Below, in pieces: positions 1-64,000 of a stretch of 64,000 nucleotides of DNA. The position numbers were made by a program, and so were the translations under genes. The number at the start of each line of letters is the position of its first letter. Within the stretch, counting starts at the first letter, position 1. The stretch covers positions 2,542,001 through 2,606,000 of the forward strand of contig NZ_NERD01000002.1 in NCBI RefSeq assembly GCF_002799155.1. The letters run 5' to 3'. Under the pieces are notes generated by a model. It ran no database searches. It saw nothing but the letters and a program-made list of their open reading frames with translations, and was not told where the DNA came from. The DNA is from Stenotrophomonas maltophilia (GTDB lineage: Bacteria; Pseudomonadota; Gammaproteobacteria; Xanthomonadales; Xanthomonadaceae).

Positions 1-271
1 AGCGCACCCAGCCCTCACGCAGCTTGCTGGGGTCGATGTCCAGCATCATCACCACGAACAGGAACAGCACCATCACCGCGCCGACGTAGACCAGCACCAG
101 GGCCACGCCGAGGAACTCGGCGCCCACCAGCAGCCACACGCAGGCGATGGAGAAGAAGGTCAGCACCAGGCAGAGCACGGCGTGAACCGGGTTGCGCACG
201 CTGATCACCGCACCGGCCGAAACCGTTGCCGCGATGGCGAACACCCAGAAAGCGATATTTACCCAATCCAT
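1..271 (-). CDS. nuoJ: NADH-quinone oxidoreductase subunit J (partial)
   Basis: Membrane subunit of proton-pumping complex I. Only the first 90 or so residues are in the window; the gene runs off the left edge. The start ATG at 271 is followed by MDWVNIAFWVFAIAATVSAG and then hydrophobic segments containing the conserved NuoJ sequence VLVYVGAVMVLFLFVVMMLD. It lies 9 bp after the nuoI stop in the same operon. NuoJ, with NuoA, H and K, links the Q module to the antiporter-like subunits. No defect is visible in the part present. Confidence 0.93.
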   Translation of the reverse strand, partial: MDWVNIAFWVFAIAATVSAGAVISVRNPVHAVLCLVLTFFSIACVWLLVGAEFLGVALVLVYVGAVMVLFLFVVMMLDIDPSKLREGWVR

Positions 272-280
272 CTCTCGACC

Positions 281-772
281 TCAGCGGTAAGCGGCATCGG
301 CGGCGCGACGCTCGGCGATCTCGTTTTCGAGACGGTCGCCCAGGGCCAGCAGCTGCGGCTTGGTAACGATGTTTTCGCCACGATTCTCGAAGTGGTACTC
401 GAGGATGTGGGTTTCGACGATCGAGTCCACCGGGCAGCTTTCTTCGCAGAAGCCGCAGAAGATGCACTTGAACAGGTCGATGTCGTAGCGCGTGGTACGG
501 CGGGTGCCGTCTTCGCGCTTGGCCGAGTCGATGGTGATGGCCAGCGCCGGGCACACCGCCTCGCACAGCTTGCAGGCGATGCAGCGCTCTTCACCGTTGG
601 GGTAACGGCGCAGGGCGTGCAGGCCACGGAAGCGCGGCGACTGCGGGAACTTCTCCATCGGGTACATCATCGTGTACTTCGGCTTGAAGCTGTACTTCAG
701 CGTCAGCCAGAGACCAGCCAGCAGTTCGAGCAGCAGCAGGCTCTTGAAGTAATGGGTAATCCTGTTCATCAC
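281..772 (-). CDS. nuoI: NADH-quinone oxidoreductase subunit I
   Basis: Ferredoxin-like subunit of complex I, 163 residues, which carries clusters N6a and N6b toward the quinone site. Two 4Fe-4S motifs are visible: [12 protein letters not shown] near residue 65 and [13 protein letters not shown] near residue 104. The ATG start is 1 bp after the nuoH stop, so translation is probably coupled. Length is normal for the family. Confidence 0.97.
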
Positions 773-773
773 T

Positions 774-1868
774 TTAGACGCCCTTTTGAATCACGCCGAA
801 GAACACCATGACGGCGGTAACCGCGATCCACAGAATGGCCAGCGGGATGAAGACCTTCCAGCCCAGGCGCATGATCTGGTCATAGCGGAAGCGCGGGAAG
901 CTGGCACGGAACCAGATGTAGGCACTGGCGAAGAAGAACACCTTGACGAACAGCCACGGCGCACCACCCTTCCAGATCCAGTCGACCAGCGGCGAGACGT
1001 CGCCGAAGTTGACCCAGCCCTGGACCGGGCTCAGCCAGCCACCGAGGAAGAAGATCGAGATCAGGAAGCTGATCAGGATCATGTTCGCGTATTCGGCCAG
1101 GAAGAACAGGGCGAACGCACCGCCCGAGTATTCGACCATGTGGCCGGCGACGATTTCCGATTCGCCTTCCACCACGTCGAACGGCGCGCGGTTGGTTTCA
1201 GCCACGCCCGACACCCAGTAGATGACGAACAGCGGGAACAGCGGCAGCAGGAACCAGTCGAAGAAGCCGGAGCTGCCGGCCTGCGCCATCACGATGTTGC
1301 TCAGGTTCAGGCTGCCCGACGCGATCATCACGCCGACCAGGGCGAAGCCCATGGCGATTTCGTAGCTGATCATCTGCGCCGAGGCGCGCATCGCACCCAG
1401 GAACGCATACTTCGAGTTGGACGCCCAACCGGCCAGGATGATGCCGTAGATGCCCAGCGAGGTCATCGCCAGCAGGTACAGCAGGCCGGCGTTGGCGTTG
1501 GACAGCACGATCTGCGAATCGAAGGGCACCACCGACCAGGCCGCGAAGGCCGGGGCCAGGGTGATCAGCGGGGCCAGCAGGTAGATCGCCTTGTTGGCGC
1601 TGCTCGGCTGGACCACTTCCTTGAACAGCAGCTTGAAGACGTCGGCGAAGGCCTGGAAGATGCCCATGCCCACGTACATCGGGCCGTGGCGGACGTGCAT
1701 CCAGCCGATCAGCTTGCGCTCCCAGACCACGTAGAAGGCCACCGAGATGATCACCGGAACGGTGATCACCAGGATCTTCAGGATGATCCAGATCAGCGCG
1801 CCGATGTCACCGAGGCCAAGCAGCCACTGGTGCAGCGGGTCGACCGCGTTCAACAGCAATTCGTTCAT
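774..1868 (-). CDS. nuoH: NADH-quinone oxidoreductase subunit H
   Basis: Membrane subunit at the quinone-binding interface of complex I, 364 residues with about eight hydrophobic segments. Family signatures seen include [14 protein letters not shown] near the N terminus and [16 protein letters not shown] in the middle, a loop that lines the quinone cavity. The start overlaps the nuoG stop by 4 bp (ATGA), showing translational coupling within the operon. Confidence 0.97.
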
Positions 1869-4099
1869 GCAGCCACCACCGTTACGCGAGCGGCACCCAG
1901 CGGCGCGGTCGCGCCGTGGCCCGATTCAATCCAGACCGAACCCGCAGCGACGCGGGCATCGACCACCACCGGCAGGGTGGCCTTGCCGGCATCGGTGCCG
2001 ACCTTGGCCATCTGCCCTTCCTGCAGCTGCAGGCGAGCGGCATCTTCAGCGTTCAGCACGATGCGCGGGGCGTTGTTGAGCGGATGCGACTGCAGCGCCG
2101 GGGCGCGGCGGACCACCGCATCGGTGCGGTAGATCGCGGCGGTCGAAGCCACTTCCAGGCCTTCGCCGGCAACCACCGGCTGCGCCGAAGCGGCAACGGT
2201 GACCGACACCGAAGCCAGGCTGGCGCGCAGGCCGGCCAGGTCGGTGAAGTCGAAACCGGCCACGGCCAGCTCGCCGCCCAGAGCACGCAGCACGCGCCAG
2301 CCTTCACGGGCCTCGCCCGGCAGCTTGCCACCGGCACGCGCCGACTGCTCGCGGCCATCGAGGTTGGTCAGGGTGGCGTCGATTTCCGGCAGTGCACCGA
2401 TCGGCAGGATCACGTCGGCGACGTCGCGGGTCGAGGTGCAGGCGAACTGGCTGAACGCCACCACCTGGGCACCGGCCAGCGCCTTGCGCGCGGCGGGTGC
2501 ATCGGCGAAGTCCAGGCCCGGCTCCAGGCCGTACACCACGTAGGCCTGGCGCGGCTGCGCCAGCATCGCGGCGACGTCCTTGCCGGCCGGCAGCACACCG
2601 GCGCGGGTCAGGCCAACGGCGTTGGCGCCCTGCGGGATGCGGCACAGCTTGGCACCGGTGGCGGCGGCGAAGTCACGCGCGGCGGCGCGGATCGCGGCAG
2701 CCTGCGGGTGGTTTTCGGCGATGCCACCAACGATCAGCACGGTGTTGTTGCCGCCCTGCACCGCCGAACGCAGCTCGGCGTTGGCCAGTGCGTCGACGAA
2801 CTTCGACGGCGCAACGATCTGCTTGCCGGCAATGCTGAAGGCGAAGTCGAAGTCCACCGGGTTGACGACGTGGATCTTCGCGCCGTTGGTGGTCTGCGCC
2901 TTGCGCAGGCGGGCGTGCAGCAGCGGCAGTTCGTGGCGGATGTTGCTGCCCAGAACGACGATGCGGTCGGCGCCTTCGATCTCGGCCAGCGGCAGGCCGA
3001 ATACTTCGGCGGTTGCAGCGTCGGAGAAATCGCGGTTGTTGATGCGGTGGTCGATGTTGCTCGAGCCCAGGCCCTTGGCCAGGCGGGCCAGCAGCGCGCC
3101 CTCCTCGTTCGAAGTCGACGGGTGCACCAGCACGCCCAGGTTGTCGCCCTGGTTGGCCTTGAGGATCTCGGCGGCCGCGGCCAGGCCTTCGGCCCAGCTC
3201 ACTTCCTTCCACTCGCCATTGACCTTGCGCAGCGGCTTGACCGCACGGTCTTCGCTGTACAGGCCCTGGTGTGAGTAGCGGTCACGGTCGGACAGCCAGC
3301 ACTCGTTCACCGCTTCGTTGTCGCGCGGCACGGTGCGCAGCACTTCGCCGCGACGCACGTGCAGGAACAGGTTCGAACCCATCGCGTCGTGGTAGCCCAG
3401 CGACTCGCGCGCGGTCAGCTCCCACGGGCGGGCGCGGAACTGGAACACCTTGTTGGTCAGCGCGCCAACCGGGCAGACGTCGACGACGTTGCCGGACAGC
3501 TCGGTGGTCAGCGGCTTGCCGTCGAAGGTACCGATCTGCAGGTTCTCACCGCGGTACATGCCACCCAGCTCGTAGGTACCGGCAACGTCGGCGGTGAAGC
3601 GGACGCAGCGGGTGCACTGGATGCAGCGGGTCATTTCGGTGGCAACCAGCGGGCCCATGTCCTCGTCCGGCACCACGCGCTTGCGCTCGTTGAAGCGGCT
3701 GACCGAACGGCCATAGCCCAGCGACACGTCCTGCAGTTCGCACTCGCCGCCCTGGTCGCAGATCGGGCAGTCCAGCGGATGGTTGATGAGCAGGAACTCC
3801 ATCACCGAGCGCTGGAACTTCAGCGCCTTCTCACTGCGGGTGGCGACCTTCATGCCGTCCATCACCGGGGTGGCGCAGGCCGGCGCCGGCTTCGGCGACT
3901 TCTCCACGTCTACCAGGCACATGCGGCAGTTGGCGGCGATCGGCAGCTTCTCGTGGTAGCAGAAGCGCGGAATCGAAATGCCGGCCTTGTCGGCCGCCTG
4001 GATGATCATCGAACCCTTGGGCACGACCAGCGACTTGCCATCGATTTCGATGGTCACGTGATCCGGTGGCACGTTCGGGTTTACGGGTTGCGCGCTCAT
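1865..4099 (-). CDS. nuoG: NADH-quinone oxidoreductase subunit G
   Basis: Large iron-sulfur subunit of the peripheral arm, 744 residues. The N-terminal 2Fe-2S domain has [17 protein letters not shown]. It is followed by [18 protein letters not shown] (the His/Cys cluster segment) and by a 4Fe-4S segment with [11 protein letters not shown]. The rest resembles a molybdopterin-oxidoreductase domain used as a scaffold. It overlaps both nuoF and nuoH by 4 bp. The C-terminal third is less conserved and alanine-rich, which is usual in this family. Confidence 0.96.
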
Positions 4100-5436
4100 G
4101 CGGCGGCTGCCTCCACCTTCTTGCCGTCAACCATCGAATGACCGTTGACGATGTAATACTCGAATTCGTCCCAGAACTGGCGCAGGAAGCCCTGGATGGG
4201 CCATGCAGCCGCTTCACCGAACGCACAGATGGTGTGGCCTTCGATCTGGCCGGCCACCGCCTTCAGCTGGTGCAGGTCTTCCATCGTGGCCTTGCCGGCG
4301 ACGATGCGCTCCAGCACGCGGTGCATCCAGCCGGTGCCTTCACGGCACGGGGTGCACTGGCCGCACGATTCCTTGTGGAAGAACTGGCTGATGCGGCAGG
4401 CGAACTTGACGCAGCAGACGCTGTCGTCGAGCACCACGATCGCACCCGACCCCAGGCCGGAGCCCAGCGCACGGATGGTGTCGTAGTCCATCGGCAGATC
4501 CTTCAGCTCGGCCGCGGTCAGCACCGGCATCGACACGCCGCCCGGGATCGCACCCTTCAGCGTGCGGCCCGGACGCAGGCCACCGGCCATTTCCAGCAGG
4601 TCGTGGAATTTGGTGCCGAGCGGCACTTCGAAGTTGCCGCCGTTCTGCACGCAGCCGGACACCGAGAAGCACTTCGGGCCGCCGTTGGCGGTCAGGCTCA
4701 GGCCCTTGAACCACTCCGGACCGTTGCGGATGATCGCTGGCACCGAACCGTAGGTTTCGGTGTTGTTGATCGTCGACGGCTTGCCATAGAGGCCAAAGTT
4801 GGCCGGGAACGGCGGCTTGTAGCGCGGCTGGCCCTTCTTGCCTTCCAGCGATTCCATCAGCGCGGTTTCTTCGCCGCAGATGTACGCGCCGGCGCCCAGC
4901 GCACCGTAAATGTCGATGTCCACGCCCGAGCCCATCACGTTCTTGCCCAGCCAGCCATTTGCATAGGCGTCGGCCAGGGCCTGCTCGAAGTGCTCGAACG
5001 GCTCGTGGTGGAACTCACCGCGCAGGTAGTTGTACCCCACGGTCGAACCGGTGGCGTAGCAGGCGATTGCCATGCCTTCCACCACCGAATGCGGGTTGTA
5101 GCGCAGGATGTCGCGGTCCTTGCAGGTGCCCGGCTCGGATTCGTCCGAGTTGCAGAGGATGTACTTCTGCATGTTGCCCTTGGGCATGAAGGACCACTTC
5201 AGGCCGGTCGGGAAGCCTGCGCCACCGCGGCCACGCAGGCCCGAGGCCTTGACCATCTCGATGACCTGCTCCGGCGGGATCTTCTCTTCGAGGATCTTGC
5301 GCAGGGCGGCGTAGCCACCGGTCTTCAGGTAGCTTTCGTACGACCACGGGGTGTCGTAATGCAGGGTGGTGTAGACCACCTGGTGCGGCAGCGGCGCGGG
5401 GCCGACCGGACCCTTGGATTCGTGGTGATGTGCCAT
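4096..5436 (-). CDS. nuoF: NADH-quinone oxidoreductase subunit F
   Basis: NADH-oxidising flavoprotein subunit, 446 residues. It binds FMN and NADH and carries the N3 4Fe-4S cluster. The FMN/NADH loop [14 protein letters not shown] is near residue 70, [13 protein letters not shown] near residue 180, and the cluster motif [12 protein letters not shown], with its fourth ligand in TICAFG, near the C terminus. It starts 4 bp after the nuoE stop and overlaps nuoG by 4 bp. Confidence 0.97.
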
Positions 5437-5440
5437 GCCC

Positions 5441-5968
5441 TTACTCCAGCCCGTCCAGCAGCTCGTCGACCTTTTCCAGGGTCAGACGCTCATGGTAGTG
5501 ACCGTTGATGACCATCATCGGCGCGCCGCCGCAGCCGGCCAGGCACTCTTCCTCGCGCTTGAGGTAGACGCGGCCGTCCGGGGTCGATTCACCGTGCTTG
5601 ATGCCCAGCTTCTTCTCGCAATGGCGGACGATGTCCTCGGCGCCATTGAGCCAGCAGCTGATGTTGGTGCAGATGGCCACGTTGTTGCGGCCCACCTTCT
5701 CGGTCTCGAACATCGAGTAGAAGCTGGCGACCTCGTAGGCCCACACCGGCGGCAGGTCGAGGTACTTGGCCACGGCGGCGATCAGCTCGTCGGTCAGCCA
5801 GCCCTCGTTCTGCTCCTGGGCCGCGTGCAGGCCCTGCAGCACGGCAGAGCGCTTGCGGTCCGGCGGGAACTTGGACAACCAGTGATCGATGTGAGCGCGG
5901 GTCTTGTCGCTCAGCACCACCATCGGGTCGACGTCGCGCGCCGCCTCGAAATTACCTGTCGCCTTCAT
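5441..5968 (-). CDS. nuoE: NADH-quinone oxidoreductase subunit E
   Basis: Thioredoxin-like 2Fe-2S subunit (cluster N1a), 175 residues. The four ligand cysteines are visible in CTNISC and in CLAGCGGAP, spaced as expected. The adjacent gene upstream is nuoD, separated by 97 bp that hold a GC-rich hairpin (about 6018-6036). This is the longest gap in the operon. NuoE works with NuoF and NuoG in the NADH dehydrogenase module. Confidence 0.96.
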
Positions 5969-6065
5969 CGGCCGACCTCAGCGAAATGCATAACGTGAAA
6001 TTGCAGAAACTGCGGCGCCGGCTTGCGCCGGCTGCCTGCAGCGGGCGTTGGCGTGGCGGACGGCA

Positions 6066-7373
6066 TTACCGGTCAACCTCGCCGAACACCAGGTCGTAGG
6101 TACCGATCATCGCCACCACGTCGGCCAGCATGTGGCCGCGCACGATCGAATCGATCGAGGACAGGTGGGCGAAGCCCGGTGCGCGCAGGTGCACGCGGAA
6201 GGGCTTGTTGGCGCCATCGGAGACCAGGTAGCAGCCGAACTCGCCCTTGGGCGCTTCCACTGCCGCGTAGGTTTCACCGGCCGGCACGCAGTAGCCTTCG
6301 CTGAACAGCTTGAAGTGGTGGATCAGCGCTTCCATGTCGTCCTTCATGTCCTCGCGCTTGGGCGGAGCGACCTTGAAGTTCTTGACCATGACCGGGCCGG
6401 GGTTGGCCTTCAGCCACGCCACGCACTGCTTGATGATGCGGTTGGACTCGCGCATTTCGGCGACGCGGACCAGGTAGCGGTCGTAGCAGTCGCCTTCCTT
6501 GCCCAGCGGGATGTCGAAATCGACGGCATCGTACTTGGCGTACGGACGCTTCTTGCGCAGGTCCCAGGCAACGCCCGAGCCGCGCAGCATCACGCCGGTC
6601 ATGCCCCACTGGTGGGCCAGTTCCGGACTCACCACACCGATGCCGACGGTACGCTGCTTCCAGATACGGTTGTCGGTCAGCAGGGTTTCGTATTCGTCGA
6701 TGCGCTTGGGGAACTCGACGGTGAAGTTCTCCAGGAAGTCCAGCAGCGAGCCTTCGCGCGCAGCATTGAGCTGCTTCAACGCCTTGCCCTTGTGCCAGCG
6801 CGACTCCTTGTACTTCGGCATGTGGTCCGGCAGGTCGCGGTAGACACCGCCCGGACGGTAGTACGCCGCGTGCATGCGCGCGCCGGAGACCGCTTCATAG
6901 CAGTCCATCAGCTCTTCGCGCTCGCGGAAGGCATACAGCATCACCGCCATCGCCCCCAGGTCGAGCGCGTTGGAGCCCAGCCACATCAGGTGGTTGAGGA
7001 TACGGGTGATTTCGTCGTACATGGTGCGGATGTACTGCGCACGCTCCGGCGCCTCGATGCCCATCAGGGTCTCGATCGCGCGCACGTAGGCGTGCTCGTT
7101 GCACATCATCGACACGTAATCCAGGCGATCCATGTAGCCGATCGACTGGTTGAACGGCTTGGACTCGGCCAGCTTTTCGGTACCACGGTGCAGCAGACCC
7201 ACGTGCGGGTCGGCGCGCATGATGGTTTCGCCGTCCATTTCCAGGATCAGGCGCAGCACACCGTGAGCGGCCGGATGCTGCGGGCCGAAGTTCATGGTGT
7301 AGTTGCGGATTTCCTGCCGGCTTTCAGCGGCGTTGCTGGCGAACGCTTCGCCGGCCTGGTGTACGTGGCTCAC
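6066..7373 (-). CDS. nuoD: NADH-quinone oxidoreductase subunit D
   Basis: 49-kDa-type subunit related to the large subunit of NiFe hydrogenases, 435 residues. With NuoB it forms the quinone-reduction site. Family landmarks include [15 protein letters not shown] near residue 28, [14 protein letters not shown] and [12 protein letters not shown]. NuoD is separate from NuoC here, unlike the fused NuoCD of enterobacteria. The start overlaps the nuoC stop by 4 bp (ATGA). Confidence 0.97.
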
Positions 7374-8119
7374 TTCACTGCCTCCTGCGCGCGCTCACCT
7401 TCTGCGGTCTGCAGACGGGCATCGTCGCGGATCACGCGCGGCACGCCGACACGCGGCTCCACCGAGGTGACCGGTTCGTAGATCACGCGCTTCTTTTCTT
7501 CGTCGTAGCGGACTTCGACATTGCCGATCAGCGGGAAGTCCTTGCGGAACGGATGGCCGACGAAACCGTAGTCGGTCAGGATCCGGCGCAGGTCCGGGTG
7601 GCCTTCGAAGATCACGCCGTACAGGTCGAACGCTTCGCGCTCGAACCAGTTCAGGCCCGGCCAGATGCCGGTCAGCGAGGACACCACCGGCAGCGCTTCG
7701 TCAGGGGCGAAGCAGCGCAGGTGCATCATCAGGTTGTGCTGGTACGAGCGCAGCTGGGCGACCACGGCGAAACGCTGGGTCGGCATGTGCTGCGGGCGGG
7801 CACCATCGGCGCCGTTCTCCTCGGTGGGGAACTCACCCCACGCGAAGCGGCCTTGGGCCTTGCCTTCGACGCCACGGCTGAAGCCCTGCGAGGACACATC
7901 GGCGGTATCCCATTCGTCGGAGCCATAACCAAGGTAGTCGACGCCGCAGAGATCCACGGCCTGCTCGAAACCAAACTCGTCACGCAGCGCCAGGGCGGTG
8001 GCGTGCCACTCGGCGGCAGGCACTTCCAGCGTCACTTCGCCGCGGGGTTCGACCACGATGACCTTCGCACCAGCGAAACGTACGGAGAGTCGGTCGATGA
8101 AGGATGCTTGCTCTGCCAT
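7370..8119 (-). CDS. nuoC: NADH-quinone oxidoreductase subunit C
   Basis: 30-kDa-type subunit of the peripheral arm, 249 residues. The family signature [20 protein letters not shown] is followed by [21 protein letters not shown] low-conservation insert of about 50 residues in the middle (after the [11 protein letters not shown] strand) makes it longer than many NuoC proteins. It sits between nuoB (34 bp gap) and nuoD (4 bp overlap). Confidence 0.96.
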
Positions 8120-8152
8120 GGGGGCTTGGCGCGCTCTTGTCAGGTGAAGGGG

Positions 8153-8707
8153 TCAGCGGGCGATGGTCTGTGTACGCCAGATCTTCTTCTGCAGCTGCAG
8201 GATCCCGTACACCAGCGCCTCGGCGGTCGGCGGGCAGCCCGGGACGTAGACGTCCACCGGCACCACGCGATCACAGCCGCGCACCACAGAATAGGAATAG
8301 TGGTAATAGCCGCCGCCGTTGGCGCAGCTACCCATCGAGATGACCCACTTCGGGTCCGGCATCTGGTCGTAGACCTTGCGCAGCGCCGGGGCCATCTTGT
8401 TGACCAGGGTGCCGGCGACGATCATCACGTCGGACTGACGCGGCGACGGGCGGAACACCACACCGTAGCGGTCAAGGTCCAGGCGCGCGGCGCCGGCGTG
8501 CATCATCTCGACCGCGCAGCAGGCCAGACCGAAGGTCATCGGCCACATCGAGCCGGTGCGCGCCCAGTTCAGCAGTGCGTCGACGCTGGTGGTGACGAAG
8601 CCCTTTTCCAGCAGCGGGTTGTCGCCTTCCGGCCGCAGGATGTCATCAACCCGGCCTTCCGGCGACGGGTTGTTCATGAGGCCATCGAGAGTCTGAATCA
8701 CTCCCAT
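8153..8707 (-). CDS. nuoB: NADH-quinone oxidoreductase subunit B
   Basis: PSST-type subunit that holds terminal cluster N2, 184 residues. The cysteine ligands are visible in [15 protein letters not shown], in [12 protein letters not shown] and in VPGCPP. The start is the ATG at 8707, which lies inside the end of nuoA and gives [14 protein letters not shown]; the two genes overlap by 10 bp. The frame stays open upstream, but the extra residues are out-of-frame nuoA sequence and match no NuoB. Confidence 0.96.
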
Positions 8708-9054
8708 TCCAGCGCTCCCTTCTTCCAGACGTAAATGAAACCGAGGAACAGCATGCCGACGAACAGGCCCATGGTGATGAGCGAACGCGCGCCCAGCTCC
8801 ATGAAGACCTGGGTCCAGGGCACGATGAAGATGATTTCCAGGTCGAAGACGATGAACTGGATCGCGATCAGGTAGTAGCGCACGTCGAACTTCATGCGCG
8901 CATCTTCGAAGGCCTCGAAGCCGCACTCGTACGGCGACAGCTTTTCCAGATCGGGGCGGCGGGGACCGAGGAATCGACCAACCAGCATCAGCGTAATACC
9001 GATACCGGTGGCAACGATCAGAAACAGCAGAGACGGCAAATATTCGGCCAGCAC
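8698..9054 (-). CDS. nuoA: NADH-quinone oxidoreductase subunit A
   Basis: Small membrane subunit, 118 residues with three hydrophobic segments. [20 protein letters not shown] is the NuoA loop signature. I place the start at the GTG at 9054 ([10 protein letters not shown]), preceded by a purine-rich AAGAGAG about 7 bases upstream. Longer versions of the frame would run into the tRNA. It is the first gene of the nuo operon, so the promoter should lie in 9055-9165 or upstream of the tRNA. I see no clear consensus there. Confidence 0.93.
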
Positions 9055-9165
9055 AGCGATTCTCTCTTGCCTCTGCCGCCGCGCCTGCAGGCGCTTTGGC
9101 ATGGGGGAGTGGACGGGAATCTGCCTGGCGCCTTGCGCGCCAGACGAACCCGCTTTACTTACAAA

Positions 9166-9250
9166 TGGTGCCCAAGAGGGGACTCGAACCCCTACGACTT
9201 GCGTCGCTACCACCTCAAGGTAGTGCGTCTACCAATTCCGCCACCTGGGC
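9166..9250 (-). tRNA. tRNA-Leu (anticodon GAG)
   Basis: On the minus strand the 85-base sequence starts GCCCAGGTGGCGGAATTGG and ends CTTGGGCACCA, with an encoded CCA. The 7-bp acceptor stem pairs with one G-T. The anticodon stem CTACC/GGTAG encloses the loop TTGAGGT, giving anticodon GAG. A long variable arm is present (class II tRNA). TTCGAGTCC is the T loop. It lies between secG and nuoA, an arrangement I recall for related proteobacteria. Confidence 0.97.
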
Positions 9251-9301
9251 AAACGATCACATCAGACTATGTTCCCGATGCGCCGCGTATTGTAACCGGC
9301 T

Positions 9302-9739
9302 TCAGTCTTTCTGGGAGCCTTCCGAAGGCTTTTCTTCACCAGAAACCGAAGATTCCGCCTGAGCCGGCACATTCGCGGCCGGAACCGGGGCGGCCGGGAC
9401 CGCATCGGCCTTCGGAACGGCCGGCAGTTCGCCCGCCGGAGCCGCCGGAGCGACTGCCGCCGGGGCGGACATCAGGCCCAGATCCTGGTCGGCCGCCGGG
9501 CGACTGCCATGGCCGGCATACCAGGCCATGAAGAGGCTGATGCCGAAGAACACGACAGCCAGCCACTTGGTCGACTTGGACAGGAAGTTCGAGGCACCGC
9601 GCGCACCGAACACCGTACCCGAGGCACCGGCACCAAAGCCCGAACCCGCCGCCGCCCCCGAGCCACGCTGCATCAGGATCAGCGCGATCATGGCCACAGC
9701 GACCAGCACGTAGACGACATTGAGGATCAACATCAGCAT
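9302..9739 (-). CDS. secG: Protein-export membrane protein SecG
   Basis: Auxiliary subunit of the SecYEG translocon, 145 residues. Two transmembrane segments are visible (ILNVVYVLVAVAMIALILMQ, and WLAVVFFGISLFMAWYAG near residue 60), flanking the SecG-type glycine-rich loop with RGASNFLSKSTKWLA. The C-terminal half is a low-complexity Ala/Pro tail, long compared with E. coli SecG (about 110 residues). The start is the ATG at 9739; a second in-frame ATG at 9733 is possible. It lies 31 bp downstream of tpiA and was probably co-transcribed with it. Confidence 0.93.
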   Translation of the reverse strand: MLMLILNVVYVLVAVAMIALILMQRGSGAAAGSGFGAGASGTVFGARGASNFLSKSTKWLAVVFFGISLFMAWYAGHGSRPAADQDLGLMSAPAAVAPAAPAGELPAVPKADAVPAAPVPAANVPAQAESSVSGEEKPSEGSQKD

Positions 9740-9770
9740 TGGAAACCGCCCTCGGACAAAACTTCTAGGA

Positions 9771-10526
9771 TTAGTTCGCGGCCGCCGCCCGTGCGATGGC
9801 CAGGAAGTCCGCGGCCACCAGGGAGGCGCCGCCGACCAGCCCACCATCGACATCCGGCTGCGCGAACAGTTCCCCGGCATTGTCGGGCTTCACGCTACCG
9901 CCGTAAACAATGGGCAGTGAATCAGCGATTCTAGCATCGAAACGCGCGACTTCGCCACGGATGAACGCGTGCACCTGCTGCGCCTGCTCCTTGCTGGCGG
10001 TACGGCCGGTGCCGATGGCCCAGACTGGCTCGTAGGCAACCACGGCCTCGGCGAAACCAGCCGCGCCGACCCGCTCCAGCACCGGCGCCAGCTGGCTGGC
10101 GATGACCGCTTCGGTCTGCCCGGCCTCGCGCTGCTCCAGGGTCTCGCCCACGCACAGCACCGGCACCAGGCCGGCGTGCTGGGCGGCGGCGAACTTGCGC
10201 GCGACCAGCTCGCTGCTTTCATGGTGGTACTGGCGGCGCTCGGAATGGCCGACCAGGCCATAGCGGGCCCCGACCTCGACCAGCATGGCCGCGCAGACCT
10301 CGCCGGTGTAGGCGCCCTTCTCATTGCTGCTTACGTCCTGCGCGCCAAAGGCCAGGCCGGTCTCGCCGAAGTCCTCGACCAGCTCGCCCAGGTACGGCAG
10401 CGGTGGCAGGATCACCACGTCCACCCCCTCCAGCGGCAGCCCGGCGGCCACCTGCCCCAGCAGTTCATTGGCGAATTGACGGCTGCCATGCAGCTTCCAG
10501 TTTCCGGCGACGATCTTGCGGCGCAT
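9771..10526 (-). CDS. tpiA: Triosephosphate isomerase
   Basis: Interconverts dihydroxyacetone phosphate and glyceraldehyde 3-phosphate in glycolysis and gluconeogenesis. The protein has 251 residues. Catalytic segments are visible: GNWKLHGS (Lys), GLVGHSERR (His) and VAYEPVWAIGTG (Glu), and the phosphate-binding YGGSVKPDN near the C terminus. The start ATG at 10526 gives MRRKIVAGNWK, the normal N terminus. An AGGAG-like sequence lies upstream. A LacI-type operator candidate lies 66 bases upstream. Confidence 0.97.
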   Translation of the reverse strand: MRRKIVAGNWKLHGSRQFANELLGQVAAGLPLEGVDVVILPPLPYLGELVEDFGETGLAFGAQDVSSNEKGAYTGEVCAAMLVEVGARYGLVGHSERRQYHHESSELVARKFAAAQHAGLVPVLCVGETLEQREAGQTEAVIASQLAPVLERVGAAGFAEAVVAYEPVWAIGTGRTASKEQAQQVHAFIRGEVARFDARIADSLPIVYGGSVKPDNAGELFAQPDVDGGLVGGASLVAADFLAIARAAAAN

Positions 10527-10591
10527 GAGCGGGTGGCTCCTGTGTGAAGTCAGCCGGTCATGATACCCGTTGCGGCAAAAATCCGTTTCCG

Positions 10592-10605
10592 TGTAAGCGT
10601 TTACA
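10592..10605. promoter_or_regulatory. Candidate LacI-family operator upstream of tpiA
   Basis: TGTAAGCGTTTACA is a near-perfect 14-bp palindrome (one mismatched pair) with a central CG. This is the shape of operators bound by LacI/GalR-family regulators. It lies 66-79 bases upstream of the tpiA start, in the only AT-rich part of the upstream region. The regulator is unknown and this assignment is inference. Confidence 0.4.
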
Positions 10606-11108
10606 TGGATTTTCAGCCAACGGCGCCGCCCCTCGTGGCGGGGGCGCAGAGAGCCCGGTTGGATTTGGGGCGTGGCCGGGCGGGTGGGACTGCGCAGGGG
10701 GCGCTGCAAGTCCCCCTCCGGGGCCCGGCCCAGCCGCTGGCGGCTGTGCGTTCGGGCGCTTGCGAAGCAGTGCTTCGCAAGCAAAGCGCCCTCACCCATG
10801 TAAGCTCGGTCGCCGCTTGCTCGTGTGCGCTGTCCTGCACACACGAGCAAGACCGGGGTTGGGCGCCCTACCCCACCCGCCCGGCCTCTGACACATTCCG
10901 GCGGTTCCGCCCGCCACGGAAAGAAAAAAGAAGAGCAAGGGCAAAAGCAGAAGCAGGAGCAGCACTCCGGTCGACCGCCGGTGTCAGATCCCTTTTCCGC
11001 AGGAAAAGGGATCTGACACCTACCCCACTTCGATCTGACAGATGTGTCGACCAAGGTCGACACCTACCAGAAGCCGCCCGTACCCACCGTCACCGGGAGA
11101 CTGTCGAA

Positions 11109-11210
11109 GGCGGGGAGGTGTCGGATGGCGGGGTGTCCGCGGCATGGATGCCGCGGCCAAGCCCCCAGGGACGGGTTTACGGCGTCCCCGCCATCCGACA
11201 CCTCCCCGCC
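11109..11210. repeat. Composite inverted repeat with nested hairpin
   Basis: Perfect 25-bp arms at 11109-11133 and 11186-11210 flank 52 bp. Inside, 11137-11145 and 11148-11156 form a second perfect 9-bp stem (CCGCGGCAT/ATGCCGCGG) with a 2-base loop. The arms contain GGTGTCGGATGGCGGGG. I recall similar sequence scattered between genes in Xanthomonadaceae, so this is probably a dispersed repeat and not a unique structure. Confidence 0.7.
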
Positions 11211-11286
11211 TCCCCACGGAACATCCCAGAGCCGCTTTGGCCTTGGCTTTGGCTTTGGCCTCTGCGGGTGCAGGGCGCAGCCCTGC

Positions 11287-11315
11287 AAAGAAAAAGGCCG
11301 CCTTTCGGCGGCCTT
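11287..11315 (-). terminator. Rho-independent terminator of the oxygenase gene
   Basis: On the minus strand a 9-bp stem with AAGGCCGCC and GGCGGCCTT arms (11294-11315) is followed by a T-rich tract (CTTTTTCTTT on that strand). It begins 9 bp after the stop codon at 11325. Confidence 0.85.
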
Positions 11316-11324
11316 CACTACTTA

Positions 11325-12260
11325 TTACTTCAGCTTGATCTCGCGCAGGCGTTCCTCGAGGAAGCCGTGGGCGGTGATCGCCTCCGGGTACCGGCTCGGG
11401 TTCTCCGGGGTGATGCAGGACGGCAGCACGTCGATCAGGAAGTCCGGGTTCGGGTGCAGGAAGAACGGCACCGAGTAGCGCGGCTGGCGGGCCAGCTCAC
11501 CCGGGGGATTGACCACGCGGTGGATGGTCGACGGATACACGTGGTTGGTCAGGCGCTGCAGCATGTCGCCGATGTTGACCACGATGGTGTCCGCATCTGA
11601 CGTAAACGGCACCCACTCGCCTTCATGCGACTGCACTTCCAGGCCCGCGGCGCTGGCGCCGACCAGCAGAGTGATGAAGTTGATGTCGCCGTGGGCACCG
11701 GCACGCACGTTCGGGATATCGTCGGTGGTGATCGGCGGGTAGTGGATCGGGCGCAGGATCGAGTTGCCGAAGTTGGTCTTGTCGGCGAAGAAGTCCTCCG
11801 GCAGGCCGATGTGCAGGGCCAGCGCGGACAGTACGCGAGAGCCCAGATTGTCCAGTGCCTGATACAGGCCGTACCCGCGCTCGCGGAAACCTTCGACCTC
11901 GGTCGGCCACAGGTTCGGTGCCATCACGTCCCGGTACTTCGAGTCATCGGCGATTTCACGACCGATATGCCAGAACTCCTTCAGGTCGAAATGCTTGGAG
12001 CCCTTGGCGGTCTCCACGCCGAACGGAGTGTAGCCGCGGGCCCCGCCACTGCCGGCCACGTGGTACTTGCGCTTGACCTCTTCCGGCAGTGCGAAGAAGG
12101 CCTTGAAGGCGTCGTAGGCCGCGTCGATGTCGGCCTGCGGGATGCCGTGGTTACGGATGCCCGCGAATCCCCATTGGCGGTAGGCCGCGCCCAGCTCGGC
12201 CACGAAGGCCTCGCGGTCGCTGTCGAAACGGGTGATGTCGAGGGTGGGGATCTGGCTCAC
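11325..12260 (-). CDS. 2-oxoglutarate/Fe(II)-dependent oxygenase (isopenicillin N synthase family)
   Basis: A 311-residue non-haem iron dioxygenase of the plant-2OG/isopenicillin-N-synthase-like family. It has the N-terminal domain (IPTLDITRF; WGFAGIRNHGI) and the double-stranded beta-helix core. Probable iron ligands are H190 and D192 (AGAHGDINFITLL) and H247 (STIHRVVNP). The 2OG-binding arginine is in RQPRYSVPFF about ten residues later. The substrate cannot be told from sequence; relatives include gibberellin- and flavonoid-type oxidases and bacterial proteins of unknown role. It has its own terminator and stands alone. Confidence 0.88.
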   Translation of the reverse strand: MSQIPTLDITRFDSDREAFVAELGAAYRQWGFAGIRNHGIPQADIDAAYDAFKAFFALPEEVKRKYHVAGSGGARGYTPFGVETAKGSKHFDLKEFWHIGREIADDSKYRDVMAPNLWPTEVEGFRERGYGLYQALDNLGSRVLSALALHIGLPEDFFADKTNFGNSILRPIHYPPITTDDIPNVRAGAHGDINFITLLVGASAAGLEVQSHEGEWVPFTSDADTIVVNIGDMLQRLTNHVYPSTIHRVVNPPGELARQPRYSVPFFLHPNPDFLIDVLPSCITPENPSRYPEAITAHGFLEERLREIKLK

Positions 12261-12454
12261 AGCGGTTCCTGGCTTGTCGTTGGGTCTGAGGGGGCCAACG
12301 CATTCATGGCCCGCCTGAACATTGTGACAGATCGCCCGGGGGACGCCACTCGATACAAGGAAACAAACCGATACAATGCGCGACCCGCGCGCGTCGTAAC
12401 GCTTTCGTCACGCAGGCGCTCCCTTGTCTCCGCGCTCCCTGAACCCGACCCGCC

Positions 12455-14332
12455 ATGCCCGCAGCTTCCCCTGCCGCCCCCGCCACTGAAGGTTCCGCCC
12501 GGCGCTGGCGCCGACTGGCCTGGTGGTCGCTGTTCATCGCCGGCAACGCGGTACTGGCCGCAGCGATCGCGCTGGGCAACGTGCCGCTGCGTGACAATCC
12601 GGGCGGCGGCGCCGGCCTGGCCTACCTGGCGATTGCCCTGCCCGGCCACCTGCTCGCGTTCGGTGCGCTGGCCGGCCTGCTGCCGTTGCTGCTGGGCCTG
12701 TGGCCGCGCAGCGCGCGCACGCTGAGCGTCAGTGCCGTACTGCTGCAGGGCCTGTGGCTGTGCCTGCTGCTGGTCGACGCCAAGGTCTTCACCCTGTACC
12801 GCTTCCACCTCAACGCCATGGTCGTGAACATGGTGTTCGGCGGCGCCCTGCACGACCAGGTCGCCCTGTCCTGGAAGACCTGGCTGCAGATCGCGCTGCT
12901 GGTCGCTGCGGTCTTCACCGCCGAAGGCCTGCTGGCCTGGGCCTGCTGGAAACTGCTGCCGGCCGCGCCGCGCCGGCGACGGGTACTGCAGGCCTGGGCA
13001 GTGGTCGCGCTGCTGATGGGCGGCGGCCAGGTCGCCACGGCCTACTACGACGCCCGCGGCGACCGCGATGTGATCGCGCAGTGGAACTACCTGCCGTGGG
13101 CGCAACCGATCACCGCCAAGAGCTTCATGCGGCGCCTGGGCGTGGTCAGCCAACAGCAGGCCGGCCTGCCCGACCCGCGCCATGCGCAGCTGCTGTACCC
13201 GCTGCATCCGCTGCGCTGCCAGAGCCCCCATCGCCCCAACGTGCTGATGGTGGTGCTGGAATCGCTGCGCCAAGACGTGCTGACACCGCAGCTGATGCCC
13301 AATACGTCGGCGCTGGCGCAGGACGCGCGCGTGTTCGACCATCATTTCAGCACCGGCAATGCCACCCGCTACGGCCTGTTCGGACTGCTCTACGGCCTGC
13401 CCGGTGGTTACTGGCCAAGCATGCTTGACGAGCAGCGTGGGTCGCAGCTGTTCCAGGTGCTGGGCCAGCAGGGCTACGACCTGCACCTGTACGGCAGCGC
13501 GCCGCTGTACAGCCCGGAATTCGATCGCACCGTCTTCGCCGATGTGCGCGACCAGCTGCACCAGGGGCCATCGGCGCTGAAGTCCGACGGCCGCGACCGC
13601 GCGATCATCAGTGCACTGCAGCAGGACATCCGCGCCAGCCAGGCCGCGCAGCGCCCGTGGTTCGGCTTCGTGTTCCTCGATTCTACCCACGCGCCCTACC
13701 ACATGCCCGCCGGCTACCCGCCAGTGGCGACGCCGATGGCCGCCGACATCGACTTCCTCAAATTCGGCCCGGAGCATGACCCGGCGCCGGAACTCAACCG
13801 CTACCGCACCGCTGTGCACTATGCCGACAGCCTGATCGGCACGCTGCTGGACGATCTGCGCGCACAGGGCCTGGCGGAAGACACCATCGTGCTGGTCACC
13901 GGTGACCATGCCGAAGAGTTCAACGACCTCAAGCTGAATTACTGGGGCCACAACGGCAACTTCTCCGATTACCAGCTGCAGGTTCCGTTCGTGCTGCGCT
14001 GGCCGGGCAAGGCCGCGGGTCACGACGCACGCACCAGCTCGCACGAAGACTGGGTGCCGACACTGATGCGCCACGCACTGGGATGCGAGAACGCACCGAG
14101 TGATTACAGCACCGGCCAGGATCTGCTGGCCGAGCCGCAGGGCCAGCGCGCCCTGGTGGTGGAAAGCTGGTCGCAGCGCGCGATACGCCATGGCGACGCT
14201 ATCTACGTGTTCGACAAGTTCGGCAACGCCACCGCTCTGGGCCTGGACTATCGCCCGCTGCCGCAGCAGGCGCCCGATGCAGCCGCCGTACGCACTGCAT
14301 GGGAAGCACTGACCCGCTTCCGCAACCGCTGA
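12455..14332 (+). CDS. YejM/PbgA (LapC)-like inner-membrane sulfatase-fold protein
   Basis: A 625-residue protein with five predicted membrane segments in residues 1-190 and a periplasmic sulfatase/alkaline-phosphatase-fold domain. It aligns by eye with E. coli YejM: DAKVFTLYRFHLN near residue 108, HFSTGNATRYGLFGLLYG near 298, YSTGQDLL near 552. In enterobacteria YejM controls lipopolysaccharide synthesis through LapB/LpxC, so a related envelope role is likely. Putative metal-site residues E269 (VVLES), T304 (GNATR), D484-H485 (TGDH) and H499 (WGHNG) are present. The E. coli sequence, as I recall it, lacks the DH pair, so this version may be an active phosphohydrolase or transferase. It is the first gene of a three-gene operon; a 20-bp gap separates it from the glycosyltransferase. 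Confidence 0.85.
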   Translation: MPAASPAAPATEGSARRWRRLAWWSLFIAGNAVLAAAIALGNVPLRDNPGGGAGLAYLAIALPGHLLAFGALAGLLPLLLGLWPRSARTLSVSAVLLQGLWLCLLLVDAKVFTLYRFHLNAMVVNMVFGGALHDQVALSWKTWLQIALLVAAVFTAEGLLAWACWKLLPAAPRRRRVLQAWAVVALLMGGGQVATAYYDARGDRDVIAQWNYLPWAQPITAKSFMRRLGVVSQQQAGLPDPRHAQLLYPLHPLRCQSPHRPNVLMVVLESLRQDVLTPQLMPNTSALAQDARVFDHHFSTGNATRYGLFGLLYGLPGGYWPSMLDEQRGSQLFQVLGQQGYDLHLYGSAPLYSPEFDRTVFADVRDQLHQGPSALKSDGRDRAIISALQQDIRASQAAQRPWFGFVFLDSTHAPYHMPAGYPPVATPMAADIDFLKFGPEHDPAPELNRYRTAVHYADSLIGTLLDDLRAQGLAEDTIVLVTGDHAEEFNDLKLNYWGHNGNFSDYQLQVPFVLRWPGKAAGHDARTSSHEDWVPTLMRHALGCENAPSDYSTGQDLLAEPQGQRALVVESWSQRAIRHGDAIYVFDKFGNATALGLDYRPLPQQAPDAAAVRTAWEALTRFRNR

Positions 14333-14352
14333 CCCTCAAGGATCGACCCCGC

Positions 14353-15498
14353 ATGAACCGTCCGCTGCGCATCCTGCACACCGAAGCCGCCAAGGGAATG
14401 GGCGGGCAGGAGATCTACATCTTCCGCCACATGCAGGTGATGCGTGCGCGTGGCCACGAGGTGGCGCTGCTGTGCCAGCCCGAGGCGCGACTGGCCCAGC
14501 TGGCACGCGATGATGGTTTCACCGTGCATACCCTGCGCATGGGCGGCCTGCTGCGCCTGCTGCGCGGCATCTGGTCGGTTTCGCGCCTGGTGCGCCGCGA
14601 GCGCTATGACGTGGTCAACACCACCAGCCGCCGTGATGCGCTGATTGCCGCCGCCGGCGCACGCCTGGGCGGCACGCCGCTGGTGGTGCGCTCGCGCCAC
14701 CTGATGAGCCCGGTCAACTCGCTGCTGACCTATACCGGACTGCCGCACCGGGTGCTGACCGTCAGCGGCTTCGTCAAGCAGTTGCTGGCCGAGCGCGGCA
14801 TTCCGGCCGAGCACATCGGTATCGTGCCGCCGATCGCAGTCCCCCCGCGCTGGAGCGAAATCCGCAAGGCCGATCCCTGGCAGTGCCTGCAGGAGGTACG
14901 CACGGAGGTACGCGCCGAGCTCGGCTTCGGCGAACAGGACATCGTAGTCGGCTGCGTGGCGGTATTGCGCGAACCCAAGGGCCATGCCGACCTGCTGCAG
15001 GCGATGGTACCGCTGTGCAAGACCCATCCGAACCTGCATCTGGTGGTGATCGGCGATGGCCAACCGGTCATGGATCGGCTGCAGGCGCTGCGCGATGAGC
15101 ATGGCCTGCAGCAACAGGTGCATCTGCTCGGCTATCGTGATGGCGCGTGCCGGCTGATGGCCGGTTTGGACATCTTCGCCCTGGCCTCGCACAAGGAGGC
15201 TGCCGGTACCGTCTTCCTGGAGGCCGCCTATGTCGGGGTGCCGATCGTGGCCACGCGCGTGGGAGGCGTGCCGGAGATGGTGGTCGATGGCAGCAATGCG
15301 ATCCTCACCCGGCTGGGCGACAATGCGGCCCTGACAGGCGCCCTGCGCCTGCTGGTGGACGATCCGGAACGGCGGCGGCAGATGGGCCGCGCCGGGTGGG
15401 ACTGGATGCGCAGCGCGCGCCGATTCACCCCCGACGGCCACGGTGAAACCACCGAACACTATTACCACCAGTGGCTGAAGGAGCTGGGACATGGCTGA
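14353..15498 (+). CDS. Glycosyltransferase family 4 protein
   Basis: A 381-residue GT-B fold glycosyltransferase. The N-terminal domain begins ILHTEAAKGMGGQEIYIFRH, with the glycine-rich acceptor-side loop. The C-terminal domain has VAVLREPKGHADLLQAM, a nucleotide-sugar loop VVIGDGQP and the GT4 signature SHKEAAGTVFLEAAYVGVPIVAT, the usual E-x7-E pattern. I choose the ATG at 14353 because upstream in-frame codons overlap the preceding gene. Its stop overlaps the deacetylase gene by 8 bp. It probably adds a sugar to an envelope glycolipid or polysaccharide; donor and acceptor are unknown. Confidence 0.88.
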   Translation: MNRPLRILHTEAAKGMGGQEIYIFRHMQVMRARGHEVALLCQPEARLAQLARDDGFTVHTLRMGGLLRLLRGIWSVSRLVRRERYDVVNTTSRRDALIAAAGARLGGTPLVVRSRHLMSPVNSLLTYTGLPHRVLTVSGFVKQLLAERGIPAEHIGIVPPIAVPPRWSEIRKADPWQCLQEVRTEVRAELGFGEQDIVVGCVAVLREPKGHADLLQAMVPLCKTHPNLHLVVIGDGQPVMDRLQALRDEHGLQQQVHLLGYRDGACRLMAGLDIFALASHKEAAGTVFLEAAYVGVPIVATRVGGVPEMVVDGSNAILTRLGDNAALTGALRLLVDDPERRRQMGRAGWDWMRSARRFTPDGHGETTEHYYHQWLKELGHG

Positions 15499-16348
15499 TA
15501 CCCGAACCGTACCGGTGCTGATGCACCACCACGTCAGTCCGTCGCCGGGCATGATCACCGTGTCGCCGGAGAATTTCGAAAGCCAGATCGCATGGCTGGC
15601 CGGCAACGGCTGGACCTCGCTGACACTGGACCAGTACGCCGGTTTCCTGGCCGGCAAGCCGGTGCCGCGCAAGTCGATCGTGATCACCTTCGACGATGGC
15701 TACCTGGACAACTGGGTGTATGCGCACCCGGTCCTGCAGAAGTACGGCATGCACGCCGTGGTGTTCGTGGTCACCGGCTGGATGGGGGAAGGCCCGGAGC
15801 GGCCCCATGCGGGGCTTGCCGGGGCAATGTTGCCTGCCACGCCGGACCACCGCAGCTGCGAAGCAGCGATCTATGAGCAGAACCGCAGCGACGACGTGAT
15901 GATGCGCTGGAGCGAAGCGCGCGCGGCCATCGCCGCCGGCACCTTCGAAGTGCATTGCCACACCCATACCCACACCCGCTGGCTGCGCCGCGACGATCTG
16001 GACCGCGCACAGCGCCGTGCCGGCCTGAGCCATGACCTGGCAGTGTCGCGCAGCGTCCTGCAGGACAAGCTCGGCGAGGTGTCCGATACGCTGTGCTGGC
16101 CTTACGGCGATTTTGACCAGGACCACATCGAGGTGGCACGCGAGCAGGGGTTCCGCTACCTGCACACCACCCATCCGTTCGGCCGCAACGTGGTAGGCGG
16201 CGATCCGGAACGCATCTACCGCTTCGCGATCCGCAACCGCCCGGCCAGCTGGCTGCGCAAGCGCATCGCGCAGAGCTACAACCCGCTGATCGCACCGCTG
16301 TTCAATGGCTTCAAGGCACGCCAGAAGAAGATGGTGCCGGGGCCGTAA
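15491..16348 (+). CDS. Polysaccharide deacetylase (NodB-type)
   Basis: A 285-residue carbohydrate esterase family 4-like enzyme. VLMHHHVSP, then SIVITFDDGYLDNW (the catalytic Asp and a metal Asp), then VHCHTHTHTRWL (metal His residues) are visible in the expected order. There is no signal peptide. A cytoplasmic or membrane-face role on a lipid-linked sugar would fit its coupling with the glycosyltransferase (8-bp overlap). The convergent neighbour glmM is separated by a strong terminator. Confidence 0.88.
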   Translation: MADTRTVPVLMHHHVSPSPGMITVSPENFESQIAWLAGNGWTSLTLDQYAGFLAGKPVPRKSIVITFDDGYLDNWVYAHPVLQKYGMHAVVFVVTGWMGEGPERPHAGLAGAMLPATPDHRSCEAAIYEQNRSDDVMMRWSEARAAIAAGTFEVHCHTHTHTRWLRRDDLDRAQRRAGLSHDLAVSRSVLQDKLGEVSDTLCWPYGDFDQDHIEVAREQGFRYLHTTHPFGRNVVGGDPERIYRFAIRNRPASWLRKRIAQSYNPLIAPLFNGFKARQKKMVPGP

Positions 16349-16360
16349 GCAGCCCACTGC

Positions 16361-16418
16361 CCTGCCCCTTCAACGAAAACGCCCCGGAATGCCGGGGCGT
16401 TTTCGTTGAAGGGGCAGG
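16361..16418. terminator. Bidirectional terminator between deacetylase gene and glmM
   Basis: Two perfect 27-bp arms (16361-16387 and 16392-16418) face each other across the 4-base loop AATG. The core is a CGCCCCGG/CCGGGGCG stem flanked by AACGAAAA/TTTTCGTT tracts, so it should terminate both strands. It lies between convergent genes that end at 16348 and 16423. Confidence 0.85.
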
Positions 16419-16422
16419 CGTC

Positions 16423-17783
16423 TCAGCTGGCGGCTTCACGTACCGCCGCGGAGAGGCGGTCCAGCGTCTGCTGCATCAGCGCGGCATCATCGGCTTCCAC
16501 CGTGACCCGCACCACCGGCTCGGTACCGGACGGGCGCAGGAATGCACGACCACGGCCAGCCACCGATTGCTGTGCGACGGCCAGCGCGGCCTGCACGCTG
16601 TCGGCCTGCACCGTGGCCTTGGCCGAGACATTGCCCAGCCGCACATTGACCGTCTTCTGCGGCACCCGCACCAGCCCCTTCAGTGCCTGGCGCAGGGTCT
16701 GCCCGCTGTTGCGCAGCGCCACCAGCACCTGCAGCGCACTGACGATACCGTCACCGGTAGTGGCCCGATCCAGGCACAGCAGGTGGCCGGAGGCTTCACC
16801 GCCGAGCACGCCACCGCCTTCGACCAGCGCCTGGTGCACGTAGCGATCACCGACATTGCTGCGCAGGAACGGAATCTGCAGGTCGGCAAATGCCTTCTCA
16901 ACGCCGTAGTTGCTCATCAGCGTGCCGACCACCGGACCATGCAGGCGGCCTTCGTCCTTCCAGGCGCGGGCCAGGATGTACAGCAGGTCATCGCCGTCGA
17001 CCGGATTGCCCTGGTCGTCGGCCATCAGCACGCGGTCGCCATCGCCATCGAAGGCGATGCCGAGATCGGCGCGGGTTTCGCGGACCTTGGCCGCCAGGTT
17101 GTCGATATGGGTGGAGCCAACGCCGGCGTTGATGTTGACGCCGTTGGGCTCGGCACCAATGCCGATCACCTCCGCCCCCAGTTCGCGGAACAGCAGCGGC
17201 GCGATCTGGTAGGTGGCGCCGTGCGCGCAATCCAGCACCAGGCGTACGCCACGCAGGTCGAACGCGCGCGGCACGCTGGCCTTGCAGAACTCGATGTAGC
17301 GGCCGACCGCCTCGCGCGCGCGCGACGCCTTGCCCAGCTTCTCCGATTCAGCGGTGGTGAACGGAACGTCCAGCGCCGCTTCCAGGGCCAGCTCGGTGGC
17401 ATCGTCGAGCTTCTCGCCCAGGGCGGAGAAGAACTTGATGCCGTTGTCGTAATGCGGGTTGTGCGAAGCGCTGATGACGATGCCGGCATCCACGCCCAGC
17501 GTGCGGGTCAGGAACGCCACCGCCGGGGTCGGCATTGGTCCCAGCAGCTGCACGTCGGCACCGGCGGCAACCAGGCCGGCCTCCAGCGCCGCTTCGAACA
17601 TGTAGCCGGAAATGCGGGTGTCCTTGCCGATCACCACGATCGGCCGGCGCCCGTCCTGGCCGCGTTGCGCGACCAGGACACGGCCCAGGGCGTTGCCCAG
17701 GCGCAGCACGAAGTCGGCCGAGATCACGCCCTGGCCGACCCGTCCACGGATGCCATCAGTACCGAAGTACTTGCGGGCCCCCA

Positions 17784-17784
<1 letters not shown>
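16423..17784 (-). CDS. glmM: Phosphoglucosamine mutase
   Basis: Converts glucosamine-6-phosphate to glucosamine-1-phosphate for UDP-GlcNAc, peptidoglycan and LPS synthesis. The protein has 453 residues. Family motifs: [10 protein letters not shown] at the N terminus, phosphoserine loop [13 protein letters not shown] (S107), metal loop DGDGDRV, substrate loop GGEASGH, and the phosphate-binding [11 protein letters not shown]. The start at 17784 overlaps the accD stop (TGATG), so the two are translationally coupled. Upstream in-frame extension would merely overlap accD. Confidence 0.96.
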
Positions 17785-18671
<887 letters not shown>

Positions 18672-18874
18672 TTCCGTTCAGGGCGGCCCAGGGGCCGCAA
18701 AGGCGGACAGTCTAGCTCCGCTTTCCCCGCCCGTGCACCCCCTTGCCAGCCGCGGGGCGGCCGGAAAAAACCATGCTGGGACGTACGTTTAGGTGCTGGA
18801 AGTGCAGGCCACTGGCCGGCAGCCCTTGCGTGCAGGCGGGTATGGAGGATGCCGGCCTACGGCCGGCAGCCTTG
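18672..18874. repeat. accD-trpA intergenic region with GTAG-type palindrome
   Basis: About 200 bp without a gene. A perfect 8-bp stem TGCCGGCC/GGCCGGCA with a 3-base loop (18850-18868) lies just beyond the trpA stop, and a second GGCCACTGGCCGGC fragment lies near 18807. This resembles the short palindromes scattered through the window. There is no T-run, so terminator activity for trpA is uncertain. The accD promoter may lie here. Confidence 0.5.
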
Positions 18875-19684
18875 TTACGCGTCCAGCGCCTGTCGCAGCG
18901 GGGCCAGGAAGGCCCGGGCGCGCTGCGCAGCCTCTTCAGCCGAGCCCGCTTCGGCCAATGCCGCCACCAGCGCGCTGCCTACCACCACGCCATCGGCCTG
19001 GCGGGCCATGGCTGCGGCACTGGCGGCATCCTTGATGCCGAAGCCTGCCACCACCGGCACCGACGCGCGCGCACGCAATGCCTGCAGGCGGGCGCTGGCG
19101 GCTTCGCTGTCCAGGCGCTCGGACGCGCCGGTGACACCGGCAAAGCTGACGTAGTAGAGATAGCCACGGGCCAGCGCCAGCAACTTGTCGGCACGCGCCT
19201 CGCTGGTGGTCGGTGACGCCAGCAGGACCAGGGCCAGGCCGGCCGCATCAAATGCCTGCAGCGCCTCGCCCGCTTCTTCCGGCGGCAGGTCGACCAGCAG
19301 CACGCCGTCCACGCCTGCGTCCACGGCAGCCTTGGCGAAGGCCGCGTAACCATGGATCTCCACCGGGTTCAGGTAGCCCATCAGCACGACCGGAGTCTTC
19401 GCATCGCGCTCGCGGAACTGCGCCACGGCCTGCAGCACGTAGCGGCTGCCAGCACCGCGCGCCAGCGCGCGCTCGGAGCTGCGCTGGATGGTCGGGCCAT
19501 CGGCCATCGGGTCGGAGAACGGCACGCCCAGTTCGATCACGTCGGCGCCGGCATCGACCAGTGCGTGCATGACCGGCACCGTGGCTTCCAGCGAGGGATC
19601 ACCGGCTGTGACGAAGGGGATCAGCGCCTTGCGCTGCTGCTCGCGCAGGCGCTGGAAACAGGCATCGAGTCGGGATACAGGCAT
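18875..19684 (-). CDS. trpA: Tryptophan synthase alpha chain
   Basis: Cleaves indole-3-glycerol phosphate to indole and glyceraldehyde 3-phosphate, 269 residues. LIPFVTAGDPS near the N terminus, DVIELGVPFSDPMADGP (catalytic Asp region) and VAGFGIKD are typical. I use the ATG at 19684, 1 bp after the lipoprotein stop, with AAGGA about 10 bases upstream. A TTG at 19702 in the same frame would overlap that gene. It forms an operon with trpB and the intervening lipoprotein gene. Confidence 0.96.
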   Translation of the reverse strand: MPVSRLDACFQRLREQQRKALIPFVTAGDPSLEATVPVMHALVDAGADVIELGVPFSDPMADGPTIQRSSERALARGAGSRYVLQAVAQFRERDAKTPVVLMGYLNPVEIHGYAAFAKAAVDAGVDGVLLVDLPPEEAGEALQAFDAAGLALVLLASPTTSEARADKLLALARGYLYYVSFAGVTGASERLDSEAASARLQALRARASVPVVAGFGIKDAASAAAMARQADGVVVGSALVAALAEAGSAEEAAQRARAFLAPLRQALDA

Positions 19685-19685
19685 C

Positions 19686-20366
19686 TCAGGCACATCCTTC
19701 AATCAGTTCAATCGCATCGCTGGTCCCCCAGTACATCCGGGTGACCTTCCCTTCAAACAATTCAAGGCGAATGCCCAGGTCCGAACCCGGGTCCTGCCAG
19801 GTGAGGTACTCACCTTGGTCACCATCGTAGGCATGCGGGCTGGACACCGGCGGCTTCGGGAATTGGGCCATGGCCTGGGCACGGGTCATGCCGATGCGCA
19901 GGCCGAACGGTCCCGGCTGTTCAACCGGCAGTTCCGGCTCATCGCCCGGCTTCAGATCAAAACGGACCACGCGATCGTCGTCGGTCATCATCGACACGCC
20001 CGGCGGCAGCCCCTTGCCGTCGTAGTACTCGCAGTCGCCTTCGAAGAATTCCTTCGCGCCCTGCGCCTTCCAGGGACCCAGCGCCTTCAGGTCACTCATG
20101 TGCTGGCCAACCAGCACGTCACCGGCATGATCCAGCGCCACCGAAGCCACCGCGGGCGCATCATCGCTACTCGTCCCTTCTTCGGAGGGAGCATCGACAA
20201 TCGGCGCACGCGCCATCGGGTCGAGGTCATCGTTGGCGGCCGACTGCTGTGCCGGCTGCGTGGTGGCCTTGGCGGCCGGTGCCAGTACCGGCGGCTCCGG
20301 CGGCTGGCACGCGGCCAACCCCAGCGCCAGCAGCAGCACGCCACTGTTCCGCAGCAGCGCGCTCAC
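19686..20366 (-). CDS. Predicted lipoprotein between trpB and trpA
   Basis: A 226-residue protein that starts at a GTG overlapping the trpB stop by 3 bases (GTGA). The N terminus is a lipoprotein signal: [17 protein letters not shown] with lipobox LAAC, then a Pro/Ala-rich spacer. The mature part has [27 protein letters not shown]-like segments and [21 protein letters not shown] do not recognise the family. The gene order trpB-lipoprotein-trpA means it is co-translated with tryptophan synthase, but nothing in the protein suggests a role in tryptophan metabolism. A periplasmic or outer-membrane location is expected. Confidence 0.8.
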
Positions 20367-21580
20367 AGCACCAGCCCTTCGCGCGCGGCGATGGTATGCA
20401 CGTCCTTGTCGCCACGGCCGGACAGATTGCACAGCACGATCTGGTCACGCGGACGCTCACGCGCCAGCTTGATCGCCTGTGCCAGCGCATGGCTGGACTC
20501 CAGCGCCGGCAGGATGCCCTCGGTATGCGCCAGCAGGTGGAAGGCCTGCAGTGCTTCTTCATCGGTGATGCCGAGGTAGCGTGCACGGCCGGTGTCGGCC
20601 AGGAATGCGTGCTCGGGGCCGACGCCCGGATAGTCCAGGCCGGCCGACACCGAATGGGTCTCGATGATCTGGCCGTCGTCGTCGCACAGCACATAGGTGC
20701 GGTTGCCATGCAGCACGCCCGGGCGACCGGCAGCGATCGACGCGGCGTGGCGGCCGGTGCTGATGCCATCGCCTGCGGCTTCGGCGCCGACGATCTCGAC
20801 CTGGCGATCGTTGAGGAAGGCATGGAACAGGCCGATGGCATTGCTGCCACCACCGACGCAGGCGGTGATCGCATCGGGCAGGCGGCCGTACTCGGCCAGC
20901 ATCTGCTCGCGTGCTTCGCGGCCGACGATGGCGTTGAAATCGCGCACCATGCGCGGATAGGGATCCGGGCCGGCAACCGTACCGATGATGTAGAAGGTGT
21001 CCTGCACATTGGTCACCCAGTCGCGCATCGCTTCGTTGAGCGCGTCCTTCAGGGTGGCCGAGCCGGAGGTGACCGGCACCACCGTCGCGCCGAGCAGCTT
21101 CATGCGGTAGACGTTGATCTTCTGCCGCTCGATGTCGGTGGCGCCCATGTACACCACGCACTCCAGGCCCAGCCGCGCGGCAACGGTGGCGCTGGCCACG
21201 CCGTGCTGGCCGGCACCGGTCTCGGCGATGATGCGCTTCTTGCCCATCCGCGCCGCCAGCAGCGCCTGGCCGATGGTGTTGTTGATCTTGTGCGCGCCGG
21301 TGTGGTTCAGGTCCTCACGCTTGAGCAGGATCTGCGCGCCGCCAACATGGTCGCTCAGGCGCTGGGCGTGGTAGATCGGGCTCGGCCGGCCCACGTAGTG
21401 GGCCAGGTCGCGGTCGTAGGCGGCCTGGAATGCCGGGTCCTGGCGGGCCTGGTCATAGGCCTGCGCCAGTTCCTGCAGCGGGCCGACCAGGGTTTCGGCA
21501 ACGAAGCTGCCGCCGTAGCGGCCGAAATGGCCCTGGGCATCCGGGAAGGCGTGGTAGTCGGCAATGGGGGAGGCAGACAT
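20363..21580 (-). CDS. trpB: Tryptophan synthase beta chain
   Basis: PLP enzyme condensing indole and serine to tryptophan, 405 residues. The PLP lysine is K98 in [12 protein letters not shown]. The phosphate loop [15 protein letters not shown] and [10 protein letters not shown] are also typical. N terminus [20 protein letters not shown] shows the usual start. It is divergent from a LysR-type gene with a 97-bp shared region, the arrangement of TrpI-regulated trpBA in pseudomonads. Confidence 0.97.
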
Positions 21581-21677
21581 GGAAGCGACCGCTGGTTCGA
21601 GACAGGTGGATACTCTAGCGCACGGGTCATGACCGGAAAATGGATATTATCTGGCGTATATCGTCAGGAAATCTCAC
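21581..21677. promoter_or_regulatory. Divergent trpB / LysR-regulator control region
   Basis: 97 bp separate the two divergent starts. GATAT-N10-ATATC (21643-21662) is an interrupted dyad of the kind LysR proteins bind. GGTCATGACC (21625-21634) is a perfect 10-bp palindrome. Exact -35/-10 boxes are not clear. By analogy with TrpI, the regulator may bind here and activate trpB-trpA in response to indoleglycerol phosphate; this is inference. Confidence 0.5.
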
Positions 21678-22565
21678 ATGAGTCGTTCCTTGCTGCCACC
21701 GCTCAATGCGCTGCGCGCGTTCGAGGCCACCGCCCGCCTGGGCGGGGTTGGCCGTGCCGCGCAGGATCTGCACGTCACCCACGGTGCGGTCAGCCGGCAG
21801 CTGAAGCTGCTGGAAGACCACCTCGGCCTGGCACTGTTCCAGCGTGCCGGCCGCGGCCTGCGCCTGACCGCTGCGGGCACGCGCCTGCAGGCAGCATGCA
21901 GCGAGGCCTTCAGCGGCATCGAAGACTGCGTGCGCGAACTGCGGCGGCCGGCGGCGGCCCCGGCGCTGGTGCTGGGCTGCAGTGGCAGCGTGCTGGCGCG
22001 CTGGATGATTCCGCGCCTGCCCGCGCTGCAGGCCGCCCTGCCCGGCGTACGCCTGCAGTGGTCGGCGCTGGATGGCAGCTTCACCGAGGCGCAGGCCGCA
22101 CTGGATGCGGTGCTGTTGCTGGCGCAGGGGCCATGGCCCCGGGGCTGGCAGGTGCGTGAGCTGGCGCCGGAGCGGGTCGGCGTGGTGGTGGCCCCCTCGC
22201 ATCCGGCGGCGCTGCGCCTGCGGCATGTACCGCCCTCGGCGCTGCTGCAGGAGACGCTGCTGCACACCAGCTCACGGCCGCAGGCGTGGCCGGCGTGGGC
22301 GCAAGCGCACGCTCTGGACACCGCGAAGCTGCAGCTGGGTACCGCCTTCGAGCACCTGTACTACCTGCTGGAAGCCGCAGTGGCCGGGCTGGGCCCGGCG
22401 ATCGCACCCGAGCCGCTGGTGGCCGAGGACCTGGCCGCCGGGCGACTGGTCGCGCCGTGGGGGTTTGCCGCCACCGGTGGTTTCTGGGTGCTGGCGCGAC
22501 CGGACGGACCGGCCGATGCACGCGTGGATGCGCTGGCCGACTGGCTGGGCCAGCAACTCCGCTGA
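21678..22565 (+). CDS. LysR-family regulator, TrpI/GcvA-like
   Basis: A 295-residue LysR-type transcription regulator. The N-terminal winged helix-turn-helix has LNALRAFEATARLGGVGRAA, then HVTHGAVSRQLKLLEDHLG and LFQRAGRGLRLT. The ligand-binding domain follows. The GcvA/TrpI-type helix (THGAVSRQ) and its divergent position next to trpB suggest control of trpBA, as in Pseudomonas. The effector cannot be proven from sequence. Confidence 0.82.
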   Translation: MSRSLLPPLNALRAFEATARLGGVGRAAQDLHVTHGAVSRQLKLLEDHLGLALFQRAGRGLRLTAAGTRLQAACSEAFSGIEDCVRELRRPAAAPALVLGCSGSVLARWMIPRLPALQAALPGVRLQWSALDGSFTEAQAALDAVLLLAQGPWPRGWQVRELAPERVGVVVAPSHPAALRLRHVPPSALLQETLLHTSSRPQAWPAWAQAHALDTAKLQLGTAFEHLYYLLEAAVAGLGPAIAPEPLVAEDLAAGRLVAPWGFAATGGFWVLARPDGPADARVDALADWLGQQLR

Positions 22566-22569
22566 CAGC

Positions 22570-22636
22570 AAAAAGGGGACGGAGGGGATTAAGTCGGAAG
22601 TGGCACAAACGACTTAATTCCCTCCGTCCCCTTTTT
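22570..22636. terminator. Palindromic repeat / bidirectional terminator (copy 1)
   Basis: Arms of 27 bp (22570-22596 and 22610-22636, one G·T pair) around a 13-base loop. Each arm starts AAAAAGGGGACGGAGGG, giving a G+C-rich stem with A/T tracts on both ends. It sits exactly between the LysR stop and the telA stop at 22637, so it can terminate both convergent transcripts. A second copy of the outer stem lies at 42666-42731. Confidence 0.85.
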
Positions 22637-23746
22637 TCAGCTGGCGGTCGGGGTGGCCAGCCGCTGCTGCAGGTCCTCGCGCAGCCGCGACAGTTCCACT
22701 TCGGCCTGCTGCCGCTGCTGCATGCCTTCGCGATGGATGCTGCGCACTTCCTCGACCGTGGCGATCAACTGGTCGTGCACGTGGCGCAGCGTGGCCACGT
22801 CGATCACGCCGCGCTGGTTGCTGCGCGCGGTATCCACCGAGGCCTGGCGCAGCAGGTCGGCATTGCGGCGCATCAGCTCGTTGGTGGCATCGTCGATGGC
22901 GGTGGACAGCTCGACTGCGGCCTTCTGCTCGCCCAGCGAAAGCTGGATGGCGAACTGGCGCTTCCACGACGGGATGGTGATCTCGCGCACCGTGTTGAAC
23001 TTCTCGATCAGCTGCAGCGCGTTGGCCTGGATCAGGCGGATCATCGGTAGTGACTGATCGGCCGCGTGCTGCATCAGCTGCAGGTCGGACACGCGCTTTT
23101 CGATCAGGCGGATCGCGTTGTCGACTTCACCCTGGCGGATGCGCTGCTGCGGATCCTCACTGCCCTGCCCGGCCAGCTGCTCGGCCCGCAGTTCGGCCAG
23201 TCGCTGCTTGCCGGCGGCGGCATACAAGCCGAGCGCATGGCGTTCTTCACGGACGATGTCGTGCATGCGGTCGAACTCGCCCACGCGCTTGCCCATCAGC
23301 GCCTGTTGCACACCGACATCGCCCAGCAACTGCTCGATCTGCGCGTTGGTGTCGCTGAACTTCTGCACCAGCTCGCCCTTGGATACGCGCAGGCGGTCGA
23401 TCAGGCCACCGATCACCGGCACCTTCGACCGCTGGGCGAAGCCGTCCAGCTTCAGGCTGCGCGCGATGCGCACCACTTCGCCCAGTTTCTCGCCGCTGGC
23501 ATCCAGGTCACGATTGCGCACCTGGTCCAGCAACTGGCTGGAAAACGCTGCGGTGCGCGTGGCCGCTTCGCGCCCGAACACCTGCAGGTTGCCCGGGCGC
23601 AGGTCATCCAGCTCCAGACGGATCTCGGCGATGCGCGGCAGATCCTCGCGGACCAGGCCCAGCGCCTGCAGTGCGCCTTCATCAAGCGCAGTGGCGGTGG
23701 TGGTGCCGGGCACGAGGGCACCGGGGGTCTGGCTGTCCTGGGTCAT
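22637..23746 (-). CDS. telA: Toxic anion resistance protein TelA
   Basis: A 369-residue TelA/KlaA-family protein, largely helical. The family block is ITIPSWKRQFAIQLSLGEQK followed by DDATNELMRRNADLL and RGVIDVATLRHVHDQLIAT. The family was named for tellurite resistance, but its biochemical role is unknown. The start is the ATG at 23746, preceded by AAGGAG at a good distance. The open frame extends further upstream but lacks a better signal. It is the last gene of the five-gene cluster, 44 bp after the preceding gene. Confidence 0.9.
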   Translation of the reverse strand: MTQDSQTPGALVPGTTTATALDEGALQALGLVREDLPRIAEIRLELDDLRPGNLQVFGREAATRTAAFSSQLLDQVRNRDLDASGEKLGEVVRIARSLKLDGFAQRSKVPVIGGLIDRLRVSKGELVQKFSDTNAQIEQLLGDVGVQQALMGKRVGEFDRMHDIVREERHALGLYAAAGKQRLAELRAEQLAGQGSEDPQQRIRQGEVDNAIRLIEKRVSDLQLMQHAADQSLPMIRLIQANALQLIEKFNTVREITIPSWKRQFAIQLSLGEQKAAVELSTAIDDATNELMRRNADLLRQASVDTARSNQRGVIDVATLRHVHDQLIATVEEVRSIHREGMQQRQQAEVELSRLREDLQQRLATPTAS

Positions 23747-23790
23747 CGGGCAGTCTCCTTGCAGTTGGGTAAGCGGCAGCGGCGGCCGGC

Positions 23791-24498
23791 TCAAGGCAGT
23801 CTAGCCTGAGCTGCGGCTACCTCGTCATCGATCTGTGCGTGCAGCGAGGCGGCCTTCGCGGCCAGTGTGGCGCCGGCCGCGGCCTGGCCCGCCACGGCGG
23901 CCTGCCGCCAGGCCGGTAACAGGACGTCATGGATGCGCGCGAAGCGTTGCAGCAGCACGGTGTCCTGGTCCTGCAGCAGCTGCCATTGATGGGCTTCCAG
24001 ACGGCGCAGCGAGGCCAGCCGGCGAAGATGATCCAGCCGTTGCGACAGCGCGGCCTGGCCGGCGATATCCAGCGACGTCAGCCGCGCCGCAGCCAGCCCG
24101 ACCCAGTCGTCCAGCGCTGCGGCCGCCGCTGAGTGCTCGGCGATGGCCATGGCCCGCAGCTGCAGGTGCTGCTGCAGGTGCTGGGCCTGCTCACGCGCCT
24201 GCAGGGCCAGCACGCCCAGCTGCGACTGCAGCGCACGCCCTTCCGCCTCGCGATCGACATCGCGCCCCAGCAATCGGCCCCACCAGCTCTCCTGCTGCCG
24301 GATCTGCGCCGGGTTATCGGCCTGCAGGGCCAGCGCGATGCATGCCAGTGCCGCCACCAGGCCTTCGCCCGCGCCCGGCGGCAAAGGTGTTTCGCGCCGC
24401 GCCAGCGCCTGCAGCAACGGCGCACCATAGTCGGCCAGCACGGCGACATCGGCCGTGTCCGGCAAGCTTGGTGGCGGCAGTGGCGCCTGCGTGGTCAC
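23791..24498 (-). CDS. Uncharacterised helical protein of the TelA cluster
   Basis: A 235-residue protein, Ala/Leu/Gln-rich and predicted mostly alpha-helical, with coiled-coil-like stretches (LQLRAMAIAEHSAAAAALDD; LRRLASLRRLEAHQWQLLQD). A short conserved-looking motif WWGRLLGRDVDREAEG lies near residue 72. No signal peptide or membrane segment is seen. It starts with GTG overlapping the stop of the giant ATPase gene (GTGA), so the two are co-translated. I do not recognise the family; position suggests an adaptor between the ATPase and TelA. Confidence 0.75.
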   Translation of the reverse strand: MTTQAPLPPPSLPDTADVAVLADYGAPLLQALARRETPLPPGAGEGLVAALACIALALQADNPAQIRQQESWWGRLLGRDVDREAEGRALQSQLGVLALQAREQAQHLQQHLQLRAMAIAEHSAAAAALDDWVGLAAARLTSLDIAGQAALSQRLDHLRRLASLRRLEAHQWQLLQDQDTVLLQRFARIHDVLLPAWRQAAVAGQAAAGATLAAKAASLHAQIDDEVAAAQARLP

Positions 24499-27400
24499 GG
24501 CAGCGGCGGCGGCTTCGGTGTCGTTGCCGGAATGTCCTCGCTGTCGCCCGGCGGCAACGACTCGCCATAGAAGTGGCGCATCAGGGCTTCATCCAGCGCG
24601 CGCTCCTCCGGCGTCGTGGCACGGCGCACGCGCGCACGCTGCGCCACCACACTGTTCGGCACGCCACGCTCGACCTGCTGCCGCGCCCAGCCGGCGAATG
24701 CGGCCAGGGTCTGCGACACCTGTGCCTGCTGCGCCTGCGATGCCGCCAACAATTCCACCAACGGCGCCAGGCCAGCCTGCAGGTCGTCGGCCAGGACCGT
24801 GGCCGGCACGCTGGGAGCCGCCGCGACCGGCTCCGGCGCGGTGGCTGCGGGACGGGTTTCAGAAAGGCGATGCAAGGCCTCCAGCAACGCCGGCCACGGT
24901 GCCGGGTCGGCAACGGCGATCGCCTCCGGCGCCGGCGGTGGCAGCTGCAGGGCGGTGGCGATGTCGGCCAGCTGCGCAACCACGCGCCCCCCGACATCGC
25001 TGTCGTCGGCACCCATGGCCTTGTTGCGCAGGAAATCGCGCTTGATCTGCGTCCATCGCTGCGCCTGCGTGTCGTCCAGCACGCCGCGCAGTTCGGCCAG
25101 CTTCAACAGGTTTTCTTCGGCGCCGGTGGTCAACAGCTGTGCCTCGCCCAGGTAGTGGTCGGAGATCAACTGCTGCAGCTCGTCCTCGTTCATCACCGGC
25201 GAGATCTTCTCGGCCAGCTTGTTCATGTTGCGGTAGCTGCCCTGGAGCCGGAACGGCGGCTCGGTACGGTAGCGATCGTCCTGCGCGGCACTGGCGATGT
25301 ACTGCTGGTTGACCCGGTAGACCACGTCGCGCACGCGCAGCATGCGCTGCAGTGTGGCGGTGATTTCATTGATTTCCGCGCTGCTGTAGGCGTGGCTGAG
25401 GCCGTTGGTCGAGACTTCCTTGCCCATCGCACGGTCGACCAGCACGTACAGGTCAGCCATGTCACGCGTGGCCAGCGGCGCCAGCACCGGGTTGGACGTC
25501 AGGCTGTTCTCGATGTAGCTGAGGGTAAAGGCCGCCTCCATGCCACCGAGCACATCACCGAGGTTGTAGATGTCGGCACGGTTGGCCAGCATGTCGGGAA
25601 TCTTGAATACTTCGCCGGACTCGGTGTACGGGTTGCCGGCCATCACCACGCAGAACTTCTTGCCGCGCATGTCATAGGTGCGGGTGCGACCACGCCACAC
25701 ACCCTCGATACGGCGGGTACCATCGCACAGCGAGATGAACTTCTGCAGGAATTCAGGATGGGTGTGCTGGATGTCGTCCACATACAGCATGGTGTTGTTG
25801 CCCATCTCCAGCGCCAGGTTGAGCTTCTCCAGTTCCTGCCGCGAGGTCGCGTCCGGTGCCTGTGCCGGGTCCAGCGAGCGCACCTCGTGACCCAGCGCCG
25901 GGCCGTTGATCTTCATGAAGACCAGGCCCAGTCGGTGCGCCACATATTCCATCAGCGTGGTCTTGCCGTAGCCCGGGGGCGAAATCATCATCAGCAGGCC
26001 CATCAGGTCGCTGCGCTTGTTCTCGCCGACCGTGCCCATCTGCTTGGCCAGGTTGTCACCGATCACGCCCAGGTAGACATCATTGATCAGCCTGTTCCGC
26101 ACGAACGAGGACAGCGGCCGCGCCTTGAACTCGGAAAGCCGCAGGGTCTCGCGCTCGCGGCCGATGATGCCCTGTCGCAGTGCCTGGTAGGCATGGAATG
26201 CCGGCACGAAGTCGCGCAGGTGCTGCTGCAGGCGCGTGAGGAAATCATCCAGCGATACCACCAGCGTGCCGTTGCTGATGCGCGCATGTTCACCCAGCAG
26301 GCCACTGACCTCCGCCTGCAACGCGGTGTCGCGGGCACGGGTGCTCAGCTGGCGCTGCACCAGCAGCAGTGCCGCGGCCTCGTCGACGTATCCGGCATGC
26401 AGGGCATGCGCCGGCAGCCGCGCCAGCGCACGCAGCCACTGCCCGGCCAGCGCCCAGCGCGTGGCCAGCGGATCCTGGCTGCGCTGCAGGGCGCGTTCGA
26501 CCGCCTCACGCTGCCCGGCCTGCTCCAGCTGCTGCTGTAGCGCATCCAGCAGCGCCACCGCATGGCGACTGCTGCTGAACACCGGCTCGCCGGTCGCCAG
26601 CTCTTCGCCCAGGTAGGCGGCCGCAGCCTCTGCGGCATCGGCATCGAACGGCAACGCGTGGGATTGCGTGTACGCCAGCAGTGCCTCGGCCATTTCAGCA
26701 CGCAACGCCAGCCGCCCTTCGTCGGACCCCAGCAGGCGTGCCAGCGCTTCGGCACCCATCTGTCGGCCCGGCCATTGCGCCACGGCTTCGCGCCGCTGCT
26801 CGGCAGCCCAGAACAGCAGTGCCAGCGCACGCACCCGCGGTGCATGGCGCAGGCTGCCGGCCGCCTGCTGCAGGGGCAGCAATGCACGCAGTATCAGTGC
26901 GGCATCATGGTCATGGATGCCGCGCTCGTAGCCTTCGCGGTAGCGCGGTGCGGCGAACGCACGCACGCGCTGGTCCAGTGCTTCGGGGGTGGCGGCTTCA
27001 TGCTGCAACGTGGCCAGATCGAGGCCGTCGCTGCCCTCCTGCGCGGCCATCAGCAGGCTGCCGGCCAGATACTCGCCGCGATACAGCGTGGGCGATTCCG
27101 AGTCCAGCGTGACCGGCCAGAACGGCTTCAGTGCATCCAGCTCCGGGTCGTGCAGGGTTTCAAGGAAGTCGGTGCCGGTCAGGTGGATAGCCAGCGTATC
27201 GCCCCGCGGCAGCAGGGTCAGATCCAGCGCCTGGGTGTTGACGCTGAAGCGGTGCCGCGGTCCCAGCCGCACCACGTTGCCGCCCGCTTCGTACAGATCA
27301 CTGCGGTCGCGCAGCTGGCGCACCGCCTGGTCACGCACGCCTTTCAGCCGCGCCTCGATGTCGTCGGCCTTGACGTTGTCATGCAACGCGCGCAGGCGTT

Positions 27401-29885
27401 CGGCCAGCTCACGCAGCTTGAGGATCAGCGGATCGCCGGCGAAGAACGCATTGAGCTCGTCGGCGGTGGCGAAGCGCTCGGTGCGCTTGGCCAGACCATC
27501 GAGAATGCGGTTGGCCGCATCCAGCACCGAACGCGCCTTGCGCTGGCGGTCATCCAGCAGTGCCTGCTTGTGCGTCTCGAAGGCTTCGACCAGCTCTTCG
27601 CGTTTGCTCAGGATGTCGCCGAGGAACTGCTCGTGTTCGCCAAACTGGCTTTCCAGCTCCTCCAACTGCACCAACAGGCGCGAAAGCTGCTCGTCGGCGC
27701 GTTCGGGGTCGGTGGCCAGCGCCAGCGCGCTGGTGATCGACTGCGAGAACAGCGCGAACTGCGCGGCAAACTGCGCCACGGCCTCGGCCGAACCCAGCGA
27801 CCGGCGACGCTGGTCGGCGCGCGCGCGCGCCTGGTTGAGGCGCCCGTACAGCACCGAGATCGACTCGACCACGCGGGTGCGGGCAGTGGCATCGTCCACC
27901 TTCAGGCCGGCCATCAGCTCGGACAGCATGTCCAGGTCTGCCGCCATCCCACGCAGCCCCTCCAGCTGCTCGTCCAGCTGGCGGGCGCTCTGTGCCTGCT
28001 GCGCCGCTTCATCCAGCGCCTGCAGGCGCGTGGCCAGCGGCGCCAGCGCGGCGTCGCCAGCGAGGAAATCACCCGTGGCGGCGCCGACGCGGTCCTGCGC
28101 CTCCACCAGCTCGGCCGTCATCGCCTCGATGCGCGCGGTGTCGATGTAGCGCAGCTCGCGGATGGTCAACAGGCGTCCGCGCAGTGCAGTGATTGCGTTG
28201 AGCGCCTCGACGAAGGCCTGCACCTCGTTCCAGTTCTGCGGCTGCAGCCGGCCCAGCAGCGCCTTGTGCGCGGCCTCTGCCTCGACCATCGCCTGTGCCG
28301 ACTGCTGGCGGATCGACTGCACCTTCTCGTATTCGTCCAGCACCGATTCGCCGGTGGCGCTGATCTGCCGCAGCAGCTCCTCGGCACCATCGCAGGCCGC
28401 GTCGCCCAGCCAGTGGTGGGCATCGAACAGGCGCCGGGTATCAGCTACCAGGCGCTGGTAACGCTGTACCGACACGTCCTGGCCATCGATCTCGCGTGCG
28501 AGGTTGAACAGGTTGGAAATGCCGCGCACCAGTTCGGCGTTGCCGATGCGGCCCATGAAGGTGTTGCCAGGCGGCCGGCTGGCGGCGAATTCGTCACTGC
28601 TGAACGGCGTCTGCCAGACCTGCATCGGATGGATGCGGGTGGGTTCGCTGCCTTCGGCATGGAACAGCACCATGCGCCCGTCCTGCAACAAGGCGTAGCC
28701 ATGGCCGAACACCGGGTTCTGCAATATGCGCTGGATGGTGTTGTAGACGAACAGCGCCGAGCGCCCGCCCTCGCGCTCGTAGAAGATGTACAGCACGTCC
28801 TCGCCGTTCGGCGAACGGATACTGCGCTTGAACTGCATGCCGGCCATCGAGGCGTCGAATGCCTTGTGCTCGCCGCCCTGCAGGTAGTAGCCGCCCGGGA
28901 AAATCACGCCGTGGTCTTCGGGCAGCTGCACGCAGGCCTGCACGATCGCATCGTTGCGCACGATGCCGCCGGTCAGCGTGTTGTAGATCAGGCCGCGCCA
29001 TTCCGTCTCCCGGTAGGGCAGCACCTTCAGCAGGACCAGCGAACCAACCCGTGCGAATTCGAACTGGGCGTCGTCCAGCGACTGCGTACTGTCCTCCACC
29101 GGTTCGCTGTAGATGCCCTGCCCGGTTTCGGTGTTGTTCTCGACCTTGATGGTGAGGTCGCCGCCAGTGGTCTCCACGAACAGGGTGTCGAGGATGTTCA
29201 GGTGCGAATGGCGGCCATTGACCGCCAGGTCGCGGGTGGCCCTTGTCCATTCGAAGTCGAACGGCGGCGGCAGTGCGATATCGCGCTCGCCGCGCGCGTC
29301 CAGATAGGTCAGTTCGCCATCGCGCGCCAGCGCCCAGCGGAACACGCGCACGTCGCTGCTGCGCTCGCCGATCTGGAACGAGGCCAGCAGCTTGTCGCCC
29401 ACCACGATCAGCTGCAGCAGGCGTGCGTGCTTGTAGTAGGCGTACAGCTCGTTGAAGTCGTGCACGAAGCCGGGCTGGTCGAGGAAGCTGCCCTTCAGCT
29501 CCAGCGCGGCGACGTCGTAGCCGTCGCTGCCCTGCACCAGCCGGTACAGGCCGAACACATCCTCGATACGGGTCTGGGTCTTCAGCCCGATGAACACGTT
29601 GTAGCCGAACAGCAGGCGGTCCGGCCCGACCTGCACGATGTCGCGGCCGACGCAGTTGTTTTCGCTGCGGATGCGGAAGCGCCCGACCACCTCCAGGCGG
29701 CTGTCACCGAACTCGGCCAGGCGCTGGCGGTTGAGCGTTTCGGCCAGGCCCTGCAGGCGCTGGCCCTGCTCGGCCAGGCGGCGGCGCAGGACTTCGTAGG
29801 CGCCGCCCTGGGCAACGGCCTGGTCGACGGTATTGCCGCCGGCCTCGGGTGCAGTGGATTCGGCGGACGGATGGGTATCAGACAT
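24495..29885 (-). CDS. Giant AAA ATPase (DUF3686-like, 1796 aa)
   Basis: An unusually long protein. Residues about 40-500 look like a beta-rich domain (FRIRSENNCVGRDIVQVGPD; FYEREGGRSALFVYNTIQRI) that I recall as DUF3686, found in ATPases annotated as DNA-repair proteins. Residues about 520-950 are rich in coiled coil. The AAA module lies near the C terminus: Walker A SPPGYGKTTLMEYVAHRLG near residue 1305, Walker B TMLYVDDIQHTHPEF near 1365, then a MoxR-like sensor segment VVMAGNPYTESGEVFKIPDM. There is no membrane segment, so it should be cytoplasmic. The partners are the flotillin-like and TelA genes. The DNA-repair label is not supported by anything visible here. Function unknown; a remodelling motor is the best inference. 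Confidence 0.85.
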   Translation of the reverse strand: MSDTHPSAESTAPEAGGNTVDQAVAQGGAYEVLRRRLAEQGQRLQGLAETLNRQRLAEFGDSRLEVVGRFRIRSENNCVGRDIVQVGPDRLLFGYNVFIGLKTQTRIEDVFGLYRLVQGSDGYDVAALELKGSFLDQPGFVHDFNELYAYYKHARLLQLIVVGDKLLASFQIGERSSDVRVFRWALARDGELTYLDARGERDIALPPPFDFEWTRATRDLAVNGRHSHLNILDTLFVETTGGDLTIKVENNTETGQGIYSEPVEDSTQSLDDAQFEFARVGSLVLLKVLPYRETEWRGLIYNTLTGGIVRNDAIVQACVQLPEDHGVIFPGGYYLQGGEHKAFDASMAGMQFKRSIRSPNGEDVLYIFYEREGGRSALFVYNTIQRILQNPVFGHGYALLQDGRMVLFHAEGSEPTRIHPMQVWQTPFSSDEFAASRPPGNTFMGRIGNAELVRGISNLFNLAREIDGQDVSVQRYQRLVADTRRLFDAHHWLGDAACDGAEELLRQISATGESVLDEYEKVQSIRQQSAQAMVEAEAAHKALLGRLQPQNWNEVQAFVEALNAITALRGRLLTIRELRYIDTARIEAMTAELVEAQDRVGAATGDFLAGDAALAPLATRLQALDEAAQQAQSARQLDEQLEGLRGMAADLDMLSELMAGLKVDDATARTRVVESISVLYGRLNQARARADQRRRSLGSAEAVAQFAAQFALFSQSITSALALATDPERADEQLSRLLVQLEELESQFGEHEQFLGDILSKREELVEAFETHKQALLDDRQRKARSVLDAANRILDGLAKRTERFATADELNAFFAGDPLILKLRELAERLRALHDNVKADDIEARLKGVRDQAVRQLRDRSDLYEAGGNVVRLGPRHRFSVNTQALDLTLLPRGDTLAIHLTGTDFLETLHDPELDALKPFWPVTLDSESPTLYRGEYLAGSLLMAAQEGSDGLDLATLQHEAATPEALDQRVRAFAAPRYREGYERGIHDHDAALILRALLPLQQAAGSLRHAPRVRALALLFWAAEQRREAVAQWPGRQMGAEALARLLGSDEGRLALRAEMAEALLAYTQSHALPFDADAAEAAAAYLGEELATGEPVFSSSRHAVALLDALQQQLEQAGQREAVERALQRSQDPLATRWALAGQWLRALARLPAHALHAGYVDEAAALLLVQRQLSTRARDTALQAEVSGLLGEHARISNGTLVVSLDDFLTRLQQHLRDFVPAFHAYQALRQGIIGRERETLRLSEFKARPLSSFVRNRLINDVYLGVIGDNLAKQMGTVGENKRSDLMGLLMMISPPGYGKTTLMEYVAHRLGLVFMKINGPALGHEVRSLDPAQAPDATSRQELEKLNLALEMGNNTMLYVDDIQHTHPEFLQKFISLCDGTRRIEGVWRGRTRTYDMRGKKFCVVMAGNPYTESGEVFKIPDMLANRADIYNLGDVLGGMEAAFTLSYIENSLTSNPVLAPLATRDMADLYVLVDRAMGKEVSTNGLSHAYSSAEINEITATLQRMLRVRDVVYRVNQQYIASAAQDDRYRTEPPFRLQGSYRNMNKLAEKISPVMNEDELQQLISDHYLGEAQLLTTGAEENLLKLAELRGVLDDTQAQRWTQIKRDFLRNKAMGADDSDVGGRVVAQLADIATALQLPPPAPEAIAVADPAPWPALLEALHRLSETRPAATAPEPVAAAPSVPATVLADDLQAGLAPLVELLAASQAQQAQVSQTLAAFAGWARQQVERGVPNSVVAQRARVRRATTPEERALDEALMRHFYGESLPPGDSEDIPATTPKPPPLP

Positions 29886-29936
29886 CAGCAGGCTTCCGGC
29901 TCACGGGCAGACGGCCGCGGTTGCGGCCGGCGCGGG

Positions 29937-29965
29937 CGGGCGATGGCCGCAGCAGCCATCGCCCG
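29937..29965. repeat. Intercistronic hairpin in the yqiK-ATPase gap
   Basis: Within the 85-bp gap between the flotillin-like gene and the giant ATPase gene, CGGGCGATGG (29937-29946) pairs with CCATCGCCCG (29956-29965). There is no T-run. It may stabilise or attenuate the message between the membrane-protein part and the ATPase part of the operon. Confidence 0.55.
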
Positions 29966-29970
29966 ATGCA

Positions 29971-31989
29971 TCAACGGGCGCTGTCGACCACGGTGGCCGA
30001 CACGGTCGGCACCGCTTCGGCATCCTCGGCGATCTGGCGCGGTGCCGGTTCGGCCACGGCCACGCCCAGGTAGCGCTGCATCAGCTCCTGCACGATCGGG
30101 CTCTTGCCGGCGAAGCCTTCGATCGACTTGCCCAGCGACACCGCCTTGACCAGGTTCTCGAACATGCCGCCGTCGCCACCGACCAGGTCGATGTCGGCGT
30201 TGCGCAGCGCGCTGGCGATGACATTGGCGTTCTCGCGCGAGACTTCCTTGCCGGCCTCGATCGAGGCCAGCGCCTGCTTCAGGCTGTTGTCCAGCATCAT
30301 GCGGAACTCTTCGTGGCCACGTGCCTGGTCGCTCAGCGAGGCAATGGCTTCGAACTTGCGCACCAGGCCTTCAGCCTCGGCCAGCAGCTTCTTCTGCACC
30401 ACGCCCGCTTCTGCGTTGCCCAGCGATTCGGTGGCGGTGGCACGGGCCAGGCCCATCTTCTCTTCGCCCTGTGCCTGCGCCTGCAGGGTCTCGGCCAGTA
30501 CGCGGGCCTCGTTGCTGCCTTGCTTCAGGCTGGCTTCGGCCTTGGCTTCGATCACGCGGGCCTCGGCAATGCCGACCTTCTCGATGGCCAGCGCCGAGGC
30601 TTCACGCACCTGCGCTTCGGCCAGGCCCGGCGCAGCCTGCTCGGCACGCAGCGCATCGGCCAGCAGGCGCTTGGCTTCGGCCTGCTTGCCGGCCGCTTCG
30701 TGCTCGGCCTGGGCCAGCGTGGTCAGTTCCACCGCGCGGTGCTTGGAGGCGGTCTCGCGCGCCTGCGCTTCCTTCACCTCGCGCACCAGCGCTTCCTGCG
30801 CCTTGGCTTCGGCTTCCAGGATCAGCACCTGCTTCTGGCGGTCTGCCTCGGAAACCTCGCGCACTTCCTTGATGCGCTCTTCTTCCTGCGCCACGGTCTT
30901 GTCGATGGAGATGCGTTCGCGGGTGATGTTGGCCACGTCCATCTTGCCCTGCTCGACCACCTTGTCGCGCTCCACGCCCTGCAGCTGCACTTCGCGGTCG
31001 GTGGTGACCTGCTCCAGCTGGCGTGCGCGCTCCACGCGCTCGGCCTCGATGGCCACGGCACGCTGGCGGTTCTGCTCGGCCACTTCCACTTCGCGCAGGC
31101 GGTTCTGGTCGCGGATCTCGATCAGCTGCTGTGCTTCGATGCGGGCATTCTCGGACAGCTGGCGCTGCTCTTCCTGCACCTTGGCGGTCTCGGCCTCCTC
31201 GCGCGCGCGGATGGTCTCGATCTCGCGCTTCTGGCGTGCTTCGGCTTCGGCCTGCTGGCGTTCCAGCGCCAGCAGCGCTTCGCGCGCTTCCACGTTTTTC
31301 TTGGTGATGGCGAGCTTCTCGTTCTGCTCCAGCTCGTTGGTCACCACGTTCTGCGCGGCGGTCAGCTCGGTGATCTTGCGGATGCCCTGCGCGTCGAGGA
31401 TGTTGAACTGGTCCAGCAGCGACTTCGGGGTCTGCTCCAGGTAATCGATCGCCACGTCTTCCAGCACGTAGCCATTGAGGTCATTGCCGATCACCGCGAT
31501 GATCTCGTCGCGGAACTCCTGGCGCTTCTCGAACAGTTCGGTGAAGTCGAACTTCTTGCCGACCGTCTTCAGCGCTTCGGAGAACTTGGCGTTGAACAGC
31601 TCGTCGACGGCATGCTTGTCCGATGCACGGTCGGCACCGATGGCCTTGGCCACGCGCAGCACGTCGGCCTGGGTCTCGTTCACCCGCAGGTAGAAGGCCA
31701 CGGCAATGTCGGCACGCATGTTGTCGCGGCAGATCAGGCCTTCCTTGCCGCGGCGGTCGATCTGCAGGGTGATCAGGCTGATCCGCATCAGCTCGGCGCG
31801 GTACAGCACCGGGATGATCAGCGCACCGGTGAAGTGCACCTTGGGCGTGGAGCTCATGTCGTTGACGATCAGGGCCACGCCCTGGTCGACCTTGCGGTAG
31901 AAGGCCTTGAACAGCCCGGCCACGCCCAGCAACAGGACGAGCAGGCCGCCGGCGACGGCCAGGATCGGTAAGAGGGATGCCAACGTCAT
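29971..31989 (-). CDS. yqiK: YqiK-like flotillin / SPFH-domain protein
   Basis: A 672-residue membrane scaffold protein. One N-terminal membrane helix (ILAVAGGLLVLLLGVAGLFK, residues 9-28) is followed by an SPFH/PHB domain (GVALIVNDMSSTPKVHFTGA to about residue 210). A long charged heptad-rich coiled coil (about 210-500; RAREEAETAKVQEEQRQLSE) and a C-terminal flotillin region end it. Such proteins oligomerise into membrane microdomains. E. coli YqiK is shorter (about 553 residues). It overlaps the upstream YqiJ-like gene by 4 bp, and yqiJ-yqiK pairing is known. Confidence 0.9.
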   Translation of the reverse strand: MTLASLLPILAVAGGLLVLLLGVAGLFKAFYRKVDQGVALIVNDMSSTPKVHFTGALIIPVLYRAELMRISLITLQIDRRGKEGLICRDNMRADIAVAFYLRVNETQADVLRVAKAIGADRASDKHAVDELFNAKFSEALKTVGKKFDFTELFEKRQEFRDEIIAVIGNDLNGYVLEDVAIDYLEQTPKSLLDQFNILDAQGIRKITELTAAQNVVTNELEQNEKLAITKKNVEAREALLALERQQAEAEARQKREIETIRAREEAETAKVQEEQRQLSENARIEAQQLIEIRDQNRLREVEVAEQNRQRAVAIEAERVERARQLEQVTTDREVQLQGVERDKVVEQGKMDVANITRERISIDKTVAQEEERIKEVREVSEADRQKQVLILEAEAKAQEALVREVKEAQARETASKHRAVELTTLAQAEHEAAGKQAEAKRLLADALRAEQAAPGLAEAQVREASALAIEKVGIAEARVIEAKAEASLKQGSNEARVLAETLQAQAQGEEKMGLARATATESLGNAEAGVVQKKLLAEAEGLVRKFEAIASLSDQARGHEEFRMMLDNSLKQALASIEAGKEVSRENANVIASALRNADIDLVGGDGGMFENLVKAVSLGKSIEGFAGKSPIVQELMQRYLGVAVAEPAPRQIAEDAEAVPTVSATVVDSAR

Positions 31990-32660
31990 TGATGATTCTC
32001 CTTGTTGCCCGGAAGCAGGTTGTCCTGGAAATCAAGGGCGATCGCATCGGCGCGGACCACCCGGTAATAGTGTTGCTCGGCCATGTGCTCGACCAGCACG
32101 ATGCGCTCGCCACGCTGCAGTTCGATGTCGCTGCGGATCTGCAGCACCAGCCCGGCACCGCCATCATCGACAGTGGCATGACCGCTGCGTGCGTCCACTT
32201 TCGGCGATGCGACCACGCCGATCCGGCCCAGCAGCGATGCCTGCGGCACCGGCCGCAGGCGCAGCAGGAAGCGCCGGACCGGGCGCAGGATCAGCGCGGT
32301 AAGAGGTACCGCAGGCAGCGGTGCCAGCACCGCCACGAGCGTACCCAGGCCCCAGCGCAGCAGGTCCGGCAGCGGCAGCAATGCGAACAGGTGGATGAAA
32401 TAGGTGATGAGCCAGCCGAACAGGCCCAGCAGGGTGACCACCACCATGATCGGGACGCCGCCCAGGCCCCAGCGCGCCAGCATGGCCGACAGGCCACTGA
32501 GGTCGGTCCCCGCCTCGAGTCCGCCATCGGCGCCGAGATTGCCGAAACCGTCATCGACCAGGCCGAACGCCGCAACTGCCCAATACATCACCGACACCAA
32601 CAGCAGAATGCTGTACGGCAGCGTCGGGTAACCGAGCACGACGGTGAGAAACTCCTGCAT
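31986..32660 (-). CDS. yqiJ: YqiJ-like membrane protein with OB-fold domain
   Basis: A 224-residue inner-membrane protein. Membrane segments are visible at about residues 8-30 (YSILLLVSVMYWAVAAFGLV), 62-85 (PIMVVVTLLGLFGWLITYF) and 95-120. A soluble C-terminal beta domain (LGRIGVVASPKVDARSG; RGERIVLVEHMAEQHYY) resembles the OB fold of YqiJ/NfeD proteins. I use the ATG at 32660, with AGGAAGG just upstream; the longer frame has no support. It is the first gene of the cluster and overlaps yqiK by ATGA. Confidence 0.82.
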   Translation of the reverse strand: MQEFLTVVLGYPTLPYSILLLVSVMYWAVAAFGLVDDGFGNLGADGGLEAGTDLSGLSAMLARWGLGGVPIMVVVTLLGLFGWLITYFIHLFALLPLPDLLRWGLGTLVAVLAPLPAVPLTALILRPVRRFLLRLRPVPQASLLGRIGVVASPKVDARSGHATVDDGGAGLVLQIRSDIELQRGERIVLVEHMAEQHYYRVVRADAIALDFQDNLLPGNKENHQ

Positions 32661-32763
32661 CGCTTGCCTTCCTGGGCTATGGGCGGCGGCCGCCCGTTCG
32701 GGGCGCGCCGTGCGCGTCCCGTCGATCCCCACGCCAGCCTTCGTGGCAGGCGTGCTTGGGACC

Positions 32764-32793
32764 ATCCTATGTGAAGAATGCGTGCAGGCTCAA
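32764..32793 (-). promoter_or_regulatory. Possible promoter of the yqiJ-telA cluster
   Basis: On the minus strand TTGAGC (32788-32793) and TAGGAT (32764-32769) are separated by 18 bases, about 100 bp upstream of the YqiJ-like start. It is the only sigma-70-like pair in the trpF-yqiJ gap (32661-32828). Experimental support is lacking. Confidence 0.35.
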
Positions 32794-32828
32794 ATCCGGG
32801 CGCTGATCAGGGTAAATAGTGACGCGAA

Positions 32829-33485
32829 TCACTCGAGAACCGTGCAATCGGCGCGGCGTACTTCCTCGACGAAGGTGCGCATCTTGTAGCCGTCCTTGAT
32901 GCCCGGCTCCAGTTCGATGCCGCTGGAGACATCCACGCCCCACGGCAGGGTGGCCAACACCGCGTCGTAGACGTTTTCCGGGTTCAGCCCGCCAGCCAGC
33001 AGGAACGGGCGATGCAGGCCGGTCGGGATCCGGCCCCAGTCGAAGGCCACGCCGGTACCGCCGCCGCCGCCCGGCGCATGGCTGTCGAACAGGAAGCCGG
33101 CGGCGCTGGGATAGCGCAGCTGCAGGGTGCGCGCGTTGATCTCTTCACGCCCGCCCATGGCGATCGCCTTCAGGTAGGGCATGTTGAAGCTGCGGCAGAA
33201 GCTCTCGTCTTCCTCGCCGTGGAACTGCAGCAGGGTCGGCCTTACCGTGCGCAGTACCTCGCGCACCTCTTCCTTGCTGTTGTTGCGGAACAACGCCACC
33301 ACGTCGACCATCGGCGCGATCGCCTGGCGCATCGCGCGTGCCTCGGCGGGGGCGACCCGGCGGCTGCTTTCACGGGCAAAGATGAAACCCACCGCGTCCA
33401 CACCCAGTTCACCGGCCAGGCGGACGTCGCCGGCCCGGGTCATGCCACAGAACTTGATGCGTGTGCGGTAGTAGGAGCGGCTCAT
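32829..33485 (-). CDS. trpF: Phosphoribosylanthranilate isomerase
   Basis: Third-step enzyme (PRAI) of tryptophan synthesis, 218 residues. [20 protein letters not shown] carries the catalytic Cys. [11 protein letters not shown] and [16 protein letters not shown], then [14 protein letters not shown] and [16 protein letters not shown] complete the pattern. The start ATG at 33485 overlaps the truA stop (ATGA), so the genes are coupled. In related genomes trpF often precedes trpB; here the next gene is yqiJ. Confidence 0.96.
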
Positions 33486-34252
33486 AGCGTGACCTCGGCG
33501 GGCAGATGCCAGTTGTCGGGGTACAGGGGCCCAAGGAACACCAGGCCCTGCGGCGGTGCGGTGGGACCGGCTACGGTGCGATCGCGCCCGGCCAGCAGTT
33601 CGGCGATCCATTCCACCGGCTTCTCGCCACTGCCCACCAGGATCAGCGATCCGACGATATTGCGGACCATGTGATGAAGGAATGCATTGCCCTGCACGGC
33701 GACCTCGATCACCTCGCCCTGGCGGCTGACCTGCAGTGACTGCAGTTCACGCCGTGCATGCAGCGCCTGGCATTGCACCGAGCGGAACGCGCTGAAGTCG
33801 TTCTCGCCAAGCAGGGCCTGGCCGGCGGCATGCATCAGGCCCGCGTCCAGCGCACGGCGCTCCCAGCTGAGGGTCTGCCGCTGCAGCGCCGGCCGCACTT
33901 CGCGGTTGAGCAGGCGGTAGCGGTAGCGGCGCGCACGCGCCGAGAAACGGGCATGGAAATCATCGGCCACCGGCACGCACCAGCGCACCGCGATCGAGCG
34001 CGGCAGGCGGGTGGTGGTGCCCAGCATCCAGGCGCGCGGATCGCGCACCACGTCGGTATCGAAATGGACGACCTGGCATTGGCCGTGCACGCCGGCATCG
34101 GTACGGCCGGCACAGACCACCTGCAGCGGCGCATCGGCCACCGACGACAGGGCCTGCTCAAGGCTGGCCTGCACGCTGGGCCCGCCCTCGCCAAGGTTCT
34201 GCCAGCCCCTGAAATCGCTGCCGTCGTATTCGACGCCAAGCGCGTAACGCAT
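33482..34252 (-). CDS. truA: tRNA pseudouridine synthase A
   Basis: Makes pseudouridine 38-40 in tRNA anticodon loops, 256 residues. The catalytic aspartate is D52 in [19 protein letters not shown]. Other family blocks are [14 protein letters not shown] at the N terminus and [14 protein letters not shown] near residue 208. It lies between trpF (4-bp overlap) and the VOC gene (32 bp gap). Confidence 0.97.
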
Positions 34253-34284
34253 GTGCTACCTCGATGTTGCGGGTGGGGCGGCGC

Positions 34285-34647
34285 TCAGGCCGGATCGCGT
34301 TCGGACCAGACCGCCAGTTCGTTGCCACCGGGCTCGACGAACTGGAAGCGGCTGCCGCCGGGGAAAGAGAACACCGGCCGCACGACCTCACCGCCAGCGC
34401 TGCGCACCGCCGCTTCGATCGGCGCCAGCTGGTCGGCATACAGCACCAGCAGCGGCGCACCGCTGTCACTGGCCCGTTGCGGCTGGCCGCGGAAGAAGCC
34501 GCCCTGCAGGCGGCCATCGTCGAAGGCGGTGTAGTCGCTGCCATAGTCGACGAACGACCAGCCGAATGCCTTCTCGAAGAAGGCGCGGCTGGCCGCGGGA
34601 TCGGTGGAGGCGAATTCAACGTAATCGATGCGATGCTCGCGGCTCAT
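34285..34647 (-). CDS. VOC/glyoxalase-fold protein
   Basis: A 120-residue vicinal-oxygen-chelate family protein. The beta-alpha-beta-beta-beta modules are seen in DYVEFASTDPAASRAFFEKA and in the second half (GGEVVRPVFSFPGGSRFQFV, then EPGGNELAVW). Metal-site residues may be present but the substrate is unknown. I use the ATG at 34647, which has AAGGAT 7 bases upstream. A GTG at 34677 would overlap the fimV stop. Confidence 0.82.
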   Translation of the reverse strand: MSREHRIDYVEFASTDPAASRAFFEKAFGWSFVDYGSDYTAFDDGRLQGGFFRGQPQRASDSGAPLLVLYADQLAPIEAAVRSAGGEVVRPVFSFPGGSRFQFVEPGGNELAVWSERDPA

Positions 34648-34673
34648 GGCACGATCCTTGTCGGCGGGGTCGG

Positions 34674-36704
34674 TCACGGCAGGCGGGCCAGCAGTTCGCG
34701 GGCCTGGGCCTGGCAGTGCAGGTCGCCGCCCTCGGCCACTTCCTGCAGCAGGGTACGGGCGGTCTGGGCATCGCCCAGATCGAGGTAGGCAATGGCCAGC
34801 TCCAGGCGCTCCTGCCCGGCACGCGGCGCCCAGCCGGCATCATCGGCCGGTGCAGCGGCGGCGTCTTCGTGCGCGGCCGCGGCCAGCATGTCGTGCGGCG
34901 CGCCACTGGAAACGTCGCTGTCATGGGACTCGGCCGGCAGGTCGAACACACCGCGGAACTGCGGTTGCTGTTCGGCGTGCAGCGCATAGTCCGGCACAGC
35001 CACCTCGCCAGGGACCGCCTGCGCGTCCGGTCCATCCTGCACGGAGGCGACCGGTGCGGGGCTGTCCGGCGTGGCCACCGGTTCGTCCCAGCGCGGCAGG
35101 TCGGTGACTGCCTCGGGCAGCTCCACCACGTCGTCATCGCGCAGCGTCTGCGCCTGCCAGTCGGCCTGTGCAGCGATGTCGACAACCGGTTCGGCAGCCA
35201 TGTCATCCTGCACCTCCGTTTCGGTCGCCCAGGCCGGCATCGCCGGCTCCTGGCGGCCACTGTCGGACACCGCCGTCGACCACGAAGACTGCTCGGCCAG
35301 CGTATCCAGCGCTGCGCCCGCCGGTACCGCAGCGGCCAGGCCGGCGGCATCGCCTTCTTCGCGCAGCGGCGGCAGCGGCGACGGCTTGCGACGACGCAGC
35401 AGCCAGGCCGCACCGGCCGCCAGCAACAGCACCGGCAGACCCAGCCAGTACCACGGCGTTGCCGCATCGCGGGCATCCGGTGCCTGCGCCAGGCGCTGCT
35501 GCGCAGCGGCCAGGTCGTTGTCCTTCATCGCGATCAGCGACTGCTGCTGTTCCTTGAGTTTTTCCAGGTCGGCCACGCGCTGCTTCAGCTCGCCGATCTC
35601 GGCATCGCGGGTCGCGATGTCCTCGCGGGCCTGGCGCAGTTGTTCGTTGCCCAGCATGTCACCCTCGCTGCCGGCTCCAGTGCCGGTGGTTGTGCCCGCG
35701 TGCGCGGCGTCGGAGGCCAGCGCCGGAGCGATTTCAAGTCGTGCCCCATTGGCCGCAGCCTGGGAAGAAGCGTTCGTGGTTGCCGCCCTGGCGGCCGCGG
35801 CGACGGTACCCGCAGGTTGCGGCACGGTGCGCGCCTGCCGCCACTGCGCGGCGTGTTCGCGCACCAGCGCTGCGGCCTCGCCAGCATCGACCGCTGCCAG
35901 CGCATCGCTGCCAGGCATGCGCAGCACGGCGCCCTGCTTGAGCAGGTTGATGTTGCCCCGGATGAAGGCTTCCGGGTTGGCACGCAGCAGGGCGATCATC
36001 GCGCGGTCGCGGCTGACCTGGCTGCCGCGGGCCATCGCGCTGGCGATCTGCGACAGGGTCTGCCCACGCTGGACGGTGACGCTGCCATCGGGCGCCGATG
36101 CAGCGGCAGGTGCAGCCGCTGCACGCGGGCGAACCGGAGCGGGTGCAGGCGTGGCGGCGGTGGCGGACGGCGCAGGCACGCTCGCGCTCTCCGCAGCGGC
36201 GGGCGCAGCGGCGACGTCACGGGCGATGGTGTTGGAGAGCGTACCCGCCGGCGCAACGATTTCCGGCTCGGCCACGGCCAGTGCGCTGGAGGGTGCATCG
36301 ACCAGTGCCGAGTACTCACGCACCAGGCGGCCCTGGCCCCAGTCGGCCTCGATCAGGAAGCTCAGCGACGGGGTCTCGACCGGCGTCTGCGAGGTCACAC
36401 GCACCACCGCCCTGCCCTGTGCATTGCGGGTCAGCTCGAACTGCAGTTCGCCAACCAGGCCGGTCGGCCGCTGCAGGCCGACGCGCTCGAAGGTGACCGG
36501 TGAGGCCAACGCGACACGCAGATTCTCCAGCTCGGACGGATCGGCGGAGATCACCGGGATTTCGGCCAGCAGGGGCTGGCCCGGCCTGGACAGCACACGG
36601 ATGTCGCCCAGACCCAGGGCAAGCACCGAACTGCTGGCCAGGGCCAGCAGCGCGGTGGAAAGATAGAGGAGCGGGCGCTTTGCGCCCCTGGCCCGTTTAT
36701 TCAT
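34674..36704 (-). CDS. fimV: FimV-like pilus assembly protein
   Basis: A 676-residue inner-membrane/periplasmic protein involved in type IV pilus and twitching assembly. After a signal peptide (STALLALASSSVLA) comes the FimV N domain (LGDIRVLSRPGQPLLAEIPV). A LysM-like domain (TVQRGQTLSQIASAM, about residues 205-268), a coiled coil (about 348-408), one membrane helix (LGLPVLLLAAGAAWLLRRRK, about 415-435) and a C-terminal TPR-like segment (ERLELAIAYLDLGDAQTART) follow. It is shorter than P. aeruginosa FimV (about 920). Gene order asd-fimV-truA-trpF is conserved in related bacteria. Confidence 0.9.
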   Translation of the reverse strand: MNKRARGAKRPLLYLSTALLALASSSVLALGLGDIRVLSRPGQPLLAEIPVISADPSELENLRVALASPVTFERVGLQRPTGLVGELQFELTRNAQGRAVVRVTSQTPVETPSLSFLIEADWGQGRLVREYSALVDAPSSALAVAEPEIVAPAGTLSNTIARDVAAAPAAAESASVPAPSATAATPAPAPVRPRAAAAPAAASAPDGSVTVQRGQTLSQIASAMARGSQVSRDRAMIALLRANPEAFIRGNINLLKQGAVLRMPGSDALAAVDAGEAAALVREHAAQWRQARTVPQPAGTVAAAARAATTNASSQAAANGARLEIAPALASDAAHAGTTTGTGAGSEGDMLGNEQLRQAREDIATRDAEIGELKQRVADLEKLKEQQQSLIAMKDNDLAAAQQRLAQAPDARDAATPWYWLGLPVLLLAAGAAWLLRRRKPSPLPPLREEGDAAGLAAAVPAGAALDTLAEQSSWSTAVSDSGRQEPAMPAWATETEVQDDMAAEPVVDIAAQADWQAQTLRDDDVVELPEAVTDLPRWDEPVATPDSPAPVASVQDGPDAQAVPGEVAVPDYALHAEQQPQFRGVFDLPAESHDSDVSSGAPHDMLAAAAHEDAAAAPADDAGWAPRAGQERLELAIAYLDLGDAQTARTLLQEVAEGGDLHCQAQARELLARLP

Positions 36705-36721
36705 GGGCGACACTATAAAGC

Positions 36722-36853
36722 GTGCGGACCGCGGTCCGCACCCATGCAGAGCCGAGCCCGTGCCCGGCTGCGCAGCCTGGTAGTGCCGGCCGCTGGCCAG
36801 CAAGCACTTCAGCCCACGGATCAGGGCAATGCCGGCCAGCGGCCGGCACTACC
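36722..36853. repeat. GTAG-type (SMAG-like) palindrome pair
   Basis: Two structures in the fimV-asd gap. GTGCGGACCGCGGTCCGCAC (36722-36741) is a perfect 20-bp palindrome. A larger element has perfect 20-bp arms (36779-36798 and 36834-36853) around 35 bp; the arms carry GTAGTGCCGGCCGCTGGCC, the form I recall for Stenotrophomonas GTAG (SMAG) repeats in dimeric arrangement. There is no T-run. Confidence 0.75.
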
Positions 36854-36872
36854 GGTGAGGCAACCGCAGTGA

Positions 36873-37901
<1,029 letters not shown>

Positions 37902-37958
37902 GGGGGAAACTCTCATGGAAACGGGGATGGGGAAAATCACGCACGACAGCTGGGTTCG

Positions 37959-37993
37959 GGGAACCTCCTCAAGCGGGGCGCGCGGAGGTTCCC
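37959..37993. repeat. Hairpin between the 2-hydroxyacid dehydrogenase gene and asd
   Basis: Perfect 10-bp arms GGGAACCTCC (37959-37968) and GGAGGTTCCC (37984-37993) flank a 15-base loop and end on the dehydrogenase stop codon. There is no T-run, so it may be a weak terminator or an attenuator for asd. The asd 5' region (37902-37958) shows no clear promoter. Confidence 0.55.
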
Positions 37994-39030
37994 TATCGTT
38001 TCCCGGTTTTTTTGCCCAGGGTCACGCGCGCGGCCATCGCCGCGTCAGCGTTGATCGCGCTCGGCATGCGCGACGGGCCGCCGTCCAGGCCGAGCCCGGC
38101 GAGCAGATTATCGACGGCCAGCTGTACCATCGCCGTGCGCGTGGCCAGCGAGGCACTGCCGATGTGCGGAGTAAGCACGATGTTGCGCAGCGCCAGCAGT
38201 TCCGGGCGCACCGTCGGCTCGCCCTCGTACACATCCAGGCCGGCGGCAGCAAGGCGACCGTTGGCCAGCGCATCGGCCAGCGCGATCTCATCGACCAGTC
38301 CACCGCGGGCGATGTTCACCAGCGTGGCCGACGGCTTCATCTTCGCCAGCGCGGCGGCGTCGATCAGATGATGCGAGGCCGGCGTGTATGGCAGCACCAG
38401 CAGCAAGTGGTCGGACTGCGCCAGCAGCGTATCTAGGTCCACATAGGTGGCCCCCACTTCCGCTTCGGTCGCAGCCGGCAGCTGCGAACGGTTGTGGTAC
38501 AGCACCTTCATGCCGAAACCATGCGCGCCGCGGCGGGCGATGCCCTGGCCGATGCGGCCCATGCCGAGGATGCCCAGCGTGCTGCCGTGGATGTCGGCAC
38601 CAAGCATGGTCTGGAACGACCACTGCTGCCACTGGCCCTCGCGCAGCCAGCGCTCGGACTCGGTGATACGGCGCGCGGTGGCCATCAGCAGTGCGAAGCC
38701 GAGATCGGCGGTGGTTTCAGTCAGGACGTCCGGCGTATTGCTGGCCAGGATGCCGGCCGCACTGAGCGCGTCGACATCCAGGTTGTTGTAGCCGACACCG
38801 ACATTGGCGATCACCTGCAGCTGCGCGGCATCGGCCACCTGCGCTGCGCCGATGCGCTCGTTGAGGGTGATGACCGCGCCATCGGCGCTGGCCAGCTGTT
38901 CGGCGATCTGCTCGGGCGACCAGGCGGTGACCGTGTCGGTGCTGCGCAGCTGCACGCGATCGCGCAGCGGCGCGATGGCCGCGTCGATCAGCGGCTGGCT
39001 CACCCACACGGTCGGCCGCGTGTCAGCCAT
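37993..39030 (-). CDS. D-isomer-specific 2-hydroxyacid dehydrogenase (GhrB-like)
   Basis: A 345-residue NAD(P)H-dependent dehydrogenase, probably a glyoxylate/hydroxypyruvate or 2-ketogluconate reductase. It shows the Rossmann motif [20 protein letters not shown], the substrate loop [14 protein letters not shown], the Arg region [17 protein letters not shown] and the catalytic His segment [13 protein letters not shown]. The start ATG at 39030 overlaps the aroC stop by 8 bp. Substrate is not settled by sequence. Confidence 0.9.
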
Positions 39031-40126
39031 CGATCTGCCCGGGAATGCGTGGGGTGATCGTGCCGACATCGCCACACTGCGCGCGGTGGCGCAGCGCCTG
39101 GTCCATCAGCACCATCGCCACCATCGCCTCGGCGATCGGGGTGGCACGGATGCCGACGCAGGGATCGTGGCGGCCGGTCGTGACCACTTCGACCACGTTG
39201 CCGGCGGTATCCAGCGACGGGCCCGGCAGGCGCAGGCTGGAGGTCGGCTTCAACGCGATCGACGCGACCACCGGCTGGCCGGTGGAAATGCCACCGAGGA
39301 TGCCGCCGGCATGGTTGCTGGCGAAGCCCTGCGGGGTCAGCAGGTCGCGGTGTTCGGTGCCCTTCTGCGCGGCGCTGGCGAAACCGTCGCCGATCTCCAC
39401 GCCCTTCACCGCGTTGATGCTCATCAGTGCGGCAGCCAAATCACCGTCGAGCTTGCCGTAGATCGGCTCGCCCCAGCCTGGCGGCACGTTGTCGGCGACC
39501 ACGTCCACGCGCGCACCGACCGAATCTCCGGACTTGCGCAGCGCATCCATGTACGCCTCCAGCTCGGGCACCTGTGCCGCGTGCGGCCAGAAGAACGGAT
39601 TGCCTTCCACCGCCGACCAGTCGAAACCGGCCGGGGTGATGTCGCCCAGCTGCGACAGGTAGCCACGCACGGTGACGCCGAAGCGCTCGGCAAGCCACTT
39701 CTTGGCGACCACGCCGGCGGCCACGCGCATGGTGGTCTCGCGCGCCGAGGAACGGCCACCGCCGCGCGGGTCGCGGATGCCGTACTTGTGCCAGTAGCTG
39801 TAGTCGGCATGGCCCGGGCGGAACTGCTGGCCGATGTTGGCGTAGTCCTTGCTGCGCTGGTCGGTGTTGCGGATCAGCAGCGCGATCGGGGTGCCGGTGG
39901 TCAGGCCCTCGTACACGCCGGACAGGATCTCGACCTCATCGGCCTCGCGCCGTGCCGAGGTGTGCCGGCTCTTGCCGGTGGCGCGGCGCTGCAGGTCGTG
40001 GGCGAATTCGGCCGCGTCCAGCGCCAGCCCCGGTGGGCAGCCATCGATCACGCAGCCGATGGCCGGCCCGTGCGACTCGCCGAACGTGGTGACGGTGAAC
40101 AGCTTGCCGAACGAATTGGAGCTCAC
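39023..40126 (-). CDS. aroC: Chorismate synthase
   Basis: Last step of the shikimate pathway, 367 residues, FMN-dependent. [20 protein letters not shown] at the N terminus and the signature [18 protein letters not shown] are visible. It starts at a GTG (40126) that overlaps the prmB stop (GTGA). The order prmB-aroC is common in gammaproteobacteria. Confidence 0.97.
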
Positions 40127-41052
40127 GGGCGCTGCGCCGCCAGTTCGGTGATGCGTGCGCTGTGGGCAATCAGCTCGCGGCATTCGACCGCGAAGATGCC
40201 CATCTGGCCGACCTTGAATTCGATCCAGGCGAAATCGACTTCCGGCAGCAGCTTGACCAGATGCTGTTCGGACTCGCCCACTTCACAGATCAGCAGGCCG
40301 TCTTCGCTCAGGTGCAGCGGCGCGTCGCGCAGGATCTTCAGCACCAGGTCCAGGCCATCGTCACCGGCACGCAGGCCCATTTCCGGCTCGTAGGAGTATT
40401 CCTTCGGCAGCGCATCGGTCTCGTCGTTGGTGACGTACGGCGGATTGGTGACGATCAGGTCGTAGTGGCGGCCGGACAGGCCATTGAACAGGTCCGACTT
40501 GATCAGGTTGACGTTGTACGCCTGCAGCCGCTCCCGGTTTTCTTCAGCCAGCGACAGCGCGTCGTCGCTCAGGTCGACGCCGTCCACCTGCCAGTTCGGG
40601 TAGTAGTGGCCCATGGCGATGGCGATGCAGCCCGAACCGGTGCACAGGTCCAGCGCACGGTACACGTCGCGGCCGGCCAGCCAGGGCTCGAAGCCGCACT
40701 CGATCAGTTCGGCGATCGGCGAGCGCGGCACCAGGGCGCGCTTGTCGCTCTTGAAGCTCAGGCCGGCAAACCAGGCCTCACCCGTCAGGTAGGCGGCCGG
40801 GATGCGTTCGTCGATGCGGCGCTGGAACAGCTCCAGCACGCGCAGCTTCTCGGCCTGCAGCAGGCGCGCCTGGCCGTAGGCCGGGCCGAGGTCGTGCGGC
40901 AGGTGCAGGCTGTGCAGCACCAGCTGGGTGGCCTCGTCCAGCGCGTTGTCGTAGCTGTGCCCGAAGGTCAGCCCGGCTTCGTTGAAACGGCTGGTGCCGT
41001 AGCGGATCAGATCGATGATCGTGTGGAGTTCGGCGGCCGTTTCAGCGGTCAT
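40123..41052 (-). CDS. prmB: Ribosomal protein uL3 glutamine methyltransferase
   Basis: Methylates a glutamine of ribosomal protein L3 using S-adenosylmethionine, 309 residues. SAM-binding [16 protein letters not shown] and the amide-methyltransferase motif NPPY ([11 protein letters not shown]) are present. The ATG at 41052 gives [14 protein letters not shown]. The release-factor enzyme PrmC shares the NPPY motif, but the sequence and the aroC neighbour favour PrmB. Confidence 0.94.
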
Positions 41053-41080
41053 GGCGGTACTGCGGGCAAAGTGGCCCCCG

Positions 41081-41086
41081 ATTATA
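41081..41086 (-). promoter_or_regulatory. Possible prmB -10 box
   Basis: A perfect TATAAT on the minus strand lies about 30 bases upstream of the prmB start, in the divergent prmB/SCO1 gap. No matching -35 is seen at 16-18 bases, so this is weak. Confidence 0.3.
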
Positions 41087-41174
41087 GGGGCTGGCGCCCG
41101 CGGCGGCATCCGTTGCGGCGGAAACGATCGGGCCACAGCCGGTATGATGGAGCCCATTTCGCGCGGGAGCCCCC

Positions 41175-41825
41175 ATGTTCAATCGCAACGCCGGCATCAT
41201 CCTGCTGATCGCCCTGGCGGCGGGGCTCGGCCTGCTGGCCGCCCAGCAGGTGTTCGCGCCGAAGCCGCCGGCCAACGCCCCGGCCACCGAAGCGATCACC
41301 CTGTACCCGCAGCCGCGCGAACTGCCCGATTTCAACCTGGCCCAGTCCGATGGCACCCGCCTGATCCCGGGCGAACTGAAGGGCCACTGGACCCTGGTAT
41401 TCCTGGGCTTCACCTTCTGTCCCGACGTCTGCCCGACCACCCTGGCCGAGCTGGCCGGCGCGCAGAACCAGTGGGAGGCCCTGCCCGATGGCCTGCGCCC
41501 GCGCGTGCTGTTCATCTCGGTCGACCCGGACCGCGACAGTGCCACCCGCCTGGGCGAGTACGTGCACGGCTTCCACAAGGACACCCTGGCCGCCACCGCC
41601 GATATCCCCTCGCTGGAGCGCTTCGCCACCTCGCTGGGCTTCGTGTTCCAGAAAGTGCCCGGCAAGCATTTCGACGAGAATCCCGAGGATTACACCGTCG
41701 AGCATTCGGCCAGCCTGGCCGTGCTCGACCCGCAGGGCCGTCTTGCCGGCCTGGTGCGCCCCCCGTTCAACGCGCCGGCCATTGCCCGCGACCTGCAGAA
41801 GCTGACCGAGAAAACCGCCCCATGA
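41175..41825 (+). CDS. SCO1/SenC-family copper chaperone
   Basis: A 216-residue thioredoxin-fold, membrane-anchored periplasmic protein involved in loading copper into cytochrome c oxidase. An N-terminal helix ([20 protein letters not shown]) anchors it. The copper ligands C82 and C86 ([10 protein letters not shown]) and H177 ([10 protein letters not shown]) are present. Its stop overlaps psd (ATGA). Confidence 0.92.
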
Positions 41826-42664
41826 GCCTCACCACCGCCCTGACGTACGCCCTGCCCCATCGCCTGCTGTCCTCGATGGCGCGTTCGCTGGCGTACTCGG
41901 ACGATCCGCGCGTGTCGCGCTGGCTGATCGACACGGTCACCCGCAAGTTCAACGTCAACCTGGATGAAGCGGCCAACCCGGACCCGCGCAGCTACGCGAC
42001 CTTCAACCAGTTCTTCACCCGTGCACTGAAGCCGGGCGCGCGCGTGGCCGATGCCGATCCACGCAGCCTGGTGATGCCGGCCGACGGCCGCATCAGCCAG
42101 CTCGGCAGGATAGAGGCCGGCCGCATCTTCCAGGCCAAGGGCCAGTCGTTCACCGCCGCCGAACTGCTGGGCAGTGACGAGGACGCCAAGCCGTACAACG
42201 ACGGCCTGTACGCCACCGTGTACCTGTCGCCGCGCGACTACCACCGCGTGCACATGCCGTGGACCGGCACCCTGCGCGAAACCGTGCACGTGCCGGGGCG
42301 CCTGTTCAGCGTCGGCCCGGCCGCCGTCAACGGCGTGCCGCGCCTGTTCGCGCGCAACGAGCGCCTGGTCTGCCATTTCGATACCAGCTTCGGCCCGATG
42401 GTCAGCGTGATGGTCGGTGCGCTGCTGGTGTCCGGCGTGGAAACCGTTTGGAGCGGCGAGGAGATTCCGGCCTACGGTGATCGCATCACCCGCAAGGACT
42501 ACCGCGGCCAGGGCATCCAGCTGGAGCGCTTCGCCGAAATGGCGCGCTTCAACTACGGTTCGACCGTGATCGTGCTGCTGCCGCCGGGCGTGGCCGAGTT
42601 CGCCCCGCAGCTGGGCGCCGAAAGCCCGGTGCAGCTGGGCCAGGCGCTGGCGAAGCTGCGCTGA
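41822..42664 (+). CDS. psd: Phosphatidylserine decarboxylase
   Basis: Makes phosphatidylethanolamine in the inner membrane, 280 residues (proenzyme). The self-cleavage site is G246-S247 in [14 protein letters not shown], where the serine becomes the pyruvoyl group. [17 protein letters not shown] holds the conserved His. It starts with ATG overlapping the SCO1-gene stop. The convergent RraB-like gene follows across a long palindrome. Confidence 0.97.
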
Positions 42665-42732
42665 CAAAAAGGGGACGGAGGGGATCAAGTCGTTCATGCA
42701 TGAACGACTTGATCCCCTCCGTCCCCTTTTTG
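42665..42732. terminator. 68-bp perfect palindrome / bidirectional terminator (copy 2)
   Basis: Arms of 34 bp (42665-42698 and 42699-42732) are perfectly complementary with no unpaired loop. The outer stem CAAAAAGGGGACGGAGGGG matches that of the copy at 22570. The inner stem (AAGTCG...CGACTT) shares the same frame but has a different centre. It fits exactly between the psd and rraB stops, ending both convergent genes. Confidence 0.85.
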
Positions 42733-42735
42733 TTG

Positions 42736-43083
42736 TTACTGCAGGGCCGGGGCCGGGCCGACGTCCATGCCGTCGTAGTCTTCCACTCCCCGCTCCGCGG
42801 CCAGCGCCGCGAATTCCTGGTTGCGGCGGTCCAGCGAGGCTTCATCGTGGATCTCCACGCGCTCCACGTGCAGCACGTGGAACGGCGCGCCGCCCTCTTC
42901 CGGCTCCTGCTCGAACAGTTCCACGAAGGCATAGCCCTGCGCCTGCAGGTGATCCGCCAGTGCCTGCAGCGGCTCGGCACTGGAGTGGACGAAGAAGTAA
43001 CCCCACAGCAACGGGCCGTTGATATCCCAGTCGGTGTTCTCGCGGAGGTTGGCGAACAGGTTGCGGGTGGCTTCGAGGTCCAT
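42736..43083 (-). CDS. RraB-family protein (regulator of ribonuclease activity B)
   Basis: A 115-residue protein that matches the RraB/DUF695-type fold: an N-terminal helix and strand (LRENTDWDINGPLLWGYFFV), helix LQALADHLQAQGYAFVELFE and the C-terminal GVEDYDGMDVG. In E. coli RraB binds RNase E and inhibits it; whether this protein does so is not shown. The start is ATG at 43083. It is 23 bp downstream of the transglycosylase gene stop. Confidence 0.78.
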   Translation of the reverse strand: MDLEATRNLFANLRENTDWDINGPLLWGYFFVHSSAEPLQALADHLQAQGYAFVELFEQEPEEGGAPFHVLHVERVEIHDEASLDRRNQEFAALAAERGVEDYDGMDVGPAPALQ

Positions 43084-43106
43084 GCGGGTTCCAGGGATCG
43101 GGGGGA

Positions 43107-44711
43107 TTACTTGTCGCAGCCCTGCAGCTTCAGCGTCTGGCCGTGGCGCAGGCTGTAGGCAGGGGCCTTCAGGCCATTGGCGCGGGCCAGGGTGGGCACG
43201 TCGCACTGGAACTTCGCCGCGATGGCGCCCAGGGTTTCACCCCTGGCCACCTTATGGCTGCGCACCGGTTTGGGCCGCGCGGCCGGACGCGGCGTGGCCA
43301 CCGGAGCGACCGGGGTGGTCGGTACGCTGGTGGAGGCAGCGGCGTCGGCCACTGGCACCACCCCGCCGACGGCCACGCTGCCGGTGTAGCTGGTTGCGGC
43401 CGGGCGCTTGATCGCCGCGTTCAGATCGGCGGTGATCAGGGTGCGCGCGAGGTCGGCGCGCGGGCCACTGACGCAGTTGCGCTGGTACAGGCCCGCGATG
43501 CGGGTGGTGGCGTTGATCAGCGTACCGGCCGGAATCCAGCCATCGGCTTCGTAACGCGGGTTGAGATTGCGCAATGCACGCATGTAGCCATCGCGGGTAC
43601 CGTGGCTGCCCAGGCAGATGGTCAATTCGTAGATGGTGGTGGACCTGGCCAGACGCAGCGTGGCGGGCTGCGCGCTGATCTTCGGGAACTCCACGCCGTA
43701 CTGCTGCGGGTGCAGGAAGATCCAGGCCGCGGCGATCACCATCGGCACGTAGTCCTTGGTTTCACCGGGGAACTGGTTGTAGACGCTGTCGGTCCAGAAG
43801 CTCTGGCCACCGCTCTGCTTGAACACGCGCGCGGCACGACCTTCACCACCGTTGTAGGCGGCCACCGACATTTCCACGTTGTTGTTCAGTTCGCGCAGGC
43901 GCTCGTTGAGATAACTGGCGCTGGCTTCGGCGGCGCTGCGCGCGTCGAAGCGGGTGTCGAAACCGGTGCCGTCCGGGCCGAGGCCGAAGCGGCGTCCGGT
44001 GGCCGGCATGAACTGCATCAACCCGGCGGCGCCCGCACGCGAGGACGCATGCACGCGGCCGTTGGATTCCTTGGCCATGATGCCGAACAGCAGCGCCTCC
44101 GGCAGGCCACGCTTTTCCCATTCCGGCCACATCACTGCGCGCAGGTTCTGGTAATTCTCGTAGCTGGTGAGCAGTGCCGGGCGCATGTCGGTCAACCAGC
44201 GGCGGATGCCGGCCTGTACCGCCGGGTTGTACTCGACCATGCTGTCGAAGGCGTGCCGTTTATCGTTCAGCAGCGCGGCGGCACGCGCCGCCTCGGGCAC
44301 GTCCGCGGTGAGCGGGCCGATATGGTCGGGGTCGGCCTCCAGGCGGTCACCACCTTCATCGGCCACGTCGTCGCTGGCGGCCGCATCAGCGTCGTGCTTG
44401 AGCAGGCGCTTGTAGCTGGCCAGCAGGGTGCCCATCTGGCAGCCCTTCTGCTTCACGCAGTCGTTGAGGACATCTTCCATGTCCTCCAGCGCGGCATCGG
44501 CCTCGTTGCTGCCCTTCGGGTCGGCATTGGCGGCCAGCAGCAGGGCGTCGCTGTAGCGCTTTTCGGCGGCGGTCATGCGCTGTTGCAGCGCATCCACCTT
44601 CACCTTGTCCCGGGCCGAAACCCGCTGCGCATGGGCGTCGGGTGCCAGGGAAACCAGGCCGGCCAGGGCCAACAGCGGCCAACCACGGGAAATCAGGACA
44701 GGAACGGGCAT
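43107..44711 (-). CDS. Membrane-bound lytic transglycosylase (MltD-like) with LysM
   Basis: A 534-residue secreted murein hydrolase. A signal peptide ends near ALAGLVSLAPDAHA. The SLT domain is at about residues 190-300: catalytic E215 in AKESNGRVHASSRAGAAGLM, QFMPATGRRFGL and SVAAYNGGEGRAARVF. A C-terminal LysM module (GETLGAIAAKFQCDVPTLAR, about residues 483-534) targets peptidoglycan. A second in-frame start upstream (44759) is possible. Divergent from the YjgR-like gene. Confidence 0.9.
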   Translation of the reverse strand: MPVPVLISRGWPLLALAGLVSLAPDAHAQRVSARDKVKVDALQQRMTAAEKRYSDALLLAANADPKGSNEADAALEDMEDVLNDCVKQKGCQMGTLLASYKRLLKHDADAAASDDVADEGGDRLEADPDHIGPLTADVPEAARAAALLNDKRHAFDSMVEYNPAVQAGIRRWLTDMRPALLTSYENYQNLRAVMWPEWEKRGLPEALLFGIMAKESNGRVHASSRAGAAGLMQFMPATGRRFGLGPDGTGFDTRFDARSAAEASASYLNERLRELNNNVEMSVAAYNGGEGRAARVFKQSGGQSFWTDSVYNQFPGETKDYVPMVIAAAWIFLHPQQYGVEFPKISAQPATLRLARSTTIYELTICLGSHGTRDGYMRALRNLNPRYEADGWIPAGTLINATTRIAGLYQRNCVSGPRADLARTLITADLNAAIKRPAATSYTGSVAVGGVVPVADAAASTSVPTTPVAPVATPRPAARPKPVRSHKVARGETLGAIAAKFQCDVPTLARANGLKAPAYSLRHGQTLKLQGCDK

Positions 44712-44833
44712 TGATGGCACTGTGTGCGAAACAGGCAGGCAGAGTAGCGGCGCCGCCAAGGTCCGGGCAAGCCGACCTTCGGACCGTCACGGCCGGCGGT
44801 TAACATTGGACTATTCATCACAAGGGCTGGACC

Positions 44834-46339
44834 ATGGATCCGATTCTGCTCGGCAAAGGCATTACCGACGATATTGCCGTCACCCTGCTGCCGAAACTCG
44901 GCAACCGTCACGGCCTGGTGGCCGGCGCCACCGGTACCGGCAAGACCGTGACCCTGATGACCCTGGCCGAAGGGTTTTCGCGCCTCGGCGTGCCGGTGTT
45001 CCTGGCCGATGTGAAGGGTGATGTCTCCGGCCTGGCCGTACCCGGCAGCGGTGCCGAGAACCTGCTCAAGCGTGCCGCCGAGATCGGCGTGGCCGATTAT
45101 GCGCCGACCGCCAGCCCGACCCTCTTCTGGGACCTGTACGGCAAGCTGGGCCACCCGGTACGCACCACCGTCAGCGAGATGGGCCCGACCCTGCTGGCGC
45201 GCATCCTCGAGTTGAACGACACCCAGTCCGGCGTGCTCGACATCGTGTTCAAGCTGGCCGACGACCGCGGACTGCTGCTGCTGGACATGGACGACCTGCG
45301 CGCCCTGCTCGGCCTGGTCGCGGAGGAGCGCAAGGACATCTCCACCGAGTACGGCCTGGTCAGTGCGCAGTCGATCGCCGCGATCCAGCGTTCGGTGCTG
45401 CGCCTGGCGCAGGATGGCGGCGAGAACTTCTTCGGTGAGCCGGCGCTGGAGCTGGCCGACATCATGCGGGTCAACCACGACGGCCGCGGCGTGATCGGCA
45501 TCCTCGCCGCCGACCAGCTGGTGCTCAAGCCCAAGCTGTACTCCACCTTCCTGCTGTGGCTGCTGTCGGAGCTGTTCGAGCAGCTGCCGGAAGTGGGCGA
45601 CCTGGACAAACCGAAGCTGGTCTTCATCTTCGACGAGGCCCACCTGCTGTTCGACGATGCGCCGCCATCGCTGGTGCAGCGCATCGAACAGGTGGTGCGA
45701 CTGATCCGTTCCAAGGGCGTGGGCGTGTACTTCTGCTCGCAGTTCCCCGACGACGTGCCGGACAACATCCTCGGCCAGCTCGGCAACCGCGTGCAGCACG
45801 CGCTGCGTGCGTTCACCCCACGCGACCAGAAGGCGGTGAAGACCGCGGCCGAGACGTTCGTGCCGAACCCTAAGCTAGACGTGACCAAGGTATTGAGCCA
45901 GCTCGGTACCGGCGAGGCCCTGGTCTCCACGCTGCAGGACAAGGGCGTACCGATGCCGGTGCAGCAGACGATGATCGCGCCGCCACGCTGCCGGATGGGG
46001 CCGATCACCGAGGCCGAGCGCGCCCAGGTACGTGCCGGCAGCCCGGTCGGCAGCCGCTACGACACCGCGATCAACCGCGAATCGGCCGCCGAACTGCTGG
46101 CCCAGCGCGCGCAGAAGGCGACCGAACAGGCACAGGCACCTGCCGCACGCAGCCGTGAGCAGGACGAAGCGCAGGAAGGTGGTTTCGGCCAGGCGATCAA
46201 GGATGCGATCTTCGGCACCAAGCGTCGCCAGGGCATGATCGAGACCATGGCAAAGCAGACCACCCGCACCGTCGGCACCAAGCTGGGCAACCAGATCGTA
46301 CGCGGCATCCTCGGTGGCATCTTCGGCGGCAAGCGCTAG
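44834..46339 (+). CDS. HerA-like ATPase, DUF853/YjgR family
   Basis: A 501-residue P-loop ATPase. Walker A lies at about residues 35-45 (GATGTGKTVTLMTLAEGFS) and Walker B near 265 (KLVFIFDEAHLLFDDAPPSL). A C-terminal segment SQFPDDVPDNILGQLGNRVQ is typical of this family. It belongs to the FtsK/HerA superfamily, but its cellular role is not known. A lysine/arginine-rich tail ends at GGIFGGKR. Confidence 0.88.
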   Translation: MDPILLGKGITDDIAVTLLPKLGNRHGLVAGATGTGKTVTLMTLAEGFSRLGVPVFLADVKGDVSGLAVPGSGAENLLKRAAEIGVADYAPTASPTLFWDLYGKLGHPVRTTVSEMGPTLLARILELNDTQSGVLDIVFKLADDRGLLLLDMDDLRALLGLVAEERKDISTEYGLVSAQSIAAIQRSVLRLAQDGGENFFGEPALELADIMRVNHDGRGVIGILAADQLVLKPKLYSTFLLWLLSELFEQLPEVGDLDKPKLVFIFDEAHLLFDDAPPSLVQRIEQVVRLIRSKGVGVYFCSQFPDDVPDNILGQLGNRVQHALRAFTPRDQKAVKTAAETFVPNPKLDVTKVLSQLGTGEALVSTLQDKGVPMPVQQTMIAPPRCRMGPITEAERAQVRAGSPVGSRYDTAINRESAAELLAQRAQKATEQAQAPAARSREQDEAQEGGFGQAIKDAIFGTKRRQGMIETMAKQTTRTVGTKLGNQIVRGILGGIFGGKR

Positions 46340-46355
46340 CTGCCCCTGCCGGGCT

Positions 46356-46384
46356 CGGATCCCTTTCCGCTGGAAAGGGGTCCG
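46356..46384. repeat. Hairpin downstream of the YjgR-like gene
   Basis: CGGATCCCTTTCC (46356-46368) pairs with GGAAAGGGGTCCG (46372-46384), with one G·T pair and a 3-base loop. It resembles the 18-bp-arm repeat at 10981-11019 (CAGATCCCTTTTCC), so the two are degenerate members of one dispersed family. It may act as a terminator, but lacks a T-run. Confidence 0.6.
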
Positions 46385-46428
46385 ACCCCGCTCCTCCACC
46401 GCTCCCCCTCGAATAGAAGTTGTATTTC

Positions 46429-46935
46429 ATGTCGCGTTGGCGCCCCCCCGCAGAAAAAAGCACCGCCCTGATCACCGCCTCCGGGCATGCGCGGCTGAAG
46501 TCCGAACTGGATGAGCTGTGGCGTGTGCGCCGCCCGGATGTGGTGAAGGCGCTGGCCGCCGCTGCCGCGGAAGGCGACCGTTCGGAGAACGCCGAGTACA
46601 CCTATCGCAAGAAGCAGCTGGGCGAAATCGACCGCCGCGTGCGCTACCTGACCAAGCGGCTGGAATCGCTGCGCGTGGTCGATACCACGCCGACCGATCC
46701 GCAGGCAGTGTTCTTCGGTGCGTGGGTGGAACTTGAGAACGTGGACAGCGGCGACACCAGCCGCTACCGCATTGTCGGGCCGGATGAGACCGACGCCGGG
46801 CTGGGCTGGATCAGCATCGACTCACCACTGGCGAGGGCGCTGCTGAAGAAACGGCTGGAGGACGAGTTCTCGGTGGAGCTGCCCGGCGGGCAGTTCACCT
46901 TTGCGGTGATCGGGGTGGAGTACGAGCCCTTATAG
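46429..46935 (+). CDS. greB: Transcription elongation factor GreB
   Basis: A 168-residue RNA-polymerase secondary-channel factor that promotes transcript cleavage in backtracked complexes. The coiled-coil tip [20 protein letters not shown] is diagnostic of GreB. The C-terminal FKBP-like domain ends [16 protein letters not shown]. The stop TAG at 46933 is the first part of the GTAG-type repeat that follows. Confidence 0.95.
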
Positions 46936-46988
46936 CGTCGAGCCAGTCTCGACTGCGTTGTCCAACAGTCGAGGGTGGCTCGACGCTA
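46933..46988. repeat. GTAG-type repeat that provides stop codons of both flanking genes
   Basis: 13-bp perfect arms TAGCGTCGAGCCA (46933-46945) and its complement (46976-46988), with an inner 7-bp stem TCGACTG/CAGTCGA. The TAG at each end is the stop codon of greB (plus strand) and of the DUF3025 gene (minus strand). It therefore lies between two convergent genes. Confidence 0.8.
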
Positions 46989-47819
46989 CAGAAGCAACAA
47001 CGGCGGCGGGTACGCGCGTCCTGCACGCGGCGGGCGGAAATAACCGGTATTGCGATAGAAGGCGGCATCCTGCACGTCGTGCCAGCCGGGAATGCCGGCC
47101 AATGGCAAGGGCCGCAGCTGCAGCGGATCGGTCACTACCCTGCCCTCGGCGATGGCCGCGGTCACTGCTTCAACACAGTCAGCATCGGCATCACCCCGCA
47201 CCACCACGCACTTGCCCACCAGCAATCGCCCGGGCAGCAGCGCCTGTTCCATCAGCGCATGCCCGAATACCGCGGCAATGGCGATGTCACCGCCCTGCCA
47301 GCGCGACGGCTCGAACAATGCAGGCCAGTCATGCCCGTCCCACGCGCGCAGCAACGTGCCATCGCGCACACGCACGATCACGCCGTTTTCGTCGAACTGG
47401 GTCAGCGCCGCCTGTGCACGGTTGCGCTGGCCGGGTGGCATGGACGCGATGTGCCTGCACTGCTGCGCATTGAGCACCTGCTTGAGCTGCGGGTAACGGG
47501 CCCACACCAGCGCGTTGAACAGGTCATGCCAGTTGTCGGCGCGGGTGGCGATGCGGCCCTGCGCGATGCGGGCTTCGTAGTGCAGACCGTCGGCCAGCAG
47601 CGTGGCATCCTGCTCGACCAGCTGCTTGCCGGGCAGCACGAGGCGTGCCTCGAGCGCTGCAACGGACGGCCACCCCGGGCCTTCCAACAGATCACGAACG
47701 TCGCGCAATCCGGCAAACAGCGGGTGCCCGAACACCTGCGGATCGACCGCCGCACGTGGCGGCGGCACGAAGCGGCGGACGCCGCCTCCGTCACCGGCGG
47801 CGGCCGTCGCTGCGGTCAC
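46986..47819 (-). CDS. DUF3025-family protein
   Basis: A 277-residue cytoplasmic protein. The family block [20 protein letters not shown] near residue 98 is recognisable. Further segments include [20 protein letters not shown] and [13 protein letters not shown] at the end. The function is unknown. The GTG start overlaps the rimO stop (GTGA), so it is translated with rimO. The very end (PPPLLLL) is set by the stop inside the GTAG repeat. Confidence 0.82.
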
Positions 47820-49177
47820 AGCATCCTGAGGTCGAATGCCGGGCGGGTAGCGGCGGGCAGCGCGTCACCGTACAGGTCGTGCTCGTCGCTCTCGGTGATT
47901 TCGACGTCGATGAACTCGCCCACGCGCAGCGGCACCTGGTCGGCATTCTGGATATGCACCAGGCCATCGATCTCCGGCGCATCGGCCTTGGAGCGGGCCA
48001 CGGCGATATCGCCTTCGATGGCATCGACCAGGCACTGCTGCACGGTACCGATCTTGGCTTCCAGGCGCGCGGCGGAAATCTGCGCCTGCTTCTCCATGAA
48101 GCGGGCCAGGCGTTCCTGCTTCACTTCCTCCGGCACAGCATCGGGCAGATCGTTGGCGGTGGCACCCTCGACCGGCGAGTAGGCGAACGCACCCACGCGA
48201 TCCAGCTGCGCTTCGTCGAGGAACGACAGCAGTTCCTCGAACTCGGCCTCGGTCTCGCCCGGGAAGCCGACGATGAAGGTCGAACGCACGGTGATGTCCG
48301 GCGCGATGCGGCGCCAGTTCTGCACGCGCTCCAGGGTCTTCTCGACCGCCCCGGGGCGCTTCATCAAGCGCAGGATGCGCGGGCTCGCATGCTGGAACGG
48401 GATGTCCAGGTACGGCAGGATCCGGTTCTCGGCCATCAGCGGCACCACCTCGTCCACGTGCGGATACGGATAGACGTAGTGCATGCGCACCCACGCATCC
48501 AGCTCGGACAGGCCTTCGCACAGGGCCTTCAAGCGGGTCTGGTAGGCCTTGTCGCGCCACATCTTCTCGGCGTACTTCACGTCCACGCCATAGGCCGAGG
48601 TGTCCTGCGAGACCACCAGCAGCTCACGCACGCCCCCACGCACCAGGCGCTCGGCTTCACGCAGCACCTCGTCGACCGGGCGCGAGACCAGCTTGCCGCG
48701 CATCGACGGAATGATGCAGAAGCTGCATTTGTGGTTGCAGCCTTCGGAAATCTTCAGATAAGCGTAGTGGCGTGGCGTCAGCTTGATGCCGTAGTCGGGC
48801 ACCAGGTCCACGAACGGATCGTGCCTGGGCGGCAGAGCTTCATGCACCGCTTCCATCACGCTCTGGTAATCCTGCGGGCCGGACACCGCCAGCACATTGG
48901 GGTACGCCTCGCGGATCTGTTCCGGGCGCTTGCCCAGGCAGCCAGTGACGATGACCTTGCCGTTCTGGTTCATCGCCTCGCCAATGGCATCCAGCGACTC
49001 GGTCACCGCCGAATCGATGAAGCCACAGGTGTTGACCACCACCACGTCGGCCGAATCGTAGGACGGGACGATGTCGTATCCCTCGGACCGCAGCTGGGTG
49101 AGGATGCGCTCGGAATCGACGAGGGCCTTCGGGCAGCCAAGGCTGACGAAGCCGACTTTGGGGTTCAGCTGGGACAT
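47816..49177 (-). CDS. rimO: Ribosomal protein uS12 methylthiotransferase RimO
   Basis: Radical-SAM enzyme that methylthiolates an aspartate of ribosomal protein S12, 453 residues. The N-terminal MTTase domain ([35 protein letters not shown]) carries cluster cysteines. The radical-SAM motif CNHKCSFC follows near residue 150. A TRAM domain lies at the C terminus. The start is ATG at 49177. A TATACT box on the minus strand at 49256-49261 is a possible -10. Confidence 0.96.
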
Positions 49178-49381
49178 GGAATCGCGGGACTCTGGGGGCC
49201 TGGGCCCCTGCCGGCATGGCAGGGGGTCCTGGGGGCCGGGGCCTGAAAGGGCGCCAGTATACCGGGGTTGGCGGCCAGGCTCTGAACGGCCAATTGCCCG
49301 ATCACGCACAGCTGCTGACACCGCGCTAACCGGCGCAGCACCGACAATGCAGCTCTGTTCCCAGCAACGAGGAAGATGACG

Positions 49382-50053
49382 ATGGCCGAGTGGATCACCC
49401 TGGATACGCATCATGGCCCGGTGCGGGCCTGGCAGGCCCTGCCGGAAGGCACCGCGCGCGGTGGCCTGGTGGTGGTGCAGGAAATCTTCGGCGCCAATCC
49501 GCACATCCGCGGCGTGGCAGAGCGTTTCGCGGCCGAAGGCTATGCGGTGCTGGCGCCATCCTTCTTCGACCTGCTTGACGGCACCGACGCCGATCCGGAC
49601 GCCCTGCCCTACGACGCCGAGGGCGTGAAGCAGGGCCTGGAACGGGTCGGTGCGCTGGGCATGGAGAAGGCGCTGGAAGTGGTCCGCGCGGCGGCGACCC
49701 GGCTGGCCCGCTACGGCAAGGTCGGCACGGTCGGCTACTGCTGGGGCGGCACGGTGGCGATGCTGTCGGCCCTGCGCCTGGGCCTGCCCTCGGTCAGCTA
49801 CTACGGTGCGCGCAACGTGCAGTTCCTTGACGAGGCGCCCAAGGCCCCGGTGATCTTCCACTTCGGCGCCCAGGACAGGAGCATCCCGCCGGAAGCCATC
49901 CAGGCCCATCGCGAGAAACTGCCGCAGATGGCCACCTACGTCTATCCGGCTGATCACGCCTTCAACCGGGAGGTCGGACATGCGTATGATCCAGACAGCG
50001 CCGCCCTGGCGCTGCAACGCACCCTGGACTTCTTCTCGGAGCATCTTGGATGA
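49382..50053 (+). CDS. Dienelactone-hydrolase-family protein
   Basis: A 223-residue alpha/beta hydrolase. The nucleophile C120 lies in [11 protein letters not shown], the acid region in [11 protein letters not shown] and the His in [12 protein letters not shown], the usual Cys-Asp-His triad. I prefer the ATG at 49382 because GAGGA lies 8 bases upstream of it; another ATG 6 bases earlier is too close to that sequence. Dienelactone itself is not necessarily the substrate. Its stop overlaps the HIT gene (ATGA). Confidence 0.88.
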
Positions 50054-50472
50054 GCGAATTCGAACTCGATTCACGCCTGGCCACCGATAGCGTGCTGGTG
50101 GCGGAAGGACCGTTGTCGCAAGTGCGGCTGATGAACGACGAACGATTCCCCTGGCTGGTGCTGGTACCGCGCCTGGCCGGGGTGACCGAGTGGATCGAGC
50201 TGGACGGCGAGCAGCAGGACAAGCTGCGCACCGAGCTCAACCGCGCCTGCAAGGCCCTGAAGGGCGCCGACGGGGTGGAAAAGATCAACATCGGGGCGCT
50301 GGGCAACATCGTGCGCCAGCTGCACTTCCATGTCATCGGCCGCCATGACGGTGATCCGGCCTGGCCGGGCCCGGTCTGGGGCAGCGGCCCGGCGCACCGT
50401 TACGAGCCGGCGGCGCTGGACCAGCATGTCGCCTACTGGAAGGAACGGCTAGGATATCCGGCCCAGTCCTGA
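50050..50472 (+). CDS. HIT-family (histidine triad) protein
   Basis: A 140-residue nucleotide-binding hydrolase-like protein. The histidine-triad region is [20 protein letters not shown]; the first His of the classical H-x-H-x-H pattern is replaced by Gln, as in a known bacterial subgroup. It overlaps the dienelactone hydrolase gene by 4 bp. The substrate is unknown. Confidence 0.87.
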
Positions 50473-50487
50473 GCCTTCGCCGACCCG

Positions 50488-50655
50488 ATGCGATTCAACC
50501 TCGTTGCCGCCGTCCTGCTGATCCTGATCGGCCTGTTCATGCTCGCCAGCAATCTCGGCTGGACGCATCTGAACCTGTCCAAGCTGCTGTTGACCTGGTG
50601 GCCGGTGGCCCTGGTGGGCGTCGGCATCGCGATGCTGTTCGGTCGCGGCAAATAA
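50488..50655 (+). CDS. Small membrane protein (55 aa, DUF5668/LiaF-like segment)
   Basis: A short frame, missed by length cutoffs, begins with ATG at 50488 and ends TAA at 50653. The product is MRFNLVAAVLLILIGLFMLA, then SNLGWTHLNLSKLLLTWWPV, then ALVGVGIAMLFGRGK: two hydrophobic helices separated by a short polar turn, the pattern of the LiaI/LiaF transmembrane region. It lies 15 bp after the HIT gene stop, so it is likely the third gene of that operon. Role unknown. Confidence 0.75.
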   Translation: MRFNLVAAVLLILIGLFMLASNLGWTHLNLSKLLLTWWPVALVGVGIAMLFGRGK

Positions 50656-50695
50656 GGCAGTGCCCGGCCATGCCCGGGCACGCACCAGAAACGGA

Positions 50696-50718
50696 AACGC
50701 CGGGCATCGCCCGGCGTT
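50696..50718 (-). terminator. Terminator of dcd (possibly bidirectional)
   Basis: AACGCCGGGC and GCCCGGCGTT form a perfect 10-bp stem with loop ATC. On the minus strand it is followed by a pyrimidine tract (TTTCCGTTTCT). It lies about 25 bp beyond the dcd stop. A second hairpin, GTGCCCGG...CCGGGCAC (about 50660-50681), lies beside it and may serve the plus-strand operon. Confidence 0.7.
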
Positions 50719-50742
50719 CTCGATGGGTGATGACGCGAGCGA

Positions 50743-51315
50743 TCAGGTCCGCGGCAGGGTCACGCCGGTCTGGCCCTGGTACTTGCCGCCACGATCGCGG
50801 TACGACGTCTCGCACACGTCATCGGCGGCCGCCTGGAAGAACAGCATCTGCGCCACGCCTTCGTTGGCGTAGATGCGCGCCGGCAGCGGCGTGGTGTTGC
50901 TGAATTCCAGGGTGACGTGGCCTTCCCATTCCGGCTCCAGCGGCGTCACGTTGACGATGATGCCGCAGCGCGCGTAGGTGCTCTTGCCCAGGCACACCAC
51001 CAGGGTATCGCGCGGGATGCGGAAGTACTCTACGGTACGCGCCAGCGCGAAGCTGTTCGGCGGGATGATGCATTCGTCGGCGGTGATGTCGACGAAGCTG
51101 CCCGAGTCGAAGTGCTTGGGATCGACAATCGTCGAGTTGATGTTGGTGAATACCTTGAACTCGCGCGAGCAGCGCACGTCGTAGCCATAGCTGGACGTGC
51201 CATAGCTGACGATGCGCTGGCCGTTGGCCTGCTTGACCTGCCCCGCCTCGAACGGCTCGATCATGCCGTGCTGCTCGGACATGCGGCGGATCCAACGGTC
51301 ACTCTTGATGCTCAT
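50743..51315 (-). CDS. dcd: dCTP deaminase
   Basis: Deaminates dCTP to dUTP for thymidylate synthesis, 190 residues. Typical blocks: [26 protein letters not shown]-type segment ([19 protein letters not shown]), [20 protein letters not shown] and EGVAQMLFF. The ATG at 51315 gives [14 protein letters not shown]. The length equals that of E. coli Dcd closely. Confidence 0.97.
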
Positions 51316-51352
51316 GCTTTGTCCTGGGGGTACGAGGGGCGCGAGGATTCTA

Positions 51353-51384
51353 GCAGGGGCCCGGCCTCGGCCGGCGGCCCCTGC
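51353..51384. repeat. Hairpin between mrp and dcd
   Basis: GCAGGGGCC (51353-51361) pairs with GGCCCCTGC (51376-51384), with an inner CGGCC/GGCCG stem. It lies in the 77-bp gap between the mrp stop and the dcd start on the minus strand. It could be an attenuator or weak terminator. Confidence 0.5.
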
Positions 51385-51392
51385 CCCGGCAC

Positions 51393-52247
51393 TCACAGCA
51401 GCGACGACAGGATCGGGATCGAGGCGCGCGGGCGCTTGCCCACTTCCTCGATCAGGCGCTGTGCGGCATGGCGATAGGCCTGGGCCGGCGCCGAATCCGG
51501 CTGGGCCACGGTGATCGGGGTGCCTGCATCGCCCTGTTCGCGGATGCCGATCTGCAGCGGCAGCGAACCCAGCAGCGGCACGCCGTACTGCGCGGCCATG
51601 CGCTCGCCGCCGCCCTCGCCGAACAGGTGCTCGATGTGCCCGCAGCTGCTGCAGGTATGCACCGCCATGTTCTCGACAATGCCCAGCACCGGCACCTCGA
51701 CTTTCTCGAACATCTTCAGCGCTTTCTTCGCATCCAGCGTGGCGATGTCCTGCGGCGTGGTGACGATCACCGCACCGGCCAGCGGAATCTTCTGGGTCAG
51801 GGTCAGCTGGATGTCACCGGTGCCCGGCGGCAGGTCGATCAGCAGGAAATCCAGGTCGTCCCACAGGGTGTCGTTGAACAGCTGGGTCATCGCCGAGGTG
51901 GCCATCGGGCCGCGCCAGATCATCGGCGTGTCCTCTTCGATCAGGTAGCCGATCGACATGGTGTCCACGCCAAAGGCACGCAACGGCTCGATGCTCTTGT
52001 TGTCCGGGCTTTCCGGGCGGCCGGACAGGCCCAGCATGGCTGGCACGCTGGGGCCATAGATATCGGCGTCGAGCACGCCCACGCGGGCGCCGAGCTGCTG
52101 CAGCGCCACGGCCAGGTTCACCGAGGTGGTGGACTTGCCGACGCCGCCCTTGCCCGAACCGACCGCGATCACGTTGCGGATGCGGGCATGCGGCGTCAGT
52201 CCCTTCTGGACCTGGCTGGCATGGGGGCGGCGGGGAGAACTGTTCAC
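51393..52247 (-). CDS. mrp: Iron-sulfur cluster carrier protein, Mrp/ApbC family
   Basis: A 284-residue P-loop ATPase that carries or transfers Fe-S clusters. The deviant Walker A is [17 protein letters not shown]. The CxxC motif is [16 protein letters not shown]. The N-terminal DUF59 domain of E. coli Mrp is absent, as in other short members. The start is uncertain: I use the GTG at 52247 ([14 protein letters not shown]); other GTG codons lie just upstream. Confidence 0.88.
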
Positions 52248-52345
52248 AACGAGCACCGGCGGGGTCAGGGGGGATAACCCAACATCATACAAGCTGGACG
52301 TAACCTGACTGAAATTCAGGATTGCGACAGATTCGTGCACAGATT

Positions 52346-52367
52346 GTTAAGTTCATGTTACGTTCGA
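52346..52367 (+). promoter_or_regulatory. Shared upstream motif of TonB-receptor gene 1
   Basis: GTTAA-N6-GTTACGTTCGA occurs 96 bases upstream of the first receptor start. The same pattern occurs upstream of the second receptor (55558-55579). It may be a promoter element or a regulator site. The surrounding 215-bp region is AT-rich and has no gene. Confidence 0.45.
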
Positions 52368-52462
52368 TAAGCACTGTTTTGAGCTGTGGAGCCGGTTATT
52401 CCGGCCCGCGCGATGGCGCATGCGCAGTGCCGTTTTTGTTTTTTGCTCTCCAATGGAACTAC

Positions 52463-55252
52463 ATGAAACACGTCAGCAATACCGCACGTCGCAACACGCT
52501 CGCCGTCGCCCTGATTTCCGCCCTGATGGCCGCCGCCCCGGCAATGGCCCAGGACAAGGCGACCAACCTGGACAAGATCACCGTCACCGGTTCGCTGATC
52601 CCGCAGACCCAGGTCGAAACCCAGACCCCGGTGATGTCCATCACCGCCGAAGACATCCAGACCCGCGGTTTCAGCAGTGTTGCTGAAGTGCTGCAGCAGT
52701 CGTCGCTGACCACCGGCGGCCTGCAGGGTGGCCAGACCTCGGGTGCGTTCACCCAGGGCGCCGAAGCGGCCGGCATGTTCGGCCTGAACCCCGGCTACAC
52801 CAAGTACCTGATCAACGGCCGCCCGATGCTCTCGTATCCGGCGCTGTACAACGGCAGCGAGTCGTTCAACAACATCAGCGGCATTCCGATCGACATCGTC
52901 GAGCGCATCGAAGTCCTGCCGGGCGGCCAGTCGTCGCTGTACGGCTCGGACGCGATCGCCGGTGTGGTCAACATCATCCTGAAGGAACGCATGGACGGCG
53001 GCACGATGTCGATCCGTGGCGGCACCTACACCGAAGGCGGTGGCAGCAACATCCGCTTCAGCGCCGCCAAGGGCTTCAACGCGTTCGACGACCGCTTCCA
53101 TGCGCTGGTCAATGTGCAGATCGAAAACGGCAGCCCGATCTGGGGCTACCAGCGTGACATCACCAAGCAGAACAACCCGGTCGGTTACACCGCGCAGCTG
53201 CCGTCGAACGACTTTGCCGTCATCGGCAACGCCGACAACAAGCTGTACATGATGGACCCGACCCGCTGCGCCAACGTGGCAGGCCTGTACGACGGCACCA
53301 CCACCGTCGGCAAGCGTGCATCGGGCGAATCGTGCGGCTCGGTGTACAGCGCCGGCTACAAGACCCTGAAGAACGGCAAGAACAGCGGCCAGTTCTACTC
53401 GTCGATGACCTTCGACGTGAACGACAACTTCCAGCTGTTCGCCGACGTGCTGTACAGCAAGGAAAAGACCGAGTTCACCTCCGGCTCCAGCGCGCTGTGG
53501 TGGGGCACCAAGTCGGTGATGGGCGGCTTCTACGACCAGGGCCTGGGCAAGGTCGTGAACCTGCAGCGCGCCTTCGCGCCGGAGGAAATCGGCCCGGGCC
53601 ACTACAACAACATCCTGAACTCCGATGAGAGCCGTTCCTACCAGGTCACCCTGGGCGGCAAGGGCATGGTCGGCGACTGGGACTACAGCGCCAGCTTCAC
53701 CCGCGGCGAATACCGCCTGGACCAGAACCGCTTCGCGCGCTGGAAGGACAAGATCGAAGGCTTCTTCGGCGAGACCGTGCTGGGCCCGCGCCTGGGCACC
53801 ACCGCTGATGGCTTCGGCATCTACAACCCGGACTACACTGCTTTCTACTCGCCGATCACTCCGGACCAGTTCGCCAGCTTCACCGGCTATGGCACCCACC
53901 GCAGCAAGACCTGGCAGAACCTGGGTCGCGTGCAGGTGACCAACGGTTCGCTGTTCTCCCTGCCCGGCGGCGACGCCGGCCTGGCCGTCGTGCTGGAAGG
54001 CGGCAGCGAAGGTTGGGACTACTCGCCCGACCAGGCCTTCGTCGATGGCAACGCCTGGGGCGCCAGCGCCGTGGCCGGTGCGGGCCACCGCAGCAACTAC
54101 GCGGTGACCAGCGAACTGCGCATGCCGGTGTTCGAATCGCTGACCATCAGCGCCTCGGGCCGCTATGACGCCTTCAAGATCGCCGACAAGACCGTCGACA
54201 AGGCCACCTACAGCCTCGGCCTGGAATACCGCCCGGTTGAAAGCCTGCTGCTGCGCGGCAAGTACGGCACCGCGTTCCGCGCGCCGACCCTGTCCGATGC
54301 CTTCCAGGGCATGAGCGGCTCGTTCGCCTCCGGCCAGAACGATTACTACCGCTGCAGCCAGATGGGTTACGCACTGCGTGACGAAGCCTGCTCGTTCTAC
54401 AAGACCACCTCGGTGTACAGCGAAAAGTCCGGCAACCCGGACCTGAAGCCGATCACCGCCGACGTGTGGAGCGCAGGCGTGGTGTGGGCCCCGGTGAGCA
54501 ACTTCTCGCTGTCGGTCGACTACTACAACTGGAAGATCAAGAACGAGGTCAAGACGCTGAGCACCGACCAGCTGCTGCTGGCCGAGTACCAGTGCCACAA
54601 CGGCCTGCCGAACAACACCTCGGCCAGCTGCCAGAACGTGACCGACTGGGTGACCCGCGACGCCGGTGGCAACCTGACCCGCGTGTACACCCCGAAGCTC
54701 AACGTGGCCAGCCAGAACCTGGAAGCGGTGACCGTCGGTGCCAAGTACCAGCAGGACCTGGGGCGCTTCGGTTCGCTGATGTTCTCCGGCAACTACACCA
54801 ACATGCTGAAGCGTGAAGTGGTGGCCCTGCCGGGTGCACAGAAGCTGGACCTGCTGAGCGATCCGTACAACATGTGGTACTACGACAACTTCGCCAAGGT
54901 CCGTGGCGACGTGTCGGTGGGCTGGGCCATCTCCAAGTTCACCACCACCGTGTACGCCAACTACGTCGGCAGCACCCCGAACTACCTGGCCTACACCGGC
55001 CGCAGCTATGACTACGTCCACTCCTCCGGCGCCAAGGCCGGCAAGTGGGGCTCGTACACCACGTACAACATGAGCCTGAACTACCAGGCGCAGGACAATC
55101 TGACCCTGTCGCTGATGGTCAACAACGTGTTCAACAAGCTGCCGGAAGGCCAGCGCTATAACTACCCGGGCAACGAATCGACCCCGTTCAACGACGGCTT
55201 CTACAGCGTCTATGGCCGCCAGATCTCGGCCCAGGTCAAGTACGACTTCTGA
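52463..55252 (+). CDS. TonB-dependent receptor 1
   Basis: A 929-residue outer-membrane transporter. A signal peptide (ALISALMAAAPAMA) precedes a plug domain with DKITVTGSLIPQTQVETQTP (TonB-box-like region), RPMLSYPALYN and SLYGSDAIAGVVNIILKER. The barrel follows, with HRSNYAVTSELRMP and NNVFNKLPEGQRYN. The chain ends in Phe (VKYDF), the usual outer-membrane insertion signal. Substrate unknown. Start: ATG at 52463, preceded by GGA. It is the paralogue of the gene at 55660. Confidence 0.9.
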   Translation: MKHVSNTARRNTLAVALISALMAAAPAMAQDKATNLDKITVTGSLIPQTQVETQTPVMSITAEDIQTRGFSSVAEVLQQSSLTTGGLQGGQTSGAFTQGAEAAGMFGLNPGYTKYLINGRPMLSYPALYNGSESFNNISGIPIDIVERIEVLPGGQSSLYGSDAIAGVVNIILKERMDGGTMSIRGGTYTEGGGSNIRFSAAKGFNAFDDRFHALVNVQIENGSPIWGYQRDITKQNNPVGYTAQLPSNDFAVIGNADNKLYMMDPTRCANVAGLYDGTTTVGKRASGESCGSVYSAGYKTLKNGKNSGQFYSSMTFDVNDNFQLFADVLYSKEKTEFTSGSSALWWGTKSVMGGFYDQGLGKVVNLQRAFAPEEIGPGHYNNILNSDESRSYQVTLGGKGMVGDWDYSASFTRGEYRLDQNRFARWKDKIEGFFGETVLGPRLGTTADGFGIYNPDYTAFYSPITPDQFASFTGYGTHRSKTWQNLGRVQVTNGSLFSLPGGDAGLAVVLEGGSEGWDYSPDQAFVDGNAWGASAVAGAGHRSNYAVTSELRMPVFESLTISASGRYDAFKIADKTVDKATYSLGLEYRPVESLLLRGKYGTAFRAPTLSDAFQGMSGSFASGQNDYYRCSQMGYALRDEACSFYKTTSVYSEKSGNPDLKPITADVWSAGVVWAPVSNFSLSVDYYNWKIKNEVKTLSTDQLLLAEYQCHNGLPNNTSASCQNVTDWVTRDAGGNLTRVYTPKLNVASQNLEAVTVGAKYQQDLGRFGSLMFSGNYTNMLKREVVALPGAQKLDLLSDPYNMWYYDNFAKVRGDVSVGWAISKFTTTVYANYVGSTPNYLAYTGRSYDYVHSSGAKAGKWGSYTTYNMSLNYQAQDNLTLSLMVNNVFNKLPEGQRYNYPGNESTPFNDGFYSVYGRQISAQVKYDF

Positions 55253-55285
55253 TCCCGTCGTATTCCGGACTCCGTGTCTGGACCA

Positions 55286-55314
55286 GGCCCCGCTTCGGCG
55301 GGGCCTTTTTTTTT
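55286..55314 (+). terminator. Rho-independent terminator of receptor 1
   Basis: GGCCCCGC (55286-55293) and GCGGGGCC (55298-55305) form a perfect 8-bp stem with loop TTCG, then nine T (55306-55314). It is the strongest terminator in the window, about 35 bp after the stop, and separates the two tandem receptor genes. Confidence 0.92.
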
Positions 55315-55557
55315 GGGGCTGAACCCTCTCCTGCCTGACCACGGAAATGTGAACCGCAACACACAAACAGCGACGTTCAGGGGAGTACTCACGCATCGCA
55401 ATGCGTTGATTCCAAACACAAAATTTCAGAGCGGACACGCTGCCTTGCATGTCGCCACCTTTTGAAACATACCAAAACAAATGGCCTTATCCATTGATTC
55501 AAAAGCGTTTTCTTGTCTTCCAGGAGCATCGTGATGTGACAGCCCTGTGTTGACGAC

Positions 55558-55579
55558 GTTAACAACGTGTTACGGTCGA
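55558..55579 (+). promoter_or_regulatory. Shared upstream motif of TonB-receptor gene 2
   Basis: GTTAA-N6-GTTACGGTCGA lies 81 bases upstream of the second start. TTGACG (55550-55555) sits 5' of it and could be a -35. The 55315-55659 gap otherwise holds no gene. The match with receptor 1 suggests shared control. Confidence 0.45.
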
Positions 55580-55659
55580 CCTGAACGGAATCACACTGAA
55601 CGAATTGTTAATGCGCAAGGACTGCGCCGCCAAGACATTGCTCACTACGGGGATCCACC

Positions 55660-58467
55660 ATGTCTCGCCAACGTTCCACGCTCTCGCGCCACCCTCTGAC
55701 CCTCGCCCTGATGGGCACCCTGCTGGCCTCCGGAACCGCCCTGGCCCAGGACGGCAACGCGCCGACCCAGCTTGACCGTGTGACCGTCACCGGATCGCTG
55801 ATCCCGCAGACCGAGATCGAGAACCACACGCCCGTCCTGACTGTCACCGCCGAGGATATCCAGACCCGCGGTTTCACCAGCGTCGCCGATGTCCTGCAGC
55901 AGTCCTCGCTGTCCACCGGCGGCCTGCAGGGCGGCCAGACCTCCGCATCCTTCACCCAGGGCGCCGAAGCGGCCGGCATGTTCGGCCTCAGCCCGGGCTA
56001 CACCAAGTACCTGATCAACGGCCGGCCGATGCTCTCGTATCCGGCGCTGTACAACGGCGGCGATACCTTCAACAACATCAGCGGCATTCCGATCGACATC
56101 GTCGAACGCATCGAGATCCTGCCGGGCGGCCAGTCCTCGCTGTACGGCTCGGACGCGATCGCCGGCGTGGTCAACATCATCCTCAAGGAGCGCATGGATG
56201 GTGGCGTGCTCAATGTGCGTGGCGGCGCCTACAGCGAAGGGGGCGGCAACAGCTTCCGCCTCAGCGGTGCACGCGGCTTCAACTCCAAGGATGACCGCTT
56301 CCATGCACTGGTCAACGTGCAGTATGAAAAGACCAGCCCGATCTGGGGTTACCAGCGTGACCTGACCAAGGTCAACAACCCGGACGGCTACAGCCCGCAG
56401 TATGTCTCCAATGATTTCCTGGTGCTGCTGCCGGCCGCCAACAACCGCTACGCGATGATGGACCCGAACCTCTGCGCCAACGTGGCCGGCCAGTTCGACG
56501 GCACCACCGTGCTCGGCACCCGGCCGACCGGCCAGGCCTGCGGTTCGGTCTATGGCACCGGCTACAAGACCATCAAGAACGGCAAGGAAAGCGGGCAGAT
56601 CTACAGCTCGGCCACGTTCGACGTGAACGACAACTTCCAGCTGTTCGGCGATGCGCTGTACAGCCTGGAAGAGGTCAAGTACGCAACCGGTTCCGGCTAC
56701 ACCTGGTGGGGCACCTCCTCCGGATGGGGCCGCTTCTATGACCAGACCAGCGGCCAGTACATGAACCTGCAGCGCGTGTTCGCGCCGGAGGACATCGGTG
56801 GCGGTGGTTACCGCGACATCATGAACACCGACCGCAACAAGGCCTACCAGGTCACCCTGGGCGGCCGCGGCACCGCCGGCAACTGGGACTACAGCCTCAG
56901 CTTCACCCGCGGCGAGTACAAGCTGACCGAACGCAACTTCGTACGCTGGAACGACCCGATCAACGATTACTTCGAGCAGCGCGTGCTGGGCCCGGTGCTG
57001 GGCACCACCAGCACCGGCTACGACATCTACAGCCCGAACTGGGAAGCGTTCTACGCGCCGCTGCCCGCCGGTGACTTCCAGAGCTTCACCGGCTACAGCT
57101 ACAGCGAAAGCCGCACCTGGCAGAACCTGGCCCGCGCCCAGGTCACCAATGGCTCGCTGTTCAAGCTGCCCGGTGGCGATGCTGGCTTCGCCGTGGTTGT
57201 CGAAGGTGGCAGCGAAGGCTGGGATTACACGCCCGACCCGGGCCTGATGGACGGCAGCGTGTGGGGCACCACCGCCGTATCCGGTGCCGGCCATCGCAGC
57301 AACTACGCGGTGACCACCGAGCTGCGCATGCCGCTGCTGGAGACGCTGACCGTCACCGGCTCCGGCCGCTATGACGCCTTCAAGATCGGCAGCAACACCG
57401 TAGACAAGGCCACCTACAGCGTCGGCATCGAGTTCCGTCCGATCGACAGCCTGCTGTTCCGCGGCAAGTACGGCACCGCCTTCCGCGCGCCGACCTTGTC
57501 CGACGCCTTCCAGGGCCGCAGCGGTTACTACGCCAACGGCTCCACCGACTACTACCGTTGCGGCCAGCTGGGCTACGACCCGGCCAACACCACCGGCTGC
57601 CCATACGACAGCGTCTCGGTGTTCGGCACCCGCTCGGGCAACCCGGACCTGGAGCCGATCACCGCCGACGTCTGGAATGCGGGCGTCGTCTGGGCACCGA
57701 TCAACAACCTGTCGCTGTCGGTCGACTACTACAACTGGAAGATCAAGAACGAGGTCGATACGCTCAGCTCCGACCAGCTGCTGCTGGCCGAGTACTACTG
57801 CCGCAACGGCCAGTCCAACAACACCTCGGCCAGCTGCCAGAACGTCAATGACTGGATCACCCGTGATGGATCGGGCGTGCTCGACGAGATCTACACGCCG
57901 AAGATGAACGTCGCCCGCCAGAACCTGGAAGCGCTGACCGCCAGCTTCAAGTACGTGCAGGACATCGGCCGCTTCGGCTCGCTGCAGTTCTCGGCCAACT
58001 ACACCGACATGCTCAAGCGCAAGCTGCAGCCGCAGCCGGGCGACGAGTACCTGGACCTGCTGCGCGACCCGTATGCGATGTGGGTGTACGACTCGTACGC
58101 CAAGGTGCGCGCGGACGGTTCGATCGGCTGGGCCAAGGACAACTGGACCACCACCCTGTATGCCAACTACATCGGCAAGACGCCGAATTACATGGCTTAC
58201 GTGGGCAACGGCTATGACTACGTCCACAGCTCCGGCTACAAGGCTGGCAAGTGGGGTTCCTATACCACTTACAACCTGAGCGTGAACTACCGCGCGATGG
58301 AAAACCTGACCCTGTCGCTGATGGTCAACAATGTGTTCAACAAGATGCCGGACAACCAGCGCTACAGCTTCGCCGGCACCAGCGGCCAGCCGTACAACAA
58401 CTACCTGTACAACGCCTACGGGCGCGCGATCTACGTGCAGGCCAAGTACGCGTTCGGCGTGAAGTAA
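55660..58467 (+). CDS. TonB-dependent receptor 2 (paralogue of receptor 1)
   Basis: A 935-residue outer-membrane transporter with a signal peptide (TLLASGTALA). Most aligned positions match receptor 1 by eye, and long stretches of the plug domain are nearly identical (PGYTKYLINGRPMLSYPALY; GSDAIAGVVNIILKER). Surface loops differ, which suggests altered ligand range. The chain ends FGVK, so the terminal aromatic residue of receptor 1 is missing. Start: ATG at 55660. Confidence 0.9.
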   Translation: MSRQRSTLSRHPLTLALMGTLLASGTALAQDGNAPTQLDRVTVTGSLIPQTEIENHTPVLTVTAEDIQTRGFTSVADVLQQSSLSTGGLQGGQTSASFTQGAEAAGMFGLSPGYTKYLINGRPMLSYPALYNGGDTFNNISGIPIDIVERIEILPGGQSSLYGSDAIAGVVNIILKERMDGGVLNVRGGAYSEGGGNSFRLSGARGFNSKDDRFHALVNVQYEKTSPIWGYQRDLTKVNNPDGYSPQYVSNDFLVLLPAANNRYAMMDPNLCANVAGQFDGTTVLGTRPTGQACGSVYGTGYKTIKNGKESGQIYSSATFDVNDNFQLFGDALYSLEEVKYATGSGYTWWGTSSGWGRFYDQTSGQYMNLQRVFAPEDIGGGGYRDIMNTDRNKAYQVTLGGRGTAGNWDYSLSFTRGEYKLTERNFVRWNDPINDYFEQRVLGPVLGTTSTGYDIYSPNWEAFYAPLPAGDFQSFTGYSYSESRTWQNLARAQVTNGSLFKLPGGDAGFAVVVEGGSEGWDYTPDPGLMDGSVWGTTAVSGAGHRSNYAVTTELRMPLLETLTVTGSGRYDAFKIGSNTVDKATYSVGIEFRPIDSLLFRGKYGTAFRAPTLSDAFQGRSGYYANGSTDYYRCGQLGYDPANTTGCPYDSVSVFGTRSGNPDLEPITADVWNAGVVWAPINNLSLSVDYYNWKIKNEVDTLSSDQLLLAEYYCRNGQSNNTSASCQNVNDWITRDGSGVLDEIYTPKMNVARQNLEALTASFKYVQDIGRFGSLQFSANYTDMLKRKLQPQPGDEYLDLLRDPYAMWVYDSYAKVRADGSIGWAKDNWTTTLYANYIGKTPNYMAYVGNGYDYVHSSGYKAGKWGSYTTYNLSVNYRAMENLTLSLMVNNVFNKMPDNQRYSFAGTSGQPYNNYLYNAYGRAIYVQAKYAFGVK

Positions 58468-58490
58468 TCCCGCAACAGCAGCAACGGAAA

Positions 58491-58514
58491 AGCCCCGCCA
58501 TGGCGGGGCTTTTT
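58491..58514. terminator. Bidirectional terminator between receptors 2 and 3
   Basis: AGCCCCGCC and GGCGGGGCT (58491-58510) form a stem with almost no loop, followed by TTTTT on the plus strand and preceded by AAAA, so it can serve both strands. It lies between two convergent genes. Confidence 0.85.
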
Positions 58515-58588
58515 CGTGTCCGGCATGACCTTTCGGAAAAACAGGCCCGGGCAAAGCCGGGCCTGCCTTCTTCCTCCGGCCCTTCCGC

Positions 58589-61500
58589 TCAGCGGAAGCT
58601 GTAGCGCAGGCTGGCCATGTAGCGACGGCCCAGCGCGTCCAGCACGTACGGGAACGGCCCGATGTCGTCGGACAGGTTCAGCACCGACAGGTTCACCCGT
58701 GCATTGTCGGTCAAGCGGTAGCTGACATTGGCATCCCAGGTCGTCCAGCTGTCACGCTTGAAGTACTGCCGGCTTTCCGGGGTTGCGGTCAGGCTGAACT
58801 GCGAGCCGCTGGTGTAGTTGGACGTCACGCCATAGCTCCACTTGCCGATGGCATGCTGCGCCGTCCAGCGGAACTGGCGCTTGGGCTCGTCGAACGTTCC
58901 CACGCGCTCCACGAACGGCACATCCGTGTTCGCGGCCTGGCCACGATTCTTCGGCATGTAGCCGTAGAAGCCCAGTGCGACCTGGCCGAATCGGCCCATA
59001 TCCCAGTTGTAATCCACCTCGGCCGTCCAGCCGCGGAACATCAGCACCGGGCCATTGCCGTACTCGGTGCGGATGTCGGTAGCTGCACCACTCAGCGGAT
59101 TGCGCGTCACCAGGCTGCAGAAGCGGTTGGCATTGGGCACGTTGGACGCATTGAAGTCCGGGTTGTCGAAGCAGCCCGTGATGATGTCGGTCGGGCTGAG
59201 GCTGGTGATCACATCGGTGATCTTGATGTCATACCAGTCGGCGGCAACCCGCAGCCCCTTCGCCCAGTCCGGTGCGAACACGATGCCCGCCGTCCAGGAC
59301 TTGGCCTTCTCGTTCTTCAGCCCGGTATAGCCGTTGACCGAGCCGAGGGTGTTGGTCGGCGATGCCTGGAACGTTGCCGGATCCGCACCCGGGTAAGCCT
59401 GGAAGAAGGCCTCGCAGTTGCGGCGGCGGATCGCCGGATTGGTGCCGCCGTTGATGGCCGACACGGAGCAGACTTCCGGGATGTTGTAGTACGCCGGCTG
59501 CAGCGAGGTATAGAGCTCGGCAATCGACGGGGCACGCAGCGACTGGGTCTTGCTGCCGCGCAGCTGGATTCCCGCGAACGGCTCGTACTGGATGCCGTAG
59601 GTGTACGCGTTGAAGCCACCGGCTACCGAGTTGACCACCCGGCGCCCCTTCAGGGTCACGTCCAGGCGATGCAGGCCCGGCAGATCCCAGTCAGGGTTGA
59701 ACAGCGGCGCCAGGAACTCGGCAAAGATTTCATTGGTGTGATAGTCGCCCTTGGCGCCCTGGATCGGCACCGAACGGCCCTGCCCCAGCCGCTGGTATTC
59801 GCTCGGGGTGAACGAACCTTCTTCGCGCCGATGCTCCACGCCTGCGGCGAAGGAGAACTCGCCGCCCGGCAGGTCGAACAGTCCGCCGGTCACCGATGCG
59901 TTGAACACGGTCTGGCGCGTCCGCGCCTTGGCCAGGGTCGGCGTCGACACATAGGCCAGTGCTTCCGGCGATGCCTGGTTCTCACCGAACAGGTTGAGCG
60001 GGCGGCAGTTCGGATCTGCGGTCGTGCCGGGGGCGGACGCATCACAGACGATGTTGCCGCTGGCATCGCGCTTCACGTTGAGCGCATTGATGAAGTTCTG
60101 CTGGATCAGGCCGGTCCCCTTGTAGTCGAAGTCGCCCCGACCGTGGGTCACACTGGTTTCCCAGTTGAAACGGCGCTCGCCGATATCGAAGAAGCCGTCC
60201 AGGCCGAGCACGATGCGGCTCAAACGCGTATCGGTGCTGGCGTTGTTCATGCTCAGGTCGCGCGAGGAGCGCGACAGGCGGAACGAGGTGATGCCGTTCT
60301 CGGCCAGGATACGGCGCGACTCGGCACTGAGGAACGGATTGTTCGCGCTGAACAGCATCGCACCACTCTGGTCACCACTGCCATCGGGGTTGGCAGCACC
60401 AAAGCCGGCGGCGTTGTAGACGTTCTGGTCCAACGTCTCGCGTGCGGTGGCGCTGTAGTGCGACAGTTCGAAGAAGCCACGCACGTTGTCGTTGAAGTCG
60501 AAGCTGCCGGTCGAATAGACCGTACGGCGCTCGAGGTCGGCGATCAGCGGCAGGGTTTCGTTGAGGTTGAGGCCATCGCCACCGGACGCATTGCCGCTGG
60601 GATAGGAAATGCCTGGATCGTAGGCAACCAGATCGCCCTTGTTGTTGAAGTGCCAGAGCTTGTTGTTCGGACCGAAGCCGTTCAATTCACCCGTGGCATT
60701 GCGCTGGTAGCTGCGCCGTACCTGGATGTCCGACGGCATGATCAGGCCACCGAAGGTCATGCTGGAAATGCGCCGGTTGCGGATCCAGACCTGGTCGGCG
60801 ATGCCGTCAGCCGGCCCGGTGTTGAACGGGATGCTCGGATCGGTGCGGCCGTCATTGCCCGGGGTACGCCACGACTGGAAGCGCGCCACGTTTGCGGCGG
60901 TCGGATTGGTCTGCAGGCTGTAGCCGTTGCGGTAGAAATCGCGCTGGAGCGCGTTCACGCCATCACTGTTGTCCAGTTCGGCAGCAATGGTGAAATGGCC
61001 GCGGCCATCGGCGAAACCGCTGCCGAAGATGGCAGACCATGAGTAACGGTCATTGTCGTTCTTGGTGGTCCTGCCAAAGCCGATCTCAACCTCGGCACCT
61101 TCAAACTTGTCGCGCAGGATGATGTTGTTCACGCCGGAAATGGCGTCCGAACCATAGGTGGGTGCGCCACCGATGCTCAGGCTTTCCACGCGCTCGACCA
61201 TCACGGTCGGAATCGCGTTCATGTCGACCTGGATGCCCGAGCCGCCGCCTGCACCGAACACGGTTGGCGGTGCGGAGGTCACGAAGCGACGGCCGTTGAC
61301 CAGGGTCAGCAGGCGGTTGCTGCCCAGGCCGAAACGGCTGGCGAAGTTCACGCCCGCGCCGAAGCCAGCCTGGTCACCACGCGAGGAGACACCGGCCGAA
61401 ACGCCGGGGATCTTGGTCAACGCATCGATCAGGTTGGTATGCCCGTACGCCTCGATGTCCTGGCGGGACACCACGGCGGCAGGTTCCAGCGTGTCATAGC

Positions 61501-61705
61501 CAGCACGGTAGATGTGCGAGCCCGTCACCGTGATGCGGTCCAGCTGGGTGGCCGTGGCTTCATTGGAAGCCTTCTTCGCGCTCTCGGCAGTCTCCTTTGC
61601 AACGTCCCCCTCCTGCGCGAAGGCAGGCAGGGCGACGGCAAGCAGGAGGGCCGAACTGAGCGCGAGGCTCAACGGATTGCGGGGTAGTGGGCGAGTCTTC
61701 TCCAT
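58589..61705 (-). CDS. TonB-dependent receptor 3
   Basis: A 1038-residue outer-membrane transporter, of a different subfamily from the tandem pair. A signal peptide (LSSALLLAVALPAFA) and a TonB-box-like ITVTGSHIYRAGYDTLEPAA precede the plug domain with NRLLTLVNGRRFVTSAPP and GAPTYGSDAISGVNNIIL. A 22-strand-type barrel follows. The ATG at 61705 follows a GAGAGAGAGA purine run that may be the ribosome site. The chain ends YSFR, with Phe one residue from the end. Substrate is unknown. Confidence 0.9.
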   Translation of the reverse strand: MEKTRPLPRNPLSLALSSALLLAVALPAFAQEGDVAKETAESAKKASNEATATQLDRITVTGSHIYRAGYDTLEPAAVVSRQDIEAYGHTNLIDALTKIPGVSAGVSSRGDQAGFGAGVNFASRFGLGSNRLLTLVNGRRFVTSAPPTVFGAGGGSGIQVDMNAIPTVMVERVESLSIGGAPTYGSDAISGVNNIILRDKFEGAEVEIGFGRTTKNDNDRYSWSAIFGSGFADGRGHFTIAAELDNSDGVNALQRDFYRNGYSLQTNPTAANVARFQSWRTPGNDGRTDPSIPFNTGPADGIADQVWIRNRRISSMTFGGLIMPSDIQVRRSYQRNATGELNGFGPNNKLWHFNNKGDLVAYDPGISYPSGNASGGDGLNLNETLPLIADLERRTVYSTGSFDFNDNVRGFFELSHYSATARETLDQNVYNAAGFGAANPDGSGDQSGAMLFSANNPFLSAESRRILAENGITSFRLSRSSRDLSMNNASTDTRLSRIVLGLDGFFDIGERRFNWETSVTHGRGDFDYKGTGLIQQNFINALNVKRDASGNIVCDASAPGTTADPNCRPLNLFGENQASPEALAYVSTPTLAKARTRQTVFNASVTGGLFDLPGGEFSFAAGVEHRREEGSFTPSEYQRLGQGRSVPIQGAKGDYHTNEIFAEFLAPLFNPDWDLPGLHRLDVTLKGRRVVNSVAGGFNAYTYGIQYEPFAGIQLRGSKTQSLRAPSIAELYTSLQPAYYNIPEVCSVSAINGGTNPAIRRRNCEAFFQAYPGADPATFQASPTNTLGSVNGYTGLKNEKAKSWTAGIVFAPDWAKGLRVAADWYDIKITDVITSLSPTDIITGCFDNPDFNASNVPNANRFCSLVTRNPLSGAATDIRTEYGNGPVLMFRGWTAEVDYNWDMGRFGQVALGFYGYMPKNRGQAANTDVPFVERVGTFDEPKRQFRWTAQHAIGKWSYGVTSNYTSGSQFSLTATPESRQYFKRDSWTTWDANVSYRLTDNARVNLSVLNLSDDIGPFPYVLDALGRRYMASLRYSFR

Positions 61706-62265
61706 GTCTCTCTCTCTGAAAAGTGAAGGCATAAAAAGCTCTGCATCGGCAAGGCAGAGGCAAAGATGGCCAGCAACCGTTCACGTGCCGATAACGGAAT
61801 TCATACACATAACGACACAAAACAGCAACATTCAGCAAAAGTTCAATGTGACATGACACTTCACGAAACAGAGCATATGGAGGGGAATCCCGTACCGGCA
61901 CCCAGAACATTAATCTTTCAAATCATGGGCTTGAAAAAACTCCCCCTGTCCCGCAGGCGCCGCTATGCAGCAGGGGAACTGCCTTGGACATATCCTGTCG
62001 CGGCGCTCCTCCAGCGCCTGCGCCCTCGGCACTCGCGAACGAATGTTCATGCTGAATTCACCAGGACGAGTTGACGCCGCCAGTGTCCGCTCAGCCCACG
62101 CGGAGCGTGGTGGGGGCCTTCCGCAACGCCTTTCTGGCGTCGGCGCGCCGCTTGCACAGGGACATGACCTTCGACACCCTTGCAGGTCCGGCCGGCGGCG
62201 TATCGTTCGGCCCACGGCCGCACCTGCGGCCACTCCCTGACTCACTCGGCCTGGAGGCCATTCAA
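61706..62265. other. Gene-free region between receptor 3 and the M13 peptidase
   Basis: About 560 bp, AT-rich at its left end. Short frames can be read here, but none shows a ribosome site or a recognisable motif. It must hold the promoters of both divergent genes. A candidate for receptor 3 is listed separately. No convincing promoter for the peptidase was found. Confidence 0.6.
61800..61828 (-). promoter_or_regulatory. Possible promoter of TonB-receptor gene 3
   Basis: On the minus strand TTGCTG (61823-61828) and TATGAA (61800-61805) are separated by 17 bases, about 95 bases upstream of the start. The region is AT-rich compared with the window. Weak without mapping. Confidence 0.35.
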
Positions 62266-64000
62266 GTGACCCGTACTCCCAAGATCGTGCTGCTGACCCT
62301 GGCCGTTTCGGCCGCGCTGGTTGGCTGCGGCAAGACTGAAACCCCGGCCAAGGACGCCACCGCCTCCGCCCCGGCCACCGCCGAAGCCACCACCTATAAG
62401 CTGGACGAGAGCAAGCTGCCGGCCTACAACGCCTTCCAGCCGAGCGACCTGGACACCACCAAGGACGCCTGCACCGCCTTCGGCGACTACGTCAACAGCA
62501 AGTGGCTGGCTGCCAATGAAATCCCGGGCGACCGCACCAGCTGGGGCGCGTTCACCATCCTCGACGAGCGCTCGGTGGCCGTGCAGCACCAGCTGGCCGA
62601 ACAGGTCGCGCAGGTCAAGACCCCGAACCACATCGAGAAGATCGTCGGCGACCTGTGGGCCACCGGCATGGACGAAGCCAAGATCAATGCCCAGGGCATC
62701 GAGCCGCTGAAGGCCGACCTGGCTGCGATCGACGGCCTGCAGGACAAGGCGTCCATCGCAAACTACCTGCGCAGCAGCGCCGCCAAGGGTGACAACATCC
62801 TGTTCGGCTTCGGCGCCGAAGCGGACTTCAAGAACTCCGCCATGAACATGGCCTATGCCAGCCAGGGTGGCCTGGGCCTGCCGGATACCACCTACTACAC
62901 CGATGCCAAGAACGCCGACAAGCTGAAGGCGTACCAGGCGCACGTCGCCAAGGTGCTCGAGCTGTCCGGCGTGGCCGCGGCCGATGCGGCCAAGCAGGCC
63001 GAGGACGTGGTCAAGTTCGAAACCCGCCTGGCCAAGGCCTCCAAGTCGCGCGTGGAGCTGTCGCGCAACGTCGAGCTGTACTACAACCCGGTCACCCTGG
63101 CCGACGCCGACAAGCTGACCCCGAACTTCAGCTGGACCGAGTTCTTCAAGTCGCAGGGCGTGACTGCACCGGAGAAATTCTCGCTGGCCATGCCGGCGTT
63201 CCATGAGGAAGTGAGCAAGGCGCTGGGCGACACCGACCCGTCGGTGTGGCGCGCCTACCTGCGCTTCCACACCGTGGACAGCGCTTCGCCGTACCTGGCT
63301 GACGCCTTCGTGCAGGAGAACTACGAGTTCTACGGCAAGACCCTCAACGGCCAGAAGGAGCAGAAGCCGCGCTGGAAGCGCGTGCTGGGCACCATCGAAA
63401 ACGATGCCGGTGAAGCCTTCGGCCAGCTGTACGTGAAGGTTGCCTTCTCGCCGGAAGCCAAGGCGAAGATGGAAGAACTGGTGAAGAACCTGGCCGCCTC
63501 GCTGAAGGACCGCATCCAGGGCCTGAGCTGGATGAGCGAGGAAACCAAGGCCAAGGCCATCGCCAAGTGGGAAACCTTCACCCCGAAGATCGGTTACCCC
63601 GACAAGTGGCGTGACTGGTCGGGCCTGCAGACCCAGCGCGACAGCTACCTGGGCAACGTGCGCGCGGCCAACGAGTTCAACTACAAGTTCAACCTGTCCA
63701 AGATCGGCAAGCCGGTGGACAAGACCGAGTGGGGCATGACCCCGCAGACCGTCAACGCCTACTACAACCCGCTGCAGAACGAGATCGTGTTCCCGGCCGC
63801 CATCCTGCAGCCGCCGTTCTTCGACCCGAAGGCCGACGACGCGCTGAACTACGGCGGCATCGGTGCGGTGATCGGCCATGAAATGACCCACGGTTACGAC
63901 GACCAGGGCGCGCGCTTCGGGCCGACCGGCAACATGGAAGACTGGTGGACCCCGGCCGACAAGAAGAACTTCGAAGGCCTCACCGGCAAGCTGGTCAAGC
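62266..64000 (+). CDS. M13-family metallopeptidase lipoprotein (partial, PepO-like)
   Basis: The 5' 578 residues are present; the gene runs off the right edge. It starts at GTG 62266, with GGAGG 8 bases upstream. A lipoprotein signal ends at LAVSAALVGC. A Thr/Ala-rich spacer follows, and then the peptidase_M13 N domain (DACTAFGDYVNSKWLAANEI). The catalytic zinc site is HEMTH (H538, E539, H542), followed by GYDDQGARFG. PYYNPLQNE-type NAYYNPLQNEIVFPAAIL is also typical. It is probably an envelope oligopeptidase. Confidence 0.92.
   Translation, partial: MTRTPKIVLLTLAVSAALVGCGKTETPAKDATASAPATAEATTYKLDESKLPAYNAFQPSDLDTTKDACTAFGDYVNSKWLAANEIPGDRTSWGAFTILDERSVAVQHQLAEQVAQVKTPNHIEKIVGDLWATGMDEAKINAQGIEPLKADLAAIDGLQDKASIANYLRSSAAKGDNILFGFGAEADFKNSAMNMAYASQGGLGLPDTTYYTDAKNADKLKAYQAHVAKVLELSGVAAADAAKQAEDVVKFETRLAKASKSRVELSRNVELYYNPVTLADADKLTPNFSWTEFFKSQGVTAPEKFSLAMPAFHEEVSKALGDTDPSVWRAYLRFHTVDSASPYLADAFVQENYEFYGKTLNGQKEQKPRWKRVLGTIENDAGEAFGQLYVKVAFSPEAKAKMEELVKNLAASLKDRIQGLSWMSEETKAKAIAKWETFTPKIGYPDKWRDWSGLQTQRDSYLGNVRAANEFNYKFNLSKIGKPVDKTEWGMTPQTVNAYYNPLQNEIVFPAAILQPPFFDPKADDALNYGGIGAVIGHEMTHGYDDQGARFGPTGNMEDWWTPADKKNFEGLTGKLVK

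Follow-up and report, generated by a model that had tools for sequence, protein, structure and literature searches.

The five minus-strand genes found at one locus of Stenotrophomonas maltophilia form a real, conserved operon, in which a KlaA-KlaB pair of the tellurite-plasmid type stands in a known flotillin-ATPase operon. The YqiJ-YqiK-ATPase core is already known. The operon lies in the window, i.e. the whole stretch of 64,000 nucleotides that was analysed. An earlier sequence-only reading had proposed that a membrane scaffold, a large motor and TelA make up one machine; the conserved single operon was borne out, while a shared function of its products is what we infer.

Gene organisation

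All five ORFs noted before, coding for a YqiJ-like protein, a YqiK-like protein, an ATPase, a 235-residue protein and TelA, were present on the minus strand in the ORF listing (Table 1). The YqiJ/YqiK and ATPase/235-residue junctions are 4-bp overlaps, and gaps of 85 bp and 44 bp were found between YqiK and the ATPase and between the 235-residue gene and TelA, exactly as the sequence-only reading had described. The YqiJ-like ORF opens at 32765 and the ATG aligning with relatives is at 32663; the longest form of the TelA ORF has a TTG start at 23794.

Table 1. Features of the operon and its flanks (positions in the window)
Feature	Position	Strand	Basis
YqiJ-like membrane protein (NfeD2/YuaF type), 225 aa from the conserved ATG	31986..32663	-	ORF
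YqiK-like SPFH/flotillin protein, 672 aa	29971..31989	-	ORF
Giant ATPase, 1796 aa	24495..29885	-	ORF and Pfam
KlaA homologue (235 aa)	23791..24498	-	Family profile
TelA, KlaB homologue, 369 aa	22637..23746 (from ATG)	-	PF05816
trpF-YqiJ gap, 165 bp, possible promoter region	32664..32828	-	Conserved block
Palindromic repeat, arms of ~27 nt, possible terminator	22570..22636	.	Directly past the TelA stop
Accessory segment between LysR/trpB and trpF	22545..32830	.	Sister-genome comparison

With the start codon nearest to the expected place chosen by script, a 4-nt overlap of the ATPase and 235-residue genes is possible at a start codon in 29 of the 33 TelA-bearing loci (window counted). Three of the other four have an overlap of 8–11 nt, and in one the start was not placed. 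A YqiJ relative adjoins YqiK in 74 of 80 loci (phmmer; top 80 among at least 567 loci), and several of the others end at a contig edge. The gene arrangement is conserved more than expected by chance.

The YqiJ-like protein contains hydrophobic segments and gave no match against Pfam. Its name rests on gene position together with PMC11237479 and PMC2636767. The YqiK-like protein has a single N-terminal hydrophobic segment (residues 1–31). It had no Pfam match and only a weak one to NCBIfam FloT (E 0.006, far below the cut-off); its relatives are annotated as SPFH/flotillin.

The giant ATPase

DUF3686 was matched at residues 44–491 (Pfam E 1.5e-193) and DUF7902 at residues 613–696 (Pfam E 5e-25) of the ATPase. 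AAA_5 (E 3.7e-7) and AAA were both above the Pfam cut-off. In the AAA+ module, Walker A lies at residue 1303 and Walker B at residue 1367, followed by sensor-1 GNP at 1415 and NRAD at 1435; Walker A, Walker B, sensor 1 and arginine finger are the names that we take to apply. The key motif residues are unchanged across eight aligned sequences (window included), and the protein is an AAA+ ATPase by Pfam and by these motifs. Residues 1642–1647 are specific to the TelA clade, as compared with 23 hand-picked TelA-minus rows, and are candidates for an interface with partner proteins.

A DNA-repair role is named in the annotation of relatives of the enzyme and in the Pfam description of DUF3686, and weak RuvB-type P-loop matches were obtained (E 0.0025 in Pfam and E 9e-4 in NCBIfam, well short of the cut-off). 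Such a role is nevertheless hardly credible. The RuvB match spans merely ~45 residues around the P-loop, and Pfam and NCBIfam matched no DNA-binding, nuclease or helicase domain beyond the P-loop in the five proteins. In Pseudomonadota and Bacteroidota, the ATPase gene has neighbours of the PspA/flotillin type, and in Streptomyces its neighbour is a flotillin gene. The earlier doubt about the DNA-repair label was borne out.

KlaA and KlaB

TelA matched PF05816 with E 2.8e-71 (240.8 bits, cut-off 30) and is 46% identical over 98% to klaB of pUZ8002; judged by sequence, it is a homologue of plasmid KlaB. The 235-residue protein had been described as helical. Helices are present in its AF2 model, and by its family profile it is a homologue of KlaA. 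An HMM of the family, whose sequences were extracted starting at the ATPase stop codon, scored 63–101 bits on five plasmid KlaA proteins, compared to 8.8 bits for the best of 1010 controls, and hhalign aligned the family with plasmid KlaA over 213 columns (E 1.2e-17). With the KlaA HMM, 28 of 33 family members outscored the best of 693 controls. The plasmid kla loci were five that were read, among 40 of 794 records. The window's own protein matched phrog_5890 (tellurite resistance) with E 6e-4 and showed no match to the plasmids in a direct tblastn. It did not match PF05816 either; three of 14 family members did so weakly (best E 0.0019). KlaA of pUZ8002 does exceed the gathering score, with 41 bits. 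KlaA is a shortened TelA paralogue.

That the 235-residue protein is XpaC, which is paired with TelA in Firmicutes and the family of which we take to be PF10112, found no support in Pfam: 14 members of the KlaA-like family gave matches to 16 Pfam families, and PF10112 is not one of them. Candidate matches to the 235-residue protein also occur outside the operon in one genus (L040, L044, L046, L051 and upstream in L043/L101) and were left out of the counts; the one at L101:3530-4357 has no Pfam family.

On RK2-type plasmids and others, KlaA, KlaB and KlaC are encoded by the kilA/kla operon, which is associated with tellurite resistance and fertility inhibition. It shares with S. maltophilia the adjacent KlaA and KlaB homologues, their order and a similar length. 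Unlike the plasmid operon, the S. maltophilia pair is joined to a chromosomal flotillin/ATPase operon, while klaAB on the five plasmids read stands without a DUF3686 ATPase. The plasmids also have KlaC, which was not matched in six family genomes searched without a positive control.

The names TelA and KlaB and the plasmid phenotype as cited would suit a simple tellurite-resistance operon. This is very unlikely given the missing KlaC match, and Pfam searches with the five proteins turned up neither a Ter nor a reductase family. Moreover, TelA is absent at 67 of 80 ATPase loci (top 80 among at least 567). As cited in the available part of PMC12791056, disruption of the Listeria TelA gene raised the sensitivity to nisin (4-fold) more than that to tellurite (2-fold).

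Genomic context

TrpF and TruA genes are located upstream of YqiJ and a LysR gene follows TelA; genes for YjfI, a CesT/Tir protein, and for PLD do not adjoin the operon at this locus. A block of the trpF-YqiJ gap is kept in five aligned S. maltophilia-type loci, and a sigma-70 consensus scan of this gap gave no match. The palindrome behind TelA belongs to an element of which the genome has about 50 copies (with at most one mismatch, 50 matches forward and 49 reverse; 0 for the reversed-pattern control). An Rfam scan of the window found a tRNA and nothing else.

In three of nine sister genomes read, the edges of the accessory segment lie 46–58 bp apart. The operon is accessory within the genus (2 of 13 genomes), and its site is occupied by another cassette in some sister strains. 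This would fit a barrier against incoming plasmids and phages that blocks transfer machinery at the membrane, as does plasmid KlaABC, i.e. FiwB, which consists of KlaA, KlaB and KlaC and causes fertility inhibition of IncW plasmids (PMC5696584). TelA homologues in 88 phage records point in the same direction. A barrier function appears improbable, however, as FiwB requires KlaC, which went unmatched in the six genomes searched without a positive control, and the PADLOC defence library gave weak matches alone, namely, LmuB (E 0.0025) and mad8 (E 0.13), on the coil and the P-loop.

Distribution and origin of the pair

Family and phylum genomes were sampled as even draws. Some of the loci L097–L176 are also numbered genomes (L101 is G421, L112 is G486), and because of such duplicate records the rows are partly non-independent. 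All 23 close TelA copies in 247 family genomes lie on the ATPase strand with starts 5.5–6.1 kb from the DUF3686 match, and no operon-type TelA was seen away from the ATPase in these genomes. Linkage of TelA and the ATPase, which had been suggested as a check, holds within the family; outside it, TelA is unlinked in most genomes.

In the ATPase tree, the 33 TelA-bearing rows among 63 form one clade with an SH-like support of 100, and operon KlaB likewise forms one clade (support 98/100). No sampled row of the 33-row clade is without KlaAB. Stenotrophomonas humi is another family member that has the five-gene form. The tree was built with FastTree (local support only) from rows hand-picked from the loci, six of them with odd composition. 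It omits L040, L044, L046 and L051, which have no ATPase, L043 and L085, in which the ATPase is partial or split, and the majority of loci from outside Lysobacteraceae. Since the TelA-bearing rows form one clade, a single capture suffices. KlaA and TelA appear to be a later insertion into the YqiJ-YqiK-ATPase operon. They were seen there only in some Lysobacteraceae and in a single unclassified Pseudomonadota MAG, which groups with this family. Outside the TelA clade, the common partner of the ATPase operon is PspA and not TelA.

YqiJ, the YqiK flotillin and the AAA+ ATPase are already in print within a phage-shock-type operon. In the available text of PMC11237479, the typical order is YjfI(DUF2170)-PspA-YqiJ-YqiK-AAA+ ATPase(-phospholipase D), and abbreviated operons without PspA are mentioned. 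The window's operon has the same order of YqiJ, flotillin and propeller/coiled-coil AAA+ ATPase: its ATPase is homologous and its gene order is as in PspA-bearing loci, the propeller being taken from that text. It differs in having neither PspA nor an adjoining YjfI or PLD, and in carrying KlaA-KlaB behind the ATPase. As abbreviated operons are allowed for in that text, the absence of PspA marks a variant. The operon is derived from the YjfI-PspA-YqiJ-YqiK-ATPase(-PLD) operon. The main text of PMC11237479 mentions neither TelA nor DUF3686. That the core is in print as a PspA-linked operon had not been foreseen in the sequence-only reading.

Divergence and loss of PspA

PspA was compared between 57 family genomes having the ATPase. 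With adjacent TelA (23 genomes), the PspA match was 25–77 bits in 20 and missing in three; without adjacent TelA (34 genomes), it was 129–185 bits in 27, 36–53 bits in six and missing in one. At an ATPase identity of 66–72%, PspA identity was 35.2% in the TelA clade (43 pairs) and 65.7% in sister operons (78 pairs), in 29 hand-picked loci whose pairs are not independent. It was lower in the TelA clade in the three remaining ATPase-identity bins, too. From these alignments, PspA of the TelA clade appears about twice as diverged as in sister operons. YqiK is somewhat more diverged, with a mean identity of 75.1% in comparison to 82.6% in the others.

In the Stenotrophomonas/Xanthomonas branch of the window, PspA is missing: PF04012 gave no match in the window's whole genome or in the seven wholly searched genomes of the 13-row PspA-free branch. 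A PspA-like gene is kept in 17 of 32 fetched TelA loci, so that, together with the 20 of 23 TelA-adjacent genomes, PspA and TelA usually coexist, for example in species of the Pseudoxanthomonas type. PspA is also absent in four of 44 searched genomes with a TelA-free ATPase operon (L166, L167, L168 and L172). Of 91 TelA-minus loci, 32 have no PspA within the sequence retrieved, which was cut short in some. Thus, its loss does not require TelA.

Both observations are compatible with an addition rather than an exchange, in which KlaAB is an extra envelope-protection module (against oxyanions and cationic peptides) merely sharing the promoter, and PspA decays for lineage reasons. So are the plasmid klaAB genes that lack the ATPase and the pairing of TelA-type yaaN with xpaC in B. 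subtilis (available part of PMC3498285). We consider this possible, though somewhat doubtful, since KlaAB is found in every row of the clade with a frame that mostly overlaps the ATPase stop, operon-type TelA was confined to the ATPase in the family genomes, and PspA is far more diverged all through the TelA clade.

Predicted structures

The AF2 model of the 235-residue protein (pLDDT 89.8) has helices at 94–137 and 145–232, and that of TelA (pLDDT 72.8) has long helices. Foldseek gave no match with E<1e-3 for either model. With VIA, the 235-residue protein aligned with Vipp1 8qfv (Z 8.3, rmsd 6.8, 165 aligned) and with CHMP1B/IST1 6tz4 (Z 7.5, rmsd 9.6, 130 aligned), both within the helical background. 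The list for TelA starts with the subunit of an alpha-pore-forming toxin (Z 11.5), together with coiled coils, and no PspA or Vipp1 chain was among its best 50. Neither was read as kinship, the scores lying below the helical background of ~13. On an ESCRT-III fold of KlaAB, Foldseek and VIA are uninformative with such all-helical models, that of TelA reaching a pLDDT of only 72.8. Descent of the 235-residue protein from a PspA-type coat was rejected after profile comparison, which gave no sequence link (hhalign to PspA: E 0.21 for KlaA, E 0.16 for KlaB).

Discussion

We tentatively propose, as a reading that may quite possibly be correct, that the operon encodes a phage-shock/flotillin-type machine acting against stress at the inner membrane, and that its membrane-coat module was exchanged. 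KlaA and KlaB may have taken over, or may share, the job of PspA as membrane-associated client of a flotillin-anchored motor. YqiJ and YqiK would build a membrane platform, to which the cytosolic ATPase (a beta-propeller according to the available text of PMC11237479, coiled arms and a single AAA+ module, presumably a hexamer) would be recruited. As soluble proteins with long helices that belong to the same family, KlaA and KlaB would polymerise or bind at damaged or invaded membrane and occupy the former place of PspA, and the ATPase would load or strip them by ATP hydrolysis. The membrane might thereby be protected against oxyanions, peptides and incoming conjugation or phage machinery.

YceH of B. 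subtilis is presumably a TelA protein. Its operon yceC-yceH is controlled by sigma-W, as are pspA-ydjGHI, yuaF-floT and xpaC-yaaN (available part of PMC3498285). Flotillin, PspA and TelA-type genes are co-regulated there, but they sit in separate operons, and that part does not mention the DUF3686 ATPase. In the same organism, PspA, called an ESCRT-III homologue, is brought to the membrane by an SPFH protein (available part of PMC8581546). The principle shared with ESCRT-III/Vps4 would be that an AAA+ motor remodels a helical coat bound to the membrane; neither profile nor fold comparison linked KlaAB to PspA/ESCRT-III. It is rather unlikely that KlaA/KlaB evolved independently as a second class of AAA+-driven membrane coats and functionally displaced PspA, an ESCRT-III protein, from the operon to which it belonged. 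If true, the tellurite, bacteriocin and conjugation phenotypes linked to TelA would be one membrane-sealing activity.

TelA and KlaA take their names from tellurite resistance, the mechanism of which is called unknown or only partly understood in some papers. Here, within a single clade, both are stably placed downstream of an AAA+ motor that is associated with flotillin and usually partnered by PspA, and PspA then decays. This gives a testable guess, namely, that TelA proteins are motor-handled membrane coats, and would tie plasmid fertility inhibition to envelope stress. The orphan 235-residue protein gains a name, KlaA, and strains of the window's branch, including those of the S. maltophilia type, would run their phage-shock response without PspA.

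Genes of the operon

The five minus-strand genes were found in an ORF listing of the window at the positions that the sequence-only reading had claimed. In Pfam, the 1796-residue protein matched DUF3686, DUF7902 and AAA_5/AAA and the last gene of the operon matched TelA; YqiJ, YqiK and the 235-residue protein had no match over the cut-off. AAA+ motifs lie at residues 1303, 1367, 1415 and 1435 of the ATPase, and an alignment of eight sequences, that of the window among them, shows no variation at their key residues. A simple hydropathy scan gave several hydrophobic segments for YqiJ, a single N-terminal one for YqiK, one borderline stretch for the 235-residue protein and none for the ATPase and TelA.

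Coordinates of the features (L, fetched locus; G, sampled genome; C, contig)
Feature	Location	Remark
YqiJ	window 31986-32663	minus strand
YqiK	window 29971-31989	minus strand
ATPase	window 24495-29885	minus strand
235-residue protein	window 23791-24498	minus strand
TelA	window 22637-23746	minus strand
Palindromic repeat, GGGGACGGAGGGRATTAAGTCG arms	window 22570-22636	directly behind TelA
Palindromic repeat, GGGGACGGAGGGRATTAAGTCG arms	window 42671-42726	
Alternative cassette	L178:3478-6385	trpF/LysR site
Alternative cassette	L185:3576-6405	trpF/LysR site
Alternative cassette	L184:2210-5174	trpF/LysR site
klaA-klaB (L191)	G166:C2:26128-27923	53-kb contig
Rhomboid-protease gene	L203:484-1038	pQBR103; annotated
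Putative rhomboid-protease gene	L105:14241-14786	identity guessed from sequence
Weakly KlaA-like ORF	L101:3530-4357	outside the operon

The 235-residue protein as KlaA

Searched singly, the 235-residue protein had no convincing family. With the TelA profile, 13 of the 33 members of its family outscored every one of 693 shuffled or reversed controls; an hhalign comparison between the two families gave an E-value of 4e-4. klaB of pUZ8002 was the best-placed plasmid match of the window TelA with 46% identity (among the 40 of 794 records listed), and klaA precedes klaB on the five plasmid records read, annotated as toxic anion resistance protein (three), tellurite resistance (one) or hypothetical (one). 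These five KlaA proteins scored 63-101 bits with the 235-residue profile, compared to 8.8 bits for the best of 1010 controls; hhalign of this family against KlaA gave 1.2e-17 over 213 columns. KlaA of pUZ8002 exceeds the TelA gathering score, and KlaA aligned with KlaB at 3.9e-9, in agreement with their homology as reported in the available part of PMC5696584, where KlaABC is the FiwB fertility-inhibition system. As direct tblastn of the window protein against plasmids gave no match, the link depends on the family profile, by which we assign the protein to KlaA. ORFs of about 246-275 residues outside the operon in one genus (L101, L040, L044, L046, L051) weakly match the KlaA-like protein and may be paralogues, coil similarity or wrong-frame ORFs. 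KlaC of pUZ8002 has a TrbC/VirB2-like segment; a search of six family genomes, which had no positive control, gave no KlaC.

Of 349 Pseudomonadota genomes (own genome counted), 58 had a TelA match above the cut-off. Near the nine TelA loci read outside the family, neither the ATPase nor YqiK was found, and a separate KlaA stood beside TelA in only one, L191, whose plasmid-like contig is likely a plasmid. This contig has a 296-residue ORF at the klaC place, and its type is that of E. coli plasmid P3 (L190). Within the family, TelA was over the cut-off in 27 of 247 genomes, all with DUF3686 and 23 with the two adjacent; the remaining four have a more distant TelA located elsewhere, and the KlaB profile did not match the three of these that were fetched. 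A 28th match, below the cut-off, came from a genome without DUF3686. TelA homologues also occur in 88 phage records of several hosts, and the PHROGs family phrog_5890 is filed as tellurite resistance.

A variant of a published operon

Of 398 Pseudomonadota genomes (own genome counted), 8 had DUF3686, as did 57 of the 247 from the window's family. Among the best 80 of at least 567 ATPase loci, several of which end at contig ends, the usual order was YjfI(DUF2170)-PspA-YqiJ-YqiK-ATPase; PspA and YjfI were each detected in 47 neighbourhoods (phmmer) and a phospholipase D (PLD)-domain gene in 26, mostly behind the ATPase. At locus L165, PspA and YjfI are both on the opposite strand. A Hymenobacter plasmid carries consecutive genes for a Tir-type chaperone, PspA, a DUF1449 protein, a hypothetical protein and the ATPase, and pQBR103 has PspA, SPFH and ATPase genes together in one stretch. 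Rhomboid-protease genes, one annotated and one putative, adjoin PspA on pQBR103 and the ATPase-PLD pair of L105. Four Lysobacteraceae loci (L087, L090, L091, L095) contain YqiJ-YqiK-ATPase with neither PspA nor TelA within the fetched stretch.

The YjfI-PspA-YqiJ-YqiK-ATPase operon has already been described in PMC11237479, as far as its text was available; the words TelA and DUF3686 are absent from its main text. No paper on DUF3686 was found by literature search, and none among the matches listed combined TelA/Kla with flotillin/SPFH/PspA or with Stenotrophomonas. The window operon is real and conserved, and it is a variant of the published one, with which it shares the YqiJ-YqiK-ATPase core, but it has KlaA-KlaB and no PspA.

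Capture of klaA-klaB and divergence of PspA

A tree of 63 ATPases puts the 33 TelA-bearing rows into a single clade, nested among PspA-bearing ATPases (local support 100; one change). The operon KlaB also form one clade (98/100; 13 of 27 rows), neighbouring plasmid KlaB. PspA (PF04012) matched with 25-77 bits in 20 of the 23 TelA-adjacent family genomes, four of these below the cut-off, and not at all in three (window, G586, G515). In the other 34 DUF3686 genomes, PspA reached 129-185 bits in 27 and 36-53 bits in six, with none in one. At 66-72% ATPase identity, PspA identity was 35.2% in TelA-bearing pairs (n = 43) versus 65.7% in others (n = 78), and it was lower also in the bins 58-66, 72-80 and 80-90%; mean YqiK identity was somewhat lower in the TelA clade as well (75.1% versus 82.6%). 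One capture is enough to account for the tree, with PspA decaying afterwards.

PspA was not found in the window's 13-row branch (seven whole genomes, fetched flanks for the other rows), and at three other TelA loci without PspA (L052, L053, L102) the upstream sequence ends early. Four of 44 searched genomes speak against a simple PspA-TelA rule: TelA is absent from their ATPase operon, yet they too are without PspA. Lysobacter xinjiangensis (L101) has all eight genes, namely, YjfI, a diverged PspA, YqiJ, YqiK, ATPase, KlaA, KlaB and PLD, the last matched inside a longer ORF, and the window thus contains a stripped end state. In the ATPase, 18 of 1796 positions are fixed in the TelA clade and not in 23 others, four of which cluster at 1642-1647, past the AAA+ module; the module itself contains just one. 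These changes belong to one branch and at most hint at a contact site.

Insertion site

The operon is flanked by trpF on one side and, on the other, by a LysR gene next to trpB, and translations showed that it likewise follows a truA/trpF stretch in S. humi (L104), Xanthomonas chitinilytica (L099) and X. bonasiae (L154). The ATPase was present in 2 of 13 same-genus genomes listed. The site was read in nine of the 11 genomes without it and was interpretable in eight of these nine: its edges were 46-58 bp apart in three and about 190 bp apart in one, another held 556 bp with the remnant of another gene, and in three a 2.8-3.0-kb cassette replaced the operon. One of the cassette's two products, with 618 residues, gave NlpC/P60 matches as well as peptidoglycan-binding ones (tested on L178); its partner is lipoprotein-like and has 229-253 residues. 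The cassette looks like an antibacterial effector/immunity pair, presumably linked to type IV secretion; L177 holds a remnant of it. Given these varied contents in sister genomes, the site is variable and the operon accessory. The palindromic repeat has 99 genome matches (50 forward, 49 reverse), mostly in inverted pairs, and constitutes a REP-like family.

Proposed function

The DNA-repair label of the ATPase had been called unsupported, and the partner set agrees: flotillin and YqiJ, with PspA and PLD in relatives, favour a role in protecting the membrane over one in DNA work. The sigma-W regulon of B. subtilis includes flotillin and PspA genes as well as TelA-type ones (PMC3498285, available part), and an SPFH protein is required there to take PspA to the membrane (PMC8581546, likewise in part). 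Disruption of the Listeria TelA gene led to higher nisin and tellurite sensitivity, as cited in the accessible text of PMC12791056. The AF2 model of KlaA is helical and confident (pLDDT 89.8) and that of TelA has long helices at middling confidence (pLDDT 72.8). Neither had a significant PDB fold match, and a second fold comparison scored within the helical background, so the models do not decide whether the fold is ESCRT-III-like. As a bold proposal for TelA function, KlaA and KlaB would assemble on membranes and be handled by the ATPase, which would form a hexamer, and the two proteins may take over the role of PspA.
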